From Candidatus Saccharimonadota bacterium (GTDB lineage Bacteria > Patescibacteriota > Saccharimonadia > Saccharimonadales > Saccharimonadaceae), in NCBI GenBank assembly GCA_017460105.1, contig JAFUBS010000007.1, positions 1 through 55,948 of the forward strand: 55,948 bases of DNA, written 5' to 3'. Made by a program: the position numbers and the translations under genes. Each line of letters starts with the position of its first letter. Position 1 is the stretch's first letter. The notes beneath the pieces were generated by a model that was given only the letters and a program-made list of their open reading frames with translations, was not told the origin of the DNA and did not search any database. This document shows positions 1 to 55,948 of the stretch, in pieces.

Positions 1-106
1 CCCCGGATCATTTCTCGTTCTCAGATCCCCGAGGCTTATCGCAGAGTCCTACGGCCTTCATCGGTATTGATTGTCAAGGCATCCACTATCAGTGCCCTTA
101 ATTACC
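1..106 (-). rRNA. rrl: 23S ribosomal RNA, 5' end (partial)
   Basis: Read on the minus strand, this carries the conserved start of 23S rRNA, including GTGGATGCC, CGATGAAGG and CTGCGATAAGCC in the usual order and spacing. The gene runs off the left edge, so only about the first 106 nt are visible. The mature 5' end near 106 is placed by alignment with the E. coli start and may be off by several bases. No 16S 3' end with an anti-Shine-Dalgarno sequence occurs upstream in this window. A protein gene lies there instead, so this 23S gene is not directly behind a 16S gene. Confidence 0.93.
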
Positions 107-335
107 TTTTTATGCATTGACATAACTAGCAATCGATGTTCGATTCCGTCGAATGACAAAATCTCGCAACAATTGCGATGCTACGTCTTTAAAATCTTTT
201 CATCGTTAATCTCAAATTGTTAATCGGAGAGTCTTCAAGAATCAGCTTGAGTCGTTAAAAGCGGCCTCAAATTAATTCCTCGCTTTCCTATCTTTTTGTA
301 GAGGTCGCAAAGGCGACTTGCTTTAACTGTTACCC
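107..335 (-). other. 23S rRNA leader region
   Basis: About 230 nt separate the 23S promoter from the mature rRNA start. A short hairpin (GTCGC, 4-nt loop, GCGAC at 304-317) sits at the beginning of the transcript. I see no tRNA, no open reading frame and no clear boxA. The leader may pair with the 3' trailer to form the processing stem, but the trailer is outside the window. Confidence 0.6.
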
Positions 336-364
336 ATTATATCGCAGATTTCCGGGCATGTCAA
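336..364 (-). promoter_or_regulatory. Consensus promoter of the 23S rRNA gene
   Basis: On the minus strand TTGACA (359-364) and TATAAT (336-341) match both consensus hexamers exactly with a 17-bp spacer. An A/T-rich stretch lies just upstream of the -35 box, as in strong rRNA promoters. It shows that 23S can be transcribed independently of 16S. Confidence 0.9.
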
Positions 365-427
365 CACCTTTTTTGGACTTTTTTTGAAAATCTTTGCTAT
401 TCTCGCCCCTGCCAATCATTTATTATC

Positions 428-455
428 AAAATATCGCCATTCTCAGCGATATTTT
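428..455 (-). terminator. Hairpin terminator after the 480-941 gene
   Basis: A perfect 10-bp inverted repeat, AAAATATCGC / GCGATATTTT with an 8-nt loop, lies 25 bp past the stop codon and just upstream of the 23S promoter. The A/U ends make it work in either direction. A near copy (1015-1044) lies on the other side of the same gene. Confidence 0.7.
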
Positions 456-479
456 CACTATAAATACCTAAGCTCAGAT

Positions 480-941
480 TTACTTCTTGTCGTCTCGGAC
501 AGTAGGCTCTGCTAACTTCCTCACAAGTTCTCTAGTTACATCGAATATATTCCCCTCGCTGAAATCACAATTAATCTTCTTATGTATACCGTCATAATCC
601 ACAATTAGAACATGGCCGGCATCACGCGTCATTGCATCGGCATATTCTTTATCGATAAGATTTGTTTTGATAAAATCTGTAATTTTATTAAATTCTTCTT
701 CAGTCAGTCCTTTTTTTCTCTTGATGAAAGTATAGTCACTACTATCTGCCCCATTCGGGAAAAGACCATAACGCTCATATATGTATATTGCTTTATTCTT
801 AGTAACTACAATTCCGCCATTGTTACCACCATGCAAGCCGCTCCAATATGACGCCTCCAGAATGGACGACTCTCTCAACACCTTCATCATACTAAAAAAC
901 ATTTCTTCGTCTCCACGATGATCTTCAAATGAAGCATACAT
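480..941 (-). CDS. Hypothetical protein, 153 aa
   Basis: I do not recognise this protein. It is a soluble, charged protein without signal peptide or membrane segment. A glycine/asparagine-rich turn (GLHGGNNGG) lies near residue 40 and the C-terminus is charged. The start is set at the ATG at 941 because AAAGG lies 9 bases before it. The longer frame to 998 would begin inside the -35 box of the gene's own promoter (970-998). It is monocistronic: two similar hairpin terminators flank it at 428-455 and 1015-1044. Its position directly in front of the 23S rRNA gene is notable, but nothing links it functionally to rRNA. Confidence 0.7.
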   Translation of the reverse strand: MYASFEDHRGDEEMFFSMMKVLRESSILEASYWSGLHGGNNGGIVVTKNKAIYIYERYGLFPNGADSSDYTFIKRKKGLTEEEFNKITDFIKTNLIDKEYADAMTRDAGHVLIVDYDGIHKKINCDFSEGNIFDVTRELVRKLAEPTVRDDKK

Positions 942-969
942 AGCTATTATCCTTTCGTTTATACTTCCT

Positions 970-998
970 AATATAACACACATATACCGGCTAGACAA
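970..998 (-). promoter_or_regulatory. Promoter of the 480-941 gene
   Basis: TTGTCT (993-998), a 17-bp spacer and TATATT (970-975) on the minus strand. A transcript would start near 963, leaving a short leader with the AAAGG ribosome site. This excludes the upstream TTG start at 998. Confidence 0.75.
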
Positions 999-1014
999 TC
1001 ATCTCACCCCGCAC

Positions 1015-1044
1015 CAAAATATCGCCATTTCTGGCGATATTTTG
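1015..1044 (-). terminator. Hairpin terminator after the 1077-2030 gene
   Basis: A 13-bp perfect stem, CAAAATATCGCCA / TGGCGATATTTTG with a 4-nt loop, follows the stop of the upstream surface gene. It shares the AAAATATCGCCATT core with the hairpin at 428-455, so the two may come from one duplicated element. Confidence 0.75.
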
Positions 1045-1076
1045 AGTTAAACTGCACTATATATTATATATAGTAA

Positions 1077-2030
1077 TTAATCTGCGTTTGCCTTGCTCCT
1101 TCTCCTTGCTCTAGCCACAAAGTAGATAATGATAGCGGCGATAATGAAGACAATGAGGAAGAGTAGCCAGACTGGACAGACAATCACCATTTTCTTTACC
1201 TCAGCCTTTGCACCTTCAAATTCGACAGTGTAGACGACATTAAAGATTCCTACCATAGGCGTTTCGTCCCACGAAGATTCTGAATATACAGTCCTATTCG
1301 GTAGCACGGTTGCAGTGTCAGGATTTTCTTCATTAGTGTAAATCTCTTCACTAGAAAATAGCGGGAATACCTGTAATTTGTAGGTAGCAGTACCATGTAC
1401 GTTACCTGTGTTCTTCACGGATGAAGAACCAGTTATCTTGCCCGAGAGCAAGAAGCTAGGCACTTTTGCATCAAAGACCTCACCTGTCTTTATAGTAGCA
1501 CCAGTTACTTCAGCGTATACCAAGTGAGCCATTCTACGGATTTCTTTGATAGTAGTACCATCTGTAGCAGCACTTTCGTCCTCTTCATCAGAACTCTTAC
1601 TTTTACTCGTAGTCGCAATAGATGCGTATTGTCCACCTGCTGGAGCGTCCTTAGGCACATTTACTTTAAAAGTGATTTCCTTTACTTCGTTCGGTGATAA
1701 TTTGCCACTTGTTGGCACGTCGAAAGTGATCCATTTTACAATCTCGCCCATGTCCCCCTCAGTCTGAAAGACGAATTCATTATTATCATTTTTGTAAAAT
1801 GGTTCAACCTCAATCTCATAATATGTATCGTGTGTAGAAGATGCAGGATTAGAAATCTTGAAAGAGCCTTCAGCGACTTCTCCGGGATTTAGGATCATCT
1901 TCTGACTCATTGGGGAAACAGTCAATGCGTATCCATCAGCAAAAACACTTGACGCAGAAAGAACGGGTACAAGAAACGTCAAAACCGACAAACCAATCCA
2001 TCTCAAAACATTTTTTATATATTTGTTCAT
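1077..2030 (-). CDS. Secreted, C-terminally anchored beta-sandwich protein (DUF916/PapD-like)
   Basis: This is a 317-residue protein with an N-terminal signal peptide (hydrophobic core about 13-24, cleavage near the FADG at 30). Two beta-sandwich regions follow, then a strong C-terminal membrane helix (about 285-307) and a basic RARRRSK tail. The first domain (YALTVSPMSQKMILNPGE, then FKISNP and FDVP motifs) resembles the extracellular domain of DUF916/WxL-interacting proteins and PapD-like folds. It should be held at the cell surface. AAAGGAGG lies 3-4 bases before the ATG, and an extended -10 (TGCTATAAT, 2055-2063) lies upstream. It follows 2066-2629 on the same strand, and 2721-3332 lies further upstream. 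The fold is inferred from motifs only. Confidence 0.7.
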   Translation of the reverse strand: MNKYIKNVLRWIGLSVLTFLVPVLSASSVFADGYALTVSPMSQKMILNPGEVAEGSFKISNPASSTHDTYYEIEVEPFYKNDNNEFVFQTEGDMGEIVKWITFDVPTSGKLSPNEVKEITFKVNVPKDAPAGGQYASIATTSKSKSSDEEDESAATDGTTIKEIRRMAHLVYAEVTGATIKTGEVFDAKVPSFLLSGKITGSSSVKNTGNVHGTATYKLQVFPLFSSEEIYTNEENPDTATVLPNRTVYSESSWDETPMVGIFNVVYTVEFEGAKAEVKKMVIVCPVWLLFLIVFIIAAIIIYFVARARRRSKANAD

Positions 2031-2065
2031 TCTCCTCCTTTAATTACTTAAACAATTATAGCATA

Positions 2066-2629
2066 TTATTTCGAAATAACGCAATCAAGACCTTTTCCGT
2101 TGTATGTCTTCGTTAAACTATTTACGCTATAGCTACCGGCTAATCCGTCCAGAAGGAAATACTTAGCCGTAATCGCATTCAACTCATTACGATTCGCATA
2201 TAGAGATAGCTGGGAAGCTTTAGGTAGAGTAGAAATCTTCTTCCCCAACGATTCATATCCTATATTGTCCTCAGCAAATGCCTTAGCAATAGCAACAGAA
2301 TTAGCGTCAGAGGCTCTTTCTGCACGCTCGTTGGTACCAAAAGACTGCTTGTAAGTCAAATATGCATTTTCCAGCTTGTCTTTACTTATGACAACGGATA
2401 CTTCTAGCTCATGGCTATTCTCACCATTACTTGGTAAGAAAGGATAAGCCAACTCAGAACTCTTGCACGTAACGGACTGCGTAACTTCAACGTCGCCGCT
2501 ACTTGCCGTATAAGTCGTCTCACCATGTATCAGAAAGAGTATTATTAGAACCACCGCCAAGACCAACAACAATCCAGCACATAGAATCAATATCCAATTA
2601 ATATTCCTTTTTTCTGAACTTTTATTCAT
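2066..2629 (-). CDS. Single-pass membrane protein, unknown function
   Basis: A 187-residue protein with a short basic cytoplasmic N-terminus, one transmembrane helix (about 12-33) and an extracellular domain of about 150 residues with two cysteines (near 54 and the C-terminus) that could pair. I recognise no family. The start has AGGAGG 4 bases upstream, and TGCTATATT (2652-2660) is a good extended -10. It lies 36 bp ahead of the DUF916-like gene on the same strand. The extended -10 at 2055-2063 inside the gene's end gives that neighbour its own promoter. It probably belongs to the same surface complex, by position only. Confidence 0.65.
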   Translation of the reverse strand: MNKSSEKRNINWILILCAGLLLVLAVVLIILFLIHGETTYTASSGDVEVTQSVTCKSSELAYPFLPSNGENSHELEVSVVISKDKLENAYLTYKQSFGTNERAERASDANSVAIAKAFAEDNIGYESLGKKISTLPKASQLSLYANRNELNAITAKYFLLDGLAGSYSVNSLTKTYNGKGLDCVISK

Positions 2630-2676
2630 ATACCTCCTCTTACTTATATTAAATATAGCATAAATAGAAAAAAAAT

Positions 2677-2700
2677 AAAGAGTCCCCGAAGGGACTCTTT
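2677..2700 (-). terminator. Rho-independent terminator of the 2721-3332 gene
   Basis: A 10-bp stem AAAGAGTCCC / GGGACTCTTT with a 4-nt loop, followed on the minus strand by a T-rich run. The same hairpin closes the paralogous gene at 4413-4438, so the duplication included the terminators. Confidence 0.9.
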
Positions 2701-2720
2701 AATAACTCTCTTAGAGATTA

Positions 2721-3332
2721 CTAATCATTAAGAGCTACAGTGTAGGTAATGCTTCCAGCATAGTGGCCAGGCTTCTGGCTTGGAGAAACATATACTCTAT
2801 AAGCAGGATTGAAATTAAAGCTTGTAGAAGTATTAGCAGCCTGATTTGAAACTACAGTAGTCTCTGCAACTGGAGCAGCTGACCAAGTTGCTGCAGTATC
2901 TGATGGATTACCCAAAGTATAAGCCCAAGCCGAAGTTGTGCCAGAAGTTGCAGTACCAGCAGGAATCGTAGTAGTAGTATCATCATGTGTCAAAGCTTCA
3001 CCTTCAGCCGTGATATTGAAGGTTTTGTTGTCGCTGTCAGCAACGTTACACTTAACGACTAGAGCTGGAGCAGTCGTAGCTGGCTCAGAATCTCCAGCTT
3101 CTGTACCAGTCAAGATTTCAGAAGTACCAGCAGCGATAGTCTTAGAGAAATTACGATCAGCGTATACGCCAGGGTTAGTAGCTGCAGTTGCTGCGTTTTC
3201 AATAGTACAACCACCATCAACAGTAACGTCGATATTATCAGTGAAAGTACTGCTAGTAGCAGCAAATACACCAACTACCGGCATAGCGGCGAGAGCTACT
3301 GAAGCGGCACCAGCGATTAAAGTTTTTTTCAT
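2721..3332 (-). CDS. Secreted surface protein, paralogue A of an inverted pair
   Basis: A 203-residue protein with a clear signal peptide (MKKTLIAGAASVALAAMPVV, cleavage after FAA near 25). The mature domain is threonine/alanine-rich and beta-rich and ends in YTVALND. The C-terminal segment VYVSPSQKPGHYAGSITYTV resembles the last strands of bacterial pilin-like and WxL-type surface domains. Four scattered mature motifs (GGCTIENAA, FSKTIAAGT, TATSG.TSAWAYTL, FNPAYRVYV) are shared with the gene at 3767-4387. There is no cell-wall anchor. A consensus promoter (3409-3437), a 70-nt leader with hairpin TCTGC-TTTTTA-GCAGA and a GGAG site precede it. Confidence 0.75.
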   Translation of the reverse strand: MKKTLIAGAASVALAAMPVVGVFAATSSTFTDNIDVTVDGGCTIENAATAATNPGVYADRNFSKTIAAGTSEILTGTEAGDSEPATTAPALVVKCNVADSDNKTFNITAEGEALTHDDTTTTIPAGTATSGTTSAWAYTLGNPSDTAATWSAAPVAETTVVSNQAANTSTSFNFNPAYRVYVSPSQKPGHYAGSITYTVALND

Positions 3333-3386
3333 AGTTTTTAGTCTCCTCTGCTAAAAAGCAGAATTAATTTATATTTTGTGTTAAAT
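3269..3386 (-). repeat. Left arm of a 118-bp inverted repeat
   Basis: Positions 3269-3386 and the reverse complement of 3713-3831 agree over the whole length with a single mismatch in my base-by-base comparison. The repeat covers the mRNA leader (with its hairpin and Shine-Dalgarno site) and the codons of the signal peptide up to residue 21. Beyond that point the two genes diverge strongly. Confidence 0.92.
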
Positions 3387-3712
3387 GTAATGACCTTTAA
3401 CATTTCTTATTTTACATAACCAAAAGCGCAATGTCAATAAATTTTTTAAAGATTTTTTAAACATTTTTACGGAGTTTTCCACAAGCAACTCTAGCCTTAA
3501 TCGGCGTCATCTATATCTTATATTTGTATGCATAAGCGGTTTATTGAGATGTGATATTTTACTAAATAGATTACCAGAATTGCATCCCATCAAAAGGCTC
3601 TAGCTAAGGTTATCTGATTTATTACAATCTTTATTTCTAAATTATGAGAATCAAAGCCGTATGTATTATATATGCATGTTTTGTGACTAATATGCCTATA
3701 TCAGCTTTTCAT
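3387..3712. other. Spacer between inverted repeats, carries one clear promoter
   Basis: This 326-bp A/T-rich spacer contains no convincing open reading frame. A consensus promoter (3409-3437) points left into paralogue A. Reading right I see only a weak TATTAT with a poor -35 box. Recombination between the flanking repeats would invert this spacer and turn the promoter towards paralogue B. Confidence 0.6.
3409..3437 (-). promoter_or_regulatory. Promoter of paralogue A
   Basis: TTGACA (3432-3437), a 17-bp spacer and TAAAAT (3409-3414) on the minus strand. The start point near 3402 gives a leader of about 70 nt. Confidence 0.85.
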
Positions 3713-3831
3713 ATTTAACACAAAATATAAACTAATTCTGCTTTTTAGCAGAGGAGACTAAAAACTATGAAAAAAACTTTAATCGCTGGTGCCGCTTCAG
3801 TAGCTCTCGCCGCTATGCCGGTAGTTGGTGC
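3713..3831 (+). repeat. Right arm of the 118-bp inverted repeat
   Basis: Mirror copy of 3269-3386. It includes the leader hairpin, GAGGAGA ribosome site, start codon and signal-peptide codons of the gene at 3767. Confidence 0.92.
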
Positions 3832-4387
3832 ATTTGCCGCCACGAGTAGCCAATTGATTGATACCGTCAACGTGACCGTTCAAGGCGGTTGTACAATTGA
3901 AAATGCTGCCGAGGGCGCAACTCCTGGTGACTACACTGTAAACGATCGTACTTTCTCTAAGACTATTGCTGCTGGTACTTTTGAGGAAATAACTGGCACT
4001 GAAACTGAAGGTTCTGTTACCCCAGCTCAAGCTATGAAGATTAAGTGTAACGTTGCTCAGTCAGATAGCAGAAAGTTTAGCATTACTGCACAGGGTACTG
4101 CTTTGACGCATACTGATAACTCAACTACGATTCCTGTAGGTACTGCTACGAGTGGTAATACTTCTGCTTGGGCTTATACTTTGAATTATACAGATGATAA
4201 CCCAACTTGGGCTAATGCTCCAGTTTCGCAGACGACCGTTGTAACGTCTCAGGATGCTAGTACTTCTACTAATTATAGCTTTAATCCAGTCTATCGTGTG
4301 TATGTTGCTCCAGGTCAGAAACCAGGCGCATATACTGGCACCATTACTTACACTGTAGCTCTTGATGCTGTTCAGCAACAGCCATAA
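3767..4387 (+). CDS. Secreted surface protein, paralogue B of an inverted pair
   Basis: A 206-residue paralogue of 2721-3332 on the opposite strand. Its first 21 residues are identical (same signal peptide). The mature part keeps the motifs GGCTIENAA, FSKTIAAGT and YRVYV but differs in most loops, and the C-terminus is longer (ALDAVQQQP). Two conserved cysteines (in GGCT and KCNVA) may form a disulfide. The leader hairpin and GAGGAGA site are the same as in paralogue A, but no strong promoter lies in front of the repeat. It could therefore be silent, weakly expressed or expressed after inversion of the spacer. Function unknown; probably a cell-surface or pilin-like subunit. Confidence 0.75.
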   Translation: MKKTLIAGAASVALAAMPVVGAFAATSSQLIDTVNVTVQGGCTIENAAEGATPGDYTVNDRTFSKTIAAGTFEEITGTETEGSVTPAQAMKIKCNVAQSDSRKFSITAQGTALTHTDNSTTIPVGTATSGNTSAWAYTLNYTDDNPTWANAPVSQTTVVTSQDASTSTNYSFNPVYRVYVAPGQKPGAYTGTITYTVALDAVQQQP

Positions 4388-4412
4388 TTGCATATAGTGC
4401 AAGTTTCGGAAT

Positions 4413-4438
4413 AAAGAGTCCCTTCGGGGACTCTTTTT
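4413..4438 (+). terminator. Rho-independent terminator of paralogue B
   Basis: A 10-bp stem AAAGAGTCCC-TTCG-GGGACTCTTT followed by TT, 25 bp after the stop. It is the mirror copy of 2677-2700. Confidence 0.9.
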
Positions 4439-4472
4439 GTCACTTAAAAATAAGATACAAAAAAATGGAAAA

Positions 4473-4506
4473 GACGCACTTGATTCAGTTCAGTATCTTG
4501 TGCGTC
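4473..4506 (-). terminator. Terminator after the CdiA-CT-like gene
   Basis: GACGCAC / GTGCGTC stem with an interrupted inner helix, followed on the minus strand by T-rich sequence. It lies 30 bp past the stop of 4536-4937. Confidence 0.65.
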
Positions 4507-4535
4507 TCTTAACCTATTTTAATAATATATCTTTA

Positions 4536-4937
4536 TTAAAGAAATGTCAATACACTTGAATTTTTATCTATAACTACCAGTTCTTTTATTGTAGAGTCAG
4601 CACTAGCCAAGAAACCATTTATTCTAGAAATAGCATTTCTATTATTCATCTTGCACCTAGACAAATCCAAAATAACCCTACTTGATTGATGCGAAGCATT
4701 CCGCAGATTATTCGCAATGGTTCGTTTGCCATTGCCTTTTGGGCTTTTGAGCTCCCAAATTTGATTTGTTCTTTTGACTAGAAAATCTGGAGATGTATTT
4801 ATTCCACGCCTTAAAAACACTAAATCAGATTTAAAATGCTCGGCAATAATATATGCGGCCTTTAATTCATGCTCGGCAGGAATAGGATGCAAGCCACTTT
4901 CGATTACGACACTGTAGATCTTTTTCTTTTTTTCCAT
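4536..4937 (-). CDS. CdiA C-terminal tRNase-like nuclease domain, stand-alone
   Basis: A 133-residue protein made almost entirely of one domain. The motifs HELKAAYIIAEHF, then TSPDFLVKRTNQIWELKSP, then NA.HQSSRVILD match the PD-(D/E)XK-like nuclease domain found at the C-terminus of CdiA contact-dependent inhibition toxins and in phage/ICE proteins. The presumed metal-binding residues are the D of SPDF and the E and K of WELKS. There is no signal peptide and no delivery domain. AAAGGA lies 5 bases before the ATG, and a strong promoter (4985-5014) and a terminator make it monocistronic. No adjacent immunity gene is visible. It could be a toxin, a captured domestic nuclease or an effector; the activity is inferred. 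Confidence 0.65.
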   Translation of the reverse strand: MEKKKKIYSVVIESGLHPIPAEHELKAAYIIAEHFKSDLVFLRRGINTSPDFLVKRTNQIWELKSPKGNGKRTIANNLRNASHQSSRVILDLSRCKMNNRNAISRINGFLASADSTIKELVVIDKNSSVLTFL

Positions 4938-4984
4938 GGTTTTCCTTTAATTAATAAGTAGTTATAAAGCATTACCTAAAATAT

Positions 4985-5014
4985 ACTATACCATAGACCA
5001 ACACATACAGTCAA
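4985..5014 (-). promoter_or_regulatory. Promoter of the CdiA-CT-like gene
   Basis: TTGACT (5009-5014), 18-bp spacer and TATAGT (4985-4990) on the minus strand, with an extended TGG directly in front of the -10. Confidence 0.7.
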
Positions 5015-5050
5015 CTATATTAAAATAATCATAAGCATTATGTCAAAAAA

Positions 5051-5908
5051 TTAGCTATACTTGTCAAACAACTCCTTTAGTCTCCCATCAAACCCATGCA
5101 GATACCGCTCCGTCGTCGCCACTGACGAATGCCCAATCATCTCCTTGATTTCCGACACCGTAGCACCCTTCATCTGTAGATTCGTCGCGAATGAATGTCT
5201 CAAGGCATGAGGATAAAACCCTTCAAACCCCGCCTGCAAAAAGGCACGACGTAGCCTCAGCCTCACTGTATGCGCCACTGGTGGCTCTCCATTCAGCGTC
5301 ACAGCCGCCTCATACACACCCCACAAATACTCTCGTATGCCATATTTCTGCACGAAGTCACGTACCGCCGCCACCGTCTCCGCATGCAAATACACTTCGC
5401 GTGGCTTTCTTCCTTTGCCAACGAATCTCACCTTGCGCCCACAGAAACCCGGTTCAAAGTTATCAACCCTTAATCTCGTAAGCTCCGCTATTCTCATCCC
5501 AGTTTCAAACATTATTCGTATCATTAGCCCCGTCTCTTCATCTGCTAGCGCGACTACCTTTGCTATGTCTGCCGCTGTATAGAACTTGCGCTCAGTCTTC
5601 CCCTCTTTGAGCTTTCCAATCAGCGCTATGTTTAGAGGTATCCGCATTCCCATTTCCCTGTAATACCTCACCATAGCAAATATCACCGAATTATAGATAT
5701 TTACCGATGCTCCACAGACGCCACGTCCTAGTTCGTACTCCATCCATTCATCAAATACTTCATTCGTTAGAGCGCTCAAGCTCTCCAACCCAGTCATTCT
5801 CACAAAACGCTCCAAAATGCTCCGTTTTGCCGTCAAAGTCACCTCCGTCATCCGACGCACTTTTTCGCAGTACAACAAATAATCCCCCATTTCCTTCTCT
5901 ATTGTCAT
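5051..5908 (-). CDS. Tyrosine recombinase, XerC/XerD family
   Basis: A 285-residue site-specific recombinase of normal length. The N-terminal SAM-like DNA-binding domain covers about residues 1-100 and the catalytic domain about 107-285. All catalytic residues are visible: R139 (GMRIAELTRLR), K165 (VGKGRK), H234 and R237 (HALRHSF), H260 (GHSS) and the nucleophile Y269 (TTERYLHG). The start has AGGAG 6 bases upstream. A full-length, intact Xer protein fits chromosome dimer resolution, but an integrase role cannot be excluded because it stands alone beside a toxin-like gene. I see no dif-like 28-bp site nearby. Confidence 0.85.
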   Translation of the reverse strand: MTIEKEMGDYLLYCEKVRRMTEVTLTAKRSILERFVRMTGLESLSALTNEVFDEWMEYELGRGVCGASVNIYNSVIFAMVRYYREMGMRIPLNIALIGKLKEGKTERKFYTAADIAKVVALADEETGLMIRIMFETGMRIAELTRLRVDNFEPGFCGRKVRFVGKGRKPREVYLHAETVAAVRDFVQKYGIREYLWGVYEAAVTLNGEPPVAHTVRLRLRRAFLQAGFEGFYPHALRHSFATNLQMKGATVSEIKEMIGHSSVATTERYLHGFDGRLKELFDKYS

Positions 5909-5970
5909 AAATAACTCCTGTATTATTTAAAACAATCATACCCCCTCTAATCTATCAGGAGTAAAATCTA

Positions 5971-6465
5971 TCAGAGATAAGCCCCAATCCACTTCCTAAA
6001 CGCATCCTCGTAGTTGTAGGCATCCGAATCCGCATCTTCATCCGCTCGAAGCCACACCACAGGCTTGCCACGCGACACTAGTACGACCGAAGGATAATAC
6101 TTCACGAAGTCATGCGCCGAACAATCCCTTACATCACTAAACATCATCCTGTACGGCTTTACTCCGGCCTCTGCGGCCCAATTTAGTACAAATTCTCTTA
6201 GTTTATCCGCCGTATGACACCCGCCCTGATCCACAAACAGCACAAAAGAATCACCATTTAATACTTTTTCCTCATATTCCGGCACCGTCAAATCCGTGAA
6301 TTCTCGTGTGCAGTTCTCGCCACAATAATCGTTCTCGTCTAATACTACCTTTATACTAGAAAACCACCCGCTCACAGCGCCCACAAACAATACTCCACCC
6401 AGGACGACAGCCAGCAGCGCCACCACTAGACCAATTATCTTTGCGTTCTTCGCCTTTTTCTTCAT
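5971..6465 (-). CDS. Membrane-anchored thioredoxin-like protein
   Basis: A 164-residue protein with an N-terminal membrane helix (about 10-33) and an extracellular thioredoxin-like fold. The pattern SFVLFVDQGGCHTADKLREF matches the strand-loop-helix of the thioredoxin active site, but the second cysteine is replaced (C-H-T instead of C-x-x-C). Another pair (CGENC) lies before the domain. A cis-proline-type YPSVVLVSRGKPV segment follows. The start codon directly abuts the stop of the rhodanese-like gene, so the two are co-translated. It is probably a surface redox or thiol-binding protein; with one active-site cysteine an isomerase-like or non-catalytic role is possible. Confidence 0.65.
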   Translation of the reverse strand: MKKKAKNAKIIGLVVALLAVVLGGVLFVGAVSGWFSSIKVVLDENDYCGENCTREFTDLTVPEYEEKVLNGDSFVLFVDQGGCHTADKLREFVLNWAAEAGVKPYRMMFSDVRDCSAHDFVKYYPSVVLVSRGKPVVWLRADEDADSDAYNYEDAFRKWIGAYL

Positions 6466-7152
6466 CTATTTCTCCGTTAGTACGTCGAAATCTATCTCAT
6501 GATATGGCACTTTGTAGAAATCATAGACAGTCTTACCGTCAGCATTGACGCGTTTTACCGCCACACTATTGTCCCCCTCGTAGAACCAATATCCGCCTGT
6601 GTTGTATATGCGTGAGCCATCCCAGCCCAGCGCTACTAACATATTTTTCATCATTCCAGAATATCCGCCACCACCACACATTAGGAATATCACCTTGTCC
6701 TTCGGGAATAGAGCCTCAAGTATCTCCATGGATTCCTTATAATTCGCTACGTAATTGCCATTCCCCTTGTCTGTGAATAACGTATCTCCGTCATAAGTAT
6801 CACCCACTTCGGCTGGCAATCCCGTAACATTCACGATATAAGGTAACGGCACCACTTCGTATCCATTCACAAACCCAGACAAATACGAATCTCCGCCAAT
6901 CGCCTCATAATTCCCTGGATCCTTCAGCATTCTGAGGTCACGATACACCGCATCGCTTCTACCCAAGTACTTATCAATCGTAGCCTCATTGACATTCTTG
7001 TCTATTCCTAATTCTCCACGCTGCCCATCAGACACTTCTGGCGCTGGCAAGACAGCCAACTGCTCTGCCGGAAAAGTATATCTTCCCAACAAAAACGCCC
7101 CAGCAATCAACAATACCGAAGCTATGCATACACCCCAAATCCATTTTTTCAT
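6466..7152 (-). CDS. Membrane-anchored rhodanese-like protein
   Basis: A 228-residue protein with one N-terminal membrane helix (about 4-22) and an extracellular domain resembling rhodanese. KVIFLMCGGGGYSGMMKNML near residues 153-172 looks like the rhodanese active-site loop with its sulfur-accepting cysteine, and is followed by the usual LVALGW helix and a YNTGGYWFYEG strand. The loop is glycine-rich where rhodaneses normally have charged residues, so substrate specificity is unclear. It lies 21 bp downstream of the secreted HNH nuclease and abuts the thioredoxin-like gene. The three form an operon of surface proteins. Confidence 0.6.
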   Translation of the reverse strand: MKKWIWGVCIASVLLIAGAFLLGRYTFPAEQLAVLPAPEVSDGQRGELGIDKNVNEATIDKYLGRSDAVYRDLRMLKDPGNYEAIGGDSYLSGFVNGYEVVPLPYIVNVTGLPAEVGDTYDGDTLFTDKGNGNYVANYKESMEILEALFPKDKVIFLMCGGGGYSGMMKNMLVALGWDGSRIYNTGGYWFYEGDNSVAVKRVNADGKTVYDFYKVPYHEIDFDVLTEK

Positions 7153-7173
7153 ATTTCCTCCACTTTTCTTCTA

Positions 7174-7899
7174 TTATACACCAATTGCCGGCTCGTTTGG
7201 ACATTTTTCCAAAATCCTTGCTATGGCCTCTTTTTCCGCCTTTGTTACCCATAGCCCATACTTATATTTTACCGATACCTGTCTCGCCACATACTGACAA
7301 CGGAATTTTTTGTTTGCCGGCAGCCACGTCGCTGCATCACCGTCAGATTTTTTCTCGTTTGCAGCCGCATCTACCGCCAATAAGTTCAAGGGGTCAGTCG
7401 CGATATTATACCTAACATCCGCAGGCATATACTGCGCGCCTTTCTGCCACGCATCAGACAACGCCACTACGTGATCTATCTGCACGCCGTTAGATATCTC
7501 TTCTCGCGTCGTGAAGACTTTGTGCTCCCCAGTGTATGGTTCATCATATTCGCCAGCCATTACATTGCAACCATCTAGTACTGCCGTGTCACCAAATTCT
7601 CTCTTAATTATCCTCTGGCGCAGATTACAGCCATCAACCATCGGCCATTCACTATAGAATTCATCTCGTTTGTATCCAGTCTTTGGTGCCCGCCCTTTTA
7701 CCTCTAACTTTTCTAAAATATCTACCGCTAGAGGAGCATTTGCATCCGGCTCACTCACAGCTATCGCACCATAATCCTCCCCTGTATTCTCCGCCAAAGT
7801 ATAAAAACGCTCATAACTCGCCGGATTACAAATCACCCACGCCGCCACCCCGACAAGCGCCATAATCACAGCCAGTAACCTCCGTTTTTTTAGCTTCAT
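7174..7899 (-). CDS. Secreted HNH endonuclease, DUF1524/GmrSD C-terminal type
   Basis: A 241-residue protein with an N-terminal signal/anchor helix (about 7-22). The nuclease domain shows QIDHVVALSDAWQKGAQ (catalytic DH), DPLNLLAVDAAANEKKSDGD and a final WLPANKKFRCQYVARQ motif, in the order of the secreted DUF1524 HNH family. Such nucleases let nucleotide-auxotrophic bacteria degrade external DNA, which fits a Saccharibacteria-like parasite. TGCTATAAT (7907-7915) ends 7 bases before the ATG, so the mRNA should be leaderless or nearly so. It is the first gene of the operon with the rhodanese-like and thioredoxin-like genes. Confidence 0.85.
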   Translation of the reverse strand: MKLKKRRLLAVIMALVGVAAWVICNPASYERFYTLAENTGEDYGAIAVSEPDANAPLAVDILEKLEVKGRAPKTGYKRDEFYSEWPMVDGCNLRQRIIKREFGDTAVLDGCNVMAGEYDEPYTGEHKVFTTREEISNGVQIDHVVALSDAWQKGAQYMPADVRYNIATDPLNLLAVDAAANEKKSDGDAATWLPANKKFRCQYVARQVSVKYKYGLWVTKAEKEAIARILEKCPNEPAIGV

Positions 7900-7923
7900 A
7901 TCCTTGATTATAGCATACGAGAC

Positions 7924-8325
7924 TTGATACTCCTTCTCACACCAAATACTATGGGAGTGGGTGAATATATTTTGAAATACCTAGATGACCATTTCGATGA
8001 TTACCTAAATGTCATTATAAGCGACGCCAACTCCGAGGGTGTTGAAGCGGAAGATGCAGTCACCAGCCTATTCACTGCCATTTCTAAGGGCGCTTCCGAA
8101 GAAAATGAATTTCCATATATCAAATCCCTTGCCGCCAAAACCAAAGCATATATTTCTGCCCAAACTCCAGTACAAATCGATCCAGAGTTACTCAAGCAAA
8201 GCACCGAAATAAAGCCTATCGAAAACAACTATTACCTCAATCTTATAGACTGCGCTTCCAAGGTCGCTCGCAAACACCGCCGTACTATTCTCTTCCAGCG
8301 CTCCGCCCTACAAAAGATATTCTAG
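7924..8325 (+). CDS. Hypothetical protein, up to 133 aa
   Basis: I recognise no family. The protein is mostly helical and acidic in the middle, with a basic KVARKHRRTILFQRSALQKIF end. No signal peptide or membrane helix is seen. Two starts are possible: TTG at 7924 or ATG at 7951, neither with a Shine-Dalgarno site. The ATG product (124 aa, starting MGVGEYILK) looks more natural. It diverges from the HNH nuclease gene with only 24 bp between the starts and ends at a bidirectional terminator (8326-8360). Confidence 0.55.
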   Translation: MILLLTPNTMGVGEYILKYLDDHFDDYLNVIISDANSEGVEAEDAVTSLFTAISKGASEENEFPYIKSLAAKTKAYISAQTPVQIDPELLKQSTEIKPIENNYYLNLIDCASKVARKHRRTILFQRSALQKIF

Positions 8326-8360
8326 AAAAATCAGCGTGGGTAAATCTCACGCTGATTTTT
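8326..8360. terminator. Bidirectional terminator between convergent genes
   Basis: A 13-bp perfect stem AAAAATCAGCGTG / CACGCTGATTTTT with a 9-nt loop lies between the 3' ends of 7924-8325 and 8380-8919. The A and T ends serve both directions. Confidence 0.9.
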
Positions 8361-8379
8361 AATCATTGGATGTTCTCAT

Positions 8380-8919
8380 CTAGTTTTGCTGGTTTACGCC
8401 ATCATCTGGAGCTTCGCTCTGGTGCTTGCTCACGTATTCATCACTAATCCACACTATTCCCTGCTTGGCTATTTTATCTCTTGTCTCTTCGTCAATATGG
8501 CCATTCTCGTATAGGATTTTCGCAAATTCTTTTCCGGGAAAACCACACCAGGGGCCGTTAGCATCTCCACGCTGTTCGTAAGTGTATACCACACCCTCAT
8601 AAGGAAGCTTAAGAGACTGATCCTTGTCACCAAGATCGGTTATTATATTATTAATGCTAATATCGCCTAAATCATCAGGGATCTCCGGATCGCTACGCAA
8701 ATTCGGGCCACCATGGATTTCAATCGAGTCCACCATCATTTCCTCCATGGCGTTTGCAATCTCTGTTGATTTTATTTGTCTATCCATTGCTGAGGCCGCC
8801 TCAAAGGTCTTAACACCACCAAATAACGCCGTAGTCGCGAGTGCCACTTTACCGACCTTCTGCAGTACCTTCTTGAAGACCAAAGATTCATTCTTTTTTA
8901 GCTTATTACCATTATTCAT
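8380..8919 (-). CDS. Putative exported protein, unknown function
   Basis: A 179-residue protein. A lysine-rich N-terminus (1-26) is followed by a moderately hydrophobic stretch VALATTALFGGVKTFEAASA that could be a signal peptide ending near 45. The rest is acidic. A GPNLRSDPEIPDDLGD segment resembles a bacterial SH3-like turn (G.NLRS.P), but this is weak. TGATATAAT (8926-8934) ends 6 bases before the ATG, so the mRNA is probably leaderless. Function unknown. Confidence 0.6.
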   Translation of the reverse strand: MNNGNKLKKNESLVFKKVLQKVGKVALATTALFGGVKTFEAASAMDRQIKSTEIANAMEEMMVDSIEIHGGPNLRSDPEIPDDLGDISINNIITDLGDKDQSLKLPYEGVVYTYEQRGDANGPWCGFPGKEFAKILYENGHIDEETRDKIAKQGIVWISDEYVSKHQSEAPDDGVNQQN

Positions 8920-9010
8920 ACCTTCATTATATCATATGCTAATCGCACCGTTACTGCCTAAAATGCGTTATAATTGATATAACTTTCTTAATCAAAACAA
9001 TGGAGAAAAA

Positions 9011-9685
9011 ATGAGCGAAGTATTAAAAAGTCTACCGAATATACGAGAAACTAGTCACGAAACTAATGCGCGGAAACATGGCAAAAAAGTATTCAAGGCG
9101 GTACAAGATTTTTTTAATGCCGAAGATAGTGTGGCTTCAGAACAAGTTTCAGAAACCACTGCCACCCCGGCAGAGACCAAACCCTTTCGCCACGCCCCAG
9201 ATTTGTCTAGAATTGAAGACGGCCACACCAAAGAAGAGATGAATAAACTCCAGAAAAAATGGGAAGATTGGCTAAATGGCGGCTCCGTCCTCTCTGATAA
9301 TCTCGAAAACACGCTAGAAGCCGTCTACGACGACGAAAAGAATAATTGGGGCTACGACGAACTAGAAACTTTCTTTAAGAATTGTCAAGATATTGAGTCC
9401 AATGCCAAAAAACGTGGTACCGAAAAAGGCGAAACTGTCGCAGACAGTATTAACACGACTATCAACAATCTCAAAAATCATTTCGGCCGTGGTTCCGAAC
9501 CATTCAAAACTGCCGCCCAATCGTATGTCTTGGATATTCAAGCCGGCAAATTCAAAGGCTCCCGCCTTCCTTACGACGGCTCCCGAAATAGCAATATTAT
9601 TTTCGCCAACAAATATGATGAAATCCAAAAAGACGACGAAAAACGCGGCACGTCCACATTCTACCTAGGCGAGGAAGAAGGCTAA
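9011..9685 (+). CDS. Hypothetical charged protein, 224 aa
   Basis: A soluble, highly charged, probably helical protein without signal peptide or membrane segment. The middle (DGHTKEEMNKLQKKWEDWLN) could be a short coiled coil. I recognise no domain. GGAG lies 5 bases before the ATG, and TATAAT (8969-8974) gives a leader of about 35 nt. It diverges from 8380-8919 and is followed by a non-coding region with a candidate small RNA. Confidence 0.6.
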   Translation: MSEVLKSLPNIRETSHETNARKHGKKVFKAVQDFFNAEDSVASEQVSETTATPAETKPFRHAPDLSRIEDGHTKEEMNKLQKKWEDWLNGGSVLSDNLENTLEAVYDDEKNNWGYDELETFFKNCQDIESNAKKRGTEKGETVADSINTTINNLKNHFGRGSEPFKTAAQSYVLDIQAGKFKGSRLPYDGSRNSNIIFANKYDEIQKDDEKRGTSTFYLGEEEG

Positions 9686-9788
9686 GGCACCACTAAAACA
9701 GAAAAACATAGCCATACCCCAATTGTCTCAGTACTTTATGATGTAATTACAAAAAGCATTCTAGTTTAAAAAGCATTCCAAAAAATTC

Positions 9789-9817
9789 TTGCTTTTTTAC
9801 AAAAAATAAGTTATAAT
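9789..9817 (+). promoter_or_regulatory. Promoter of a candidate small RNA
   Basis: TTGCTT (9789-9794), 17-bp spacer and TATAAT (9812-9817). No plus-strand gene follows within the next 500 bp apart from ychF, which has its own promoter. The likely product is therefore a short RNA ending at 9883. Confidence 0.75.
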
Positions 9818-9823
9818 TAAAGC

Positions 9824-9883
9824 ATCACCATAACCGGACTAGCCTAAGGTTCTTGTACCGACCGCGAATTCCGGTCATTTTTT
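9824..9883 (+). ncRNA. Candidate small RNA (about 60 nt)
   Basis: Between a good promoter and a T-run there is a 60-nt stretch with strong folding potential. ACCGGA (9833-9838) can pair with TCCGGT (9870-9875), and an alternative terminal stem GACCG/CGGTC (9860-9876) directly precedes TTTTTT, so the two folds compete. GGT..ACC forms a small inner hairpin. No ORF with a ribosome site is present. Its end overlaps the 3' end of the NYN gene on the other strand. I cannot match it to a known RNA family. It could also be an antisense or 3'-overlap regulator. Confidence 0.5.
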
Positions 9884-10366
9884 CTTTATTTGATTCTTGA
9901 TCGTCTTTAAAGGCAATATATTACCAACAAAAGGCCTCAATAATTTTGAAAATTTCTCGGTTGGCGTTATTATCTTTTTCAATTTATCATTGTCAGTTAA
10001 ATATCGCATCAAACAAGCAAAATCGCCATCAGAAGTTATGATTACTGCTTGATTATAATTATTGCATTCAACCGCCGCAGCGTGCAGTACAAGTTCTGCA
10101 TCAACATTGCCTTTCATGGTGCGATTCCCATCTTCGTCTTCAAATATTACCGTTGGCTTAAAAATTAGTACATATCCATAAGTCTGTAAAGCAGAATATA
10201 ATGTTGTATTATGTGGGTCATATCCAATAAATAGAAAAGCTTTTTCTACATCAAATTTACTCCGTAAATACTTACGCAACTTGCCATAGTCCAACTCTAT
10301 ATCTTGAGATTTTGCGCCAAGATATAGATTATTCCCGTCAATAAACGCATAGTTCTTACTCTTCAT
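9875..10366 (-). CDS. NYN domain protein (LabA/DUF88-like, PIN-fold ribonuclease family)
   Basis: A 163-residue protein that is a single NYN domain. The acidic metal-binding positions are visible in YAFIDGNNL (D10), KGNVDAELVLHA (D near 88) and VIITSDGDFACLM (two D near 110), in the family order. NYN proteins are predicted RNases with a PIN-like fold; the substrate is unknown. TATAAT (10374-10379) lies 7 bases before the ATG, so the mRNA is leaderless. It diverges from ychF across a 65-bp region. The 3' end overlaps the candidate sRNA terminator. Confidence 0.85.
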   Translation of the reverse strand: MKSKNYAFIDGNNLYLGAKSQDIELDYGKLRKYLRSKFDVEKAFLFIGYDPHNTTLYSALQTYGYVLIFKPTVIFEDEDGNRTMKGNVDAELVLHAAAVECNNYNQAVIITSDGDFACLMRYLTDNDKLKKIITPTEKFSKLLRPFVGNILPLKTIKNQIKKK

Positions 10367-10431
10367 ATCTATTATTATACACCAAAATATGGTATAATTA
10401 TACCAATAATAACAGACATCACAGGCTAAAC

Positions 10432-11544
10432 ATGAATTTAAAAATCGGCATTGTCGGCTTGCCTAATGTCGGCAAATCTACACTATTCAATGCACTTACA
10501 AACGCCGGCGCACTCGCCGCTAATTATCCTTTTGCCACCATCGAACCGAATGTTGGTATCGTTCCAGTTCCAGACGAACGTCTCGATGTTCTCGCCAAGA
10601 TGTACGACACCGACAAAGTCGTCCCTGCCACCGTAGAATTCGTCGATATCGCCGGCCTCGTTGCCGGAGCATCCAAAGGCGAGGGTCTCGGCAACAAATT
10701 CCTCGCCCATATCCGCGAGTGCCAAGCCATTTGCCACGTTGTCCGCGCATTCAAATCTAGCGATATCGTCCGCGCCGACAATAAGCCTGAAGACGACATT
10801 ATTAAACAAGCCAAAGATGATATCGACATTATCAATCTCGAATTGCAATTAGCCGACGAAGAAACAAGGGCCAAAATTGAAGCCAAGCGCAAGAAAGACC
10901 CTGCCGACGAATTCATTCCCTACCTCACCGACAAACCCGTCATCTACATGTTTAATGTAGACGAATCCGGCTTGACAGACACCGAATTACAACAAAAACT
11001 TCGCGAATTAGTATGCAGTGGTGGCCAGAATACCTTTTTCGAAGGGCCTCCGGAGCCTGGCAAGGCGAGGATGAGCGCGCCGTCCCCGTGGCGACGGGCG
11101 ACGGCGACGCAGCCCGAGGAAAAGGTATCTGGCCACACTACTTCAAATTGCATTTTTGTAAACGCCAAACTCGAAGAAGAAATGTCCGGCATGTCTCGCG
11201 AAGAACGCAAAGAATTTCTCGCAAGCTACGGCGTAGAACGCGACGCATTGGAAGAGCTCATCAAAGCCGCTTACGACACTCTTGGTCTTCAATCTTTCCT
11301 TACTGCCGGGAAGAAAGAATGTCGCGCCTGGACCATCAAAAAAGGTTCCACCGCCCCAGAAGCCGCTGGCACCATTCATACCGATTTCGAACGCGGCTTC
11401 ATCGCAGCCAGTATTTGCAATTTTGACGATCTCAAAGCACTCGGTTCTGAACAAGCCGTCAGGGCTGCCGGCAAGCTTCGCACCGAAGGCAAGACTTACA
11501 TCATGCAAGATGGCGACGTCGTCGAATTCAAATTCAATGTCTAG
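10432..11544 (+). CDS. ychF: Ribosome-associated ATPase/GTPase YchF with a 39-residue insertion
   Basis: The universal translation-associated Obg-like nucleotidase. Walker A GLPNVGKS (9-16), G3 DIAGLV (72-77), the NVDE of the base-recognition motif (175-178) and the C-terminal TGS domain (about 285-370, FTAGKKECRAWTI equivalent) are all present. Compared with family members, a foreign GC-rich stretch occupies residues about 197-235 (NTFFEGPPEPGK... to SGHTT), just before the normal FVNAKLEEEM segment. It is encoded by the palindromic element at 11021-11136 and keeps the frame. An extended -10 (TGGTATAAT near 10390) lies about 35 nt before the ATG. The gene ends at a bidirectional terminator. 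Confidence 0.95.
   Translation: MNLKIGIVGLPNVGKSTLFNALTNAGALAANYPFATIEPNVGIVPVPDERLDVLAKMYDTDKVVPATVEFVDIAGLVAGASKGEGLGNKFLAHIRECQAICHVVRAFKSSDIVRADNKPEDDIIKQAKDDIDIINLELQLADEETRAKIEAKRKKDPADEFIPYLTDKPVIYMFNVDESGLTDTELQQKLRELVCSGGQNTFFEGPPEPGKARMSAPSPWRRATATQPEEKVSGHTTSNCIFVNAKLEEEMSGMSREERKEFLASYGVERDALEELIKAAYDTLGLQSFLTAGKKECRAWTIKKGSTAPEAAGTIHTDFERGFIAASICNFDDLKALGSEQAVRAAGKLRTEGKTYIMQDGDVVEFKFNV
11021..11136 (+). repeat. GC-rich palindromic element inside ychF
   Basis: The left arm starts GTGGCCAGA.TACCTTTT and the right arm ends AAAAGGTATCTGGCCAC, so the 116-bp element folds on itself. The core contains CCCCGTGGCGACGGGCG, related to the cores in tsaE, lepA, recX and the pnp leader. The left inner end TTTCGAAGGGCCT is shared with the murB element. 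It is translated in frame and adds about 39 residues between the G domain and the following segment. Confidence 0.88.
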
Positions 11545-11552
11545 TCCCATCG

Positions 11553-11577
11553 AAAAACCTCCCAAGGGAGGTTTTTT
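11553..11577. terminator. Bidirectional terminator between ychF and the beta-helix gene
   Basis: An AAAAACCTCCC-AA-GGGAGGTTTTTT hairpin lies between the convergent 3' ends, with T-runs on both strands. Confidence 0.92.
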
Positions 11578-11580
11578 GAT

Positions 11581-12963
11581 TTACAGGCCAGTTACACTTG
11601 AAATATCATCAACTGTTATTTCTGTATTTGTAGTCTCCGTGCTTGTAAGACCAACTTCTACTATGCCACCGTTCGCACCGCCTTGTCCCCATTCCGAAGT
11701 TCCCACGGCAGTAATGAAACTTTGCTCTGGACTATATTCAATCACCGTATTCGTAGCTATAATTCTAGCGGTAGTATTAGTTACAAAGAAGAACGGAGCA
11801 GCATTATACACGCTAGAAGTATCCAAGATTTTTAGCGTTGAATCCATCACATTAAATATACCTACGCCCTCGTCCGCATCACCAGACATAGATTGATAAA
11901 TCATGACTCCAGCATTATCTACACCGTTGCGATTGCCATTCCCGTTTGCCGAAAAGTCGCAATCTGCTAATTCTACCATGTTCTTACCTTCTACAACCGC
12001 AATTTGCGCCCCAGTCGCTGTTCCTGTAGAGCCAGAAACCACAATCTCACCAGTCGAATAAATTAATGGTGAACCAGCGCCTGCGGTATTCAAGGTCATG
12101 GCCTCAGCCTTAATTGCGCCAGAACCTCTGTCAGTAGCCAGTGCAGCACTAGAGCCACCTGCTGTAGAAATATTTACTTCATATGCATCGATTCCCCCAC
12201 CATAAGTCGCATGTAGTCCGCGCGAGCCATCCTTAGTTGTGGTAATCGATGTTTCTCCTACCACCGCATGGGCTTTGTCTACCGCAATCACCGCATTGGC
12301 CCCTGGAGTATCGGTCTCAATCGTCGCGCCTTTTACCGTAAGACTAGAGCCTTCGCCTACCACCACGATTGCAGAGTTTAGTCCATAAAAACTATAGTCA
12401 TCGCCACGCCCATCGAAATTCTCGCTACCAGTCTTAGAAATCTTTACATCGCCGTCAATCGTTAACGAACCACCGTTCGCTACAACAAATACTGCCTGAT
12501 TATCGGTTGCCGACGCATACTCACCAGAAACAATCGTTGCTTCAGTGCCATCCACGACATACGCGCCAGAATAAGTAATACTCTTTCCGCCTATCTCTAC
12601 TGTTACTGTGCCGCTCTTTAAAGCGGTATTCTCAAGAACTACAGCATTTTCGTCAGTCGCACCATTTGCACCAAACAACTTATTCCAGTTTGTCGCCAAA
12701 AATACTCCGCCTATTATCAATATTACCGCAACTAAGACAATAGACAAAATAATGATTATCCTATTGTTCTTTTTGTGATTAACTGGCGGTTTCCAATCAA
12801 CCGGCTCATCAGCCTGCACATCGGTTGGCACATCGGTCGGCGCACTATTTGGTTCACCAATCGACTCGCTAGCCTGCTCAATGATCGGCTCGTTAATTGG
12901 CTCACCCTTCGGCTCACTAGTCAGCTCTAAAGGTTGTTCTTTTCGTGATTGTTCATCTTCCAT
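11581..12963 (-). CDS. Membrane-anchored beta-helix surface protein
   Basis: A 460-residue protein. The first 65 residues are an acidic, proline-rich cytoplasmic tail of imperfect EP/PTDV repeats. A membrane helix (about 69-91) follows. The remainder is extracellular, with many short strands and repeated G-x-S/T-x-T/V patterns (GGSLTIDGDVKI, GSSLTVKGATIE, NSTLKILDT-like), typical of a right-handed parallel beta-helix as in pectate-lyase-like adhesins. No catalytic motif is apparent, so a structural or binding role is more likely. TATAAT near 12974 lies about 10 bases before the ATG, leaving almost no leader. Confidence 0.65.
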   Translation of the reverse strand: MEDEQSRKEQPLELTSEPKGEPINEPIIEQASESIGEPNSAPTDVPTDVQADEPVDWKPPVNHKKNNRIIIILSIVLVAVILIIGGVFLATNWNKLFGANGATDENAVVLENTALKSGTVTVEIGGKSITYSGAYVVDGTEATIVSGEYASATDNQAVFVVANGGSLTIDGDVKISKTGSENFDGRGDDYSFYGLNSAIVVVGEGSSLTVKGATIETDTPGANAVIAVDKAHAVVGETSITTTKDGSRGLHATYGGGIDAYEVNISTAGGSSAALATDRGSGAIKAEAMTLNTAGAGSPLIYSTGEIVVSGSTGTATGAQIAVVEGKNMVELADCDFSANGNGNRNGVDNAGVMIYQSMSGDADEGVGIFNVMDSTLKILDTSSVYNAAPFFFVTNTTARIIATNTVIEYSPEQSFITAVGTSEWGQGGANGGIVEVGLTSTETTNTEITVDDISSVTGL

Positions 12964-12988
12964 AATACTTATGATTATACACGATATT

Positions 12989-13948
12989 TCAAACTATTTC
13001 TACCCAATCCTTCACTACGAAATCTTCACCGGTCACATCCGCCGCCGCGAGAATTGGATTCAAATCTCCAAATTCTCTCTCATGGTATTTAAGAAAACAC
13101 TCAGCCGCATATTTCATTTTTTGGAACTTCACATTATCAATTGCCATCATTCCACCGCCACGCATATCGTTCTTACGATACTTCACCTCGGTAAAATAGA
13201 TCTTATCATCCTTCAGCGAAACAATGTCAATTTCGTAAAAATATGTTTTGAAATTACGCGCCACAATCGTGTGACCTTCATTTTTCAAATACTTTGCCAC
13301 TGCGTCTTCGCCAAGCGCTCCTACGAAGGTCGTGTTTTTCTTTTTCGCCTCGTTCCGCGAAAACCCCACCACGCTCTTAATTGGCTCAAAACTCCTGCGA
13401 TGTTCTTCACATGGACCATTCTCGCGTATCGCAGCAATATGCGCCGCCGTCCCATAACCCACGTGCTTCTCGAATCCGTATGCTGGAAAACGTTTTCCCG
13501 CTTCTATCATATATTTGTCACGTGCCACCTTGGCAATTATAGACGCCGCCGACACTTCCTTCACGAGGGCATCCGCTTTCACCATAGTTGTGACATATTT
13601 AGCTAACGTTGTCAAAGACAGAAAATTCACTTTTCCGTCAATTACTATCTGTAAAAAGCTTACGTGAAGTGCCCGAACCGACTTCACGGCGCGTCTGGTC
13701 GCGAGCCTCAATGCCTCCGATATTCCCAGCTCATCTATCTCTCGCGGCGATACCCAACCGAGTCCAGTTGCTGGCGCCTCGCGCAAAATAATCTCTGCAT
13801 ATTTTTCCCGCTTTTTAGCACTTATTTTCTTGGAGTCCTTTAAATCTGTCACCCACTCAGGCTTATCATCCGGCAAAATTACTGCGCCTACCACCAGAGG
13901 CCCAGCAAGCGGTCCTCTCCCTACTTCATCAATTCCCAAAATCGCCAT
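12989..13948 (-). CDS. rnhB: RNase HII fused to a YraN/UPF0102 nuclease-like domain
   Basis: A 319-residue fusion. Residues 1-200 are ribonuclease HII, which removes ribonucleotides from RNA-DNA hybrids. Its active site is visible as D7, E8 (GIDEVGRG), D104 (VIDGK) and D126 (KADALV), with the ASIIAKVARD helix after it. Residues about 208-319 are a YraN (UPF0102) domain: GALGEDAVAKYL, then YEIDIVSLKDDKIYFTEVKYRK, the PD-(D/E)XK-like core with D, E and K. The two are usually separate neighbouring genes. TGTTATAAT (13955-13963) ends 6 bases before the ATG, so the mRNA is leaderless. Confidence 0.92.
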   Translation of the reverse strand: MAILGIDEVGRGPLAGPLVVGAVILPDDKPEWVTDLKDSKKISAKKREKYAEIILREAPATGLGWVSPREIDELGISEALRLATRRAVKSVRALHVSFLQIVIDGKVNFLSLTTLAKYVTTMVKADALVKEVSAASIIAKVARDKYMIEAGKRFPAYGFEKHVGYGTAAHIAAIRENGPCEEHRRSFEPIKSVVGFSRNEAKKKNTTFVGALGEDAVAKYLKNEGHTIVARNFKTYFYEIDIVSLKDDKIYFTEVKYRKNDMRGGGMMAIDNVKFQKMKYAAECFLKYHEREFGDLNPILAAADVTGEDFVVKDWVEIV

Positions 13949-14002
13949 ACCACCATTATAACAAAAAGAGCCCCGTTGCCAGAGCCCTTTTCGAAATATT
14001 CC

Positions 14003-14464
14003 TTACTCAGCTTTTTCTTCGGCTTTCTCTTCTGTCTTTGCCTCTTCAGCCTTTGCTTCCTCAGCAACAACTTCAACTTCTTCTACAGTTACGTCATTAA
14101 CTGCTGCGCGGTCAAAGTCCTTACCAGTAAGACGTGCAGACTTACCAGAACGATCGCGAAGATATCCGAGATTGTTGCGGCGTACTTTTGAACGCTTCGT
14201 AACTTCAATCTTCTCTACTAGTGGTGAATGAATAAGATAAGACTTCTCCACACCAACACCGGAAGTAACCTTGCGCACTACAATACGTGCAGTGTGAGAT
14301 TCTTTACGGTCTACGCGAATAACTACGCCTTCAAAAGTCTGCAAGCGGAATTTATTGCCTTCTTTAATTTTCTGTGTTACCTTTACGGTATCACCGGAAC
14401 GCACATCAACCACAGCTTTCTTTTTCTGTGCATCACCAATTTGCTTTAGGATAGAAAAACTCAT
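14003..14464 (-). CDS. rplS: Ribosomal protein bL19 with acidic C-terminal tail
   Basis: Large-subunit protein at the subunit interface. The conserved blocks FEGVVI, SGVGVEKSY, HSPLVEKIEV and RRNNLGYLRDRSGKSARL are intact. A glutamate/lysine/alanine-rich tail of about 35 residues is added after the normal end. The ATG at 14464 is preferred because AAAAGG lies 6 bases before it. The longer TTG start at 14485 has no ribosome site. TGGTAAAAT (14495-14503) is a plausible extended -10, giving a short leader, unlike the leaderless genes around it. Confidence 0.95.
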   Translation of the reverse strand: MSFSILKQIGDAQKKKAVVDVRSGDTVKVTQKIKEGNKFRLQTFEGVVIRVDRKESHTARIVVRKVTSGVGVEKSYLIHSPLVEKIEVTKRSKVRRNNLGYLRDRSGKSARLTGKDFDRAAVNDVTVEEVEVVAEEAKAEEAKTEEKAEEKAE

Positions 14465-14511
14465 ATTATACCTTTTATTTATCAATTACAGTTAATTTTA
14501 CCATACTCTGT

Positions 14512-15090
14512 CTATTTTTTCAAGGCCATTTTAATTCGTTCTTCTACTGGCAATGTTTTGTCAACATTTTCAAGCGCAGCCGTAGCTTCTTTGAGCGGGA
14601 ATCCTAGTGCAATCAACGCATCAAGCGCCTCATCCGGCTCTGCCGACATCGCCACACCTTTTCTCACTTCCGTTGCGCCATAATGCGACGGGATACCCAC
14701 CTTATCCCTCAAATCTACGATTACACGCTCTGCAGATTTTTTACCCACTCCAGATGCTTTTGAGATGAACGCTGCGTCCGCATTCGCAATCGCATTTCTC
14801 ACCTCTTCTGCTTCCGCGAGAGACAAAATCGCAATCGCCGCCTTTGGCCCCACTCCCTGCACGCTAATCAATAACTCAAACAACTTTTTCGCCGCCAGAC
14901 TAGAAAATCCATACAAATCTTCCGCATTCTCCCTCACGACGTGATAAGTATAAAATTTACTCTCGGTGTCCAGCAAGGCATCTTCAAAATCCGGTACTGG
15001 TACCATCAATTCATACCCAACCCCATTTACATCAATTACTAACGAATTTCCAAATTTTTCTGCTATTATACCTTTAATATGTGCTATCAT
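14512..15090 (-). CDS. ruvA: Holliday junction branch migration protein RuvA
   Basis: A 192-residue DNA-binding subunit of the RuvAB branch-migration complex. The N-terminal OB domain (MIAHIKGIIAEKF...VGYELMVP), the helix-hairpin-helix motifs (LISVQGVGPKAAIAIL and KASGVGKKSAERVIVDL) and the C-terminal three-helix domain (DEALDALIALGFPLKEA) are all present. It overlaps ruvC by 4 bp (ATGA), so translation is coupled. The operon order is radA-ruvC-ruvA. ruvB is not in the window. Confidence 0.96.
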   Translation of the reverse strand: MIAHIKGIIAEKFGNSLVIDVNGVGYELMVPVPDFEDALLDTESKFYTYHVVRENAEDLYGFSSLAAKKLFELLISVQGVGPKAAIAILSLAEAEEVRNAIANADAAFISKASGVGKKSAERVIVDLRDKVGIPSHYGATEVRKGVAMSAEPDEALDALIALGFPLKEATAALENVDKTLPVEERIKMALKK

Positions 15091-15632
15091 CTTGCCTTTC
15101 TCCTTGAATATTTTTTACCACGCGTATTAGAAAACTCATATTTCTGCACTGTTGGCCCCTCACGATAATAGAATCCACACGTAATCGCTGCTGCCAGCGC
15201 ATCCGCCGCATCATCTGGTTTTGGCTTTTCTTTCAATCCTAAATGCATTTTTACAACCTCCTCCATCTGCGCCTTGTCTGCTGCGCCATATCCCGTCAAA
15301 GCCTTTTTTATTTCGTTTGGTGAATATTCATACACTGGCACATCATTCTGCGCCGCAACTAATAGCACCATACCCCTCGCCTCTGCCACTACAATACCAG
15401 TTGTAATATTCTTTGAGAAAAACAACTTTTCCACCGAAATTACATCAGGCTTTGTTTCTTTGAAAAGTAATGTCAGAGATTCGTATAATTCCTTCAAGCG
15501 ATTTGGAATTGGTGCATCCACGATTGTTGTAATCACACCATAATCCATCAGCTTCGCATCCGCACCAGTTGTAGTACTAATCATGCCAAAACCGCACCGT
15601 CCAAGACCGGGATCAATTCCAAGAATCCTCAT
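15087..15632 (-). CDS. ruvC: Holliday junction resolvase RuvC
   Basis: A 181-residue crossover junction endonuclease with an RNase H-like fold. The catalytic acidic residues are visible as D7 (ILGIDPGLGRCGFG), E68 (ISVEKLFF) and the DD pair in KPDDAADALAAAI. It cuts Holliday junctions produced by recombination. It overlaps both neighbours by 4 bp (radA upstream, ruvA downstream). A basic C-terminal tail (GKKYSRRKAR) is somewhat longer than usual. Confidence 0.96.
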   Translation of the reverse strand: MRILGIDPGLGRCGFGMISTTTGADAKLMDYGVITTIVDAPIPNRLKELYESLTLLFKETKPDVISVEKLFFSKNITTGIVVAEARGMVLLVAAQNDVPVYEYSPNEIKKALTGYGAADKAQMEEVVKMHLGLKEKPKPDDAADALAAAITCGFYYREGPTVQKYEFSNTRGKKYSRRKAR

Positions 15633-16978
15633 TTCACATACCTTATCAAAGTTTCACGTAAGTCTTTTGCAGGTATCACAAATTTGTCGTGCACGGTCGC
15701 TGGACCAATCGCATGCTTAAATCCAAGTTTCTTTGCCTCGGCAATTCTTTGATCTGCTCGGAAGGCCGAACGAATCTCGCCGCCCAATCCCACTTCACCA
15801 AATACTACATACTCATCATCTAATTTTCTTCCAGCCGCAGCCGATGCAATTGCCATACAGATTGCAAGATCTGCCGCTGAGTCCTGAATCTTTAATCCAC
15901 CTACCACATTGATAAAAATATCTTTATCCGACAGTTTTAGCTTTGTTCTTCGTTCCAAAACTGCGATAAGTAAATTAAGTCTATTGATATCAAATCCGCT
16001 CGCTGTCCTCTTTGGGTACCCAAAATTAGACGTCGTCGTAAGAGCTTGTATTTCTACGAGGATAGGACGATTCCCCTCTAGCGTGGCCAGAATTACCGAA
16101 CCGTCTGTGTTTGTCCTCTCCGCCAGAAGTGCAGCCGAAGGATTTTGCACCTCTTTAAGTCCACTCCCCAGCATCTCAAAAATCGCCACTTCATTCGTAG
16201 AGCCAAAGCGATTTTTTACCGCCCTCACAGTCTTGAATCCGCCGTATCTATCACCTTCAAAATTTAACGCTACATCCACTAAATGCTCTAACACTTTTGG
16301 TCCTGCAAAAGTTCCCTCCTTTGTTACGTGCCCTACAATCACCACAGCTGTATCTGTCGCTTTTGCGGCTCGAATAATCAAATTTCCGCAATTAGTTACC
16401 TGTGAAACGGTTCCGGGTGCCGAAGCGATTTCGTCCATCGCTAATGTCTGAATGGAGTCTACGATTACGAGATCAAATTTCCCCTCCTCGATCGTCTTAG
16501 CTATATCGTTTCCAGACGTCGACGCCGCGAAATTCAGCCTATCGCTACTTGCCCCTAGGCGTTCCGCGCGCATTTTTACTTGCCCTGCAGATTCCTCACC
16601 AGATATATATAATACATCGTGAGCCTTTGCCACCTCAGCACATATCTGCATCAAAAGTGTAGATTTACCAATACCCGGCTGTCCAGCCAGTAGCGTCACC
16701 GAGCCCTTCAAAATTCCACCACCTAGAACTGTGTTTAAGTCGTCGAACTCAGTTTTTAGTCTAGCTTTTTCGTCTGATGGCACTATTGTTGAAATTTTTA
16801 CGAAATCCAATTTCTTGCCGGACAAACGCCCTTTTTCTATCGCCGCTTTTTTCGCAGATTCAGTTTCCGGTATTTGTTCTACCAAAGAATTCCAAGCATT
16901 GCAGTTAGTGCACTGCCCCATCCATTTGCTGTAAGTATGCCCACACTCCTGGCATACATAGACCGAACTCCTCTTCAT
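15629..16978 (-). CDS. radA: DNA repair protein RadA/Sms
   Basis: A 449-residue RecA-family branch-migration helicase. It has a C4 zinc finger (C9, C12, C23, C26), Walker A GQPGIGKS (99-106), the RadA-specific KNRFGS motif (255-260) and a C-terminal Lon-protease-like domain without protease function. It is the first gene of radA-ruvC-ruvA, which puts two late recombination functions in one transcript. TGTTATAAT (16985-16993) ends 6 bases before the ATG, giving a leaderless mRNA. Confidence 0.96.
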   Translation of the reverse strand: MKRSSVYVCQECGHTYSKWMGQCTNCNAWNSLVEQIPETESAKKAAIEKGRLSGKKLDFVKISTIVPSDEKARLKTEFDDLNTVLGGGILKGSVTLLAGQPGIGKSTLLMQICAEVAKAHDVLYISGEESAGQVKMRAERLGASSDRLNFAASTSGNDIAKTIEEGKFDLVIVDSIQTLAMDEIASAPGTVSQVTNCGNLIIRAAKATDTAVVIVGHVTKEGTFAGPKVLEHLVDVALNFEGDRYGGFKTVRAVKNRFGSTNEVAIFEMLGSGLKEVQNPSAALLAERTNTDGSVILATLEGNRPILVEIQALTTTSNFGYPKRTASGFDINRLNLLIAVLERRTKLKLSDKDIFINVVGGLKIQDSAADLAICMAIASAAAGRKLDDEYVVFGEVGLGGEIRSAFRADQRIAEAKKLGFKHAIGPATVHDKFVIPAKDLRETLIRYVK

Positions 16979-17008
16979 ATCTATATTATAACAGACTTTC
17001 GGGACAAT

Positions 17009-19996
17009 CTAATATCTCGGAGCCAGTTCGGTGCGGTACACTTCAGTCATTGTATTAGATTCACTCGCACCCGCCATATATCTAGCCCACAGAATCGAAG
17101 ATGTATCATAGTTAATCGTCTCTGCTGGTGTACCAGAATAACCATCCACTGCTGCACCGTAAGTCCTAAATAGATATACTTCATCTGCGATTACTACGCC
17201 ACGGATTGTCAATGGATATGATGCAATACGGCTGTTCATGACTAGCTTATTGTTAATATGCCCATCAACGGTGGCGCCGGAACAAGTATTCACTATATTC
17301 TTAGCAATCAATATTGCATCAACCTGAGTAACATCGCATCTGATTAAAATGTTATTCGCATAGATTATTACTTGTGGAATATCGCCAGCCGAATTAATTC
17401 TACTATCGCCAGAATTCGAATAACGAATATTGCCAGTGATTTCAAGGTCGCCAGTAGCTTTCACTAGTCTAGTGGTACTATTTGGTACGTTCATTCCAGG
17501 AAGTGCGGAAGTGTCACTGCCGTTATTAATATATGTGTAATAAATGTCTTTGCCTGTGTTACTGTAATATCTCGTAGACTCACCCCACGCATCATGCTTC
17601 TTCTCTCCAGTGTCCAGCGAACTACGTAGCCAGAAATCCACATAAGAATCTTTGTCGACATTAAGCCTATCTATCTCACCCATGAAACCGACTTCGCTCT
17701 TGCCGCCGCTACACGCTGTATTTCCGGCATTCGCCATCGTAATTGGCACTAGGTTATCACAATAATCATTATTCGTTATTCCACCATTTTCTAAATATGC
17801 CGAACCCGACGCCAATCCAGTAATCGCATTGATACCAAACACACTCTGCTCTGCAAACGAACCGAAATATTTACTACTTCTAATTCCTTTATCCCAGACT
17901 GAGTGATAGTCAAAGTCACCATCACCAAATATATTTGTCTTTTTCATGCTCGTTGTAGCAATTTTTGCAGCAGAGTAAATGCTACCTCCGTAGACTCCAA
18001 AGTATGGCTTTTTTGCAATCTTCAAACACTGAGGCTGCGAATACGACCATTGATGAGTACCTTCTGGATCTGTCCAGTTCCAATCCGCACCGCTATGAGA
18101 AGGATAAATCGCCATTGCGTAACACATATAATCACCAGCATTGGCATCAAACACCATATGTGTCCCTTCTGCATCTCTAAAGTGCTCTGTATCACCTGCT
18201 AGATTACCGGCAGAGTTTAAGTTTCTATCTGCCAATGCCGAGGCTTCACAAAGTCGACGTCCATTTATATAGGAAGCTTTCACGGCCGAACAAAGATCGT
18301 CTCCGCTCGAAGGTGAAAACGCTGAAGGATCCGGCGTTGCATATGCGACCAAACGCACCTTTGCATTCCTGACCACAGTAGCATACATATCTTCTACAAG
18401 ACTGTTACTTTTAATACCTACGGTAGCGGAAGCTTCCGAAATCGTAAGAGTGTCGCCAGCATATACAAGACCATCGGCCGGACGTTCTACTCTGAGTGTA
18501 GTTGAGTTAATGAAGTTATATGGCACGTATACTGTAGCAGTCTCACCAGTTGGGCTCTCAATAAAGGTTGTTGACTCCCAATTCCTGTTATGCGTATTTT
18601 CAGCACTCTTCGGTACCTTATACCAACAGCTGTTTGCCTCTCGATAATCTTCTTCTGTAGTATAATTCCACTCAGGAATATACGTGCCTTTAGGAACCAC
18701 GATATGAGAACCACACTCATCCCAATTCGGGCCATAAACATCTTCCTCCCAATCGCAAGGTCCGTCGCACCAGCTGTGACGACTACTCCACATACTATAT
18801 TGAGTAGGCTCACCAGTCCAAGACATGTCAAATTTGCTCGTCCCAACGTCACTGACCTGATTAATTAAATAATCGTCAACGCGCTGTACTGATACAGCAT
18901 CGCCAAGAGCAAACTCACCGCCATTCATATAGTCGCCACCTGGGCACGACGACCCTCTACACTTACCAAAGGAAGATGGCAGAGGAACATATGAACCACC
19001 TCGATCAATTACGAAAAAGTTTTGCCATCTACTTTCCGCAAAGTATTGATTGATATTTCTCACGTCTATATGTGTAGTTATGCCATAATGAAGTTGCGCA
19101 ACAGGATGATACGGGTGTGGGTCTTCGCTTCTCCAAGAATACGATCCACCAATTTCAGAAAACTCATGACTTCTAGCCCAATACTTATTCTGAACGCCAG
19201 CGGAATAGCAGTTGTTCCAACGCACCATATCTGTAGGCTTAGCATAAATCTCGTTTACCCAGCCTTTGTAAGCAAGACGATAATCCATCACCTTGGTTGT
19301 CATAATCGTAGTATCGCCGCTTACGCCGCCACAAGACGGCACAGGATTATCATTAGGTATCCCATCACCATTCGAACAGAACATCGAAAGCCCAGCTCCA
19401 TTCCCCCAACCAATATGAACCAAACCTTGATTATAAAGATTATTATAAGTATCACGTACGGAATCAAAAGATAATGCGCCAGGGACACTAGTATCATAAC
19501 GCGTCCCTCCGCCAAGCTCGCTGGAATTATAGTTGCCGGAATTGCCATCAATACCCATAAGTCCAACTAAATCTCCCTTATTGTACCCATAGTCAGTCCT
19601 CTGCGCAACAAGTGAATACATATAGAGATGAGAGGTGCCCGCCGGACATTTAATTGTACCGCCATTCGCATGGAATCCACCAGTACCATTAAACCCTTTA
19701 ATTGTAATCGTTCCATCTGCGCTCATGGATACACCCGGGATTCTACCTGCCGCAATATCATTCAAGTCCTGCGCCTTCCATGCCGCACTAGCCGTCGAAA
19801 TAAACAACCCGCCATTATCAGCAACACCACCAGAGCTATGACCACTACCATCGGCAGCCCCACTTTCCGCAACAACCTTTGCGGTGAGTCCCATGTTAGT
19901 TATTATTCCTAATGCAACAATAAAAGAAAGCACGGAAAGAATGCTTATTCGCCCCACAATTGTTTTTAATCTTGTACTCTTCATTTGTATGCCCAT
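17009..19996 (-). CDS. Large secreted/surface protein, unknown function
   Basis: About 995 residues. A signal anchor (about 16-37) is followed by a long glycine/serine/tyrosine/tryptophan-rich extracellular region with many cysteine pairs. A C-terminal stretch of short strands (LEITGNIRYSNS, PQVIIYANNILI, AILIAKNIVN) resembles polymer-forming repeats. I recognise no catalytic motif. The ATG at 19996 is chosen because it sits one base after the stop of the TPR-like gene, implying translational coupling; the longer frame to 20065 lies inside that gene. Probably an adhesin or part of a surface appendage exported with its partner. Confidence 0.6.
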   Translation of the reverse strand: MGIQMKSTRLKTIVGRISILSVLSFIVALGIITNMGLTAKVVAESGAADGSGHSSGGVADNGGLFISTASAAWKAQDLNDIAAGRIPGVSMSADGTITIKGFNGTGGFHANGGTIKCPAGTSHLYMYSLVAQRTDYGYNKGDLVGLMGIDGNSGNYNSSELGGGTRYDTSVPGALSFDSVRDTYNNLYNQGLVHIGWGNGAGLSMFCSNGDGIPNDNPVPSCGGVSGDTTIMTTKVMDYRLAYKGWVNEIYAKPTDMVRWNNCYSAGVQNKYWARSHEFSEIGGSYSWRSEDPHPYHPVAQLHYGITTHIDVRNINQYFAESRWQNFFVIDRGGSYVPLPSSFGKCRGSSCPGGDYMNGGEFALGDAVSVQRVDDYLINQVSDVGTSKFDMSWTGEPTQYSMWSSRHSWCDGPCDWEEDVYGPNWDECGSHIVVPKGTYIPEWNYTTEEDYREANSCWYKVPKSAENTHNRNWESTTFIESPTGETATVYVPYNFINSTTLRVERPADGLVYAGDTLTISEASATVGIKSNSLVEDMYATVVRNAKVRLVAYATPDPSAFSPSSGDDLCSAVKASYINGRRLCEASALADRNLNSAGNLAGDTEHFRDAEGTHMVFDANAGDYMCYAMAIYPSHSGADWNWTDPEGTHQWSYSQPQCLKIAKKPYFGVYGGSIYSAAKIATTSMKKTNIFGDGDFDYHSVWDKGIRSSKYFGSFAEQSVFGINAITGLASGSAYLENGGITNNDYCDNLVPITMANAGNTACSGGKSEVGFMGEIDRLNVDKDSYVDFWLRSSLDTGEKKHDAWGESTRYYSNTGKDIYYTYINNGSDTSALPGMNVPNSTTRLVKATGDLEITGNIRYSNSGDSRINSAGDIPQVIIYANNILIRCDVTQVDAILIAKNIVNTCSGATVDGHINNKLVMNSRIASYPLTIRGVVIADEVYLFRTYGAAVDGYSGTPAETINYDTSSILWARYMAGASESNTMTEVYRTELAPRY

Positions 19997-19997
19997 A

Positions 19998-20672
19998 TTA
20001 ATTTGTTCCCGCAAAATCTCCCCAAATATTACGATACGCCTGCTCATATTGAGCCACATTTTCATTTCTTTTTTCTAAATTGCCAAGACATTCATACGTA
20101 TAGGCCACCATATTGTAATATTCGCATTTATTCCATTTACTGAGCTCATCAACATTGCCGACCCTATTAATTTCCTCTAAAGCCTCCTCATGCCGCTCTG
20201 CGTTATTGAGAACATTAACTTTTAGGAGCCTCATGCTAAATTTTTCGTCAGTGTTGACAGTGCCTTCTATCTGCTCGTCTAAATATTTTAGGGCTTCGTC
20301 AACTTCTAATGTACTCAAATAATCCTTCACAGAATTCGCTATAGCGATCTGATTTTGTATTTGTGCCTTTTCATCATCAGCTAAATTCGGATAAGTAATG
20401 CCGTCCTCAGAAGCTTCTTCACTCTCACCATCCACGATTATCGGCACCGTGGCGCCTTCACCATCCTTAACAGTATTTTCATCATCTTCAGCCTCGCTAC
20501 CTTCGCCGCTCTGAGAAGAACCACTTTCTTCTCCCCCTTCCTCACTTGCAACCTGATTATTCCTATTTATCTGTATTACAACAATTCCAGTTATTAGCCC
20601 CACCATGACTACTGCTAGTACGCACAAAATTATAGTCCAAAACTTATTATTATTGCGCTTCCGCTTATTCAT
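19998..20672 (-). CDS. Membrane-anchored TPR-like protein
   Basis: A 224-residue protein with a basic N-terminus, one membrane helix (about 12-33), an acidic low-complexity linker (35-90, EEGGEESGSSQSGEGSEAEDD) and a helical C-terminal half with tetratricopeptide-like helix pairs (ALKYLDEQIEG, HEEALEEINRVG, MVAYTYECLGNLEK). TPR modules bind partner proteins. The next gene starts one base after its stop, so the large surface protein is the likely partner. TGCTAAAAT lies 7 bases before the ATG, so the mRNA should be leaderless. Confidence 0.65.
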   Translation of the reverse strand: MNKRKRNNNKFWTIILCVLAVVMVGLITGIVVIQINRNNQVASEEGGEESGSSQSGEGSEAEDDENTVKDGEGATVPIIVDGESEEASEDGITYPNLADDEKAQIQNQIAIANSVKDYLSTLEVDEALKYLDEQIEGTVNTDEKFSMRLLKVNVLNNAERHEEALEEINRVGNVDELSKWNKCEYYNMVAYTYECLGNLEKRNENVAQYEQAYRNIWGDFAGTN

Positions 20673-20724
20673 ACTATCTATTTTAGCATAAATAAATTAT
20701 TTTTGCACAATTATTTTTGAATAA

Positions 20725-22020
20725 TTATTTTTGAATTATTTTTCTAAGCCATGCATCCGCTGGACCAGCCGTCATCAAAAGTACCAGATAGTCCTCGTTT
20801 ACATATTTCTGAATTTCATTCCACAGCTCCGTCGACATTTCTGCCGGCTCTGCAATTTCTGCATTACTCAAAGTCTTAATAAAATCCTCTGGTCTTAGCA
20901 CTGTCAAATCTGGATTTTCACGCGTTAGATATGTTGGTAGCCAGTACACCTTAGTAGCACCTACAAATACATTCTTATACCCCTCCATCACTTCATGCTG
21001 GCGCGTGTTCTGATGTGGCTCGTATACTGCAATTACACCTTTTCTGCCGTCAATTTTTGCCTGTTCCAAAGCGATTTCTATCGTTGCCTTTATTTCTTCT
21101 GGGTGGTGTGCATAATCAGAATATATTCCGTCGCTAATCTTCTCAAAACGTCGCCCCACACCAGGAAATTTATTAAGCACATCAACTATTAATTCGGTAT
21201 CAATTATCTTGTCTTCTATTATGCCATCTTCGCGCTCCAGTTCATCCGTCATCATCTCAAAAATCGCATCTGCTGCAAGACTTGCATCAATACGCCTCGC
21301 CTCACCCGCCAACCTAAAATCTGTTGCTTTATAAATCGGCTCCCCAATATTCTTCCACTTACAGCCACTAGAAGTCTTTTCTATCACCTTCTCACTTTGT
21401 GCTTTAAAATCCTCAAAAGCTTTCTGATATTCTTCCCGCGTCGGGTAAATATCAGGATGATCGTAGCTAACAAAAGGTATTACCGCTAGCCACGGATGAT
21501 ATTTGAGGAAATTCCTATCATATTCATCGGCTTCGTACACGAAAAACCTATCACCTTTATGATACGCGCCACTCGGAGCAAATCCAAGCGTTGTTCCTAC
21601 TAGATATGAAACTGGCAATCCTAATCTTAAAGCCGCCCATACAATCATCGCTGTCGTCGTAGTTTTGCCGTGCGTTCCAGCCACAGCGACCATCTTCAAA
21701 TTCAACTTTTCTACTAAATATGCGGTCAAATCATCACGTTTAGTAATCCTAACTCCCGCTTCTCGTGCAACCTTTAACTCTGCGTGGTCTTCCGGCAAAG
21801 CAGAAGTATGAACGAACCATTCCACTCCTTCCGAAATTTTCTCACGCAAAAACTCCCCGTCTTGTTCACCGATTTTTACTTCTATACCAGCCTTCCTTAA
21901 CTCCGGCATAATCGCGCCTTCCGCGAGATCCGAACCAAATACTTCTATTCCGGCCTCTTCCGCCATCAATGCTAGCGGCCCCATACCAGTACCAGATATC
22001 CCAGATATATATATTTTCAT
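20725..22020 (-). CDS. murC: UDP-N-acetylmuramate-L-alanine ligase-like Mur ligase
   Basis: A 431-residue ATP-dependent ligase of peptidoglycan precursor synthesis. The N-terminal Rossmann motif GISGTGM (7-13), P-loop GTHGKTTTT (115-123), EADEYDRNFLKYHPWLAVI and YAHHPEEIKAT in the C-terminal domain all follow the MurC/Mpl order. The lack of a longer Mpl-type tail and the presence of murB in the window favour MurC. Some positions differ (EADEYD rather than EADESD). Its start codon and that of tsaE are separated by only 14 bp, which hold both promoters. Confidence 0.85.
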   Translation of the reverse strand: MKIYISGISGTGMGPLALMAEEAGIEVFGSDLAEGAIMPELRKAGIEVKIGEQDGEFLREKISEGVEWFVHTSALPEDHAELKVAREAGVRITKRDDLTAYLVEKLNLKMVAVAGTHGKTTTTAMIVWAALRLGLPVSYLVGTTLGFAPSGAYHKGDRFFVYEADEYDRNFLKYHPWLAVIPFVSYDHPDIYPTREEYQKAFEDFKAQSEKVIEKTSSGCKWKNIGEPIYKATDFRLAGEARRIDASLAADAIFEMMTDELEREDGIIEDKIIDTELIVDVLNKFPGVGRRFEKISDGIYSDYAHHPEEIKATIEIALEQAKIDGRKGVIAVYEPHQNTRQHEVMEGYKNVFVGATKVYWLPTYLTRENPDLTVLRPEDFIKTLSNAEIAEPAEMSTELWNEIQKYVNEDYLVLLMTAGPADAWLRKIIQK

Positions 22021-22037
22021 GGTATAATTATATAATG
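22018..22037. promoter_or_regulatory. 14-bp divergent leaderless promoter pair (murC/tsaE)
   Basis: Between the two start codons lies GGTATAATTATATA. Plus-strand TATAAT (22023-22028) is followed by 6 bases and the tsaE ATG. Minus-strand TATAAT (22027-22032 reversed) is followed by 6 bases and the murC ATG. The two -10 boxes overlap by 2 bp, so only one polymerase could occupy the site at a time. The plus box is extended by TGG. Confidence 0.85.
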
Positions 22038-22559
22038 AAAATTAGTTCCGAGCAAGAAATGCTACAATTCGGAGAAAAATTCGGCAAAAATATTGTTGAT
22101 AGCGACTTAGAAAATACCTTTCGAGACATTTCGCGACCAACGGGGAGCGAGTTAGCGAGGAGCCCCGTAACGACGGGTGCGACGAAGCGTGTCGAGAAAG
22201 GTGTTTCTAAGTCGCCCGCCAGAAATATGGTTATCGAGCTCATTGGTGACGTTGGCGCCGGCAAGACTACTTTTGTTCGCGGACTAGCTCAAGGCCTCGG
22301 CATCAAAGAACCCATTACTAGCCCAAGTTTCACAATTTCCAAATCCTACGCCATTCCTTCCGGCGGAACTCTTACACACTACGACTTTTATCGTCTCTCC
22401 GACCCTGGCCTCATGTTGGACGATTTACAAGAATCTATCAATAATGACAAAATCGTAATTGTCGAATGGGCAGACTCCGTCGCAAACATCCTGCCCGAAA
22501 ATCGCATTATTATCCGAATTAATTACAACGACGACGGCTCACGGGAGATAATATTATGA
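22035..22559 (+). CDS. tsaE: tRNA threonylcarbamoyladenosine ATPase TsaE with in-frame insertion
   Basis: A 174-residue P-loop ATPase of the t6A37 tRNA modification complex. Walker A GDVGAGKT (71-78), SPSFTISKSY (96-105), HYDFYRL and the family-typical EWAD (144-147) are intact. Residues about 23-60 (DSDLENTFRD... to VSKS) come from the palindromic element at 22102-22215 and sit in the loop before the first core strand (VIELIGDVGAGKT). The family is usually about 140-150 residues. The ATG at 22035 follows TATAAT by 6 bases, so the longer frame upstream is excluded. It overlaps tsaB by 4 bp. Confidence 0.93.
   Translation: MKISSEQEMLQFGEKFGKNIVDSDLENTFRDISRPTGSELARSPVTTGATKRVEKGVSKSPARNMVIELIGDVGAGKTTFVRGLAQGLGIKEPITSPSFTISKSYAIPSGGTLTHYDFYRLSDPGLMLDDLQESINNDKIVIVEWADSVANILPENRIIIRINYNDDGSREIIL
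22102..22215 (+). repeat. GC-rich palindromic element inside tsaE
   Basis: Arms GCGACTTAGAAA...ACCTTTCGAGACA and TGTCGAGAAAGGTGTTTCTAAGTCGC (each given in part) are inverted copies. The 114-bp span equals 38 codons. The core has GCGACCAACGGGGAGCGA and AGCCCCGTAACGACGGG, nearly identical to the elements in lepA and recX. Relative to the host gene it lies in the opposite orientation to those two, so it encodes a different peptide. Confidence 0.9.
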
Positions 22560-22888
22560 AATTATATCTAGACACTAGTACACCCACCACTATTCTAAAA
22601 CTCGACGACAAAGTCTATGAGTGGGAATCTGGTCGTAATTTAGCAGAACAACTACTCGAATTCATCCACGACAAACTTCAAAAGAATCACGCTGACTGGC
22701 ATGATATTACCGAAATTACCTTTATGTCCGGGCCTGGCTCTTTTACTGGACTTCGTATTGGCGCCAGCGTTGTTAACACTCTAGCCCATGAATTAGATAT
22801 TCCGCTCAAAAATCACAAAGGCGAACAAGTCAAAATTATTATTCCTGACTACGGCCACGCGGCGAATATTTCAAAGCCACGGAAATAG
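22556..22888 (+). CDS. tsaB: Miniature TsaB (t6A partner protein), internal domain missing
   Basis: A 110-residue protein against about 220 in typical TsaB. The N-terminal subdomain is intact: MKLYLDTSTPTTIL, LLEFIHDKL and the diagnostic MSGPGSFTGLRIGASV (about residues 57-72). The whole second ASKHA subdomain is absent. The last residues, IIIPDYGHAANISKPRK, resemble the P.YGR.PNI[ST]KP end found in many small-genome TsaB proteins. TsaB scaffolds TsaD and TsaE in t6A synthesis. It overlaps tsaE by 4 bp and its 3' end overlaps the convergent gene by 50 bp. No stop or frameshift suggests decay, so I treat it as a functional short form. Confidence 0.8.
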   Translation: MKLYLDTSTPTTILKLDDKVYEWESGRNLAEQLLEFIHDKLQKNHADWHDITEITFMSGPGSFTGLRIGASVVNTLAHELDIPLKNHKGEQVKIIIPDYGHAANISKPRK

Positions 22889-23969
22889 AAACTATCGTAA
22901 TTGCCATCAACACTACTACGACCGCAACAAGAGCAACCGTAGAAGCCATCATTGCGTTAGTCCTATTCGGCCCCTCTACCAAACTCTCTCCTAATGGTGC
23001 AATGTAGGAAGGATTCGTCGGATCATATGCTACTTCTACACTATCGCCTTTTGCTAGAGTAGCATCTTTAGTAAGATTCAGTACCATTTTTGAGAATCTC
23101 ATGCTAAATACAGACTCTGTACTATCGCGATCTGCATGGAATATTCTCACTATCGCACCAGCGTCACGCGTCAACTTAACGCCACTATATGCAAGTTCCT
23201 CGCCATTAGCAGCAGAATAAACTTCTCCTTCATTATTAATCTTAAATCTTGCCGTAGTTGCCTCATGCACGCCGCCCATGTCAATCACAATTTTGTCACC
23301 AATATATACCCACGTATCGTCATCGGCGTAAATACTAAACTCTTCATTGCCATCCGCTAGCACCCGCACCGGCACACCGAGATTAAATGTAAACAAATGA
23401 TTGTTCCCATCACGATTTACGGCCTCATCCGGCACTGAAATACTATTCAACGGATAGAATTCTTCGTTCTCATAACTAAAACTCGACGTACTTTTACTAA
23501 ACTTTAACCCCAATGTACCCGCATAGGCTTTGCTCTTGCCGTCAACAGTACTAAACCATCTAGTAAAATTATCACCATTCACACCACGATTGGGAAGCAT
23601 ATCTCCACCATTGGCAATCGGAAGATATTCTTCGTTGAGAGTCGGCTCTGTAATTCCCGTTTCGATGTTTTTATTATAATAGCCGCACTTTGACCATTCG
23701 AACTGGCGCGCATTCAAAGCACTCGTCATGCCAGCATCATACAAATCTACGCATTCATCCGCAACTTGATCGTAATACAAAATCGGCACCGACACCACAG
23801 TGTCGTTCTCTACGTCAGCACTCGCGAGTATCGCATCAGCCTGACTACGACTGATTTCTGTCCTGAGCCCGCCAATTGTTTGAGACAAGTTAAAAAGCGC
23901 CACCGAGAGAGCAATCATAGAAAGCACCGGTACTACAGTACAAACTATAGGAATTATTTTCCTGCGCAT
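22839..23969 (-). CDS. Fibro-slime/PA14-like surface protein with two membrane helices
   Basis: A 376-residue protein with an N-terminal membrane helix (about 6-28), an extracellular domain and a C-terminal helix (about 342-365) with a short basic end. FSIYADDDTWVYIGDKIVIDMGG (in parts, near 215-240), followed by VHEATTARF, is the hallmark of the fibro-slime domain, a PA14-related carbohydrate-binding fold. It probably acts as a surface lectin or adhesin. TATAAT (23976-23981) is 6 bases before the ATG (leaderless). Its 3' end overlaps that of tsaB. Confidence 0.75.
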   Translation of the reverse strand: MRRKIIPIVCTVVPVLSMIALSVALFNLSQTIGGLRTEISRSQADAILASADVENDTVVSVPILYYDQVADECVDLYDAGMTSALNARQFEWSKCGYYNKNIETGITEPTLNEEYLPIANGGDMLPNRGVNGDNFTRWFSTVDGKSKAYAGTLGLKFSKSTSSFSYENEEFYPLNSISVPDEAVNRDGNNHLFTFNLGVPVRVLADGNEEFSIYADDDTWVYIGDKIVIDMGGVHEATTARFKINNEGEVYSAANGEELAYSGVKLTRDAGAIVRIFHADRDSTESVFSMRFSKMVLNLTKDATLAKGDSVEVAYDPTNPSYIAPLGESLVEGPNRTNAMMASTVALVAVVVVLMAITIVSISVALKYSPRGRSQE

Positions 23970-23983
23970 ACTTAAATTATATA

Positions 23984-24574
23984 TTATTTTATAATTTCGT
24001 CAATAATGCCATAAGCTTTTGCTTCTTCTGCACTCATCCAATTATCGCGATCCATGTCTTTCTCTACCTGCGCAAGACTCTTACCAGTATTTTTTGCAAA
24101 AATTTCCGCAAGACGCTTCTTTAGGAAAATACCTTCTTTTAACATAATTTCTTGGTCGGTAATTTTACCTTCTGTACCAGACGACGGCTGATGAATCATG
24201 ATACGTGCATTTGGCAATACATAACGTTTACCCTTAGCTCCGCAAGAGAGCAACATTGCGCCCATCGATGCCTGAAGGCCAATACCAATCGTCTCTACGT
24301 CTGGCTCAATGTAATTCATCGTATCAATAATCGCAAGACCGTCATATACACTTCCACCAGGAGAATTAATATAGAGTTTAATTGGCTTCTTTGGATCTTC
24401 GTGTGCTAGATACAGTAGTTGCGCCACCACTAGATTTGCCGTATGCGAATTTACATCTTCACCGAGGAACACAATTCTATCGTTCAAAAGACGCGAATAA
24501 ATATCATACGCTCGTTCACCTTTATTAGTTTCTTCTACCACGGTTGGTACTAAATAATCACCAAGTTTTTTCAT
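23984..24574 (-). CDS. clpP: ATP-dependent Clp protease proteolytic subunit ClpP
   Basis: A 196-residue serine peptidase that forms the tetradecameric degradation chamber. The catalytic triad is visible as S103 ([10 protein letters not shown]), H128 ([10 protein letters not shown]) and D177 (DRDNWMSA). [15 protein letters not shown] forms the oxyanion region. It starts 1 bp after the clpC stop, and its AAAGGAG site is inside the last codons of clpC, so protease and unfoldase are made from one mRNA under the CIRCE-controlled promoter. Confidence 0.97.
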
Positions 24575-24575
24575 A

Positions 24576-27044
24576 TTACTCCTTTACTAATTTTAATTTA
24601 CCTTTACTGAGTTTCAAAGTCGGAATATCGCCCTTCTTAAGCTCCTCCGAGATAATTGCTTCGGAGAGCAAAGACTCTACTTCGTCTTCAATCTTCCTGC
24701 GAAGTGGTCTTGCACCATTCTTTGGATCGTATCCCTTCTGGATCAAATACTCCTTCGCTTTCTCATCTACTTTGAGGCCAATTCCCTTTGTTGCTAATCT
24801 CTTCTTCAAATCATCAATGAGATTATCAAAGATTTTTTCCACGTTCTTCTTTGTCAACGCGTGGAATACTAGTATGTTATCCAAGCGATTAATCAGCTCC
24901 GGGCGCATCACCTTCTTGAGCGCTTTCATCGCATATGACTTATTTTCTTCATATTCTTCCGCCAAAGCTTTTTTATCCTTTGCAGTTTTTGCGGTGAAAC
25001 CTAGTTCCGACTCACGATACATATCGGCCGAACCAAGATTGGATGTGAGGATTACAATTGTATTATTGAATTTGATTTTATTACCCTGACCGTCCGTCAG
25101 CACCCCGTCTTCCAGAATTTGTAATAACAAATTGAATACATCCGGATGCGCTTTTTCAATCTCGTCAAATAGAATCACCGAATATGGCTTCCTACGCACT
25201 GCCTCGGTCAACTTACCACCATCATCGTAACCAATGTATCCAGCCGGTGCGCCCACAAGACGTGATACATTATGTTTTTCGCCAAACTCGCTCATATCAA
25301 TTTTTACGAGTGCATTTTCCCCACCAAACACCTCGCGCGCAATTACCCGTGCGAGTTCAGTCTTGCCCACACCAGTCGGCCCCATGAAAAGGAATGAACC
25401 AATTGGCCTGCGAGAATCTGCGATGCCGCTTCTACCACGACGAATCGCCTTTGCCACCGCATCAATCGCTTCGTCCTGACCGATTACAGACTTTTTCAAC
25501 TCATCTTCCAAGTTCATCAACATCTTCATCTCGCTACCATGTACTTTTGATACCGGTATACCAGTTTTCAACGATACGGCCGTAGCCAAATTCTCTTCAG
25601 TGAGAACCGGAGTTTCCTCATCTTTTACGCCGGCCTTTTCCAGTTTTTTAATTTCCTCTTCTAGTTTTGCTAGTTCAGTCTTGTAGTTTGCAGCTTTTTC
25701 GTAATCTTCCTTTTCGGCAGCATCGGCAATTTTCTCTTCTAGCGATGATTTTTCTATCTTCATCTTCTTGTATTTACCGCCACCTTTTTTGTCTGCCGCC
25801 ACCTTCGCAATTGCTGACGCTTCATCGATAATATCGATAATTTTATCCGGCATGAATCTATCGTTAATATAACGCTGACCCATCGTAATTGCTGTACTCA
25901 GGATTTCATCAGGAATTACCACGCCATGATGCTTCTCATAATGACCCTTAATTCCCTTAAGAATCCTCAGCGTTACCGTCGCTGAAGGTTCTTCCACCAT
26001 CACAGTCTGGAATCTACGACTAAGCGCCTTGTCTTTTTCGATACTTTTGCGATACTCATCCAAAGTCGTCGCGCCAATCAGGTTAATCGAATTACGTGCC
26101 AGCGCTGGCTTTAGAATATTTGCCGCATCCATCGTGCCTTCTGAAGAACCAGCACCACACAGCAAATGTAGCTCGTCGATAAATAGCAAAATTGTATCAT
26201 CCGCAACAGCTTCATCAATCACCCCCTTAATACGCTCTTCAAATTCACCACGGAATTTCGCACCGGCCACCAAGCTAGACAAATCTACTTGCCAAATATG
26301 TTTACCAATCAAACTCCCCGGCACTTCATTTTTAACAATCCTCGTCGCGAGACCCTCCACAATTGCCGTCTTGCCTACGCCGGCCTCACCAATCAAGACT
26401 GGATTAGACTTCGTCCTACGGCTTAGTACCGTCACTACGCGCTCGATTTCATTCTCACGCCCAATCACCGTGTCTAATTTTCCCGCACGCGCCTCCTCAG
26501 TCAAATCCTTGCCGTAGCGCTTGAGGAAACGAAGTTCAGAGTTCTTCACGTATTTGGCTTTTTCGGCTTTTAATTTTTCGTCTTTTGTTTGCTCTTCTAC
26601 AAGTTTCTCTATATCGTCAAGCAACTTTTCATTGTCGACTTTTAGTCCTTGCAAAATCAAAGAAGCGCGCGAATTCGGCTGGCTAAGCAACGCATATAAT
26701 ATATGTTCAGTACCGATTACCGACAAACCCTCCTCATGGGTAAAATTCTGCGCCATTCTGAGTGTTAAAATCACCGATTCGGACAGCGACATCATCGCCA
26801 TATCGCTACCAGGCACCTCTACCGCAGCTTTGTTCAAAGCCTTTTCGATCTCTTCTAGCGTCGCACCTTCTTCGCGAATCATCTTTGCAGCTGTACAAGT
26901 ATCAATTGCCATTAATCCTAGTAGCAAATGTTCCGTACTCATATAGCCATTGTTATACCTCTTACTATAATAATCTGCCTTCTGCAGCGCAAAGCGCGCA
27001 TTTTCAGACAATTTATTCATTATTTCACTAAATTCTGCTTGCAT
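24576..27044 (-). CDS. clpC: Clp protease ATPase subunit ClpC
   Basis: A 822-residue Hsp100 unfoldase. It has an N-terminal double Clp-N repeat (1-145), a first AAA module with GEAGVGKT (219-226), a short UVR-containing middle region (about 435-470, [12 protein letters not shown]), a second AAA module with GPTGVGKT (555-562) and a D2-small domain. The UVR type indicates ClpC rather than ClpB. The start is the ATG at 27044 (MQAEFSEIM). The upstream ATG at 27074 would precede the transcript start, because TGCTATAAT (27051-27059) ends only 6 bases before 27044. A perfect CIRCE operator follows upstream, so it should be heat-inducible through HrcA. Confidence 0.96.
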
Positions 27045-27050
27045 ACCCCT

Positions 27051-27059
27051 ATTATAGCA
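27051..27059 (-). promoter_or_regulatory. Extended -10 promoter of clpC-clpP
   Basis: TGCTATAAT on the minus strand, 6 bases before the ATG. The -35 region lies within the CIRCE operator. Confidence 0.85.
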
Positions 27060-27061
27060 AA

Positions 27062-27088
27062 TTAGCACTCCCATTGCAAGAGTGCTAA
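27062..27088. promoter_or_regulatory. CIRCE operator (HrcA binding site)
   Basis: TTAGCACTC, 9 bases, GAGTGCTAA: an exact match to the CIRCE consensus. It overlaps the -35 region of the clpC promoter, where bound HrcA would block polymerase. It implies that an hrcA gene exists elsewhere in the genome. Confidence 0.97.
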
Positions 27089-27192
27089 TCCATCAATTTT
27101 ATAATCATCTCCTCAATCAAGTTCTTAGCTGGTTATAACCGTTAGAATACGTCCCATCTTTCGTAGCGGATATATGTTATAATTTAGTTATT

Positions 27193-28026
27193 ATGAGTAT
27201 TACAAAAGCTATTGTTCCGGTTGCTGGATGGGGCACCAGACGTTTACCAATTACCAAAATTATCGAAAAATCTATGTTGCCAGTCGGGAATCGTCCGTTG
27301 GTAGATTACTCAGTGCAAGAACTAATTAAGGCTGGCGTCAAAGATATATATATGGTGATTTCAGACTCTGAACCATGCCAAGTACAAGAGTACTATAAGG
27401 ATAATTTAGCGCTTAATAAATACTTGATTGAACGTGGCAAGGAAGATAGGTTAAAACTCGCAAAGACCTTGCCGGACGATGTAACCATCCATTATACCGT
27501 GCAAGATCCGTCGGCGAAGTATGGAACTGCAGTGCCAATTGCAATGGTGGTAGATGAATATCGTATTAATGAACCAGTTTTGGTATTCATGGGCGACGAT
27601 TTTGTTTGGAATCCGGATGGTGAATCTGCGGCAGAGGCCTTAATAAAAGCTTCGGAAAATGGCGAACATTCAGCGATTCTCGGCGTAGAAATCCCTAGAG
27701 AAAAAGTGGAGAAATATGGCGTATTGTCCGCCGAAAATGGGAACCTTGTCGGCGTGGTAGAAAAACCAACTCCAGAGGAAGCACCGTCAAATCTCATCAA
27801 TGTATCAAAATACGTTATGACTCCAGAGTTACTCAAGAAGATAGTAAAATATGTAGATGAACATGATTTTGGACCAAAAGATCAAGAATACATGGTAACG
27901 GATCCAATAGACGAGTTTATTAAGAATGGTGGCATAATGCGCGTTGCGCCTACTAACGGTGAGTATTTAGACGGTGGTTCAGTGGAAGGCTGGCTACACG
28001 CAAATAATGTAGTAGTTGGAAATTAA
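27193..28026 (+). CDS. galU: UTP-glucose-1-phosphate uridylyltransferase
   Basis: A 277-residue nucleotidyltransferase making UDP-glucose from UTP and glucose-1-phosphate. Visible motifs: VAGWGTRRLPITKIIEKSMLPV (in part; the usual loop is GxGTRxLPxTK), PLVDYSVQELIKAGV, FMGDDF (metal-binding D), GVVEKP, and DPIDEFIKNGG near the C-terminus. UDP-glucose would supply cell-envelope glycans. TGTTATAAT (27175-27183) lies 9 bases before the ATG, so the leader is 0-3 nt. It runs alone, divergent from clpC. Confidence 0.92.
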   Translation: MSITKAIVPVAGWGTRRLPITKIIEKSMLPVGNRPLVDYSVQELIKAGVKDIYMVISDSEPCQVQEYYKDNLALNKYLIERGKEDRLKLAKTLPDDVTIHYTVQDPSAKYGTAVPIAMVVDEYRINEPVLVFMGDDFVWNPDGESAAEALIKASENGEHSAILGVEIPREKVEKYGVLSAENGNLVGVVEKPTPEEAPSNLINVSKYVMTPELLKKIVKYVDEHDFGPKDQEYMVTDPIDEFIKNGGIMRVAPTNGEYLDGGSVEGWLHANNVVVGN

Positions 28027-28123
28027 AACAAAACAATATTCATAAATTTGCACACCAGGAATAGAGTAGAGCAAAATCTGCTGTTCGTGAAGCATAATAT
28101 TTATATCGAGCTCAAACGAAACT

Positions 28124-28459
28124 CTATTTCCCAATCCCAAGCGCTTCGTCGCTCAGAACGCTAGCACCAAAAGGCTTTTCATATCCCTTTAGCCCATCCA
28201 CCTCTACTTGCAATTTTTCCAAATACTCAGTCAGAACTTCTTTCGTCACCGGCCCAGTCTTCTCGAACACATACAGCCCCTCTTCAGTCTCATCCTCCTC
28301 TTCTTTCTCCTCTTTGTCAGGCAGATATCCCGGACGTGAACGATCCAAATAAATGTCACCCGAATAATGATACATCGCAAGCGACACACTAGTAGACGTA
28401 AGTGCCACAATCACAGCGATTATACCAAGAATCACCAAATTACGTCCGCCGCTCGTCAT
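28124..28459 (-). CDS. Small single-pass membrane protein, unknown function
   Basis: A 111-residue protein: a membrane helix near the N-terminus (about 8-30), an acidic linker (KEEKEEEDETEEG) and a short C-terminal region. I recognise no family. It overlaps the upstream secreted coiled-coil gene by 4 bp (ATGA), so the two are translated together and probably work together at the membrane. Confidence 0.65.
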   Translation of the reverse strand: MTSGGRNLVILGIIAVIVALTSTSVSLAMYHYSGDIYLDRSRPGYLPDKEEKEEEDETEEGLYVFEKTGPVTKEVLTEYLEKLQVEVDGLKGYEKPFGASVLSDEALGIGK

Positions 28460-28956
28460 TTCAATTCATCCTTCAATTTTGTTACTAATTTTACCTGTCT
28501 ATTCGTAAGCTCACTCATCTTTGCCACATCTTGGTTTACTGTCTCGCGTTTTTCACGAGTTATTTCTAATTTGTCATAGAATTTCTGAGGCTCACTTTTG
28601 CAATCCGTACTCACCAAATCCTCCAAAGCCTGCTGATAGACAATATAATCGCTGATAAACACCGTGCGCCTATCTACAAATTGCTCCTGGTTAGCAATCA
28701 ATGACGTATCAGAAATACTATTTTCTACCAGTCGCACATTGAGCGGTGTCACAAATTTCGTCAGAATAGACTCATAATACCTACCTAGATACACTCGGAT
28801 TCGCGAATCTTCACGCTGCACTGCACGAAGACTATCCTTAATCGCGCTACAATTATCTACAATTGAAGTTTTTTGTGAAGAAGTAAGTTCCGCCGCTGAT
28901 ACCGGCACACTCACCAGACTCAAGACTAAAGCAGAAAATATCGCAAACTTTCTCAT
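28456..28956 (-). CDS. Secreted helical protein, unknown function
   Basis: A 166-residue protein with a signal peptide (MRKFAIFSALVLSLVSVPVSA, in part, cleavage near 21). A long, mostly helical mature part follows, likely a coiled coil (KLEITREKRETVNQDVAKM, TNRQVKLVTKLKDEL). Two cysteines (near 35 and 119) could pair. No family is recognised. TGATATAAT (28963-28971) is 6 bases before the ATG (leaderless). Coupled to 28124-28459. Confidence 0.7.
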   Translation of the reverse strand: MRKFAIFSALVLSLVSVPVSAAELTSSQKTSIVDNCSAIKDSLRAVQREDSRIRVYLGRYYESILTKFVTPLNVRLVENSISDTSLIANQEQFVDRRTVFISDYIVYQQALEDLVSTDCKSEPQKFYDKLEITREKRETVNQDVAKMSELTNRQVKLVTKLKDELK

Positions 28957-28991
28957 ACAATCATTATATCACAAAGAAATCGTCAAATAAC

Positions 28992-30851
28992 CTAGTCGCG
29001 CTTTAGCATTACCGTGAACGCTTCGGAAGGAATATCGATTTTGCCAAACCGCTTCATTCTCGCCTTACCACGCTTTTGTTTTTCAAGCAATTTTGCCTTG
29101 CGATCACGATCACCGGTATGGATTTTTACCGTCACATCCTTACGATAGGCTCCAATCGTTTCGCGCGCAATGATTCTCGCGCCAATCGCCGCTTGCAGTG
29201 CCACTTCCCAGTTCTGTCGCGGTATTACTTCTTTTAATTTCTTCGTAGTTTCTCGCCCAATCGCATCTGCCTCAGACCTATGGCACATTACCGATAGGGC
29301 GTCAATCTTATGTCCGCCAACCAAGAAATCCACTCGCACCAAATCCTCGGTTTTATATCCATTTAATTCGTAATTGAACGAAGCGTATCCACTCGTCGCG
29401 GACTTCAACTGGTCATAGAAATCCGTCAGCAAATTCGCCATCGGCGCCTCAAAATCAATCACCGCACGCTCCTCGATATACGACAAATTCGTCTGGTGAC
29501 CACGTTTTTCGTTGATGAGATTAAGTACATTTCCAATCATATTCTTCGGTAAGATGATCTCGCCTTTTACCCACGGCTCACGTATCTCGCTAATTTCCGA
29601 CACGTCAGGAAGATCTGCCGCAGATTTTATTTCACGAATCTCACCATTCGCCATCACGACTTCGTAATTCGTAGACGGATTAGTTACGATCAGGTCTAGT
29701 CCGAACTCTCGCTCTAAACGCTCCTTAATAATGTCCATATGAAGTAGCCCCAAGAATCCAATCCGAAGTCCAAATCCCAAAACCGGCGAATTTTCCGGCT
29801 CGTATCTGAGTGCCGAATCTGACAGCGCCAACTTTTCAATCGCTTCTTTCAAATCCTTGTATTGGTCATTAGAAACTGGGAAAAACCCTGCATAAACAAA
29901 CGGCAAAACATTCTTGTATCCTGGCAAGGCCTCCATTGCGGAGTTCTTTACTAGAGTTACCGTATCACCCACCTTCGCTTCGCGCGTTGATTTGAGATTG
30001 GTCACAATATAGCCAATCTCTCCTTCTGACAGCTTTTCGCGTGGCGACATTTTTGGCGTAAGTACCCCGACTTCTAGCGCCAAGCCCTTCGTCCCTGCCG
30101 CCATCATCTTAATCTCGGCATTCTTCGGAATCTCCCCCTCAAAAATCCGCACATACAACACAACACCACGATAATCATCAAAATAACTGTCAAAAATCAA
30201 TGCGCGTGTAGGTGAAACACCTGAACGGTGGTTAGGTAATTCCTCTGAGGAATCTTCGCGACCAACGGGGAGCGAACGAAGCGACTGAGCCCCGTAACGA
30301 CGGGCGCGAAGGAGCGGGTCCGAAGAGGAATTACTAACCACCCTATCAAGGATTTTTTCTACTCCGAATCCAGTTTTGCCAGACGCTTCAATTATATCCT
30401 CACGTTTGCACCCAAGCAGATTAATTATTTGCGCCGCCACCCCCTCCACATCCGCCGCCGGCAAATCTACTTTGTTAATTACGGGGATAATCGTCAAATC
30501 CTGCTCTATTGCGAGATAAACATTCGCCAGAGTCTGCGCCTGAATGCCTTGTGTCGCGTCTACTACTAATACTGCAATCTCCACCGCCTGCAAACTACGC
30601 GATACTTCATAAGAAAAATCCACATGTCCCGGCGTATCTATAAGGTTGAGAGTATACCCCTTCCATTGCATGGTTACAGGCGCCAGTTTTATCGTAATTC
30701 CTTTTTCTCGTTCTAGTTCCATGGAATCAAGAAGCTGCGCTTTCATTTCACGCTTTTCTACTGTCCCAGTTAGCTCCATCATCCTATCCGCAATTGTGGA
30801 CTTCCCATGATCAATATGCGCAATGATGCAAAAATTACGAATCTTATCCAT
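28992..30851 (-). CDS. lepA: Elongation factor 4 (LepA) with in-frame insertion
   Basis: A 619-residue translational GTPase (family about 600). AHIDHGKST (11-19), DTPGHVDF (G3), NKVDLP (G4), the EF-G-like domains and the LepA-specific C-terminal domain (KLLEKQKRGKARMK, IPSEAFTVML) are present. Residues about 170-208 (SNSSSDPLLRARRYG... to LPNHRSG) are encoded by the palindromic element at 30227-30342. They replace the normal short loop between the G domain (KILDRVV) and domain 2 (SPTRALIFDSYFDDYRG). TGATATAAT (30860-30868) is 8 bases before the ATG, so the leader is at most 1-2 nt. Confidence 0.96.
   Translation of the reverse strand: MDKIRNFCIIAHIDHGKSTIADRMMELTGTVEKREMKAQLLDSMELEREKGITIKLAPVTMQWKGYTLNLIDTPGHVDFSYEVSRSLQAVEIAVLVVDATQGIQAQTLANVYLAIEQDLTIIPVINKVDLPAADVEGVAAQIINLLGCKREDIIEASGKTGFGVEKILDRVVSNSSSDPLLRARRYGAQSLRSLPVGREDSSEELPNHRSGVSPTRALIFDSYFDDYRGVVLYVRIFEGEIPKNAEIKMMAAGTKGLALEVGVLTPKMSPREKLSEGEIGYIVTNLKSTREAKVGDTVTLVKNSAMEALPGYKNVLPFVYAGFFPVSNDQYKDLKEAIEKLALSDSALRYEPENSPVLGFGLRIGFLGLLHMDIIKERLEREFGLDLIVTNPSTNYEVVMANGEIREIKSAADLPDVSEISEIREPWVKGEIILPKNMIGNVLNLINEKRGHQTNLSYIEERAVIDFEAPMANLLTDFYDQLKSATSGYASFNYELNGYKTEDLVRVDFLVGGHKIDALSVMCHRSEADAIGRETTKKLKEVIPRQNWEVALQAAIGARIIARETIGAYRKDVTVKIHTGDRDRKAKLLEKQKRGKARMKRFGKIDIPSEAFTVMLKRD
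30227..30342 (-). repeat. GC-rich palindromic element inside lepA
   Basis: Outer arms GGTGGTTAGGTAATTCCTC and GAGGAATTACTAACCACC are inverted copies with one extra base. The core GCGACCAACGGGGAGCG and GAGCCCCGTAACGACGGGCG matches recX and tsaE. The encoded peptide shares RARRYGAQSL with the recX copy because orientation and frame are the same. Confidence 0.92.
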
Positions 30852-30903
30852 TAAAATATATTATATCATAGGAAAGATCAAACTTTAAAAGCCAACCACT
30901 TTA

Positions 30904-33006
30904 TTATTTAAGAACACATCTTACAGATAGACCATATGAAGGCGTTCTTGTATCAAAAACAACCCTATTAGTGTACGACATCAAACTTTGCAATTCATGG
31001 CTACTAGAATTTGACGCCCACCAATATCCACGTTCATTAAGAAAACTAGTACTTCCTGTAAATCTACCAGATAGGATGACAGAGAAATTTGATATGAAGT
31101 TTGTAACACTATATTTACCATACAGCGTGCTAAACTCACTAGATGTTGGCAATCTCCATCCGGAAGGACATATATCACTACTCGCCGTACCGGTTCCCGA
31201 ACCCTGCGCATAGCAGAACGTACCTGCAGTGGCTGCACAAGTATTATAATAAACACCAATTTTTCTTGATCCAGAACCATATCCGTTCACAGTAGTGTTT
31301 CTATTTGAAATATCTATAACCGGAATTGTGTACTCATTTGACCATGAAGAGGTTACTCCACTAGTCGCATATTGTCCACTTCCGCCACCATTTTTTAGAT
31401 AATTCAAGTCAGTATCAGTGGCATTTGTGTTGCCTTTTAACGTATCAAGACTCACTGAAGCAATATCGATATTAAGATTGTCTTGCATCCAACATTTACC
31501 ATCAGATAGTTTTCTTATTAGGTATCTTTCATTATCACGATTATCGCGCCTTGTTATTCCTGACGTCGTGCATTCTTCGGCTGCTGTATGCTGTAGTGAT
31601 TTTATATCTCCATTTGAGAAAATGGTTGCGTCGGACTTTGGCATAGTAAACACAGCAGAGGCCAATGTTATATCGTCAAAATTCTCAGCAGTATCCTGGC
31701 CAATACCAGATGTTTGGCTCCAGTTAATAAACTCATTGCCACTAGACGATACGGTAGAAATTAAAACGGGTTCGCCCCAAGAATAGGTTCCAGCGCCAGT
31801 AACGCTAGAAATATAAGTAGGATTATACTCCACAGTCAAAACATACGTATTTCTCGGAAAATCCATACTAAGCGTTGTGTCTTCATTCAGTATCTGACTT
31901 ATAATTCTCTCAGTATCATTCCCATTGTCTCCTTGATAGTCCATAATGGTTTTTGCGTACGTACAAGTCTCGCCCAGATTTAGCTCCTCAGAACCATCTT
32001 CAGTATATTCATCGGGATATGTCCCATCAGCATTTTGAAGTCTATATTGCTTAGTACAGGTCACCACTTCGTTCTTCCACATTGCGAAAATAGTAGCGTC
32101 ATTTAAGACAGTCTGATCAATGCCATAAATAAGATTAGTGGTATCTCCGTCTGGATTATAAATAGTACCAGAACAAGTATCATCACTAGTAGTTGCCGAG
32201 CACCAGCCTTTGAATGTGTAGCCATCACGTACTGGTACCAGGTCCGACAATGTGATACTAGTGCTATTTGTATCACCAGCTTGGACATTATTAGTAGACT
32301 CATACGGCATATTAGTAACAGTGTCGGTACCTGCATTGGCATTGTAGGTGATGCTGTAGTTAATAGGATTGCCTACTGCGATTAAATTAAAGGTCTTAGT
32401 ATAAGCGCCATTAGCTACAGAGTAGTCTGCCCTAGCTCCTAAGCCTATGGTATAAGTGTTAGCTTCATTATTAGCTGTGCCCGTAATGTCTAGCGTGGTA
32501 GATTCGGTAGTAGGCGACGACAAGAAGACTGAATTGTTTCCAGTATTGTCTACTACAGCACCCCCATTCATATATTTACTTGGACTATAGCCCCATTTAC
32601 CATTATTAGTAGTGGTATTGAATTGTTCTTCTGTTAGGTTAGCAGTAATGGATTCTAGAGTTTCTTCACCATTTACTAGTGTGCCCGTGTCATCATCCGC
32701 ACTTATACTTAATGTGTATCCAGTATAGTTATTAGTAGCGACATTAAAAGAAGCTTTATCGTCATTAGCGGATACTGCAAAATTACCACTAGCACTATTT
32801 ACGGCTAGGTCTACTGAAGCAGTACTATTAGTGACATCTAGGGTAATAGTGCTCTCCGCAGCCGTACCCGTGATGGCCTTCGTTTCTATTTCATTATTGC
32901 TAATTGGTAGACACAACAGAATGGCAAGAAGAAAAAGTCCCGCAGCAGAAACAAACGCCACGCGATTAAACAAATGATTGACTTTAATAAATTGTATGAC
33001 CTTCAT
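30904..33006 (-). CDS. Surface protein with Listeria-Bacteroides-type repeat and FISUMP domain
   Basis: A 700-residue protein with a membrane/signal segment (about 17-37), a serine/threonine-rich beta-sandwich region (about 45-215) and an InlB-like repeat (about 220-295, ending RDGYTFKGWCS). A further linker follows, then a C-terminal FISUMP (Fibrobacter major paralogous) domain (about 480-700). The last is marked by CWMQDNLNI, DICPSGWRLPTSSEF, RGYWWASNSS and the end SVRCVLK. These domains are common in surface proteins of Saccharibacteria and Fibrobacter; ligand unknown. TTGACA near 33056 with a poor -10 may drive it. Confidence 0.75.
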   Translation of the reverse strand: MKVIQFIKVNHLFNRVAFVSAAGLFLLAILLCLPISNNEIETKAITGTAAESTITLDVTNSTASVDLAVNSASGNFAVSANDDKASFNVATNNYTGYTLSISADDDTGTLVNGEETLESITANLTEEQFNTTTNNGKWGYSPSKYMNGGAVVDNTGNNSVFLSSPTTESTTLDITGTANNEANTYTIGLGARADYSVANGAYTKTFNLIAVGNPINYSITYNANAGTDTVTNMPYESTNNVQAGDTNSTSITLSDLVPVRDGYTFKGWCSATTSDDTCSGTIYNPDGDTTNLIYGIDQTVLNDATIFAMWKNEVVTCTKQYRLQNADGTYPDEYTEDGSEELNLGETCTYAKTIMDYQGDNGNDTERIISQILNEDTTLSMDFPRNTYVLTVEYNPTYISSVTGAGTYSWGEPVLISTVSSSGNEFINWSQTSGIGQDTAENFDDITLASAVFTMPKSDATIFSNGDIKSLQHTAAEECTTSGITRRDNRDNERYLIRKLSDGKCWMQDNLNIDIASVSLDTLKGNTNATDTDLNYLKNGGGSGQYATSGVTSSWSNEYTIPVIDISNRNTTVNGYGSGSRKIGVYYNTCAATAGTFCYAQGSGTGTASSDICPSGWRLPTSSEFSTLYGKYSVTNFISNFSVILSGRFTGSTSFLNERGYWWASNSSSHELQSLMSYTNRVVFDTRTPSYGLSVRCVLK

Positions 33007-33133
33007 ATTTTTACTTTATTAATGCTTATTATTAGCTTACCTCGTTCTAGGCGGGTTTGTCAATAGGTTTAATTGCATTTTTTCAACATAAAAACAAATG
33101 CATCAAAAAGTGTATTCTATAAAATTAGACCAT

Positions 33134-34087
33134 TTACGGTTGTACAGTGGATCTCTCTTCGCCATTATAGCAAAAATCCCCAGCAAAAGCTTTCCTCAAA
33201 TCCTCGGTGTTATATTCGCTGCATTCTAAAGGAGCCTGTGTACTAGTAAAGAATTGCCACTTTGCATCCGAGCCAGTCCTATAAAACAGACCCATCGCGC
33301 CCTTCACTCCTGCCCCAAATGACTGATATGGCGCATATTCACTATCACGTATTTTCACAGCTACACCTATATTTAACTCTATCGGGTATTCTCCCTCTTT
33401 TTCGCGATAAGCTAACTCTAACTCAGATATCAACGCCTTGTCGTCTTCAGTCAACCAAGTCCAATCAGTTTTAGCACATTGCAAAAGTACATATTCATAA
33501 CCATTTGTTGGCGACGACCATGCAGTATCTTCATAAATGCCACAAAAAATGTTACTGGAAGAATTTAAATAGCCATATTCATCTGGAGCAGGCGCCGAAC
33601 CTAGATTCGGCAATGTCCCAATCGACTTAAAGCCAGCACCTTCGAGCCTGCCAATTAGAACATCCATGTTCGCCTCACCATTATCCGAATTAGTAACTTG
33701 CTTCTTCACGGTAAGTCTCATAGGAATAAACGTATTTAGGTCAACTGGCTTATACATAAGCATATTTGAATTCTCATAACGATCCCAAGTGCCCCCAATA
33801 TCCTCAGTTAGACTCTCCACTACGCTTACCACTTCTTTGTAATCATTCGCCATCGTACTCGCAGCTATTTCAATTTTTGTTTCTTCTTTTATTTGCTCTA
33901 TTGTAATTGGTTCACTTTCTTCTTTTGGTTCATAGTATTTCACCCCAAAGAAAACTGCAACGCCTACAGACAACAAAGCCATAACTCCAAATAATATTGC
34001 AGGCACATTAACTTTTTTCTTATTCACAGTTGGTTTTACTTGGCTTTCGACACCCAAGTTTTCCTGATTGATGCTTTGATTCTCCAT
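33134..34087 (-). CDS. Single-pass membrane protein, unknown function
   Basis: A 317-residue protein. A polar cytoplasmic N-terminus of about 26 residues precedes a membrane helix (about 28-49), and a long extracellular region follows with two or more cysteine pairs (CGIYEDT, LQCAKT, LECSEY, DFCYNG). I recognise no fold. AGGAA lies 7 bases before the ATG, so initiation depends on a Shine-Dalgarno site. It lies between the FISUMP gene and pnp on the same strand. Confidence 0.6.
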   Translation of the reverse strand: MENQSINQENLGVESQVKPTVNKKKVNVPAILFGVMALLSVGVAVFFGVKYYEPKEESEPITIEQIKEETKIEIAASTMANDYKEVVSVVESLTEDIGGTWDRYENSNMLMYKPVDLNTFIPMRLTVKKQVTNSDNGEANMDVLIGRLEGAGFKSIGTLPNLGSAPAPDEYGYLNSSSNIFCGIYEDTAWSSPTNGYEYVLLQCAKTDWTWLTEDDKALISELELAYREKEGEYPIELNIGVAVKIRDSEYAPYQSFGAGVKGAMGLFYRTGSDAKWQFFTSTQAPLECSEYNTEDLRKAFAGDFCYNGEERSTVQP

Positions 34088-34157
34088 GTATTTTTCCTAA
34101 CTAACTTATGCTTATTATGACACAAGTTAACGCAAAGTTCAATCCAAATAGGCAAAA

Positions 34158-34222
34158 CCAAAAATCAGCCCTATCTCTTTCGAGCAAACATCCGAAGCGG
34201 ACGCTTTTCGGGCTGTTTTTGG
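34158..34222 (-). terminator. Large hairpin after pnp
   Basis: On the minus strand CCAAAAACAGCCC pairs with GGGCTGATTTTTGG around a structured 38-nt loop, followed by TTTTG. It starts right at the end of pnp. The loop contains CTCGAAAGAG, reminiscent of the ends of the palindromic elements, but no core. Confidence 0.65.
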
Positions 34223-34225
34223 ATA

Positions 34226-36403
34226 CTATTTTTCCACCCCAATCATAGAAAGCGACAATTTGCCACGCTCCATCGCAACCAGTCTCACACGCACCTTGTC
34301 ACCTACGTGCAGAACTTCTTCTACACTCTTCAAACGACGTCCTTCTACAATTTGCGAAATATGCAGCATACCATCAATCCCCGGCATGATATTCACAAAA
34401 GCACCAAAGTCCTTAATCGTTACCACTGTGCCATTGTAGATTTTCCCTACTTCTGGTTCTTCGGTTAGTCCCTTAATCCACTCAACTGCCTTAGCAATCT
34501 TCTCAGGATCATTACCAGACACCGTCACGAGGCCTTCTTCGTCAATATTTACCTCAGCTCCCGTCTCAGCGGTAATCTTGTTGATGGTCTCGCCACCTTT
34601 ACCGATCACGGCGCCAATTTTATCCTTCGAAATGATTACCTTCTCGATTCTCGGAGCATACTTAGAAATCTCAGCACGCGGCTCGGCGATTACCGAAGTT
34701 AGATGCTTCAAAATAAACATTCTTCCCTCATGAGATTGCTTGATTGCCTTCTCAAGAATCTCCACTGGCAGACCATGCACCTTCATATCCATCTGGAGCG
34801 CGGTAATACCCTCCGTCGTGCCAGTCACCTTGAAGTCCATATCGCCGGCAAAATCTTCAGCATCCATCAAATCAGTCAAGACGTATGCTTTATCAATATC
34901 AGATGCCTCAATCGGCTGCCCTTTAGGTACGTCTACCATTAATCCCATAGCGACGCCAGATACTGGGCGCTTCAAAGGCACACCTGCATCCATCAAAGCC
35001 ATACAAGACGAACATGTCGCCGCCATGGAAGTAGAACCATTCTGCGACATAATCTCAGTTACCGAACGAATTGCATATGGGAATTCTTCCTCTGAAGGAA
35101 GCACCGGAATCAATGCTCTTTCTGCCAAATAACCATGTCCAATCTCGCGACGTCCAGGAGAGCCCATTCTACCCGGCTCACCCACCGTATAAGATGGGGC
35201 ATTGTAATGATGCATGTAGCGACGCTTACCATCGGTCACTTCCATGGTATCTACATCTTGAGCATACGAAAGTGGTGCCAGTGTCACGATATTCATAGCC
35301 TGAGTTACGCCACGCGTAAAGAGCGACGAGCCATGCACTCTTGGCAAAATTCCTACCTGAGAAGACAACGGTCTTACCTCGTCAAGCTTACGTCCATCTG
35401 GACGTACGCCCTCTTCGACAATACCGCGACGAACCTCTTTGAATACTGCGAGTTCGAACGCTTGGTCATAGACATCACGCAAATTTTCATCGTACCAAGC
35501 AACCTTCTCGTTGTCAGTCTCGCCCTGCCCCTTCGAAAGCGCAAATTCATCATGCATTGCATATTTGATATCGTCAAGCATGTGAGCTCTTTCCATCACA
35601 TTGCCACGAATCTTTGAACCAAATTTGCCATCAGTCCATTTCGCTACTTCTTCAATCACTTCCTCGGACGGAAGGACCAATTCATATTCTTGCTTCGGCG
35701 CATCTACCTGCTTTGCGAGTTCTCTCTGCAAATCTAGCACCGGCTGCACATTCTCTACCGCCCAATGCATCGCCTCAATAATCGTATCTTCTGGCACCTC
35801 TTTCGCGCCAGCTTCCACCATTACGACCTTACCATCTTTGCAAGCCACTACGAGATCGAGTGGAGAAATCTCACGCTCTTCTGGACTGAGGAATCCTTTA
35901 AATTCGCCACCAACTCGGCCAATACGAATACCGGCCACTGGTCCATCAAATGGCACGCCCGCATTCATAAGCGCTGCTGACGCTGCAATCATCGCTACGC
36001 AGTCTGGACGGAACGTTGGGTCCATAGAGAGTACTGTACATACCACCTGTACCTCTTGGCGATAACCCTTCGGGAAAAGTGGACGAATCGGACGATCAAT
36101 TAAACGACCAACCAGCACCGCCTCATCGGCAGGCTTTCCCTCACGCTTGATGAAGCGAGAAGACGAAATCTTACCCGCTGCGTAATATTTCTCTTCATAA
36201 TCAATAGATAGCGGGAAGAAATCCCGCACTACAGGTTTGGTTCCTACGACTACAGAACCGAGTACCACGGTATCCCCATAAGTTACCAAAACTGATGAAG
36301 TAGTACGAAAACCGACTCTGTTTACCTCTAGAGTAAGTTTACGTCCTAACCAATCAGTAGAAACCTGTAAGGTTTTCTTACCATTAGGATTGATAATATC
36401 CAT
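34226..36403 (-). CDS. pnp: Polyribonucleotide nucleotidyltransferase (PNPase)
   Basis: A 725-residue phosphorolytic 3'-5' exoribonuclease. Two RNase PH domains flank a helical region, then a KH domain (KIGAVIGKGGETINKITAETG, in part) and an S1 domain (GTVVTIKDFGAFVNIMPGIDGMLHIS, in part) follow. The start is the ATG at 36403 with AAAGGA 7 bases upstream; the longer frame to 36439 has no ribosome site. The leader from the promoter near 36604 is about 190 nt and contains the palindromic element at 36442-36562. In E. coli the pnp leader also carries a long RNase III-cleaved hairpin used for autoregulation. Confidence 0.96.
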   Translation of the reverse strand: MDIINPNGKKTLQVSTDWLGRKLTLEVNRVGFRTTSSVLVTYGDTVVLGSVVVGTKPVVRDFFPLSIDYEEKYYAAGKISSSRFIKREGKPADEAVLVGRLIDRPIRPLFPKGYRQEVQVVCTVLSMDPTFRPDCVAMIAASAALMNAGVPFDGPVAGIRIGRVGGEFKGFLSPEEREISPLDLVVACKDGKVVMVEAGAKEVPEDTIIEAMHWAVENVQPVLDLQRELAKQVDAPKQEYELVLPSEEVIEEVAKWTDGKFGSKIRGNVMERAHMLDDIKYAMHDEFALSKGQGETDNEKVAWYDENLRDVYDQAFELAVFKEVRRGIVEEGVRPDGRKLDEVRPLSSQVGILPRVHGSSLFTRGVTQAMNIVTLAPLSYAQDVDTMEVTDGKRRYMHHYNAPSYTVGEPGRMGSPGRREIGHGYLAERALIPVLPSEEEFPYAIRSVTEIMSQNGSTSMAATCSSCMALMDAGVPLKRPVSGVAMGLMVDVPKGQPIEASDIDKAYVLTDLMDAEDFAGDMDFKVTGTTEGITALQMDMKVHGLPVEILEKAIKQSHEGRMFILKHLTSVIAEPRAEISKYAPRIEKVIISKDKIGAVIGKGGETINKITAETGAEVNIDEEGLVTVSGNDPEKIAKAVEWIKGLTEEPEVGKIYNGTVVTIKDFGAFVNIMPGIDGMLHISQIVEGRRLKSVEEVLHVGDKVRVRLVAMERGKLSLSMIGVEK

Positions 36404-36441
36404 AAAAATATCCTTTCTTGGGAAAACTCCAGATATCAAGA

Positions 36442-36562
36442 GCTAAGCACAGCAATGCACTTTTGGGGTCGCGTCGCTCGCGCCCGTCGCCACGGGGCTC
36501 GCACGCTAAGTCTCGCGCTGCCGCGCTCCGAAATACCCCAAAAGCGCATCGCTGTACTTAGC
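36442..36562 (-). repeat. GC-rich palindromic element in the pnp leader
   Basis: Arms GCTAAGCACAGCAATGCAC.TTTTGGGG and its inverted copy (36536-36562) form a 27-bp stem with four mismatches. The reverse-strand core GCGAGCCCCGTGGCGACGGG relates it to the intragenic elements. It is the only copy in the window outside an ORF, and it sits in the 5' untranslated region of pnp. Confidence 0.88.
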
Positions 36563-36603
36563 CATTCATATCTGCCGTCTTCCCTTGTTAATAATACTTC
36601 TAT

Positions 36604-36612
36604 CTATTATAT
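36604..36612 (-). promoter_or_regulatory. Extended -10 promoter of pnp
   Basis: TGATATAAT on the minus strand. The start near 36597 gives a leader of about 195 nt with the palindromic hairpin and a late AAAGGA site. It lies back to back with the plus-strand promoter at 36652-36680. Confidence 0.7.
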
Positions 36613-36651
36613 CATACAATCACTACTTGGACGGCTAAAATCACTAGTTTT

Positions 36652-36680
36652 CCTTGACAATTTTGCCACTGTGTGCTATA
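36652..36680 (+). promoter_or_regulatory. Consensus promoter of the 36729-37250 gene
   Basis: TTGACA (36652-36657), 17-bp spacer, TATAAT (36675-36680). The leader carries an AGGGT/ACCCT hairpin (36689-36707). The sequence TTGACAATTTTGC is shared with the promoter at 55661-55689. Confidence 0.9.
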
Positions 36681-36728
36681 ATAAGCAAAAGGGTTATTTT
36701 TAGACCCTCGGATTTTAAAAGAAATGGG

Positions 36729-37250
36729 GTGATTAGGATAGAATACGAAGTACATGAGAACGATTCCAATCGTGAACTCATTATAACCGGCGTGAGTTTC
36801 CCTCGCACAGCCGAATTTGACCCACTGGCCAAGATTTGGGCCAGCGTCAGAAAACGCTGTAAAGAGGAATACAGAGTGGACGTCGTTGCAGTATTTTTCT
36901 ACGACGACGTAGGACACAAAGTCCTCTGTAAGTTTTATCTAAATTACGGCGATTGCGATGTCACCATCAAGACATATCGCAAACGCTACAGGCGAAACTT
37001 TGCGAAGATTATTGCGAAATTCGCCAACGTCGTGACGCTGTTCATGGCCAACATGAACAACAGCTACGCTAAGTACCAAGAGCTTTGGGAACGAGGCGAG
37101 GACATTTCCGAATACAACGAATGTCTTAATCAGTTCCTTAAGTCCACCGGTCTTCGCACACCAAGTGACGAAAGACTATCAGCAGAACGGTCCGAAAAAC
37201 TCGAACAAGCCAAAAAAACCGTTAGGAAAAAACTTTTCCCGGGGGCTTAA
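36729..37250 (+). CDS. Hypothetical protein, about 173 aa
   Basis: I recognise no family. The product is basic and charged, with a beta-rich first half (IRIEYEVHENDSNRELIITG, VVAVFFYDD, VLCKFYLNYGDCDVTIK) and a helical second half (FAKIIAKFANVVTLFMANM, KYQELWERG). No signal peptide is seen. The frame is open from 36654, but the promoter there puts the transcript start near 36687. The first usable start is GTG at 36729, with only a weak GGG before it, so the start is uncertain. It lies on the opposite strand inside the otherwise conserved truB-rpsO-pnp order, which suggests an inserted gene. Confidence 0.6.
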   Translation: MIRIEYEVHENDSNRELIITGVSFPRTAEFDPLAKIWASVRKRCKEEYRVDVVAVFFYDDVGHKVLCKFYLNYGDCDVTIKTYRKRYRRNFAKIIAKFANVVTLFMANMNNSYAKYQELWERGEDISEYNECLNQFLKSTGLRTPSDERLSAERSEKLEQAKKTVRKKLFPGA

Positions 37251-37294
37251 AGATCATCTGCGAACAGCAGCGCTGGTCGAGAAGGAGGCCCTAT

Positions 37295-37369
37295 ATGTAT
37301 AGTGCTCGGTGCCTGAACCACACCCGGCACGCCACCCCCCTATTGTCTCCTATTCTATGTTTATCATAG
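37295..37369 (+). CDS. Possible small protein, 24 codons
   Basis: ATG at 37295 follows AAGGAGG by 6 bases, among the strongest ribosome sites in the window. The frame gives 24 residues with two cysteines (MYSARCLNHTRHATPLLSPI and four more) and stops at TAG inside a perfect hairpin (37349-37375). It would be translated from the same mRNA as the preceding gene. It could instead be chance within a structured 3' region. No homology can be judged at this length. Confidence 0.35.
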   Translation: MYSARCLNHTRHATPLLSPILCLS

Positions 37370-37375
37370 AATAGG
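37349..37375 (+). other. Perfect hairpin in the 3' region of the 36729-37250 transcript
   Basis: CCTATTCTAT, 7-base loop, ATAGAATAGG. No T-run follows, so it is not a classical terminator. A second hairpin (GTGCC...GGCAC near 37311-37330) lies just before it. Confidence 0.6.
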
Positions 37376-37410
37376 CGACCAGTCTCCGACTTTCGAGTCA
37401 GAGACAAAAA

Positions 37411-37441
37411 TCCCGCTGCTTTTACAGAGCGGGACTTTTTT
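37411..37441 (+). terminator. Rho-independent terminator
   Basis: TCCCGCT, 10-base loop, AGCGGGA, then C and TTTTTT. It ends the plus-strand transcript from 36687. Reversed, it has an A/T-run as well and may also end rpsO transcripts. Confidence 0.9.
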
Positions 37442-37469
37442 TAATGTTAACGCTGTATCTTGCCAAAAT

Positions 37470-37736
37470 CTATTTTCTGAGGCCAAGCTTCGCAACAGTC
37501 TTCTTATATAGCTCAAAGTCAGTCTCTTCTAGATACTTGAGAAGTTTCTTACGCTTCCCAACCATCTGCATTAGACCTCTTTTAGCCATAAAGTCATGTC
37601 TGTTATTCTTCACGTGCTCAGTCACTTCCTTGATGCGCTCCGTGAGAATAGCCACTTGAACTTCAGGAGAACCAACATCGTTCTTGTTACGAGCGACCTT
37701 GGCAATAGCCTTACTTTTATTCTCTTTTGTTATCAT
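37470..37736 (-). CDS. rpsO: Ribosomal protein uS15
   Basis: An 88-residue small-subunit protein of exactly normal length. The conserved GSPEVQVAILTERI, HVKNNRHDFMAKRGL and KRKKLLKYL segments are present. It binds the 16S central domain. TGATATAAT (37746-37754) lies 9 bases before the ATG and overlaps the end of truB, so rpsO has its own nearly leaderless promoter besides readthrough. The usual partner pnp lies further on the same strand, behind the inserted 36729-37250 gene. Confidence 0.97.
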   Translation of the reverse strand: MITKENKSKAIAKVARNKNDVGSPEVQVAILTERIKEVTEHVKNNRHDFMAKRGLMQMVGKRKKLLKYLEETDFELYKKTVAKLGLRK

Positions 37737-37751
37737 AGTAGCGTAATTATA

Positions 37752-38408
37752 TCACATCTCTAAAAAATCTTCAAGTTTCTCAGCGTTCGCCACGTCGTAC
37801 TTCCCCACCTTCGTTCGTCTTAGCGCCGTTAGATATGCCCCAGTACCCAGTTTCTCGCCAATATCTTCACCCAGCGTCCTGATATATGTCCCCGATGAAA
37901 CATGACAACGAATCCGTAACTCCGGATAATTATAACCAAGTATATCTATGCTATATATTTCCACCTCGCGCGTCGGCGTTTCGAATTCCTCACCTTTTCG
38001 TGCCAGCTGATATGCACGTCTGCCATTTATCTTTATCGCCGAAAATTTCGGTACCTTCTGCTGAATCTTGCCAATAAATCCATTAATCACCTTCTCTATT
38101 TCGCTCTTCTCTGGCACTCGTTCGTTCACTTTCGTAATCTCACCCTCTGGGTCCCCGGTCGAAGATACGCATCCCAGTCTCACTGTCGCCTCATATTCTT
38201 TATCCAGCTTCAAAAACTCATTAGACCTCTTTGTCATTTTACCAGAAAGTAGAATCAAAAGTCCCGTCGCAAATGGATCCAAAGTCCCAGTGTGTCCCAC
38301 TTTTATCTTGCGTCCAAACTCGTCGCGAAGCCCTCGCCTCACTCGCGCCACCACACCAAAGCTCGAAATCCCAGCCGGCTTGTCCACCAAAATAATCCTA
38401 TCTTCCAT
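37752..38408 (-). CDS. truB: tRNA pseudouridine-55 synthase TruB
   Basis: A 218-residue catalytic core, shorter than E. coli TruB (about 310) because the C-terminal PUA domain is missing or minimal. The motifs LVDKPAGISSF, KVGHTGTLDPFATGLL (catalytic D in GTLDP), QKVPKFSAIKINGRRAY and VSSGTYIRTL are all present. It makes the universal pseudouridine 55 of tRNA. TGTTATAAT (38416-38424) ends 7 bases before the ATG (leaderless). It diverges from the PRC-barrel gene through overlapping promoters. Confidence 0.95.
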   Translation of the reverse strand: MEDRIILVDKPAGISSFGVVARVRRGLRDEFGRKIKVGHTGTLDPFATGLLILLSGKMTKRSNEFLKLDKEYEATVRLGCVSSTGDPEGEITKVNERVPEKSEIEKVINGFIGKIQQKVPKFSAIKINGRRAYQLARKGEEFETPTREVEIYSIDILGYNYPELRIRCHVSSGTYIRTLGEDIGEKLGTGAYLTALRRTKVGKYDVANAEKLEDFLEM

Positions 38409-38415
38409 ATCTCAC

Positions 38416-38435
38416 ATTATAACATATGGTATAAT
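38416..38435. promoter_or_regulatory. Divergent leaderless promoters (truB / PRC-barrel gene)
   Basis: Minus TATAAT at 38416-38421 (extended by TGT) serves truB, with 7 bases to its ATG. Plus TATAAT at 38430-38435 (extended by TGG) serves the gene at 38442, with 6 bases to its ATG. All elements fit in the 33 bp between the two start codons. Confidence 0.88.
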
Positions 38436-38441
38436 TAGATT

Positions 38442-39038
38442 ATGTTAATCACAGCTTCTCGTCTCATCGGCACACCAATTCTTAGCGTACAGGCTTCCGC
38501 CAAAATCGCCGAAGTCGCCGAGCCAATCATTGATCCGGACACTCTCAAGATTATCGCTTTTCGCGTCATTAGTCCTCTCGTGAGAACCGCCAATATTCTA
38601 GATGCAAAATCTATCCGCGAATATTCCAATTACGGCATGGTCGTTGATTCCATCGAAGAATTCGTCGAACCTGACGATATTGTCAAAATATCAAACATCC
38701 TGAAGCTTAATTTCGCTCTCCCAGGCCTCAAAGTTGAGACCAAAAAAGGCAGCAAACTCGGCAAAGTTATAGACTACACAGTTACCGATAACGATTTCGT
38801 TGTTCAGCAGATTATCGTGAAGCGCCCCATCGTCAAATCACTCGTCGACCCCACTCTCACCATCTCTCGCAAAGAAATTGTCGAAATTACCGATTACAAA
38901 ATCATCGTCAAAGATGAAGAAAAAGTCATCAAAGCCCGTGCCGAGAAAGAAGACTTTGTTCCAAATTTTGTCAATCCTTTCCGCAATCACGAACCAGGTT
39001 TTGCGCCAACTAATTCTAGCGAATCGACTACTGTTTAA
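38442..39038 (+). CDS. PRC-barrel domain protein
   Basis: A 198-residue protein with two PRC-barrel-like halves: residues about 1-78 (LITASRLIGTPILSVQASAKIAEV, in part) and about 85-165 (KVETKKGSKLGKVIDYTVTDNDFVV, in part). A charged, flexible tail follows. PRC barrels occur in RimM and in photosynthetic and RNA-associated proteins; here the binding partner is unknown. There is no membrane segment. TATAAT lies 6 bases before the ATG (leaderless). The stop overlaps the end of recX on the other strand by 4 bp. Confidence 0.75.
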   Translation: MLITASRLIGTPILSVQASAKIAEVAEPIIDPDTLKIIAFRVISPLVRTANILDAKSIREYSNYGMVVDSIEEFVEPDDIVKISNILKLNFALPGLKVETKKGSKLGKVIDYTVTDNDFVVQQIIVKRPIVKSLVDPTLTISRKEIVEITDYKIIVKDEEKVIKARAEKEDFVPNFVNPFRNHEPGFAPTNSSESTTV

Positions 39039-39859
39039 TACCCGGTTATCTCTCCTGATTCTTCCACCAAACTCTTTACCAAATCATACTGGAATCCTTG
39101 TCGGCACAAATACGCAATTAGTTTTTCATCGTCATAACGCGCGCGTTTTTTTGCAATTATCTTTTTGATTTCTTCTTCGTCATTCCTCTCTGAGTTATCC
39201 AAAACTCGCTCAATTATATCTCTCGCCACGCCTTTTTTCATGAGTTCCATCTTAAGACGTTTCATGGAAATTCCTTTTTTTACAAACCGATTTTCCACGT
39301 AATATCTCGCAAACTTTTCGTCATCAATATAGCCTCTACTCGCAAGCCGAGAGATAATTTTTTCCGAAAACTCAGCAAAGTCTTCTGAGGACCCTCCGCG
39401 ACCAACGGAGAGCGGACCGAGCGACTGAGCCCCGTAACGACGGGCGCGAAAGAGCGCATCCGAGGAAGACTTTTTGAGCTTCCGGATAATATGATCTTTG
39501 ACCTCGCTTTCACTCCTTGGTCTAGTCAGTACCCATTCCAGGGCTCGCTGATACGCTTTTCCAAATTCCGAAGCCTTTTTGTAATCGGCTAGTTGCTCCT
39601 CTGTGATGATTAGTCCTTTTTTTATTCCCAAATCCACCACTTGTGCAATATCTAACGAAAAGGAATATTTTCCGTTCACAAAAATGTTTACACGATTCTC
39701 ATTTTTTGCCGCCTGCTTAATGTCAGTAATGACATAATCAGAGTTTTTCTCGTCAAAAACAGCTTCAGGACCATGTCCGCCCTCGGCTATTTTTCCTCGC
39801 GAAGCTCTTCGCCTAGATTTTTCCTCCGGAATTTCGTCACTTAGTTTGTAGATATCCAT
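39035..39859 (-). CDS. recX: RecA regulator RecX with in-frame insertion
   Basis: A 274-residue member of the RecX family of three-helix repeats. KAYQRALEWVLTRPRSESEVKDHII, GYIDDEKFARYYVENRF and KGISMKRLKMELMKKG (given in part) are typical. An N-terminal extension of about 60 residues carries a strand-rich VNGKYSFSLDIAQV segment found in some RecX. Residues about 128-163 (SSSDALFRARRYGAQSL...) come from the palindromic element at 39371-39478 and separate helix 1 from helix 2 of the first repeat. RecX limits RecA filaments. It overlaps the Nudix gene by 23 bp in the recA-nudix-recX operon. Confidence 0.88.
   Translation of the reverse strand: MDIYKLSDEIPEEKSRRRASRGKIAEGGHGPEAVFDEKNSDYVITDIKQAAKNENRVNIFVNGKYSFSLDIAQVVDLGIKKGLIITEEQLADYKKASEFGKAYQRALEWVLTRPRSESEVKDHIIRKLKKSSSDALFRARRYGAQSLGPLSVGRGGSSEDFAEFSEKIISRLASRGYIDDEKFARYYVENRFVKKGISMKRLKMELMKKGVARDIIERVLDNSERNDEEEIKKIIAKKRARYDDEKLIAYLCRQGFQYDLVKSLVEESGEITGY
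39371..39478 (-). repeat. GC-rich palindromic element inside recX
   Basis: Outer arms CTCAGCAAAGTCTTCTGAGGA and TCCGAGGAAGACTTTTTGAG (each shown partly) are inverted copies. The core GCGACCAACGGAGAGCGGA and GAGCCCCGTAACGACGGGCG is nearly identical to the lepA copy. The 108 bp equal 36 codons, all open. Same orientation and frame as in lepA. Confidence 0.92.
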
Positions 39860-40403
39860 TTTGCTTAAACCATCTCTTCAGACACTTAAAGGTAATTTTA
39901 TCCTTTCGCAAAGGTTTCTTCGCAAATCTCTCACGAAATTTTTCCATCCCTGCATACGGAATCCATCTCACTTCCGATACCTCCCCATCATCAAATTTAA
40001 AATCCTCTTCTTTTCCCGTATAATCTACTGCATATATCCAAGCAAAACGATTTTTGTTAAACGGACTCATTGTTACGAAACGTAATTCCTCAGGCGAAAT
40101 CTTTGCACCGATTTCTTCCCAAGCCTCACGTGCTGCAGCTTCCGGCAGACTTTCGCCCAGATTAATGTGCCCGCCAGCCGAAATATCCCACATTCCAGGA
40201 TGACGGCTCACCTTATCCGAACGTCTTTGCCACAACACTTCCAATGCACCCTCTTCATTTACGCGAAACAAAAACACTATTGCGACACCGACAATTTCAT
40301 TCGCACCAGAATCTTCCGGATTATCTAGCGCCGAATCCCACCCTTTTCCAGGTATTGCTTCACCATTCGGAGCATAGACTTGCCACAGCTCGTCTGTATG
40401 CAT
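39837..40403 (-). CDS. NUDIX hydrolase
   Basis: A 188-residue protein with a complete Nudix box: GGHINLGES, then REAWEEIG (G-x5-E-x7-RE-x2-EE-x-G) near residues 77-99. The fold LWQVYAPNGEAIPG at the N-terminus followed by HPGMWDISAGGH resembles the isopentenyl-diphosphate isomerase-like Nudix subgroup, which often hydrolyses nucleoside or isoprenoid diphosphates. The exact substrate is unknown. The ATG overlaps the recA stop (TAATG) and the 3' end overlaps recX, so it is co-translated in a recombination operon. Confidence 0.9.
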   Translation of the reverse strand: MHTDELWQVYAPNGEAIPGKGWDSALDNPEDSGANEIVGVAIVFLFRVNEEGALEVLWQRRSDKVSRHPGMWDISAGGHINLGESLPEAAAREAWEEIGAKISPEELRFVTMSPFNKNRFAWIYAVDYTGKEEDFKFDDGEVSEVRWIPYAGMEKFRERFAKKPLRKDKITFKCLKRWFKQNGYLQTK

Positions 40404-41431
40404 TATTCAACCTTTGCTTTTTCGCGTACTTTGGCTTCAATCTCTTCCATTAGTTCTGGCTTTTCTTTGAACAACTTCTTCACCGCCTCGCGCCCTTGGC
40501 CAATCGTCTCGCCATTGTACTTGATGAACGCACCAGCCTTGTCTAGTACGCCATACTGAATACCGAGATCTAGGATATCACCAGTCTTAGAAATCCCCTC
40601 GTTGTACATAATATCAAATTCCGCCGTCCTAAATGGCGCTGCAATCTTATTCTTCACGACCTTAATCTTTGTACGGTTACCGGCAATATTGTCACCATCT
40701 TTAATCTGACCAATTCTACGAATATCTACGCGCACTGAAGCATAGAATTTGAGCGCGTTTCCACCCGTCGTAGTCTCTGGATTACCAAACATTACCCCAA
40801 TTTTCATACGAATCTGATTAATAAAGATTACCGTGGCACGAGATTTAGAAATGATGCCAGTGAGCTTCCTCATCGCTTGCGACATGAGTCTAGCCTGAAG
40901 TCCCATTTGTGCATCGCCCATATCGCCATCAATCTCAGCCTGCGGCACCAATGCGGCCACAGAGTCTACCACAATGAGATCAACCGCATTAGAACGCACT
41001 AAGGTTTCACAAATTTCCAATGCTTGCTCGCCATTATCTGGCTGCGAAATCAATAAGTCCTCCGTCTTTACGCCAATTTTCTTAGCATATGCCGGATCTA
41101 GGGCATGCTCTGCGTCAATAAACGCCGCTTGTCCACCCTGCTTCTGAATCTCTGCGATTGCATGAAGCGCCAAAGTCGTCTTACCAGATGATTCTGGTCC
41201 ATAAATCTCAATGATACGCCCTTTCGGCCAACCACCACCAAGCGCCAAATCTAGCGACAAAGAACCAGAAGGCAAGAGTTCTACATCCATTCTTGGCGTC
41301 TCACCCAACTTCATAATTGAACCGTCACCAAATTGCTTCGTAATTTGCGAAATTGCGAGCTTCAAGGCTTCTGATCGTCCGTCATCTTTCTTCGTTTTTG
41401 TATTATCCACCGCCGCATCTTTTTTTGCCAT
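40403..41431 (-). CDS. recA: Recombinase RecA
   Basis: A 342-residue DNA strand-exchange protein. Walker [10 protein letters not shown] (78-86), [35 protein letters not shown], loop L2 [19 protein letters not shown] (in part) are all present. The ATG at 41431 is chosen because AAAGG lies 7 bases before it and a TATAAT lies about 30 bases upstream; the longer frame to 41506 runs through that promoter. No LexA box is visible. First gene of recA-nudix-recX. Confidence 0.97.
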
Positions 41432-41592
41432 AATAGTATTACCTTTCTTCTGACAATTATACATTATTTTATACTTTTTGCCCACCTTCACCACCTTCTC
41501 TAGCACGGCACAAAATCAAAGTCAACCCTAGGGGGCTTCAAAACATCCTGCTCCCGCTTTATATACCCGTCAAATAATGCTATAATATTCTT

Positions 41593-42864
41593 ATGAGAAT
41601 TCGCGAAAATGTTTTAATAGCAGAACTTACAACTATGCAAATTGGTGGACCAGCCCGCTACGTCGCCGAGGTAGAAACACCACAAGATATTGACACTGTT
41701 TACCGCTTCGCCGAAACTAATCTCTTCCCAACTTTCTTTCTAGGTGGTGGCGCCAACACTATTGGTCACGACGAAGGCTTCAATGGCGTGATCATTACGA
41801 ACAAAATGCGCGGAATTCAAGAGCTAGACCATGAGGGTGACCAAAATGCCTCTTTCGAAGGGCCTAAGACTCGGCCGAGCGGCCCGGAGCGGCCCGAGAA
41901 AGAGGCTTTTGGTCAGGACCCTCATATTCATAGGATTAAAATCATGGGTGGCGAACCATGGGATAATGTCGTAGCCTACGCTTGTAGCAAAGGCTATACC
42001 GGCATTGAGGCCCTCAGCAAGATTCCAGGCTCCGCCGGCGCCGCACCCGTCCAAAACATCGGTGCCTATGGCCAAGAAATTTCCAGAGTTTTCGAATCTG
42101 CTGAAGTTTACGACACCATCACCAAATCCTATCGCACGCTCACTGCCTCCGAAATGAAATTTTCCTACCGAAAGAGCATCCTCAATTCTACGGCTCGCGG
42201 CAGATATTTTGTGCTATCCATTACACTACGCCTGACGACCGGCCAAATGCAGCGTCCATTCTATAATTCCATCGAAGCTTACATCGAAGAAAACCATCCA
42301 ACAGATTTTTCGCCACAAGGCGTACGTGACATCGTATCGGCCATCCGCGCAGCCAAATTACCAGATCCAGCCGACCAACCGAACTCCGGCTCATTCTTCA
42401 AGAACATTTACCTAGACTGGCAAGAGGCCGAAAAAGCCGAAGAGAAACATTATCCAGTTCACCGCGGTCAAGATGGCAACAAAATCAATTCTGGCTGGCT
42501 AATCGAACAAGCTGGCTTCAAAGGCGAATTGATTTACGGTATGCGCGTATGCCGTACCGCAGCGCTAGTCCTCATCAATGAATCCGCCTATCACTACGAG
42601 AATCTCGCCAAGGCCCGCAACTATATCGCCAGCAAAGTCTACGACATGTTTGGCTATTCACTCGAACAAGAGCCCGTCGAAATCATCGATCCTAAGAAGA
42701 ATTATCAGGCACCCGGCTCCACGCAGTTCTATCATCAGCTCAAAGGCAGTTCCCTCAATACCAATACTCCAGACAACGCTACCACCCTGCCAACTATCGA
42801 GTCAAATGAGCGCATCAATACCGTCTCAGACGATGCAGATTCCGACAAAGGATTCAAATGGTAG
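41593..42864 (+). CDS. murB: UDP-N-acetylenolpyruvoylglucosamine reductase MurB with in-frame insertion
   Basis: A 423-residue FAD-dependent reductase of peptidoglycan synthesis (family about 300-350). LTTMQIGGPARYV, FFLGGGANTIGHDEGF (FAD-binding), GTAAPVQNIGAYGQEI-type SAGAAPVQNIGAYG and NSGSFFKN (catalytic serine region) are all visible. Residues about 80-111 (HEGDQNASFEGPKTRP... to FGQDPH) derive from the palindromic element at 41831-41925. A C-terminal tail of about 60 disordered residues is also extra. TGCTATAAT ends 6 bases before the ATG (leaderless). It overlaps folD by 7 bp. Confidence 0.93.
   Translation: MRIRENVLIAELTTMQIGGPARYVAEVETPQDIDTVYRFAETNLFPTFFLGGGANTIGHDEGFNGVIITNKMRGIQELDHEGDQNASFEGPKTRPSGPERPEKEAFGQDPHIHRIKIMGGEPWDNVVAYACSKGYTGIEALSKIPGSAGAAPVQNIGAYGQEISRVFESAEVYDTITKSYRTLTASEMKFSYRKSILNSTARGRYFVLSITLRLTTGQMQRPFYNSIEAYIEENHPTDFSPQGVRDIVSAIRAAKLPDPADQPNSGSFFKNIYLDWQEAEKAEEKHYPVHRGQDGNKINSGWLIEQAGFKGELIYGMRVCRTAALVLINESAYHYENLAKARNYIASKVYDMFGYSLEQEPVEIIDPKKNYQAPGSTQFYHQLKGSSLNTNTPDNATTLPTIESNERINTVSDDADSDKGFKW
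41831..41925 (+). repeat. GC-rich palindromic element inside murB
   Basis: Left arm ATGAGGGTGACCAAAATGCC, right arm its inverted copy with a three-base bulge (ending GGACCCTCAT). The inner ends TTTCGAAGGGCCT and GGCCCGAGAAAG match those of the ychF element, but the centre is shorter and lacks the CGACGGG core, so it is a second subtype. The frame stays open across 95 bp. Confidence 0.87.
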
Positions 42865-43703
42865 ATTTGAACGGTCGCGAGTTGGCCGGATTTATTAAAG
42901 AACGCCAAGCCCATCAAGTCGCCAGCTTAAAACGTTCTCCTCACTTATTAATTATTCGCGATAGCGATAACCCGGTTATCGCTAAATACGTTAATCTCAA
43001 AATTCGTTACGGCGAAGATATCGGTATTCGCACCACTGACTATTTAGCGAAATCTACCGACGACATTCGTGAAACCATTCTTCGCGCCAATGAAGATGAA
43101 GGTGTCGATGGAATAATCTTACAATTACCGATTGCCGACAAATCCAAAACCGACGAACTAACTGCACTAATCGCGCCGGAAAAAGACGTAGACGGCCTAG
43201 GAAATATATACTCTACACAGGATTCAAATAATTCCGAAACTTCCAACCAGGCTATTCGTCCGATTATCTACGATTCCGCTACCGCAACCGCTATTAATTG
43301 GCTGCTTACCGGATACAATATTGAATTAAGGAATCGCAAAATCGCCATTGTCGGTCGCGGTAAACTCGTCGGCGCACCACTGTATCGGATGTACAAAGAT
43401 TCCGGCTACGACGTTACACTCTTTCATCGCGGCTCTGACTTGACAGAATTACAGAATTATGATATAATAATCACAGCAACAGGTGCCCCGGGCCTAATTT
43501 CTAGCTCTATGGTTCGCCCAGGCGCCGTCGTAGTAGACGCCGGTACCGCCTCCGAAAAAGGTATTCTAAAGGGCGATGTCGCCGACGATGTCCGCACCCG
43601 CACCGATCTCGCCGCCATCACCCCGAAGCTCGGCGGCGTCGGCCCACTCACCGTTTCCTGCCTCTTCGACCACGTCATTCAAACGTCGTGGCGTAATCTA
43701 TAA
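42858..43703 (+). CDS. folD: Methylenetetrahydrofolate dehydrogenase/cyclohydrolase FolD
   Basis: A 281-residue bifunctional one-carbon enzyme. Usual landmarks are VDGIILQLPI (normally QLPLP), EKDVDGLG, the Rossmann motif IVGRGKLVGAP, ITATGAPGLI and the C-terminal KLGGVGPLTV (normally PGGVGPMT). The substrate lysine region reads AKYVNLKIRYGEDIGI instead of the common YVxxKxKA. It interconverts methylene-, methenyl- and 10-formyl-tetrahydrofolate. It overlaps murB by 7 bp in the same transcript. Confidence 0.9.
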   Translation: MVDLNGRELAGFIKERQAHQVASLKRSPHLLIIRDSDNPVIAKYVNLKIRYGEDIGIRTTDYLAKSTDDIRETILRANEDEGVDGIILQLPIADKSKTDELTALIAPEKDVDGLGNIYSTQDSNNSETSNQAIRPIIYDSATATAINWLLTGYNIELRNRKIAIVGRGKLVGAPLYRMYKDSGYDVTLFHRGSDLTELQNYDIIITATGAPGLISSSMVRPGAVVVDAGTASEKGILKGDVADDVRTRTDLAAITPKLGGVGPLTVSCLFDHVIQTSWRNL

Positions 43704-43757
43704 CATCACAAATTCATTTAATAACCATCAAAGAACCTTTTCAACAAATAATATCTA

Positions 43758-46700
43758 CTACGGCACAACACGAACTTCACCAGGTTCTGGTACATACCCA
43801 GATTGTCTCAAAATTTCATTTAGTCGAGCAACTCTATCTGCCTTCATGTTTTGACTATTCTGTAATGCATTATAGGCATTTTGGCCAATGGCCCTTTTGT
43901 CATCAGGTGATAGACCGCCCAAACTAACCGCTCCATTCTTGTAATTACCTTTACCGCCCATAAATGTCTCCGCAAATGCCTCATCATCCATCCCGCTAAG
44001 CGTCTCAGCCTTTGTAGAGAGTTTAAGCTTATCACTATTTTGTCCCGCATACGCTGAAACTGTCTGAGGTTGACCACCGTTATTAATACTATTAGCTACG
44101 TCAAACATACTTCTATTGTTATTCTTAAATTCCGCTGCGTGGTTTGCCATAATATTTGATGCAAAAGTCCTAGCCGAATTCATTGACATTCTCCCGACGC
44201 TATTGTCATACGCTCTCTTGATAGCACTACGGCCATCCTCGCCCTGCAATGCCAACCCATCCGTATACGCCCGAATTTTCGCACGATCACCGGAAACAAG
44301 TGCTTTTTCCAGTTCTCTTTGCATTTTAGCGCCATCGTTTATCTCGCCACTTGCCACTATTCTAGTCATTTCATTATCGGTAGCAGTCTTTAACATAAAA
44401 TCCTGCTCATCTGCCGCCTTCAACGAACCTTGCTCTCTTATCATTTTTTGATACTGCAAGGCGCTTCTCTGCCGATTCCTATTCCCACCAGCTAAAGTAG
44501 TTGCAAATCTTCTACGCCATCCAGTAACAGGATTACCATTTTTATCTAGACCGCCCAAAATTCTCGTTCTTCTTTGGATACCAGATTCCTGCAAGCTCGC
44601 ATTTAATTTACTATCATTGGCAAGTTTCTGCGCTCTACCGCCAACAGTTTTCCCGATACCAGACAAAGTGCCGCCAAGTCCGCCCAACGCATTCAGCGAA
44701 TTCTTCAAAAGCATAGGTATAAATAATATAGGTGCTACACCAATCACCATTGCCGTAAACGCCGCCGCAAGCCCACCACCAGCAAACCCACTGCTTAGTA
44801 AAAGCCTTGATACAAAATTGCCACCTCCAACCATAAGACCACAAATTGGATATAACAACAATAATCCAGAAAATAATCTAACATATTTATCAAAATAACT
44901 CTTAGAATTTGGCAAAACATATAACACAAACGCAATAGGTGACAATGCAACAAGCACCACAATAGCTGCCTCTCTTACAGAAAGCATCACAAACAAGAAA
45001 GCAATCGAAACAATTATACTAATCGCAGAAATAAACAAAGTTAACAGAATCGCTGGATTAAGAATAAGCGCAGCGCCCCCCGCCGCCAACGCAGCCAAAA
45101 CCGCAACACTGACCATAGTACCAGAACCTATACCTATATCTACGCCCTCAACGCTCGCTGTTTCAGTAGTTAACAATCCGTCGAACAAAGATTGCACACC
45201 ATTGCCAACTATATTTGAAATATCTACAAAGATTATGCAAATATAATATGAGAGATTTACCAAAACCGCGGCTAATATTATTTTTGGTAGCATTTTTTTA
45301 ATACCATAATTATCAATACCAACACCAGTAACTTGAGAGAAGATAATCACTAGTAAGAATATGACAAACACTACATTCGCAAAACCTTGGAATGTCTGCC
45401 AAGCCTTAAACGTGCCACTTTCTGCAAATGTACCGCTGCCCTCATCCTTAAAAAGCTGTGGACTTACATCCAAGTGTTCTTTTATCAAATCATTATACAT
45501 ATCTTCCGACGCATCAGACAGCCATTGTAGGATGGGACATACAATCCAACCTAAAGATTTCGCCGCTCCAGAACTCTGACAGTCTACATCACCATCTTCT
45601 TCCGCTTCGGCATCTTCTTGCGTTTCTTCTGGTACCACCTCGCCGATTTGATCCTTAAAATCTTCATATAGCTCCCGCACTAAATCTTGCCAGGTTTTTT
45701 GTGTACCATTAAAATAGTTTCCACCGAGTGCATTAACCGTATTACCATTATTTTTATATGCATTGGCCCAACATGCTTTATACATACCACCAATCTTAAA
45801 TGCTCCCAGTACATAATTATCGCCAGGACTAGCCTCCTTGTCGCAAACTACATTACTGGCATTAATACCATAAATCGAATTGAGATATTCATTATATAAA
45901 GCATATTTTTCTTCTTTGGTAAACATCAAGTCGCTCACAGAACCAATGCCCAAAAGGTTCAGCGCCGCCTGTGTTCTGTTTTCTAGCTCGAACTTCGATT
46001 TTGTAGAATTATCCGCCGCAGGAACCATCTCCGCCCCAATCGGCAAATAAGCATGTTTGTCAGAATAAATAAAATTATTTCCATCACTTGTATTTCCATC
46101 ATTAGTATTACGGCTAAAATGCGATTTTATATCACTATTAATGCTATCCATCAAAGAGCTCAAACTACCAGATAAAGGATATAGCTTGTTAGGATATACC
46201 AGTCCTTTCTGGCTAGGATCGTAGAGACCCATTCGGAATACATTATTTTGAAAAGTAAAACCGACCGGCCACTTCGCATTACTATTTTTATCAAGCCAGG
46301 AGTTATCACCAGAGACATTACCTGGATTAGAACTACACAGACCTTGAATCCTAATTGTTTCCGTCGAGCCACTCATTTTTCCGTTTTGTAACGGTGTCTT
46401 TTGAAATGAAAAAGACATACATTCACCAACAGTTTTCCCTACATATCCATAATTCTCGAGCGCTTTATTCTTATTTTGCACGGATGACGTACTCGCCGTC
46501 TTACCAGCCTTCTCAAAAGCACCTTTACACGTAGTAGTAGCCTTTAAGCGACTCTCAGTTGACTTAGCTGGTACGCTACCAAGATGAATAATGTCGCTCC
46601 AAGTTTTAAATTGTTCCAGAGTTATTTCACCTAGTACTGGATAATATCCATTCGGATTATCGGTGTAACATAAATATACACCATATCCGTATATCTTTTC

Positions 46701-46796
46701 TTCCGCGGACAAAGCTTCTGCATTATTACTTGGAATAAAAACAAATCCAACTAATACCATTATTAAGAGAATTGCATTTCTAAGCATTTTTTTCAT
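43758..46796 (-). CDS. VirB6/TrbL-like membrane protein of a type IV secretion-like system
   Basis: A 1012-residue protein. A signal peptide (1-28) is followed by an extracellular region of about 440 residues with several cysteines. A block of six or seven membrane helices then lies at about 475-700, including GIDNYGIKKMLPKIILAAVLVNLSYYICIIFVDIS (in part). A C-terminal cytoplasmic region of about 310 residues ends the protein. The TIVxxNLSYYI-type motif after a KKMLPK step is typical of the large VirB6/TrbL-like proteins widespread in Saccharibacteria. It overlaps the next gene upstream by 4 bp. I see no VirB4 or relaxase in the window, so the class is inferred. Confidence 0.7.
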   Translation of the reverse strand: MKKMLRNAILLIMVLVGFVFIPSNNAEALSAEEKIYGYGVYLCYTDNPNGYYPVLGEITLEQFKTWSDIIHLGSVPAKSTESRLKATTTCKGAFEKAGKTASTSSVQNKNKALENYGYVGKTVGECMSFSFQKTPLQNGKMSGSTETIRIQGLCSSNPGNVSGDNSWLDKNSNAKWPVGFTFQNNVFRMGLYDPSQKGLVYPNKLYPLSGSLSSLMDSINSDIKSHFSRNTNDGNTSDGNNFIYSDKHAYLPIGAEMVPAADNSTKSKFELENRTQAALNLLGIGSVSDLMFTKEEKYALYNEYLNSIYGINASNVVCDKEASPGDNYVLGAFKIGGMYKACWANAYKNNGNTVNALGGNYFNGTQKTWQDLVRELYEDFKDQIGEVVPEETQEDAEAEEDGDVDCQSSGAAKSLGWIVCPILQWLSDASEDMYNDLIKEHLDVSPQLFKDEGSGTFAESGTFKAWQTFQGFANVVFVIFLLVIIFSQVTGVGIDNYGIKKMLPKIILAAVLVNLSYYICIIFVDISNIVGNGVQSLFDGLLTTETASVEGVDIGIGSGTMVSVAVLAALAAGGAALILNPAILLTLFISAISIIVSIAFLFVMLSVREAAIVVLVALSPIAFVLYVLPNSKSYFDKYVRLFSGLLLLYPICGLMVGGGNFVSRLLLSSGFAGGGLAAAFTAMVIGVAPILFIPMLLKNSLNALGGLGGTLSGIGKTVGGRAQKLANDSKLNASLQESGIQRRTRILGGLDKNGNPVTGWRRRFATTLAGGNRNRQRSALQYQKMIREQGSLKAADEQDFMLKTATDNEMTRIVASGEINDGAKMQRELEKALVSGDRAKIRAYTDGLALQGEDGRSAIKRAYDNSVGRMSMNSARTFASNIMANHAAEFKNNNRSMFDVANSINNGGQPQTVSAYAGQNSDKLKLSTKAETLSGMDDEAFAETFMGGKGNYKNGAVSLGGLSPDDKRAIGQNAYNALQNSQNMKADRVARLNEILRQSGYVPEPGEVRVVP

Positions 46797-47713
46797 TTAT
46801 TCCCCTCCAAAAAAGATGAAATATCGATACTTTGTTCCCTAATACCCTCAGCGGTATTATATTGCAACTGCTCAATTTGAGCATTCGCACTTCCTAATCT
46901 AACAGAAACATTCGAGATAGTATTATAATCAATTGCTCCAGCACAATCATAATCAATACTCCCACTGTTGATACACCCATATTCTTTATAGATGTCCCAA
47001 TATTCAATTAATACTTCTGCCAATACGACATTATACTCATTCAGAAGATGCCTTAACTCGTTTTCGTTTTCGGATGTTTCAACCAAAGATGCTATATAAC
47101 TATCTACAGCATCTCTTCCTTCAGTGTATTTAGAGAGTAAAGAATTGGTGTCCAACTGCATATCAGCATAATCTTTGAGGAAAAATATTTCATCCTTAAT
47201 TTTTTCTAAATCAATGCCGACTTGCATAAAATCCGTTTGCGAATCTCCGGCTTTATCGTAAAACGCTTCGTACAAGGTCGCAAGCGTCTCAAGATAAGTG
47301 TCATCAACAAGCTTATTGGTTAGTTCAATATCACCAGAAAGCATTTCTTCATCAACCGGAGACTCTTTTGACTCGCCATATATCAAATAATTTGCATAAC
47401 GATTAAAGGCTGTTTCCATTGTTGTTCCGCTCCCCAAATCGCCAGTTTTTCCAAATATCCCACTCGTCGTTGCCAATGCTATCAAACCACCGCCAATCAG
47501 CAATACAAACGCTATGATAATACCAATAATCAAACCCTTACGCGGTCCAGTCTTATCGCCAACACTAATTCCGCCCAACGGAAAATTTGCAGATGTAAAT
47601 CCTCCGCCAGAACCACCCGCTGCAGTGTTGTCCACTGCAGTATCTCCGCCAGACACAATCGCACCTGGAGTTTGCGTAGGGCTACCAAAAGAATTATTAT
47701 TTGACGGATCCAT
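46793..47713 (-). CDS. Single-pass membrane protein of the secretion-like cluster
   Basis: About 306 residues. The N-terminus (1-50) is glycine/serine/asparagine-rich and cytoplasmic, a membrane helix follows (about 60-83), and the extracellular part is helical with one cysteine pair (GCINSG, YDCAG). Function unknown. The ATG at 47713 is preferred over TTG at 47719 because TGATATAAT (47722-47730) leaves 8 bases to the ATG, so the TTG would precede the transcript. It overlaps the VirB6-like gene by 4 bp, which ties the two together. Confidence 0.65.
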   Translation of the reverse strand: MDPSNNNSFGSPTQTPGAIVSGGDTAVDNTAAGGSGGGFTSANFPLGGISVGDKTGPRKGLIIGIIIAFVLLIGGGLIALATTSGIFGKTGDLGSGTTMETAFNRYANYLIYGESKESPVDEEMLSGDIELTNKLVDDTYLETLATLYEAFYDKAGDSQTDFMQVGIDLEKIKDEIFFLKDYADMQLDTNSLLSKYTEGRDAVDSYIASLVETSENENELRHLLNEYNVVLAEVLIEYWDIYKEYGCINSGSIDYDCAGAIDYNTISNVSVRLGSANAQIEQLQYNTAEGIREQSIDISSFLEGNK

Positions 47714-47773
47714 ATACAACTATTATATCATAAGCATTATAAACTTCTGCAAAAATTAATCATTTTTTTGCAA

Positions 47774-50700
47774 CTAAATCGTCGTATTTTGGCGATTTCT
47801 TACATCCGCAAAAGCAATCTCATTCGGCAAAATATAATACACATTCTCCGCTATCGCATTGTCATTGTCGAATTTCAATTCTACGCCTTTTTCTTCTTTC
47901 TCGACAAACGCATAGCGTTCACTTGGCCTATATTTCGCCAATTGATCATAATATACAACTAGCGCCAGAGTGCTCTCTACCTCCTCAACGCTCTTACCAG
48001 AAAATCTCGCAAGCGTACCCTCAAACGAAGTATCTACAGGATTTTCTTTATAATATTTTTCCAAATATGCGGTTACAGGAGAAGTATAGCCAGGATTAAT
48101 ATTCTCAAGCAGCCTCTCATTTTCGGCATAACGTTGATAATTCTTGTTCTCCGCCCAATATTCATTTTCGTCAGACGCCACGCACGCTTCACCGTTTGCC
48201 CATTGCATCAGGTCGGCATCCCTAATAGCCACCAGTACGTTCTGCGTCTCAGATATTCCAGGAAAAACGCTAGATAACGTACTTCCAAGCCAATTAAATC
48301 CTTTTTGAATCCAATTCTTTTGCCCTTCCTCATTTTCCGTTTCTTCAATTCCGTCCTGAAGTTTTTCAATGATGCCAGAGTCCTTTAGCCCCAATTGAGA
48401 AGTTCTCTGCCCGCAAAATGTTATATATTTTGCAAGATTTGAACTATCATCAATTGTTCCATCCTCTTTTAGCACACCCATTTCTTTAACTGTATCAGTA
48501 ACCGTCGCCGGCGCTTCCATGATGGTAGATACATCCGTAATAACATATGGGTTACAATATGCATCACCCACAGCTCCCATATTTTCTAGTAAAGGACATT
48601 CTCCAACTGAATCGATTTTTCTATTTATATCAACCGCTGACGCTCCAGGCGAAATCGCTGCAATCGAATTACTCGTTAGCGTAGACATATTCGTAACTAT
48701 ATTGGAAAATCCGCCACCAGAATAAGCCATAGGTATAATAGAATATGCAAGACTCCCCAAGAAAGTGTATGGCGACGTAACATCAAAAGGACTACGAATC
48801 GCACGTTGATACTCCGCTTCATTCGCAATCACCGTCTGCTGCTCTCCAAGATATGCCAGCACTTTCTCTGCGCTTCCCGGACTCTGACCTCCAGAGGTTC
48901 CATTTCCGCCCAAATATTTACTCGCTCCAGAAATCATCGCATTTCCCAAATCCTCACCAAACCATTCTGTCGCCGCATTTTTTACTATTGAATTAAAAAT
49001 CTTCTTTGCTACAATCGGCATGACGGTCTCAAATATACCCCTAATTGCCAGTCCAAGCGCAACTTTCTTACCAATTTTTACCGCAACCTGAGTGAAAGTA
49101 ATCGCTTGCCCCGCCAAAGGAATAAGACTCATTGCCGTAGATACCAATTCCAGACCGCTTGTTGCAATTTTGGCGTATCCGCATTGTTTAAATACTTCAG
49201 CTGTAAGCCTGATATCACTTGTAATATCGCTCATTCCCTCCATGATTGATTCAAAATTAGTGTTTCTTACACTCGTGTCGTTAGAATTAATTGGTGTATC
49301 AGAAAACAACCACGCCATACCTTTTGACTCCATTGCAGTTTTTTCCTCAGTGCCATCCGTCGGGTCACCTTCCGCCGCAACGGTCTCTGCTTTTACCGTC
49401 AAATTCGTGCTATATTCATGAATCGGGCTCTCGACGCCTTGTCCAGCCTTCATCTTATCCACCGATTCTAAAAATCCAGATATCAAATTCAAAAACTGCA
49501 AAGATTGAAAAGCTGACGCTACCGTATAGATGGACATGAAGGCTTCAACCTTTGCACAATACAGGTTTACAGCGGTAGCAGCAGAATTCGCGACACTCAT
49601 CGCCTTGTTTAATAATTTCCCGTTCAAACTCCCGACATCAGTTACGTCATTTACAGTAGAAGCAGAATTGTCAGCTGTTACTTTATATCCAGTTATAGTA
49701 GTGCCATCTTCGTACCCAACAATCTCTCCGGTCCCGGGGTCCTTTACTGGTATTTGCTCATACAGCTCTTCTACATCAACAACGTCTAACGCTTCGCCGT
49801 TTTGCTTGATGCCAGCACTTGAATCCCATTCGCCGATGCCACCATCAGGAGCCTCCCCTTCATATGGTACAACCGTGTCACCATCAACTAATGGCTTGCC
49901 GGTACCGTTGCTTGTGCTCTCATATTCTTCCACTGTCATCTCCTTCGATGACTCTATTTCTGCGTCGCTTGTGTTTTTCTTAGTAAAACCTTCTGCCATT
50001 TTTTTAAAATCCTCGGTCATTTTTCCTGCAGATCGCGCCACATATCCCGCCCATCTATTCCTACTAATTGCCAACTTTGTTGTCGTAATGTTATTCATCA
50101 TAGTATCAAACCATCCACTGCCACCACCGCGCCAGCCTTTCGCTGCCGCAGTATAAGGAATCCTGAAATCACGATCTTTCAACGCTTCTTGTGCAGAGAT
50201 TCCTCCACCGCTCGCACTACCTGCCACAGTCACCCATCCGCCATTTGGCTTCTTCTCATACAAAAGTCTTGCCCCTCCAACATCGCCTTCTACTTTTAAT
50301 CCTTGTGCCTTAAAACTTCTTACCTGGTATTGCGAAATCGCATATTTATTTTCTTCGGTAATCTCGGCTCCCTCAGGACGAATTCCAGCATTTAACTGCG
50401 TATCCAACCAAACATCACTTGCAATAGTAGAAGATACACCAACCGAATTCAATTTCTGGATAATCATTTCCGAAATTGCCACCGGCATCATTGTCTGCCC
50501 GCCGAACATCAACGCGCCAACCCCCACAATTGCGCCAAAAATCGCCACCACCGGCCCACGTTTTTTTACAAATCCTTTAATTATACTAGTGAACGGCTTC
50601 CCTGGCGTCAAATTCTTACCACTACCAGTGAATAACTTACTCGGCCTATCCTCGCCATTACGTGCGCCGCTCAATGATCTTTCATTGCTTTTCATATCAT

Positions 50701-50830
50701 CACTTGCAGCTTTTTCCGCATCTTTTAGTTCGTTTGCAGCATCCTGTTTACTCAAAAAATCGGGCCGGATACTATCGCTCCCAGAATTCATACCACGATA
50801 CGGATCATTTTCAGAAAGCCCATTGTCCAT
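47774..50830 (-). CDS. Large membrane protein of the secretion-like cluster, unknown function
   Basis: A 1018-residue protein. A polar cytoplasmic N-terminus of about 90 residues leads into a membrane helix (about 92-112, AIFGAIVGVGALMFGGQTMM). The long extracytoplasmic remainder has several hydrophobic helices (about 425-450, 560-620) and many short acidic loops. Cysteines are paired in the last third. Similar giants lie beside VirB6-like genes in Saccharibacteria. TGTTATAAT (50838-50846) ends 7 bases before the ATG (leaderless). The next gene starts 60 bp downstream. Confidence 0.65.
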   Translation of the reverse strand: MDNGLSENDPYRGMNSGSDSIRPDFLSKQDAANELKDAEKAASDDMKSNERSLSGARNGEDRPSKLFTGSGKNLTPGKPFTSIIKGFVKKRGPVVAIFGAIVGVGALMFGGQTMMPVAISEMIIQKLNSVGVSSTIASDVWLDTQLNAGIRPEGAEITEENKYAISQYQVRSFKAQGLKVEGDVGGARLLYEKKPNGGWVTVAGSASGGGISAQEALKDRDFRIPYTAAAKGWRGGGSGWFDTMMNNITTTKLAISRNRWAGYVARSAGKMTEDFKKMAEGFTKKNTSDAEIESSKEMTVEEYESTSNGTGKPLVDGDTVVPYEGEAPDGGIGEWDSSAGIKQNGEALDVVDVEELYEQIPVKDPGTGEIVGYEDGTTITGYKVTADNSASTVNDVTDVGSLNGKLLNKAMSVANSAATAVNLYCAKVEAFMSIYTVASAFQSLQFLNLISGFLESVDKMKAGQGVESPIHEYSTNLTVKAETVAAEGDPTDGTEEKTAMESKGMAWLFSDTPINSNDTSVRNTNFESIMEGMSDITSDIRLTAEVFKQCGYAKIATSGLELVSTAMSLIPLAGQAITFTQVAVKIGKKVALGLAIRGIFETVMPIVAKKIFNSIVKNAATEWFGEDLGNAMISGASKYLGGNGTSGGQSPGSAEKVLAYLGEQQTVIANEAEYQRAIRSPFDVTSPYTFLGSLAYSIIPMAYSGGGFSNIVTNMSTLTSNSIAAISPGASAVDINRKIDSVGECPLLENMGAVGDAYCNPYVITDVSTIMEAPATVTDTVKEMGVLKEDGTIDDSSNLAKYITFCGQRTSQLGLKDSGIIEKLQDGIEETENEEGQKNWIQKGFNWLGSTLSSVFPGISETQNVLVAIRDADLMQWANGEACVASDENEYWAENKNYQRYAENERLLENINPGYTSPVTAYLEKYYKENPVDTSFEGTLARFSGKSVEEVESTLALVVYYDQLAKYRPSERYAFVEKEEKGVELKFDNDNAIAENVYYILPNEIAFADVRNRQNTTI

Positions 50831-50854
50831 ACTATTTATTATAACATAAGCACC

Positions 50855-50889
50855 AAAAAACGAGTCGGATTTTCATCCAACTCGTTTTT
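50855..50889 (-). terminator. Rho-independent terminator of the LPDTG adhesin gene
   Basis: AAAAACGAGT.GGAT-TTTC-ATCC.ACTCGTTTTT, a stem of about 14 bp with one mismatch, 27 bp after the stop codon of 50916-52163. Confidence 0.9.
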
Positions 50890-50915
50890 CGTAACCACCC
50901 GTGAAGCGGTCAGTG

Positions 50916-52163
50916 TTACTTCATTAACTTTTTACGGCTAGCAATATAATAACCAATAGCAGTAGTCATGCTACCTGCACCAAGTGCAATCGCTACAACC
51001 TCAGTAGGACCAGTATCTGGAAGTTCCTTTGGAGTAGGTGTAGGAGTTGGAGTAGGTGTAGGAGTTGGAGTAGGTTCACAATTATCGCGAACCACCATTA
51101 CTGAAGCGTCATCCTTGGTAACCTTTGAGTTTACCGTAGAAGAAGCCCAGTTTACCAATTGGTTAGAACCACATACTAAGCTGTTATTCACAACCTTAGC
51201 AGTGAAACGTACATAAGCATTACCATTTGCAGTATAGCTACCAATGTTAATACCAGATGTAGTTACAGTGTTATCTTTAAGCTTCACACCACTTTGATAA
51301 TTGGCGTTGTAAAGATAAGTAGAATCGTTAACATATTCCAAGTTAGTTGGAAGAACGTCACGAATCATTACGTCGTTTACCTGCTCACCAAGCAAGTTTA
51401 CGTATTCGATCTGGAATTCAACCTCGTCACCAATCTTGGCGTCGACAGACTCAGACCAAGTCTTAGTATTCTTTACGCGTACAGTCTTAGAAAGCTTTGC
51501 GCTTACAGACTTATGGACTTTTACTTCAATGGTTACCACGCCATCATATTCATAACAGCCAGGAATCTTACCATTCAACGAATCATAACCAAGTGTAACA
51601 CCAGAAGTGATTACATTGTTAGAAAGTTTCACAGTACCCATCTTAGCGTTAGTATATTCAGCAGAACCATCTACATATTCCAAATAAAAGTCGTCGTTAG
51701 AGTTAAAGACAACTTCATCCCAATAACGATTAGGAGCAGCATTTGAAGAATTCAAATAGCCCACAATCGTTTGAGATTTACCAACCGTAGTTGGAAGAGA
51801 AAAGTTAGCAGTTACATTTTCTGCAATCTTTTCCATGCCCTTAGGGCTGTTATTGTGAACATAGAGACGAACTTTAATTACGTCACCATCTTTCACGTTA
51901 ATCGTATCAGCCTTCCATACAGCAGAATTATCTGCAGTATTTTTGGCACCTACGAAGTTTTTCTCATCACCAATTTTACCATCGGAGATAGAGTTAAAAG
52001 TAATGGTATCACCAAGTTTTCCAGCATTAATATCTGAAATAGTATAACTTGGACGACCATTAGCAGAGTCACCCCAAGCCATTACAGCTGTAGGGATCAT
52101 AGTTGCACCAGCTACGACGAGCGCAGCCGCTGTGCCAAGCACAGTCTTATAAATTTTATTCAT
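50916..52163 (-). CDS. Cell-wall surface adhesin with LPDTG sorting signal
   Basis: A 415-residue protein. It has a signal peptide (about 1-29, cleavage after AVMA), two beta-sandwich domains, the second a DUF11-like repeat (KIGDEVEFQIEYVN, IRDVLPTNLEYV), a (PT)n spacer and an LPDTG motif. A hydrophobic helix and a KKLMK tail follow, which is the standard sortase substrate ending. It should be covalently linked to the cell wall or a pilus; no sortase gene is in the window. The ATG at 52163 has AAAGGA 10 bases upstream. Two large hairpins lie in its upstream region (52197-52231 and 52250-52275). Confidence 0.85.
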   Translation of the reverse strand: MNKIYKTVLGTAAALVVAGATMIPTAVMAWGDSANGRPSYTISDINAGKLGDTITFNSISDGKIGDEKNFVGAKNTADNSAVWKADTINVKDGDVIKVRLYVHNNSPKGMEKIAENVTANFSLPTTVGKSQTIVGYLNSSNAAPNRYWDEVVFNSNDDFYLEYVDGSAEYTNAKMGTVKLSNNVITSGVTLGYDSLNGKIPGCYEYDGVVTIEVKVHKSVSAKLSKTVRVKNTKTWSESVDAKIGDEVEFQIEYVNLLGEQVNDVMIRDVLPTNLEYVNDSTYLYNANYQSGVKLKDNTVTTSGINIGSYTANGNAYVRFTAKVVNNSLVCGSNQLVNWASSTVNSKVTKDDASVMVVRDNCEPTPTPTPTPTPTPTPKELPDTGPTEVVAIALGAGSMTTAIGYYIASRKKLMK

Positions 52164-52196
52164 AATAAGTATTTCCTTTCTAATTAACAATAATCA

Positions 52197-52231
52197 AAAT
52201 TTGAATTGAAATTCACTTTCAATTCAAATTT
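52197..52231 (-). repeat. 15-bp perfect inverted repeat upstream of the LPDTG gene
   Basis: AAATTTGAATTGAAA, 5-base loop, TTTCAATTCAAATTT. It lies 34 bp before the start codon. Lacking a T-run, it could be a leader hairpin or an operator for a dimeric regulator. Confidence 0.75.
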
Positions 52232-52249
52232 AGAAATGGTTTCTTTGCT

Positions 52250-52275
52250 GAACTTTCTTTTCCGAAAGAAAGTTC
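52250..52275. terminator. 11-bp hairpin between the 52472 gene and the LPDTG gene
   Basis: GAACTTTCTTT-TCCG-AAAGAAAGTTC. It may end transcripts of the 52472-54298 gene on the minus strand. The T-run is weak, so this role is uncertain. Confidence 0.5.
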
Positions 52276-52316
52276 AAGATTTTGCTAGCCGACTTGTTAA
52301 TTTTCTTCTGTACCAC

Positions 52317-52332
52317 CAACCGAATCATCTCA
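52317..52332 (+). repeat. Left copy of a 16-bp inverted repeat around the 52472-54298 gene
   Basis: CAACCGAATCATCTCA, repeated in inverted orientation at 54410-54425. The similarity continues inward for about 8 bases (CTTCAA / TTTCAA). Confidence 0.7.
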
Positions 52333-52351
52333 AACTTCAAATTCATGGGGG

Positions 52352-52471
52352 ATGCCCGGCGGATATACCGCCAGGCTCCAGATAATGTACTTGTGCTCTC
52401 CCCAGGAGCACACATCCTTCAGACCTCCCCAGATCCAAAGGTTTTGCCCTTACGGGCAGTCTATGCAGACA
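52352..52471 (-). other. Structured 3' region of the 52472-54298 transcript
   Basis: Three strong hairpins: GCCCGGCGG-ATATA-CCGCCAGGC (52354-52376), TGTGCTC-7-GAGCACA (52392-52412) and TGCCC-TTAC-GGGCA (52445-52458). On the minus strand the octamer CTGGGGAG occurs three times (twice here, once in the last codons of the gene), one of them in the loop of the second hairpin. I see no coding sequence with a ribosome site. Role unknown: mRNA stability, protein binding or a processed RNA. Confidence 0.5.
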
Positions 52472-54298
52472 TTAGTCTACAGGGCCTCCCCAGGCACCTG
52501 CAGGACTGTTTTCATCGTTAGAAATCGGCTGGCCAGTTTCGGTCTTCGCCTCTTCTTTTTGTACCGGCGTCGGCACGTCAATTCCACCGTTTCCAGTGCC
52601 TTTGTCGGCATTACTGTCAACATGGGCTTCCGGAACAATTACGGTAGGAACATTCGCGTCTCCACCTTGCTTTTGTCCAGCATTGATTTCTTCCTTCTCT
52701 TTGACATCTTCCTTATATTCAGGATAAGTCACATCGGAAGAAGAATTTTCCGGCTGCACGGCAGATTCGCTGGCACCCACACCATTATTGGTGCTCGGCC
52801 CAGGACCAGGGTTGTCGTTCGGCTGAACAACCTCTCCCTGAGTACCCTGAGTCGGGTCTTTCGGTTTCGGCGTAGGTGTCGGAGTAGGCGTCGGCGTAGG
52901 AGCCGGTGTAGGCGTCGGCGTCGGCTGCGGCTTCGGCGTCGGCGTAGGAGCCGGCTTTGGCGTAGGCGTAGGAGCCGGCTTTGGCGTAGGCGTCGGCGTA
53001 GGATTCGGCGTAGGATTCACTGTAGGGACCGGAGTCGGAGTCGGCTTTGGCGTAGGTTTTGGTGACGGTTTAATATTCATCACCTTTTCTACGTTTACCG
53101 GCTGGAATCCACAATCAATACGGTATGCCACCGCAATGGTTTTGGTCGTTCCAGCGCCACCAGAACCTTCTGTGGTAGTTACACCCTTAATTTTAAAGGT
53201 GTAAACCAAGAATGTTCCGCTGTGATTTAATGTTTTCATTACAATCACATCCGGCACTCCGTCTACGGTGTACGGATTCATGTACATTTGGTCATCAAGA
53301 CCAGATGTACGTGTCTCCATACTAATGGTTCCTTTGTCCAGATACTTGAAGAAAGCATCCAGAGTCTTATCATAAGACGCCTGGTCTTTCATCCAAGTCT
53401 CTTTCGCCTCGTTGATGGTTTTAGCCCAGTCTCCTTTACAGGAGTCGTAGAACTCGCCGAGATAGCGAGTTCCCATCAAGGCATCAAACCATGCCATGTC
53501 GGCCGCTCCCCTTGCGGGGTCTTTACGAAGGACTTGACGAAAAATCTCGTCATAGTCCTTTTCGGTAAGGCCTTTTTCAATCGGATTCGGACCGAAGTTA
53601 AAGTCATTATCTTCGTCCTTATCCGACTGAAGCGAGGTGTTTCCAAAAGCATACCACGGCTTTGTGTCTGCAGCAGTAGCAGCGACACTAGCCTCGGTAG
53701 TTTCGGTGTTCTCCGCCTTGACCGTGGTTGCATCATCTACTGCATTCACAGCAGAAGCCGCAGCGGTGTCGAACGATTTTCCAATCGCCGCCACCGCAGT
53801 TGCAGAATTCTTGATAAGCAGGAATGCTCCCAGAATCGCAACCGCTACAGCTCCGTAGAGATAAGCCTTCCTACCACTAACAATGCTGTGATAGTAAAGA
53901 CATTCTACAGCCGCGGAGAACAGACATACGAGCGCCACGACAAGCGGAATCTTAGTAGCGAATCCGCCCATCACTTCTGCGATAGCCATCGCATAGAAGA
54001 ACAATACTCCTATGGCGAAAACATAACACAGAAACTGCATGCGACTCGTACCTCCATTATGCCAATTCCAGGCCAGATAGGCCATAATAGCAAAAATGGA
54101 GATGAGACAGATACCCGCAAGCAGCGGGATACTCTTGGCAGTCGTCACCAGCAACGCGGTGAGGGCGCCAAAAATAAGTGACTTTTCACTCGGCCAAGCA
54201 ATGCACTCGGCCAGCGATGCCCCCTCATTCTCAATAGAGAAGAGGAAGAAACTTATCGCGATTGTCGCGATAATGAACCTTAATACAAACGCTAACAT
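52472..54298 (-). CDS. Polytopic membrane protein with Pro-Thr repeat stalk
   Basis: A 608-residue protein. Five or six membrane helices occupy residues 1-165. An acidic globular region follows (about 205-400). Next is a (PTP/PKP)-repeat stalk (about 405-490), then a disordered acidic tail with [11 protein letters not shown] and QPENSSSD. The stalk resembles wall-spanning linkers of Gram-positive surface proteins, but there is no sorting signal. No family is recognised. GGAGGT lies 4 bases before the ATG. It is transcribed from a consensus promoter through a leader of about 170 nt, unlike the leaderless genes elsewhere. It is bracketed by 16-bp inverted repeats. Confidence 0.65.
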
Positions 54299-54474
54299 TT
54301 CTACCTCCTAGGCAATAGTGGAGGCTTCACCCCCACTCAAAACGAAAAACAACGTAAGAAATAGGGGATTTGGGGATTGCATAGACTCAGATCTCAATTA
54401 CTTGAAATCTGAGATGATTCGGTTGTTAATGGTCGTCTTGTTTTGTTAACACACCCAAAACTCAGACTACTTTC
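54299..54474 (-). other. Long mRNA leader of the 52472-54298 gene
   Basis: It contains a GTGGGGGTGAAGCC/CTCCAC hairpin near the ribosome site, a CTCAGAT...ATCTGAG hairpin (54386-54413) and the right 16-bp repeat. No upstream ORF with a ribosome site is apparent. The arrangement would allow post-transcriptional control, but I recognise no riboswitch class. Confidence 0.45.
54410..54425 (-). repeat. Right copy of the 16-bp inverted repeat
   Basis: CAACCGAATCATCTCA on the minus strand, the inverted partner of 52317-52332. Confidence 0.7.
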
Positions 54475-54503
54475 ATTGTATCACACTTTCGCTTTTTTGT
54501 CAA
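54475..54503 (-). promoter_or_regulatory. Promoter of the 52472-54298 gene
   Basis: TTGACA (54498-54503), 17-bp spacer, TACAAT (54475-54480). The context TGTGATACAATGAA is shared almost exactly with the promoter at 55661-55689. Confidence 0.88.
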
Positions 54504-54599
54504 TATATATACCACCTTTTTCGCTTATGGCAAAACTACCATTTCGTATCTGTTTTCTACTGCGCATTACTAGTTTTCACATCATGGTTCATTGAGCAT

Positions 54600-54627
54600 G
54601 AAAAACCCGGTCCATTACAGACCGGGT
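54600..54627 (-). terminator. Rho-independent terminator of the 54637-55581 gene
   Basis: ACCCGGTC, 7-base loop, GACCGGGT followed on the minus strand by TTTTT, 10 bp after the stop. Confidence 0.93.
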
Positions 54628-54636
54628 AATTCCTGG

Positions 54637-55581
54637 TTACTTCAGATAATCTTCGAGTACCGGCGGGGTGTGCGAAGGCTTTTTGTCCTTCACAACAACT
54701 TTGATGATTTCCGCCTTATCGGCAGATTTTCCCGACAGTTCCTCAAAGATTTCGCGGCTGAAGGTCGCAAACCTACGGCTCTCACCGGAAGCGGTTTGAG
54801 AAGTTAATCCAGAATAGAAATTCAGGATCTTCTTCCCGTTCGGCACATTCTCGAGACCCTGCGGCATCAGAATAATTCTTTTGCCAGCATTAGCCTTCAA
54901 CGTGCAGAACGATACCGTCCCGGTTGCCTTAGCCAGCTCTTCAGCCAGCCTCAGCACTTCCACGGCGTTTCCGCTAATTGCAGCAATTCCGATTGCGCGG
55001 AGAATCGATTCAACCTCCGCGTCATACTGCTGATCGGCCTTGGCGTGTCTGAATTTATACCCTTTCGAGATCTCAGACCGCTTCACATCCGGCTTCGTCA
55101 GTTCGGGCTGCTTCTCCGGTTTAGCTTCCGCTTCAGTCGGCTTAGCCTCTTCGACTTCCGCCGATTCAGTTTCCGCGGCTGCTTCCGCCTTTTCGACCTT
55201 CACAGGTTCTGCTTTCATGACAGTCTCTTTGGCGACCGACTCAGCGTTCTTAGCCGCAGCTTTACTCGCGAGAATTTCTTCCTTTTTCTCCTCGAGACGA
55301 TTAGCTGCATCCCAGAAAACGTCGTGATCCGGTTCCGGTTTTTTAATTTCCGAAACCATTGTTGAGAGAAGATCATTGGCTTCCTTATCTGGCTTTTCGC
55401 CGATAAAGAAGTCAGCGAGTTCGCGGAGCTTTGTCTCGCAGGTAGCTCTTACTCCCTCAACTAATACTTCGGCGTTAGATTCAGTTTCGACTTCTTCGAT
55501 TTCGTCTTCGACTTCCTCGATTTCATCGTTAACAATGTCAGCCTCCTGGGCTTCGCGAAGTTCCTTCCACTTATTCTTCAT
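54637..55581 (-). CDS. Hypothetical protein with acidic/alanine-rich low-complexity middle
   Basis: A 314-residue soluble protein. An acidic N-terminal segment (EEVEDEIEEVETE) and a helical region (about 40-105) precede an A/E/K/P-rich linker (about 108-165). The compact C-terminal domain (about 175-314) contains GYKFRHAKADQQYDAEVESI (in part), KRIILMPQGLENVPNG and an FATFSREIFEELSG end. I recognise no family. The ATG at 55581 follows AAAGGA by 10 bases. The transcript starts near 55654, so the frame to 55611 is possible but has no ribosome site. Its promoter is nearly the same as that of the neighbouring 52472 gene, which suggests co-regulation. Confidence 0.6.
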   Translation of the reverse strand: MKNKWKELREAQEADIVNDEIEEVEDEIEEVETESNAEVLVEGVRATCETKLRELADFFIGEKPDKEANDLLSTMVSEIKKPEPDHDVFWDAANRLEEKKEEILASKAAAKNAESVAKETVMKAEPVKVEKAEAAAETESAEVEEAKPTEAEAKPEKQPELTKPDVKRSEISKGYKFRHAKADQQYDAEVESILRAIGIAAISGNAVEVLRLAEELAKATGTVSFCTLKANAGKRIILMPQGLENVPNGKKILNFYSGLTSQTASGESRRFATFSREIFEELSGKSADKAEIIKVVVKDKKPSHTPPVLEDYLK

Positions 55582-55660
55582 ATACTTACCATCCTTTCTT
55601 CGTGGAAGCACACCAACAACCTCTGAAAAACCAGTTATTAATGTGCAATATTATGCCTTC

Positions 55661-55689
55661 ATTGTATCACAAATACGCAAAATTGTCAA
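55661..55689 (-). promoter_or_regulatory. Promoter of the 54637-55581 gene
   Basis: TTGACA (55684-55689), 17-bp spacer, TACAAT (55661-55666), with TTGTGATACAATGAA around the -10. Confidence 0.88.
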
Positions 55690-55739
55690 GCTTAACGCAT
55701 TATATAGCATCACATGTCAAACATTCGCTAATTCTGTCC

Positions 55740-55767
55740 TTGATTTTTCGCCTAAAAAATGTATAAT
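55740..55767 (+). promoter_or_regulatory. Promoter of the interrupted tRNA-His gene
   Basis: TTGATT (55740-55745), 16-bp spacer, TATAAT (55762-55767), 9 bases before the tRNA. Confidence 0.8.
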
Positions 55768-55776
55768 TATTTACAT

Positions 55777-55816
55777 GGTGGGATTAGCTCAGATGGTTAG
55801 AGCGTCTGATTGTGGT
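55777..55816 (+). tRNA. tRNA-His(GTG), 5' half
   Basis: The 5' half fits a tRNA exactly: encoded G-1 (55777), acceptor strand GTGGGAT (55778-55784), T8 A9, D-arm GCTC-AGATGGTTA-GAGC, anticodon stem TCTGA and loop TTGTGGT with anticodon GTG (55812-55814). The encoded extra G is the identity mark of histidine tRNA. The matching TCAGA of the anticodon stem does not follow, and no T-arm occurs in the remaining 130 bases. The gene is therefore interrupted in the anticodon loop; the 3' half must lie beyond the window or be missing. Confidence 0.78.
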
Positions 55817-55948
55817 CCAAATCATCGTGAGTTTCTTGGGGGATAAATCGTTAGTTAAATTACTTTGTTTACCTGGTCGAAAGACCAGATTTTTTTATTC
55901 AAGGAAACGGAGTCGAGGCTCTATATCAGAATATCCTTTGATAGCCTC
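55817..55948 (+). other. Probable group I intron in the tRNA-His anticodon loop (partial)
   Basis: The sequence after the anticodon folds well. It has a perfect CTGGTC-GAAA-GACCAG hairpin, a P-element-like ATTCAAGGAAAC and a long GAGGC...TATCA / TGATA...GCCTC stem at the edge. The 5' exon ends in T, as group I introns require. TGATT of the anticodon arm can pair with AATCA just inside the insert. The R and S core elements would lie outside the window. The boundaries and class are inferred. Confidence 0.5.

Follow-up and report, generated by a model that had tools for sequence, protein, structure and literature searches.

Saccharibacteria are episymbionts with very small genomes that grow attached to the outside of other bacteria, and the locus described here raises the question of whether one of them can exchange the protein that it displays by turning a short, promoter-bearing segment of DNA around between two paralogous genes, and which kind of recombination would do the turning. 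The window, meaning the whole stretch of 55,948 nucleotides that was analysed, is an entire contig (C8) of a 649-kb genome in 13 contigs (G000), and the comparison set comprised 174 genomes of the genus, with one genome per species.

Two mirrored genes around a single promoter

As the preliminary description of this DNA had claimed, two intact paralogous genes of one family, here named P, stand head to head in the window: gene A (2721-3332, minus strand, 203 aa), which has a signal peptide and would encode a secreted, pilin-like surface protein, and gene B (3767-4387, plus strand, 206 aa), the two being divergently oriented and 70% identical. Their leaders and signal-peptide codons form an inverted repeat of 118 nt, of which 117/118 positions are identical, with the arm of A at 3269-3386 on the minus strand and the arm of B at 3713-3830 on the plus strand; the length and the single mismatch had been described correctly, and only the end given earlier, 3831, lies one base too far. 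An imperfect longer repeat continues beyond these arms (3190-3386/3713-3909, 88%), and the terminators are also mirror copies, as previously proposed, forming a perfect 25-nt pair at 2677-2701 (minus strand, between A and the next gene of its operon) and 4412-4436 (plus strand, for B).

A recent duplication can be rejected as the cause of the arm identity. Codons 1-21 of A and B show zero synonymous differences over 17 synonymous sites, whereas from codon 22 onward dS is ~0.79 and dN is ~0.26; the identity of the arms is thus not a leftover of a young duplication, and the 5' ends of both genes must have been homogenised recently, which agrees with the earlier claims of diverged mature domains and of recent recombination or gene conversion in the arms. 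The dN/dS of ~0.33 for the A/B comparison suggests purifying selection on A and B alike.

The spacer between the arms (3387-3712, 326 bp) is the segment proposed to invert and contains, as had been reported, a single good promoter directed toward A, namely TTGACA-17-TAAAAT on the minus strand (3437-3409), which scores 11/12 and is like the promoter found at the ON operon of the relatives. The best candidate on the plus strand (3544-3572) scores 9/12, at chance level, and an independent promoter for B is rejected, given that the candidates do not rise above those of shuffled sequence (13 found vs. 12.9 expected). Gene A faces the promoter and is predicted to be ON, and gene B, which has no promoter beyond chance, is predicted to be OFF; here and in the sister species, these ON and OFF labels rest on promoter sequence. 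The 5' leader hairpin GTTAAAG...TTTAAC (3379-3402, minus strand) takes one half from the promoter side and the other half from the proposed recombination site, so an inversion would rebuild this hairpin in front of B.

Other repeats were observed elsewhere in the window. A palindromic repeat of ~95 bp lies in frame within conserved genes at 22107-22210 (tsaE-like), 30232-30337 (lepA), and 39372-39477 (recX), has 13 full or partial matches in its own genome, and resembles the Rickettsia repeats that are located inside genes. A second inverted repeat pair (11051-11115/36466-36530, 75%), the first copy of which is inside a ychF-like gene, is possibly another in-gene repeat family.

A short core and its linked recombinase across the genus

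The core of the arms, TTTAACACAAA(A)TATAAA, occurs in exactly two copies in its own genome, both at the A and B arms, and this, together with 118 nt carrying one mismatch, leads us to reject a chance origin of the repeat. The proposed recombination sites are TTTAACACAAAATATAAATTAATTCTGC on the A side (3358-3385, minus strand), the presence of which in the genus goes along with that of the recombinase, and TTTAACACAAAATATAAACTAATTCTGC on the B side (3714-3741, plus strand), which matches the core. The ATTTAACACAA part of the core presumably resembles a XerD half-site, and a search of the genus for the genomic dif site found no clean single site.

Near the pair lies gene R (5051-5908, minus strand), a dedicated Xer-like tyrosine recombinase that we propose as the invertase from its catalytic residues and its co-occurrence with the core. 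The residues R139, K165, H234, R237, H260, and Y269 are kept in 27/27 homologues, and the locus-linked relatives of R form one clade in the tree (support 100/99); the R homologues of G071, G084, G082, G103, G101, G023, and G134 (contig C8) fall outside this linked clade and showed no adjacent core. Against the NCBIfam equivalogs, R reached 108 bits, below the cut-offs of 335 for XerC and 220 for XerA. It is also unlikely to be the ordinary chromosome-dimer resolvase, as a separate and distant Xer-like gene exists in its own genome (G000, contig C2, 6431-6982) and in nearly all the others, and the linked clade is separate. Between B and R there is a CdiA_C-like protein by profile match (4536-4937, minus strand), a neighbour with no more than a putative link to the switch, a relative of which was observed in G072 (L102:4716-5105) at ~3.5 kb from the recombinase.

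Among the 174 genomes of the genus, the exact core is present in 22 and close relatives of R (E < 1e-85) in 20, and both are found together in 17 (P ~2e-16, a statistic that ignores the kinship of the genomes); the reversed control pattern of the core gave zero matches in the same 174 genomes, and a longer related core pattern was absent outside the genus among 392 genomes sampled from the order. Three genomes have R without the exact core, two of them (G181 and G139) with variant cores in both arms and the third (G186) with a contig that ends 87 bp past R. The core stands alone, with no close recombinase, in five genomes (G088, G081, G025, G078, and G134). What the two arms have in common in four species (G063, G132, G185, and G181) is hardly more than a core of ~24 bp, and the ribosome-site hairpins or the flanks differ; the other genomes, window included, have long arms that are identical into the signal peptide. 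A shared repeat this short argues for site-specific and not for homologous recombination.

Promoter orientation in the sister species and the competing readings

We read 14 contiguous head-to-head P pairs (G000, G007, G012, G018, G063, G072, G094, G096, G100, G132, G139, G153, G181, and G185), and exactly one promoter per pair was found in 14/14. In most species, this promoter sits between two mirror-image operons of three genes, P-T-D, where P is the pilin-like protein, T a membrane protein, and D a WxLIP-like protein, with the recombinase placed beside the pair or, in G007, G096, G100, and G139, within the spacer. In the window, A heads such an operon, followed by T (2066-2629, minus strand) and then D (1077-2030, minus strand), and B lacks both T and D, so a flip would also silence these two genes unless they were otherwise supplied; in the window, the switch may exist in reduced form, with B as a decaying half.

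Several species depart from the simple pair. G153 and G132 have further P genes, placed tail to tail and enclosed by sites that face inward, and three operons share one promoter in G094; with such layouts, more than two states could be shuffled. Tail-to-tail P genes between inward-facing cores, possibly small shufflons, were located at L153:9346-10623 and L149:2871-4661, and in three-operon loci (L106 and L039/L115), 20-30 bp beside the site are common to both OFF ends and missing from the promoter end.

Wherever the contigs reach far enough, the locus is flanked by two landmarks, a conserved three-gene block (5971-7899, minus strand) and the 5' end of the 23S rRNA gene (~1-400, named from sequence). 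The proposed device comes back in about 20 sister species at an equivalent chromosomal position. Relative to these fixed flanks, both promoter orientations occur between species: the promoter faces the 23S rRNA gene in the window, as in G007, G018, G063, G096, G153, G132, and G094, and faces the opposite way in G072, G100, and G185. The P-T-D operon on the right in G018 has an orthologue in the same place and orientation in G072, with 73% of the nucleotides identical along 2267 bp and identities of 73% for P, 63% for T, and 73% for D, and this operon is ON in G018 and OFF in G072. Ten loci without recombinase have rightward operons only. G185 alone has a broken recombinase, with two stop codons, and the T and D genes of its OFF operon are also broken, as expected if a locked switch lets its OFF side decay; apart from G185, the OFF operons are intact. 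We suggest keeping in mind that the species compared are related, and these comparative signals are thus not independent.

Contig ends also crowd at the sites, 8/36 of which lie within 150 bp of one vs. ~0.45 expected; this hints at mixed orientations and is suggestive only, as repeats alone can cause it. Two contig ends at the site that are identical over ~140 nt, L150 (G134:C5) and L103 (G035:C10), come from different species bins, and we did not use them as proof of both orientations in one population, since a repeat longer than the assembler k or mis-binning may explain them.

Taken at sequence level, a site-specific invertible promoter is the reading that we favour, with a probability of roughly 0.85. 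R would recombine the inverted core sites located at the spacer ends of the two arms, and the flip of the spacer would set the sigma-70 promoter, along with half of the leader hairpin, in front of either A (with T and D) or B; because the sites lie in the 5' leader, both states would yield the same leader. The cell would then display A or B, but not both, as its pilin-like surface protein, and most sister species would express one of their two mirror-image P-T-D operons at a time. We infer catalysis by R, switching within a strain, the OFF state of B, and a role in attachment or evasion. The preliminary idea that a promoter inverts to serve one or the other of two surface-protein genes gains strong support from the single promoter of all 14 pairs, the opposite orientations between species, and the G018/G072 operon; its restriction to two antigens is too narrow for most species, where whole operons would be switched; and its proposal of homologous recombination as the main engine is probably mistaken, given a dedicated tyrosine recombinase that co-occurs with a ~24-bp core outlasting the divergence of the arms.

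It is improbable, in our opinion, that the spacer inverts by general RecA-mediated homologous recombination between the 118-bp arms, with the neighbouring recombinase doing something else. This would suit the close identity of the arms and their homogenisation inside each genome (leader identity 0.92 within vs. 0.81 between genomes; signal peptide 0.85 vs. 0.70), and a recA gene is present in the window (40403-41506); however, the ~24 bp shared in the four short-armed species are too short for efficient RecA exchange, the core co-occurs tightly with one recombinase clade, and no leftward operon exists in loci without recombinase. In the Campylobacter fetus sap S-layer inversion, one promoter is flanked by divergently oriented genes for surface proteins, the 5' ends of which are conserved, and the process depends on long homology and RecA; in the present loci, in contrast, long homologous arms are not always found, the repeat being reduced to ~24 bp in those same species, and a recombinase is linked. 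Even under site-specific inversion, a further process is called for, given that core exchange would not homogenise the signal-peptide codons, the identity of which probably comes from gene conversion or from an occasional homologous exchange.

There is little to recommend a fixed divergent pair without present inversion, where A is expressed, B is a silent donor, the 5' identity comes from gene conversion, and the orientation differences are ancient rearrangements. One genome represents the species, orientations are compared between species, and B lacks T and D, all of which such a pair would accommodate; nevertheless, the orthologous operon of G018 and G072 differs in state (ON and OFF, respectively) within the same flanks, the OFF genes are intact where the recombinase is intact, including B with its low dN/dS, and the dedicated recombinase keeps all its catalytic residues. 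Finally, constant transcription of both A and B, with a non-sigma-70 promoter for B and arms conserved only as a common secretion or translation leader, is very improbable, since, despite the two conserved hairpins of the leader and the GTTAAA...TTTAAC that is carried also in the leaders of genes without recombinase, those leaders nearly all lack the exact core, every ON leader has one and the same promoter form, and the OFF leaders, alike downstream from TTTAACAC, have almost no common sequence upstream of it and are unrelated there between species (a comparison in which only regions outside the core are informative, because the core was used to find the leaders).

Surface products and relation to known switches

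P and T gave nothing convincing in Pfam and NCBIfam, and the signal peptides of P proteins end in AMPVVGVFAATSS with no cysteine. The low-confidence P model (paralogue B, pLDDT 65) resembles the donor-strand-exchange pilins CfaB (Foldseek E 1.8e-4) and CsuA/B (Csu pilin VIA, Z 8.6, rmsd 6.0 over 137 residues). T is a small membrane-anchored protein that follows P in the relatives too, and D is, by profile and fold comparison, a two-domain protein similar to WxLIP or pilus chaperones with a C-terminal membrane helix: its match to Pfam WxLIP_PGBD (13.6 bits) is below the cut-off of 27.3, and the best solved fold for its model (pLDDT 70) is WxLIP (Z 11.7, rmsd 13.5 over 184 residues), with pilus chaperones near-tied, the model being like the WxLIP of Enterococcus and its first domain like the pilus chaperones FimC and CsuC. 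From these models, the P-T-D products could form a fibre or an adhesin at the cell surface, together with an anchor or chaperone fixed in the membrane.

The closest known design is that of the vpma genes of Mycoplasma agalactiae and the vsp genes of M. bovis (recombinases Xer1 and Mbr), where the 5' UTR and signal-peptide codons are conserved across a surface-protein family, and a unique promoter, an adjoining Xer-type tyrosine recombinase, and proposed sites in the 5' untranslated region are found (PMC2268961). The A/B locus, the genes of which likewise have leader and signal peptide in common, and which has one promoter, a Xer-type recombinase close by, and its site in the leader, works alike and yet is not a member of that system, since its products are not lipoproteins, having no lipobox cysteine at the signal cleavage, and whole operons are mirrored, i.e., two operons with two accessory genes instead of a lipoprotein gene array. 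It also belongs to another phylum, the likeness of the recombinases is a general Xer similarity, and the core is set beside vpma by site position only. In Mycoplasma penetrans, the mpl promoters are inverted through 12-bp inverted repeats by a tyrosine recombinase (PMC2268961, PMC3047005); this promoter inversion through short inverted repeats is similar, although each mpl gene has its own ON/OFF promoter, whereas here one promoter would choose between two genes or operons. In Ureaplasma mba/UU376 and M. pulmonis vsa, the surface-protein genes have inverted repeats at their 5' ends where inversion takes place, with Xer-like recombinase candidates (PMC3047005, PMC2268961). Part of the vsa coding region moves with the promoter, unlike here, where, on the site-specific reading, promoter and leader only would move.

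The G153 and G132 loci resemble shufflons such as that of R64 Rci, in that the tail-to-tail placement of their extra P genes, with sites facing inward on both sides, would permit cassettes to be swapped, although here the sites are in the leaders of whole genes and not inside a coding region. The fimS element of E. coli, an invertible promoter for surface fibres driven by the tyrosine recombinases FimB and FimE, turns one operon ON or OFF; the locus described here is similar, with a second operon as the alternative. In the literature that we searched, no report of a DNA inversion switch turned up for Saccharibacteria or the candidate phyla radiation.

More tentatively, and as a possibility that we would not yet call probable, the whole could be a genus-wide device in which one recombinase and one core toggle mirror-image operons for alternative surface fibres with a chaperone-like anchor, with G153, G132, and G094 shuffling more than two cassettes, so that the attachment surface of a host-dependent bacterium would change at random. 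The locus supplies a defined and testable site, recombinase, and promoter. If the switch is true, even the reduced genomes of Saccharibacteria pay for phase variation of their surface proteins, and it probably varies their attachment to the host or their escape from phages or host defences.
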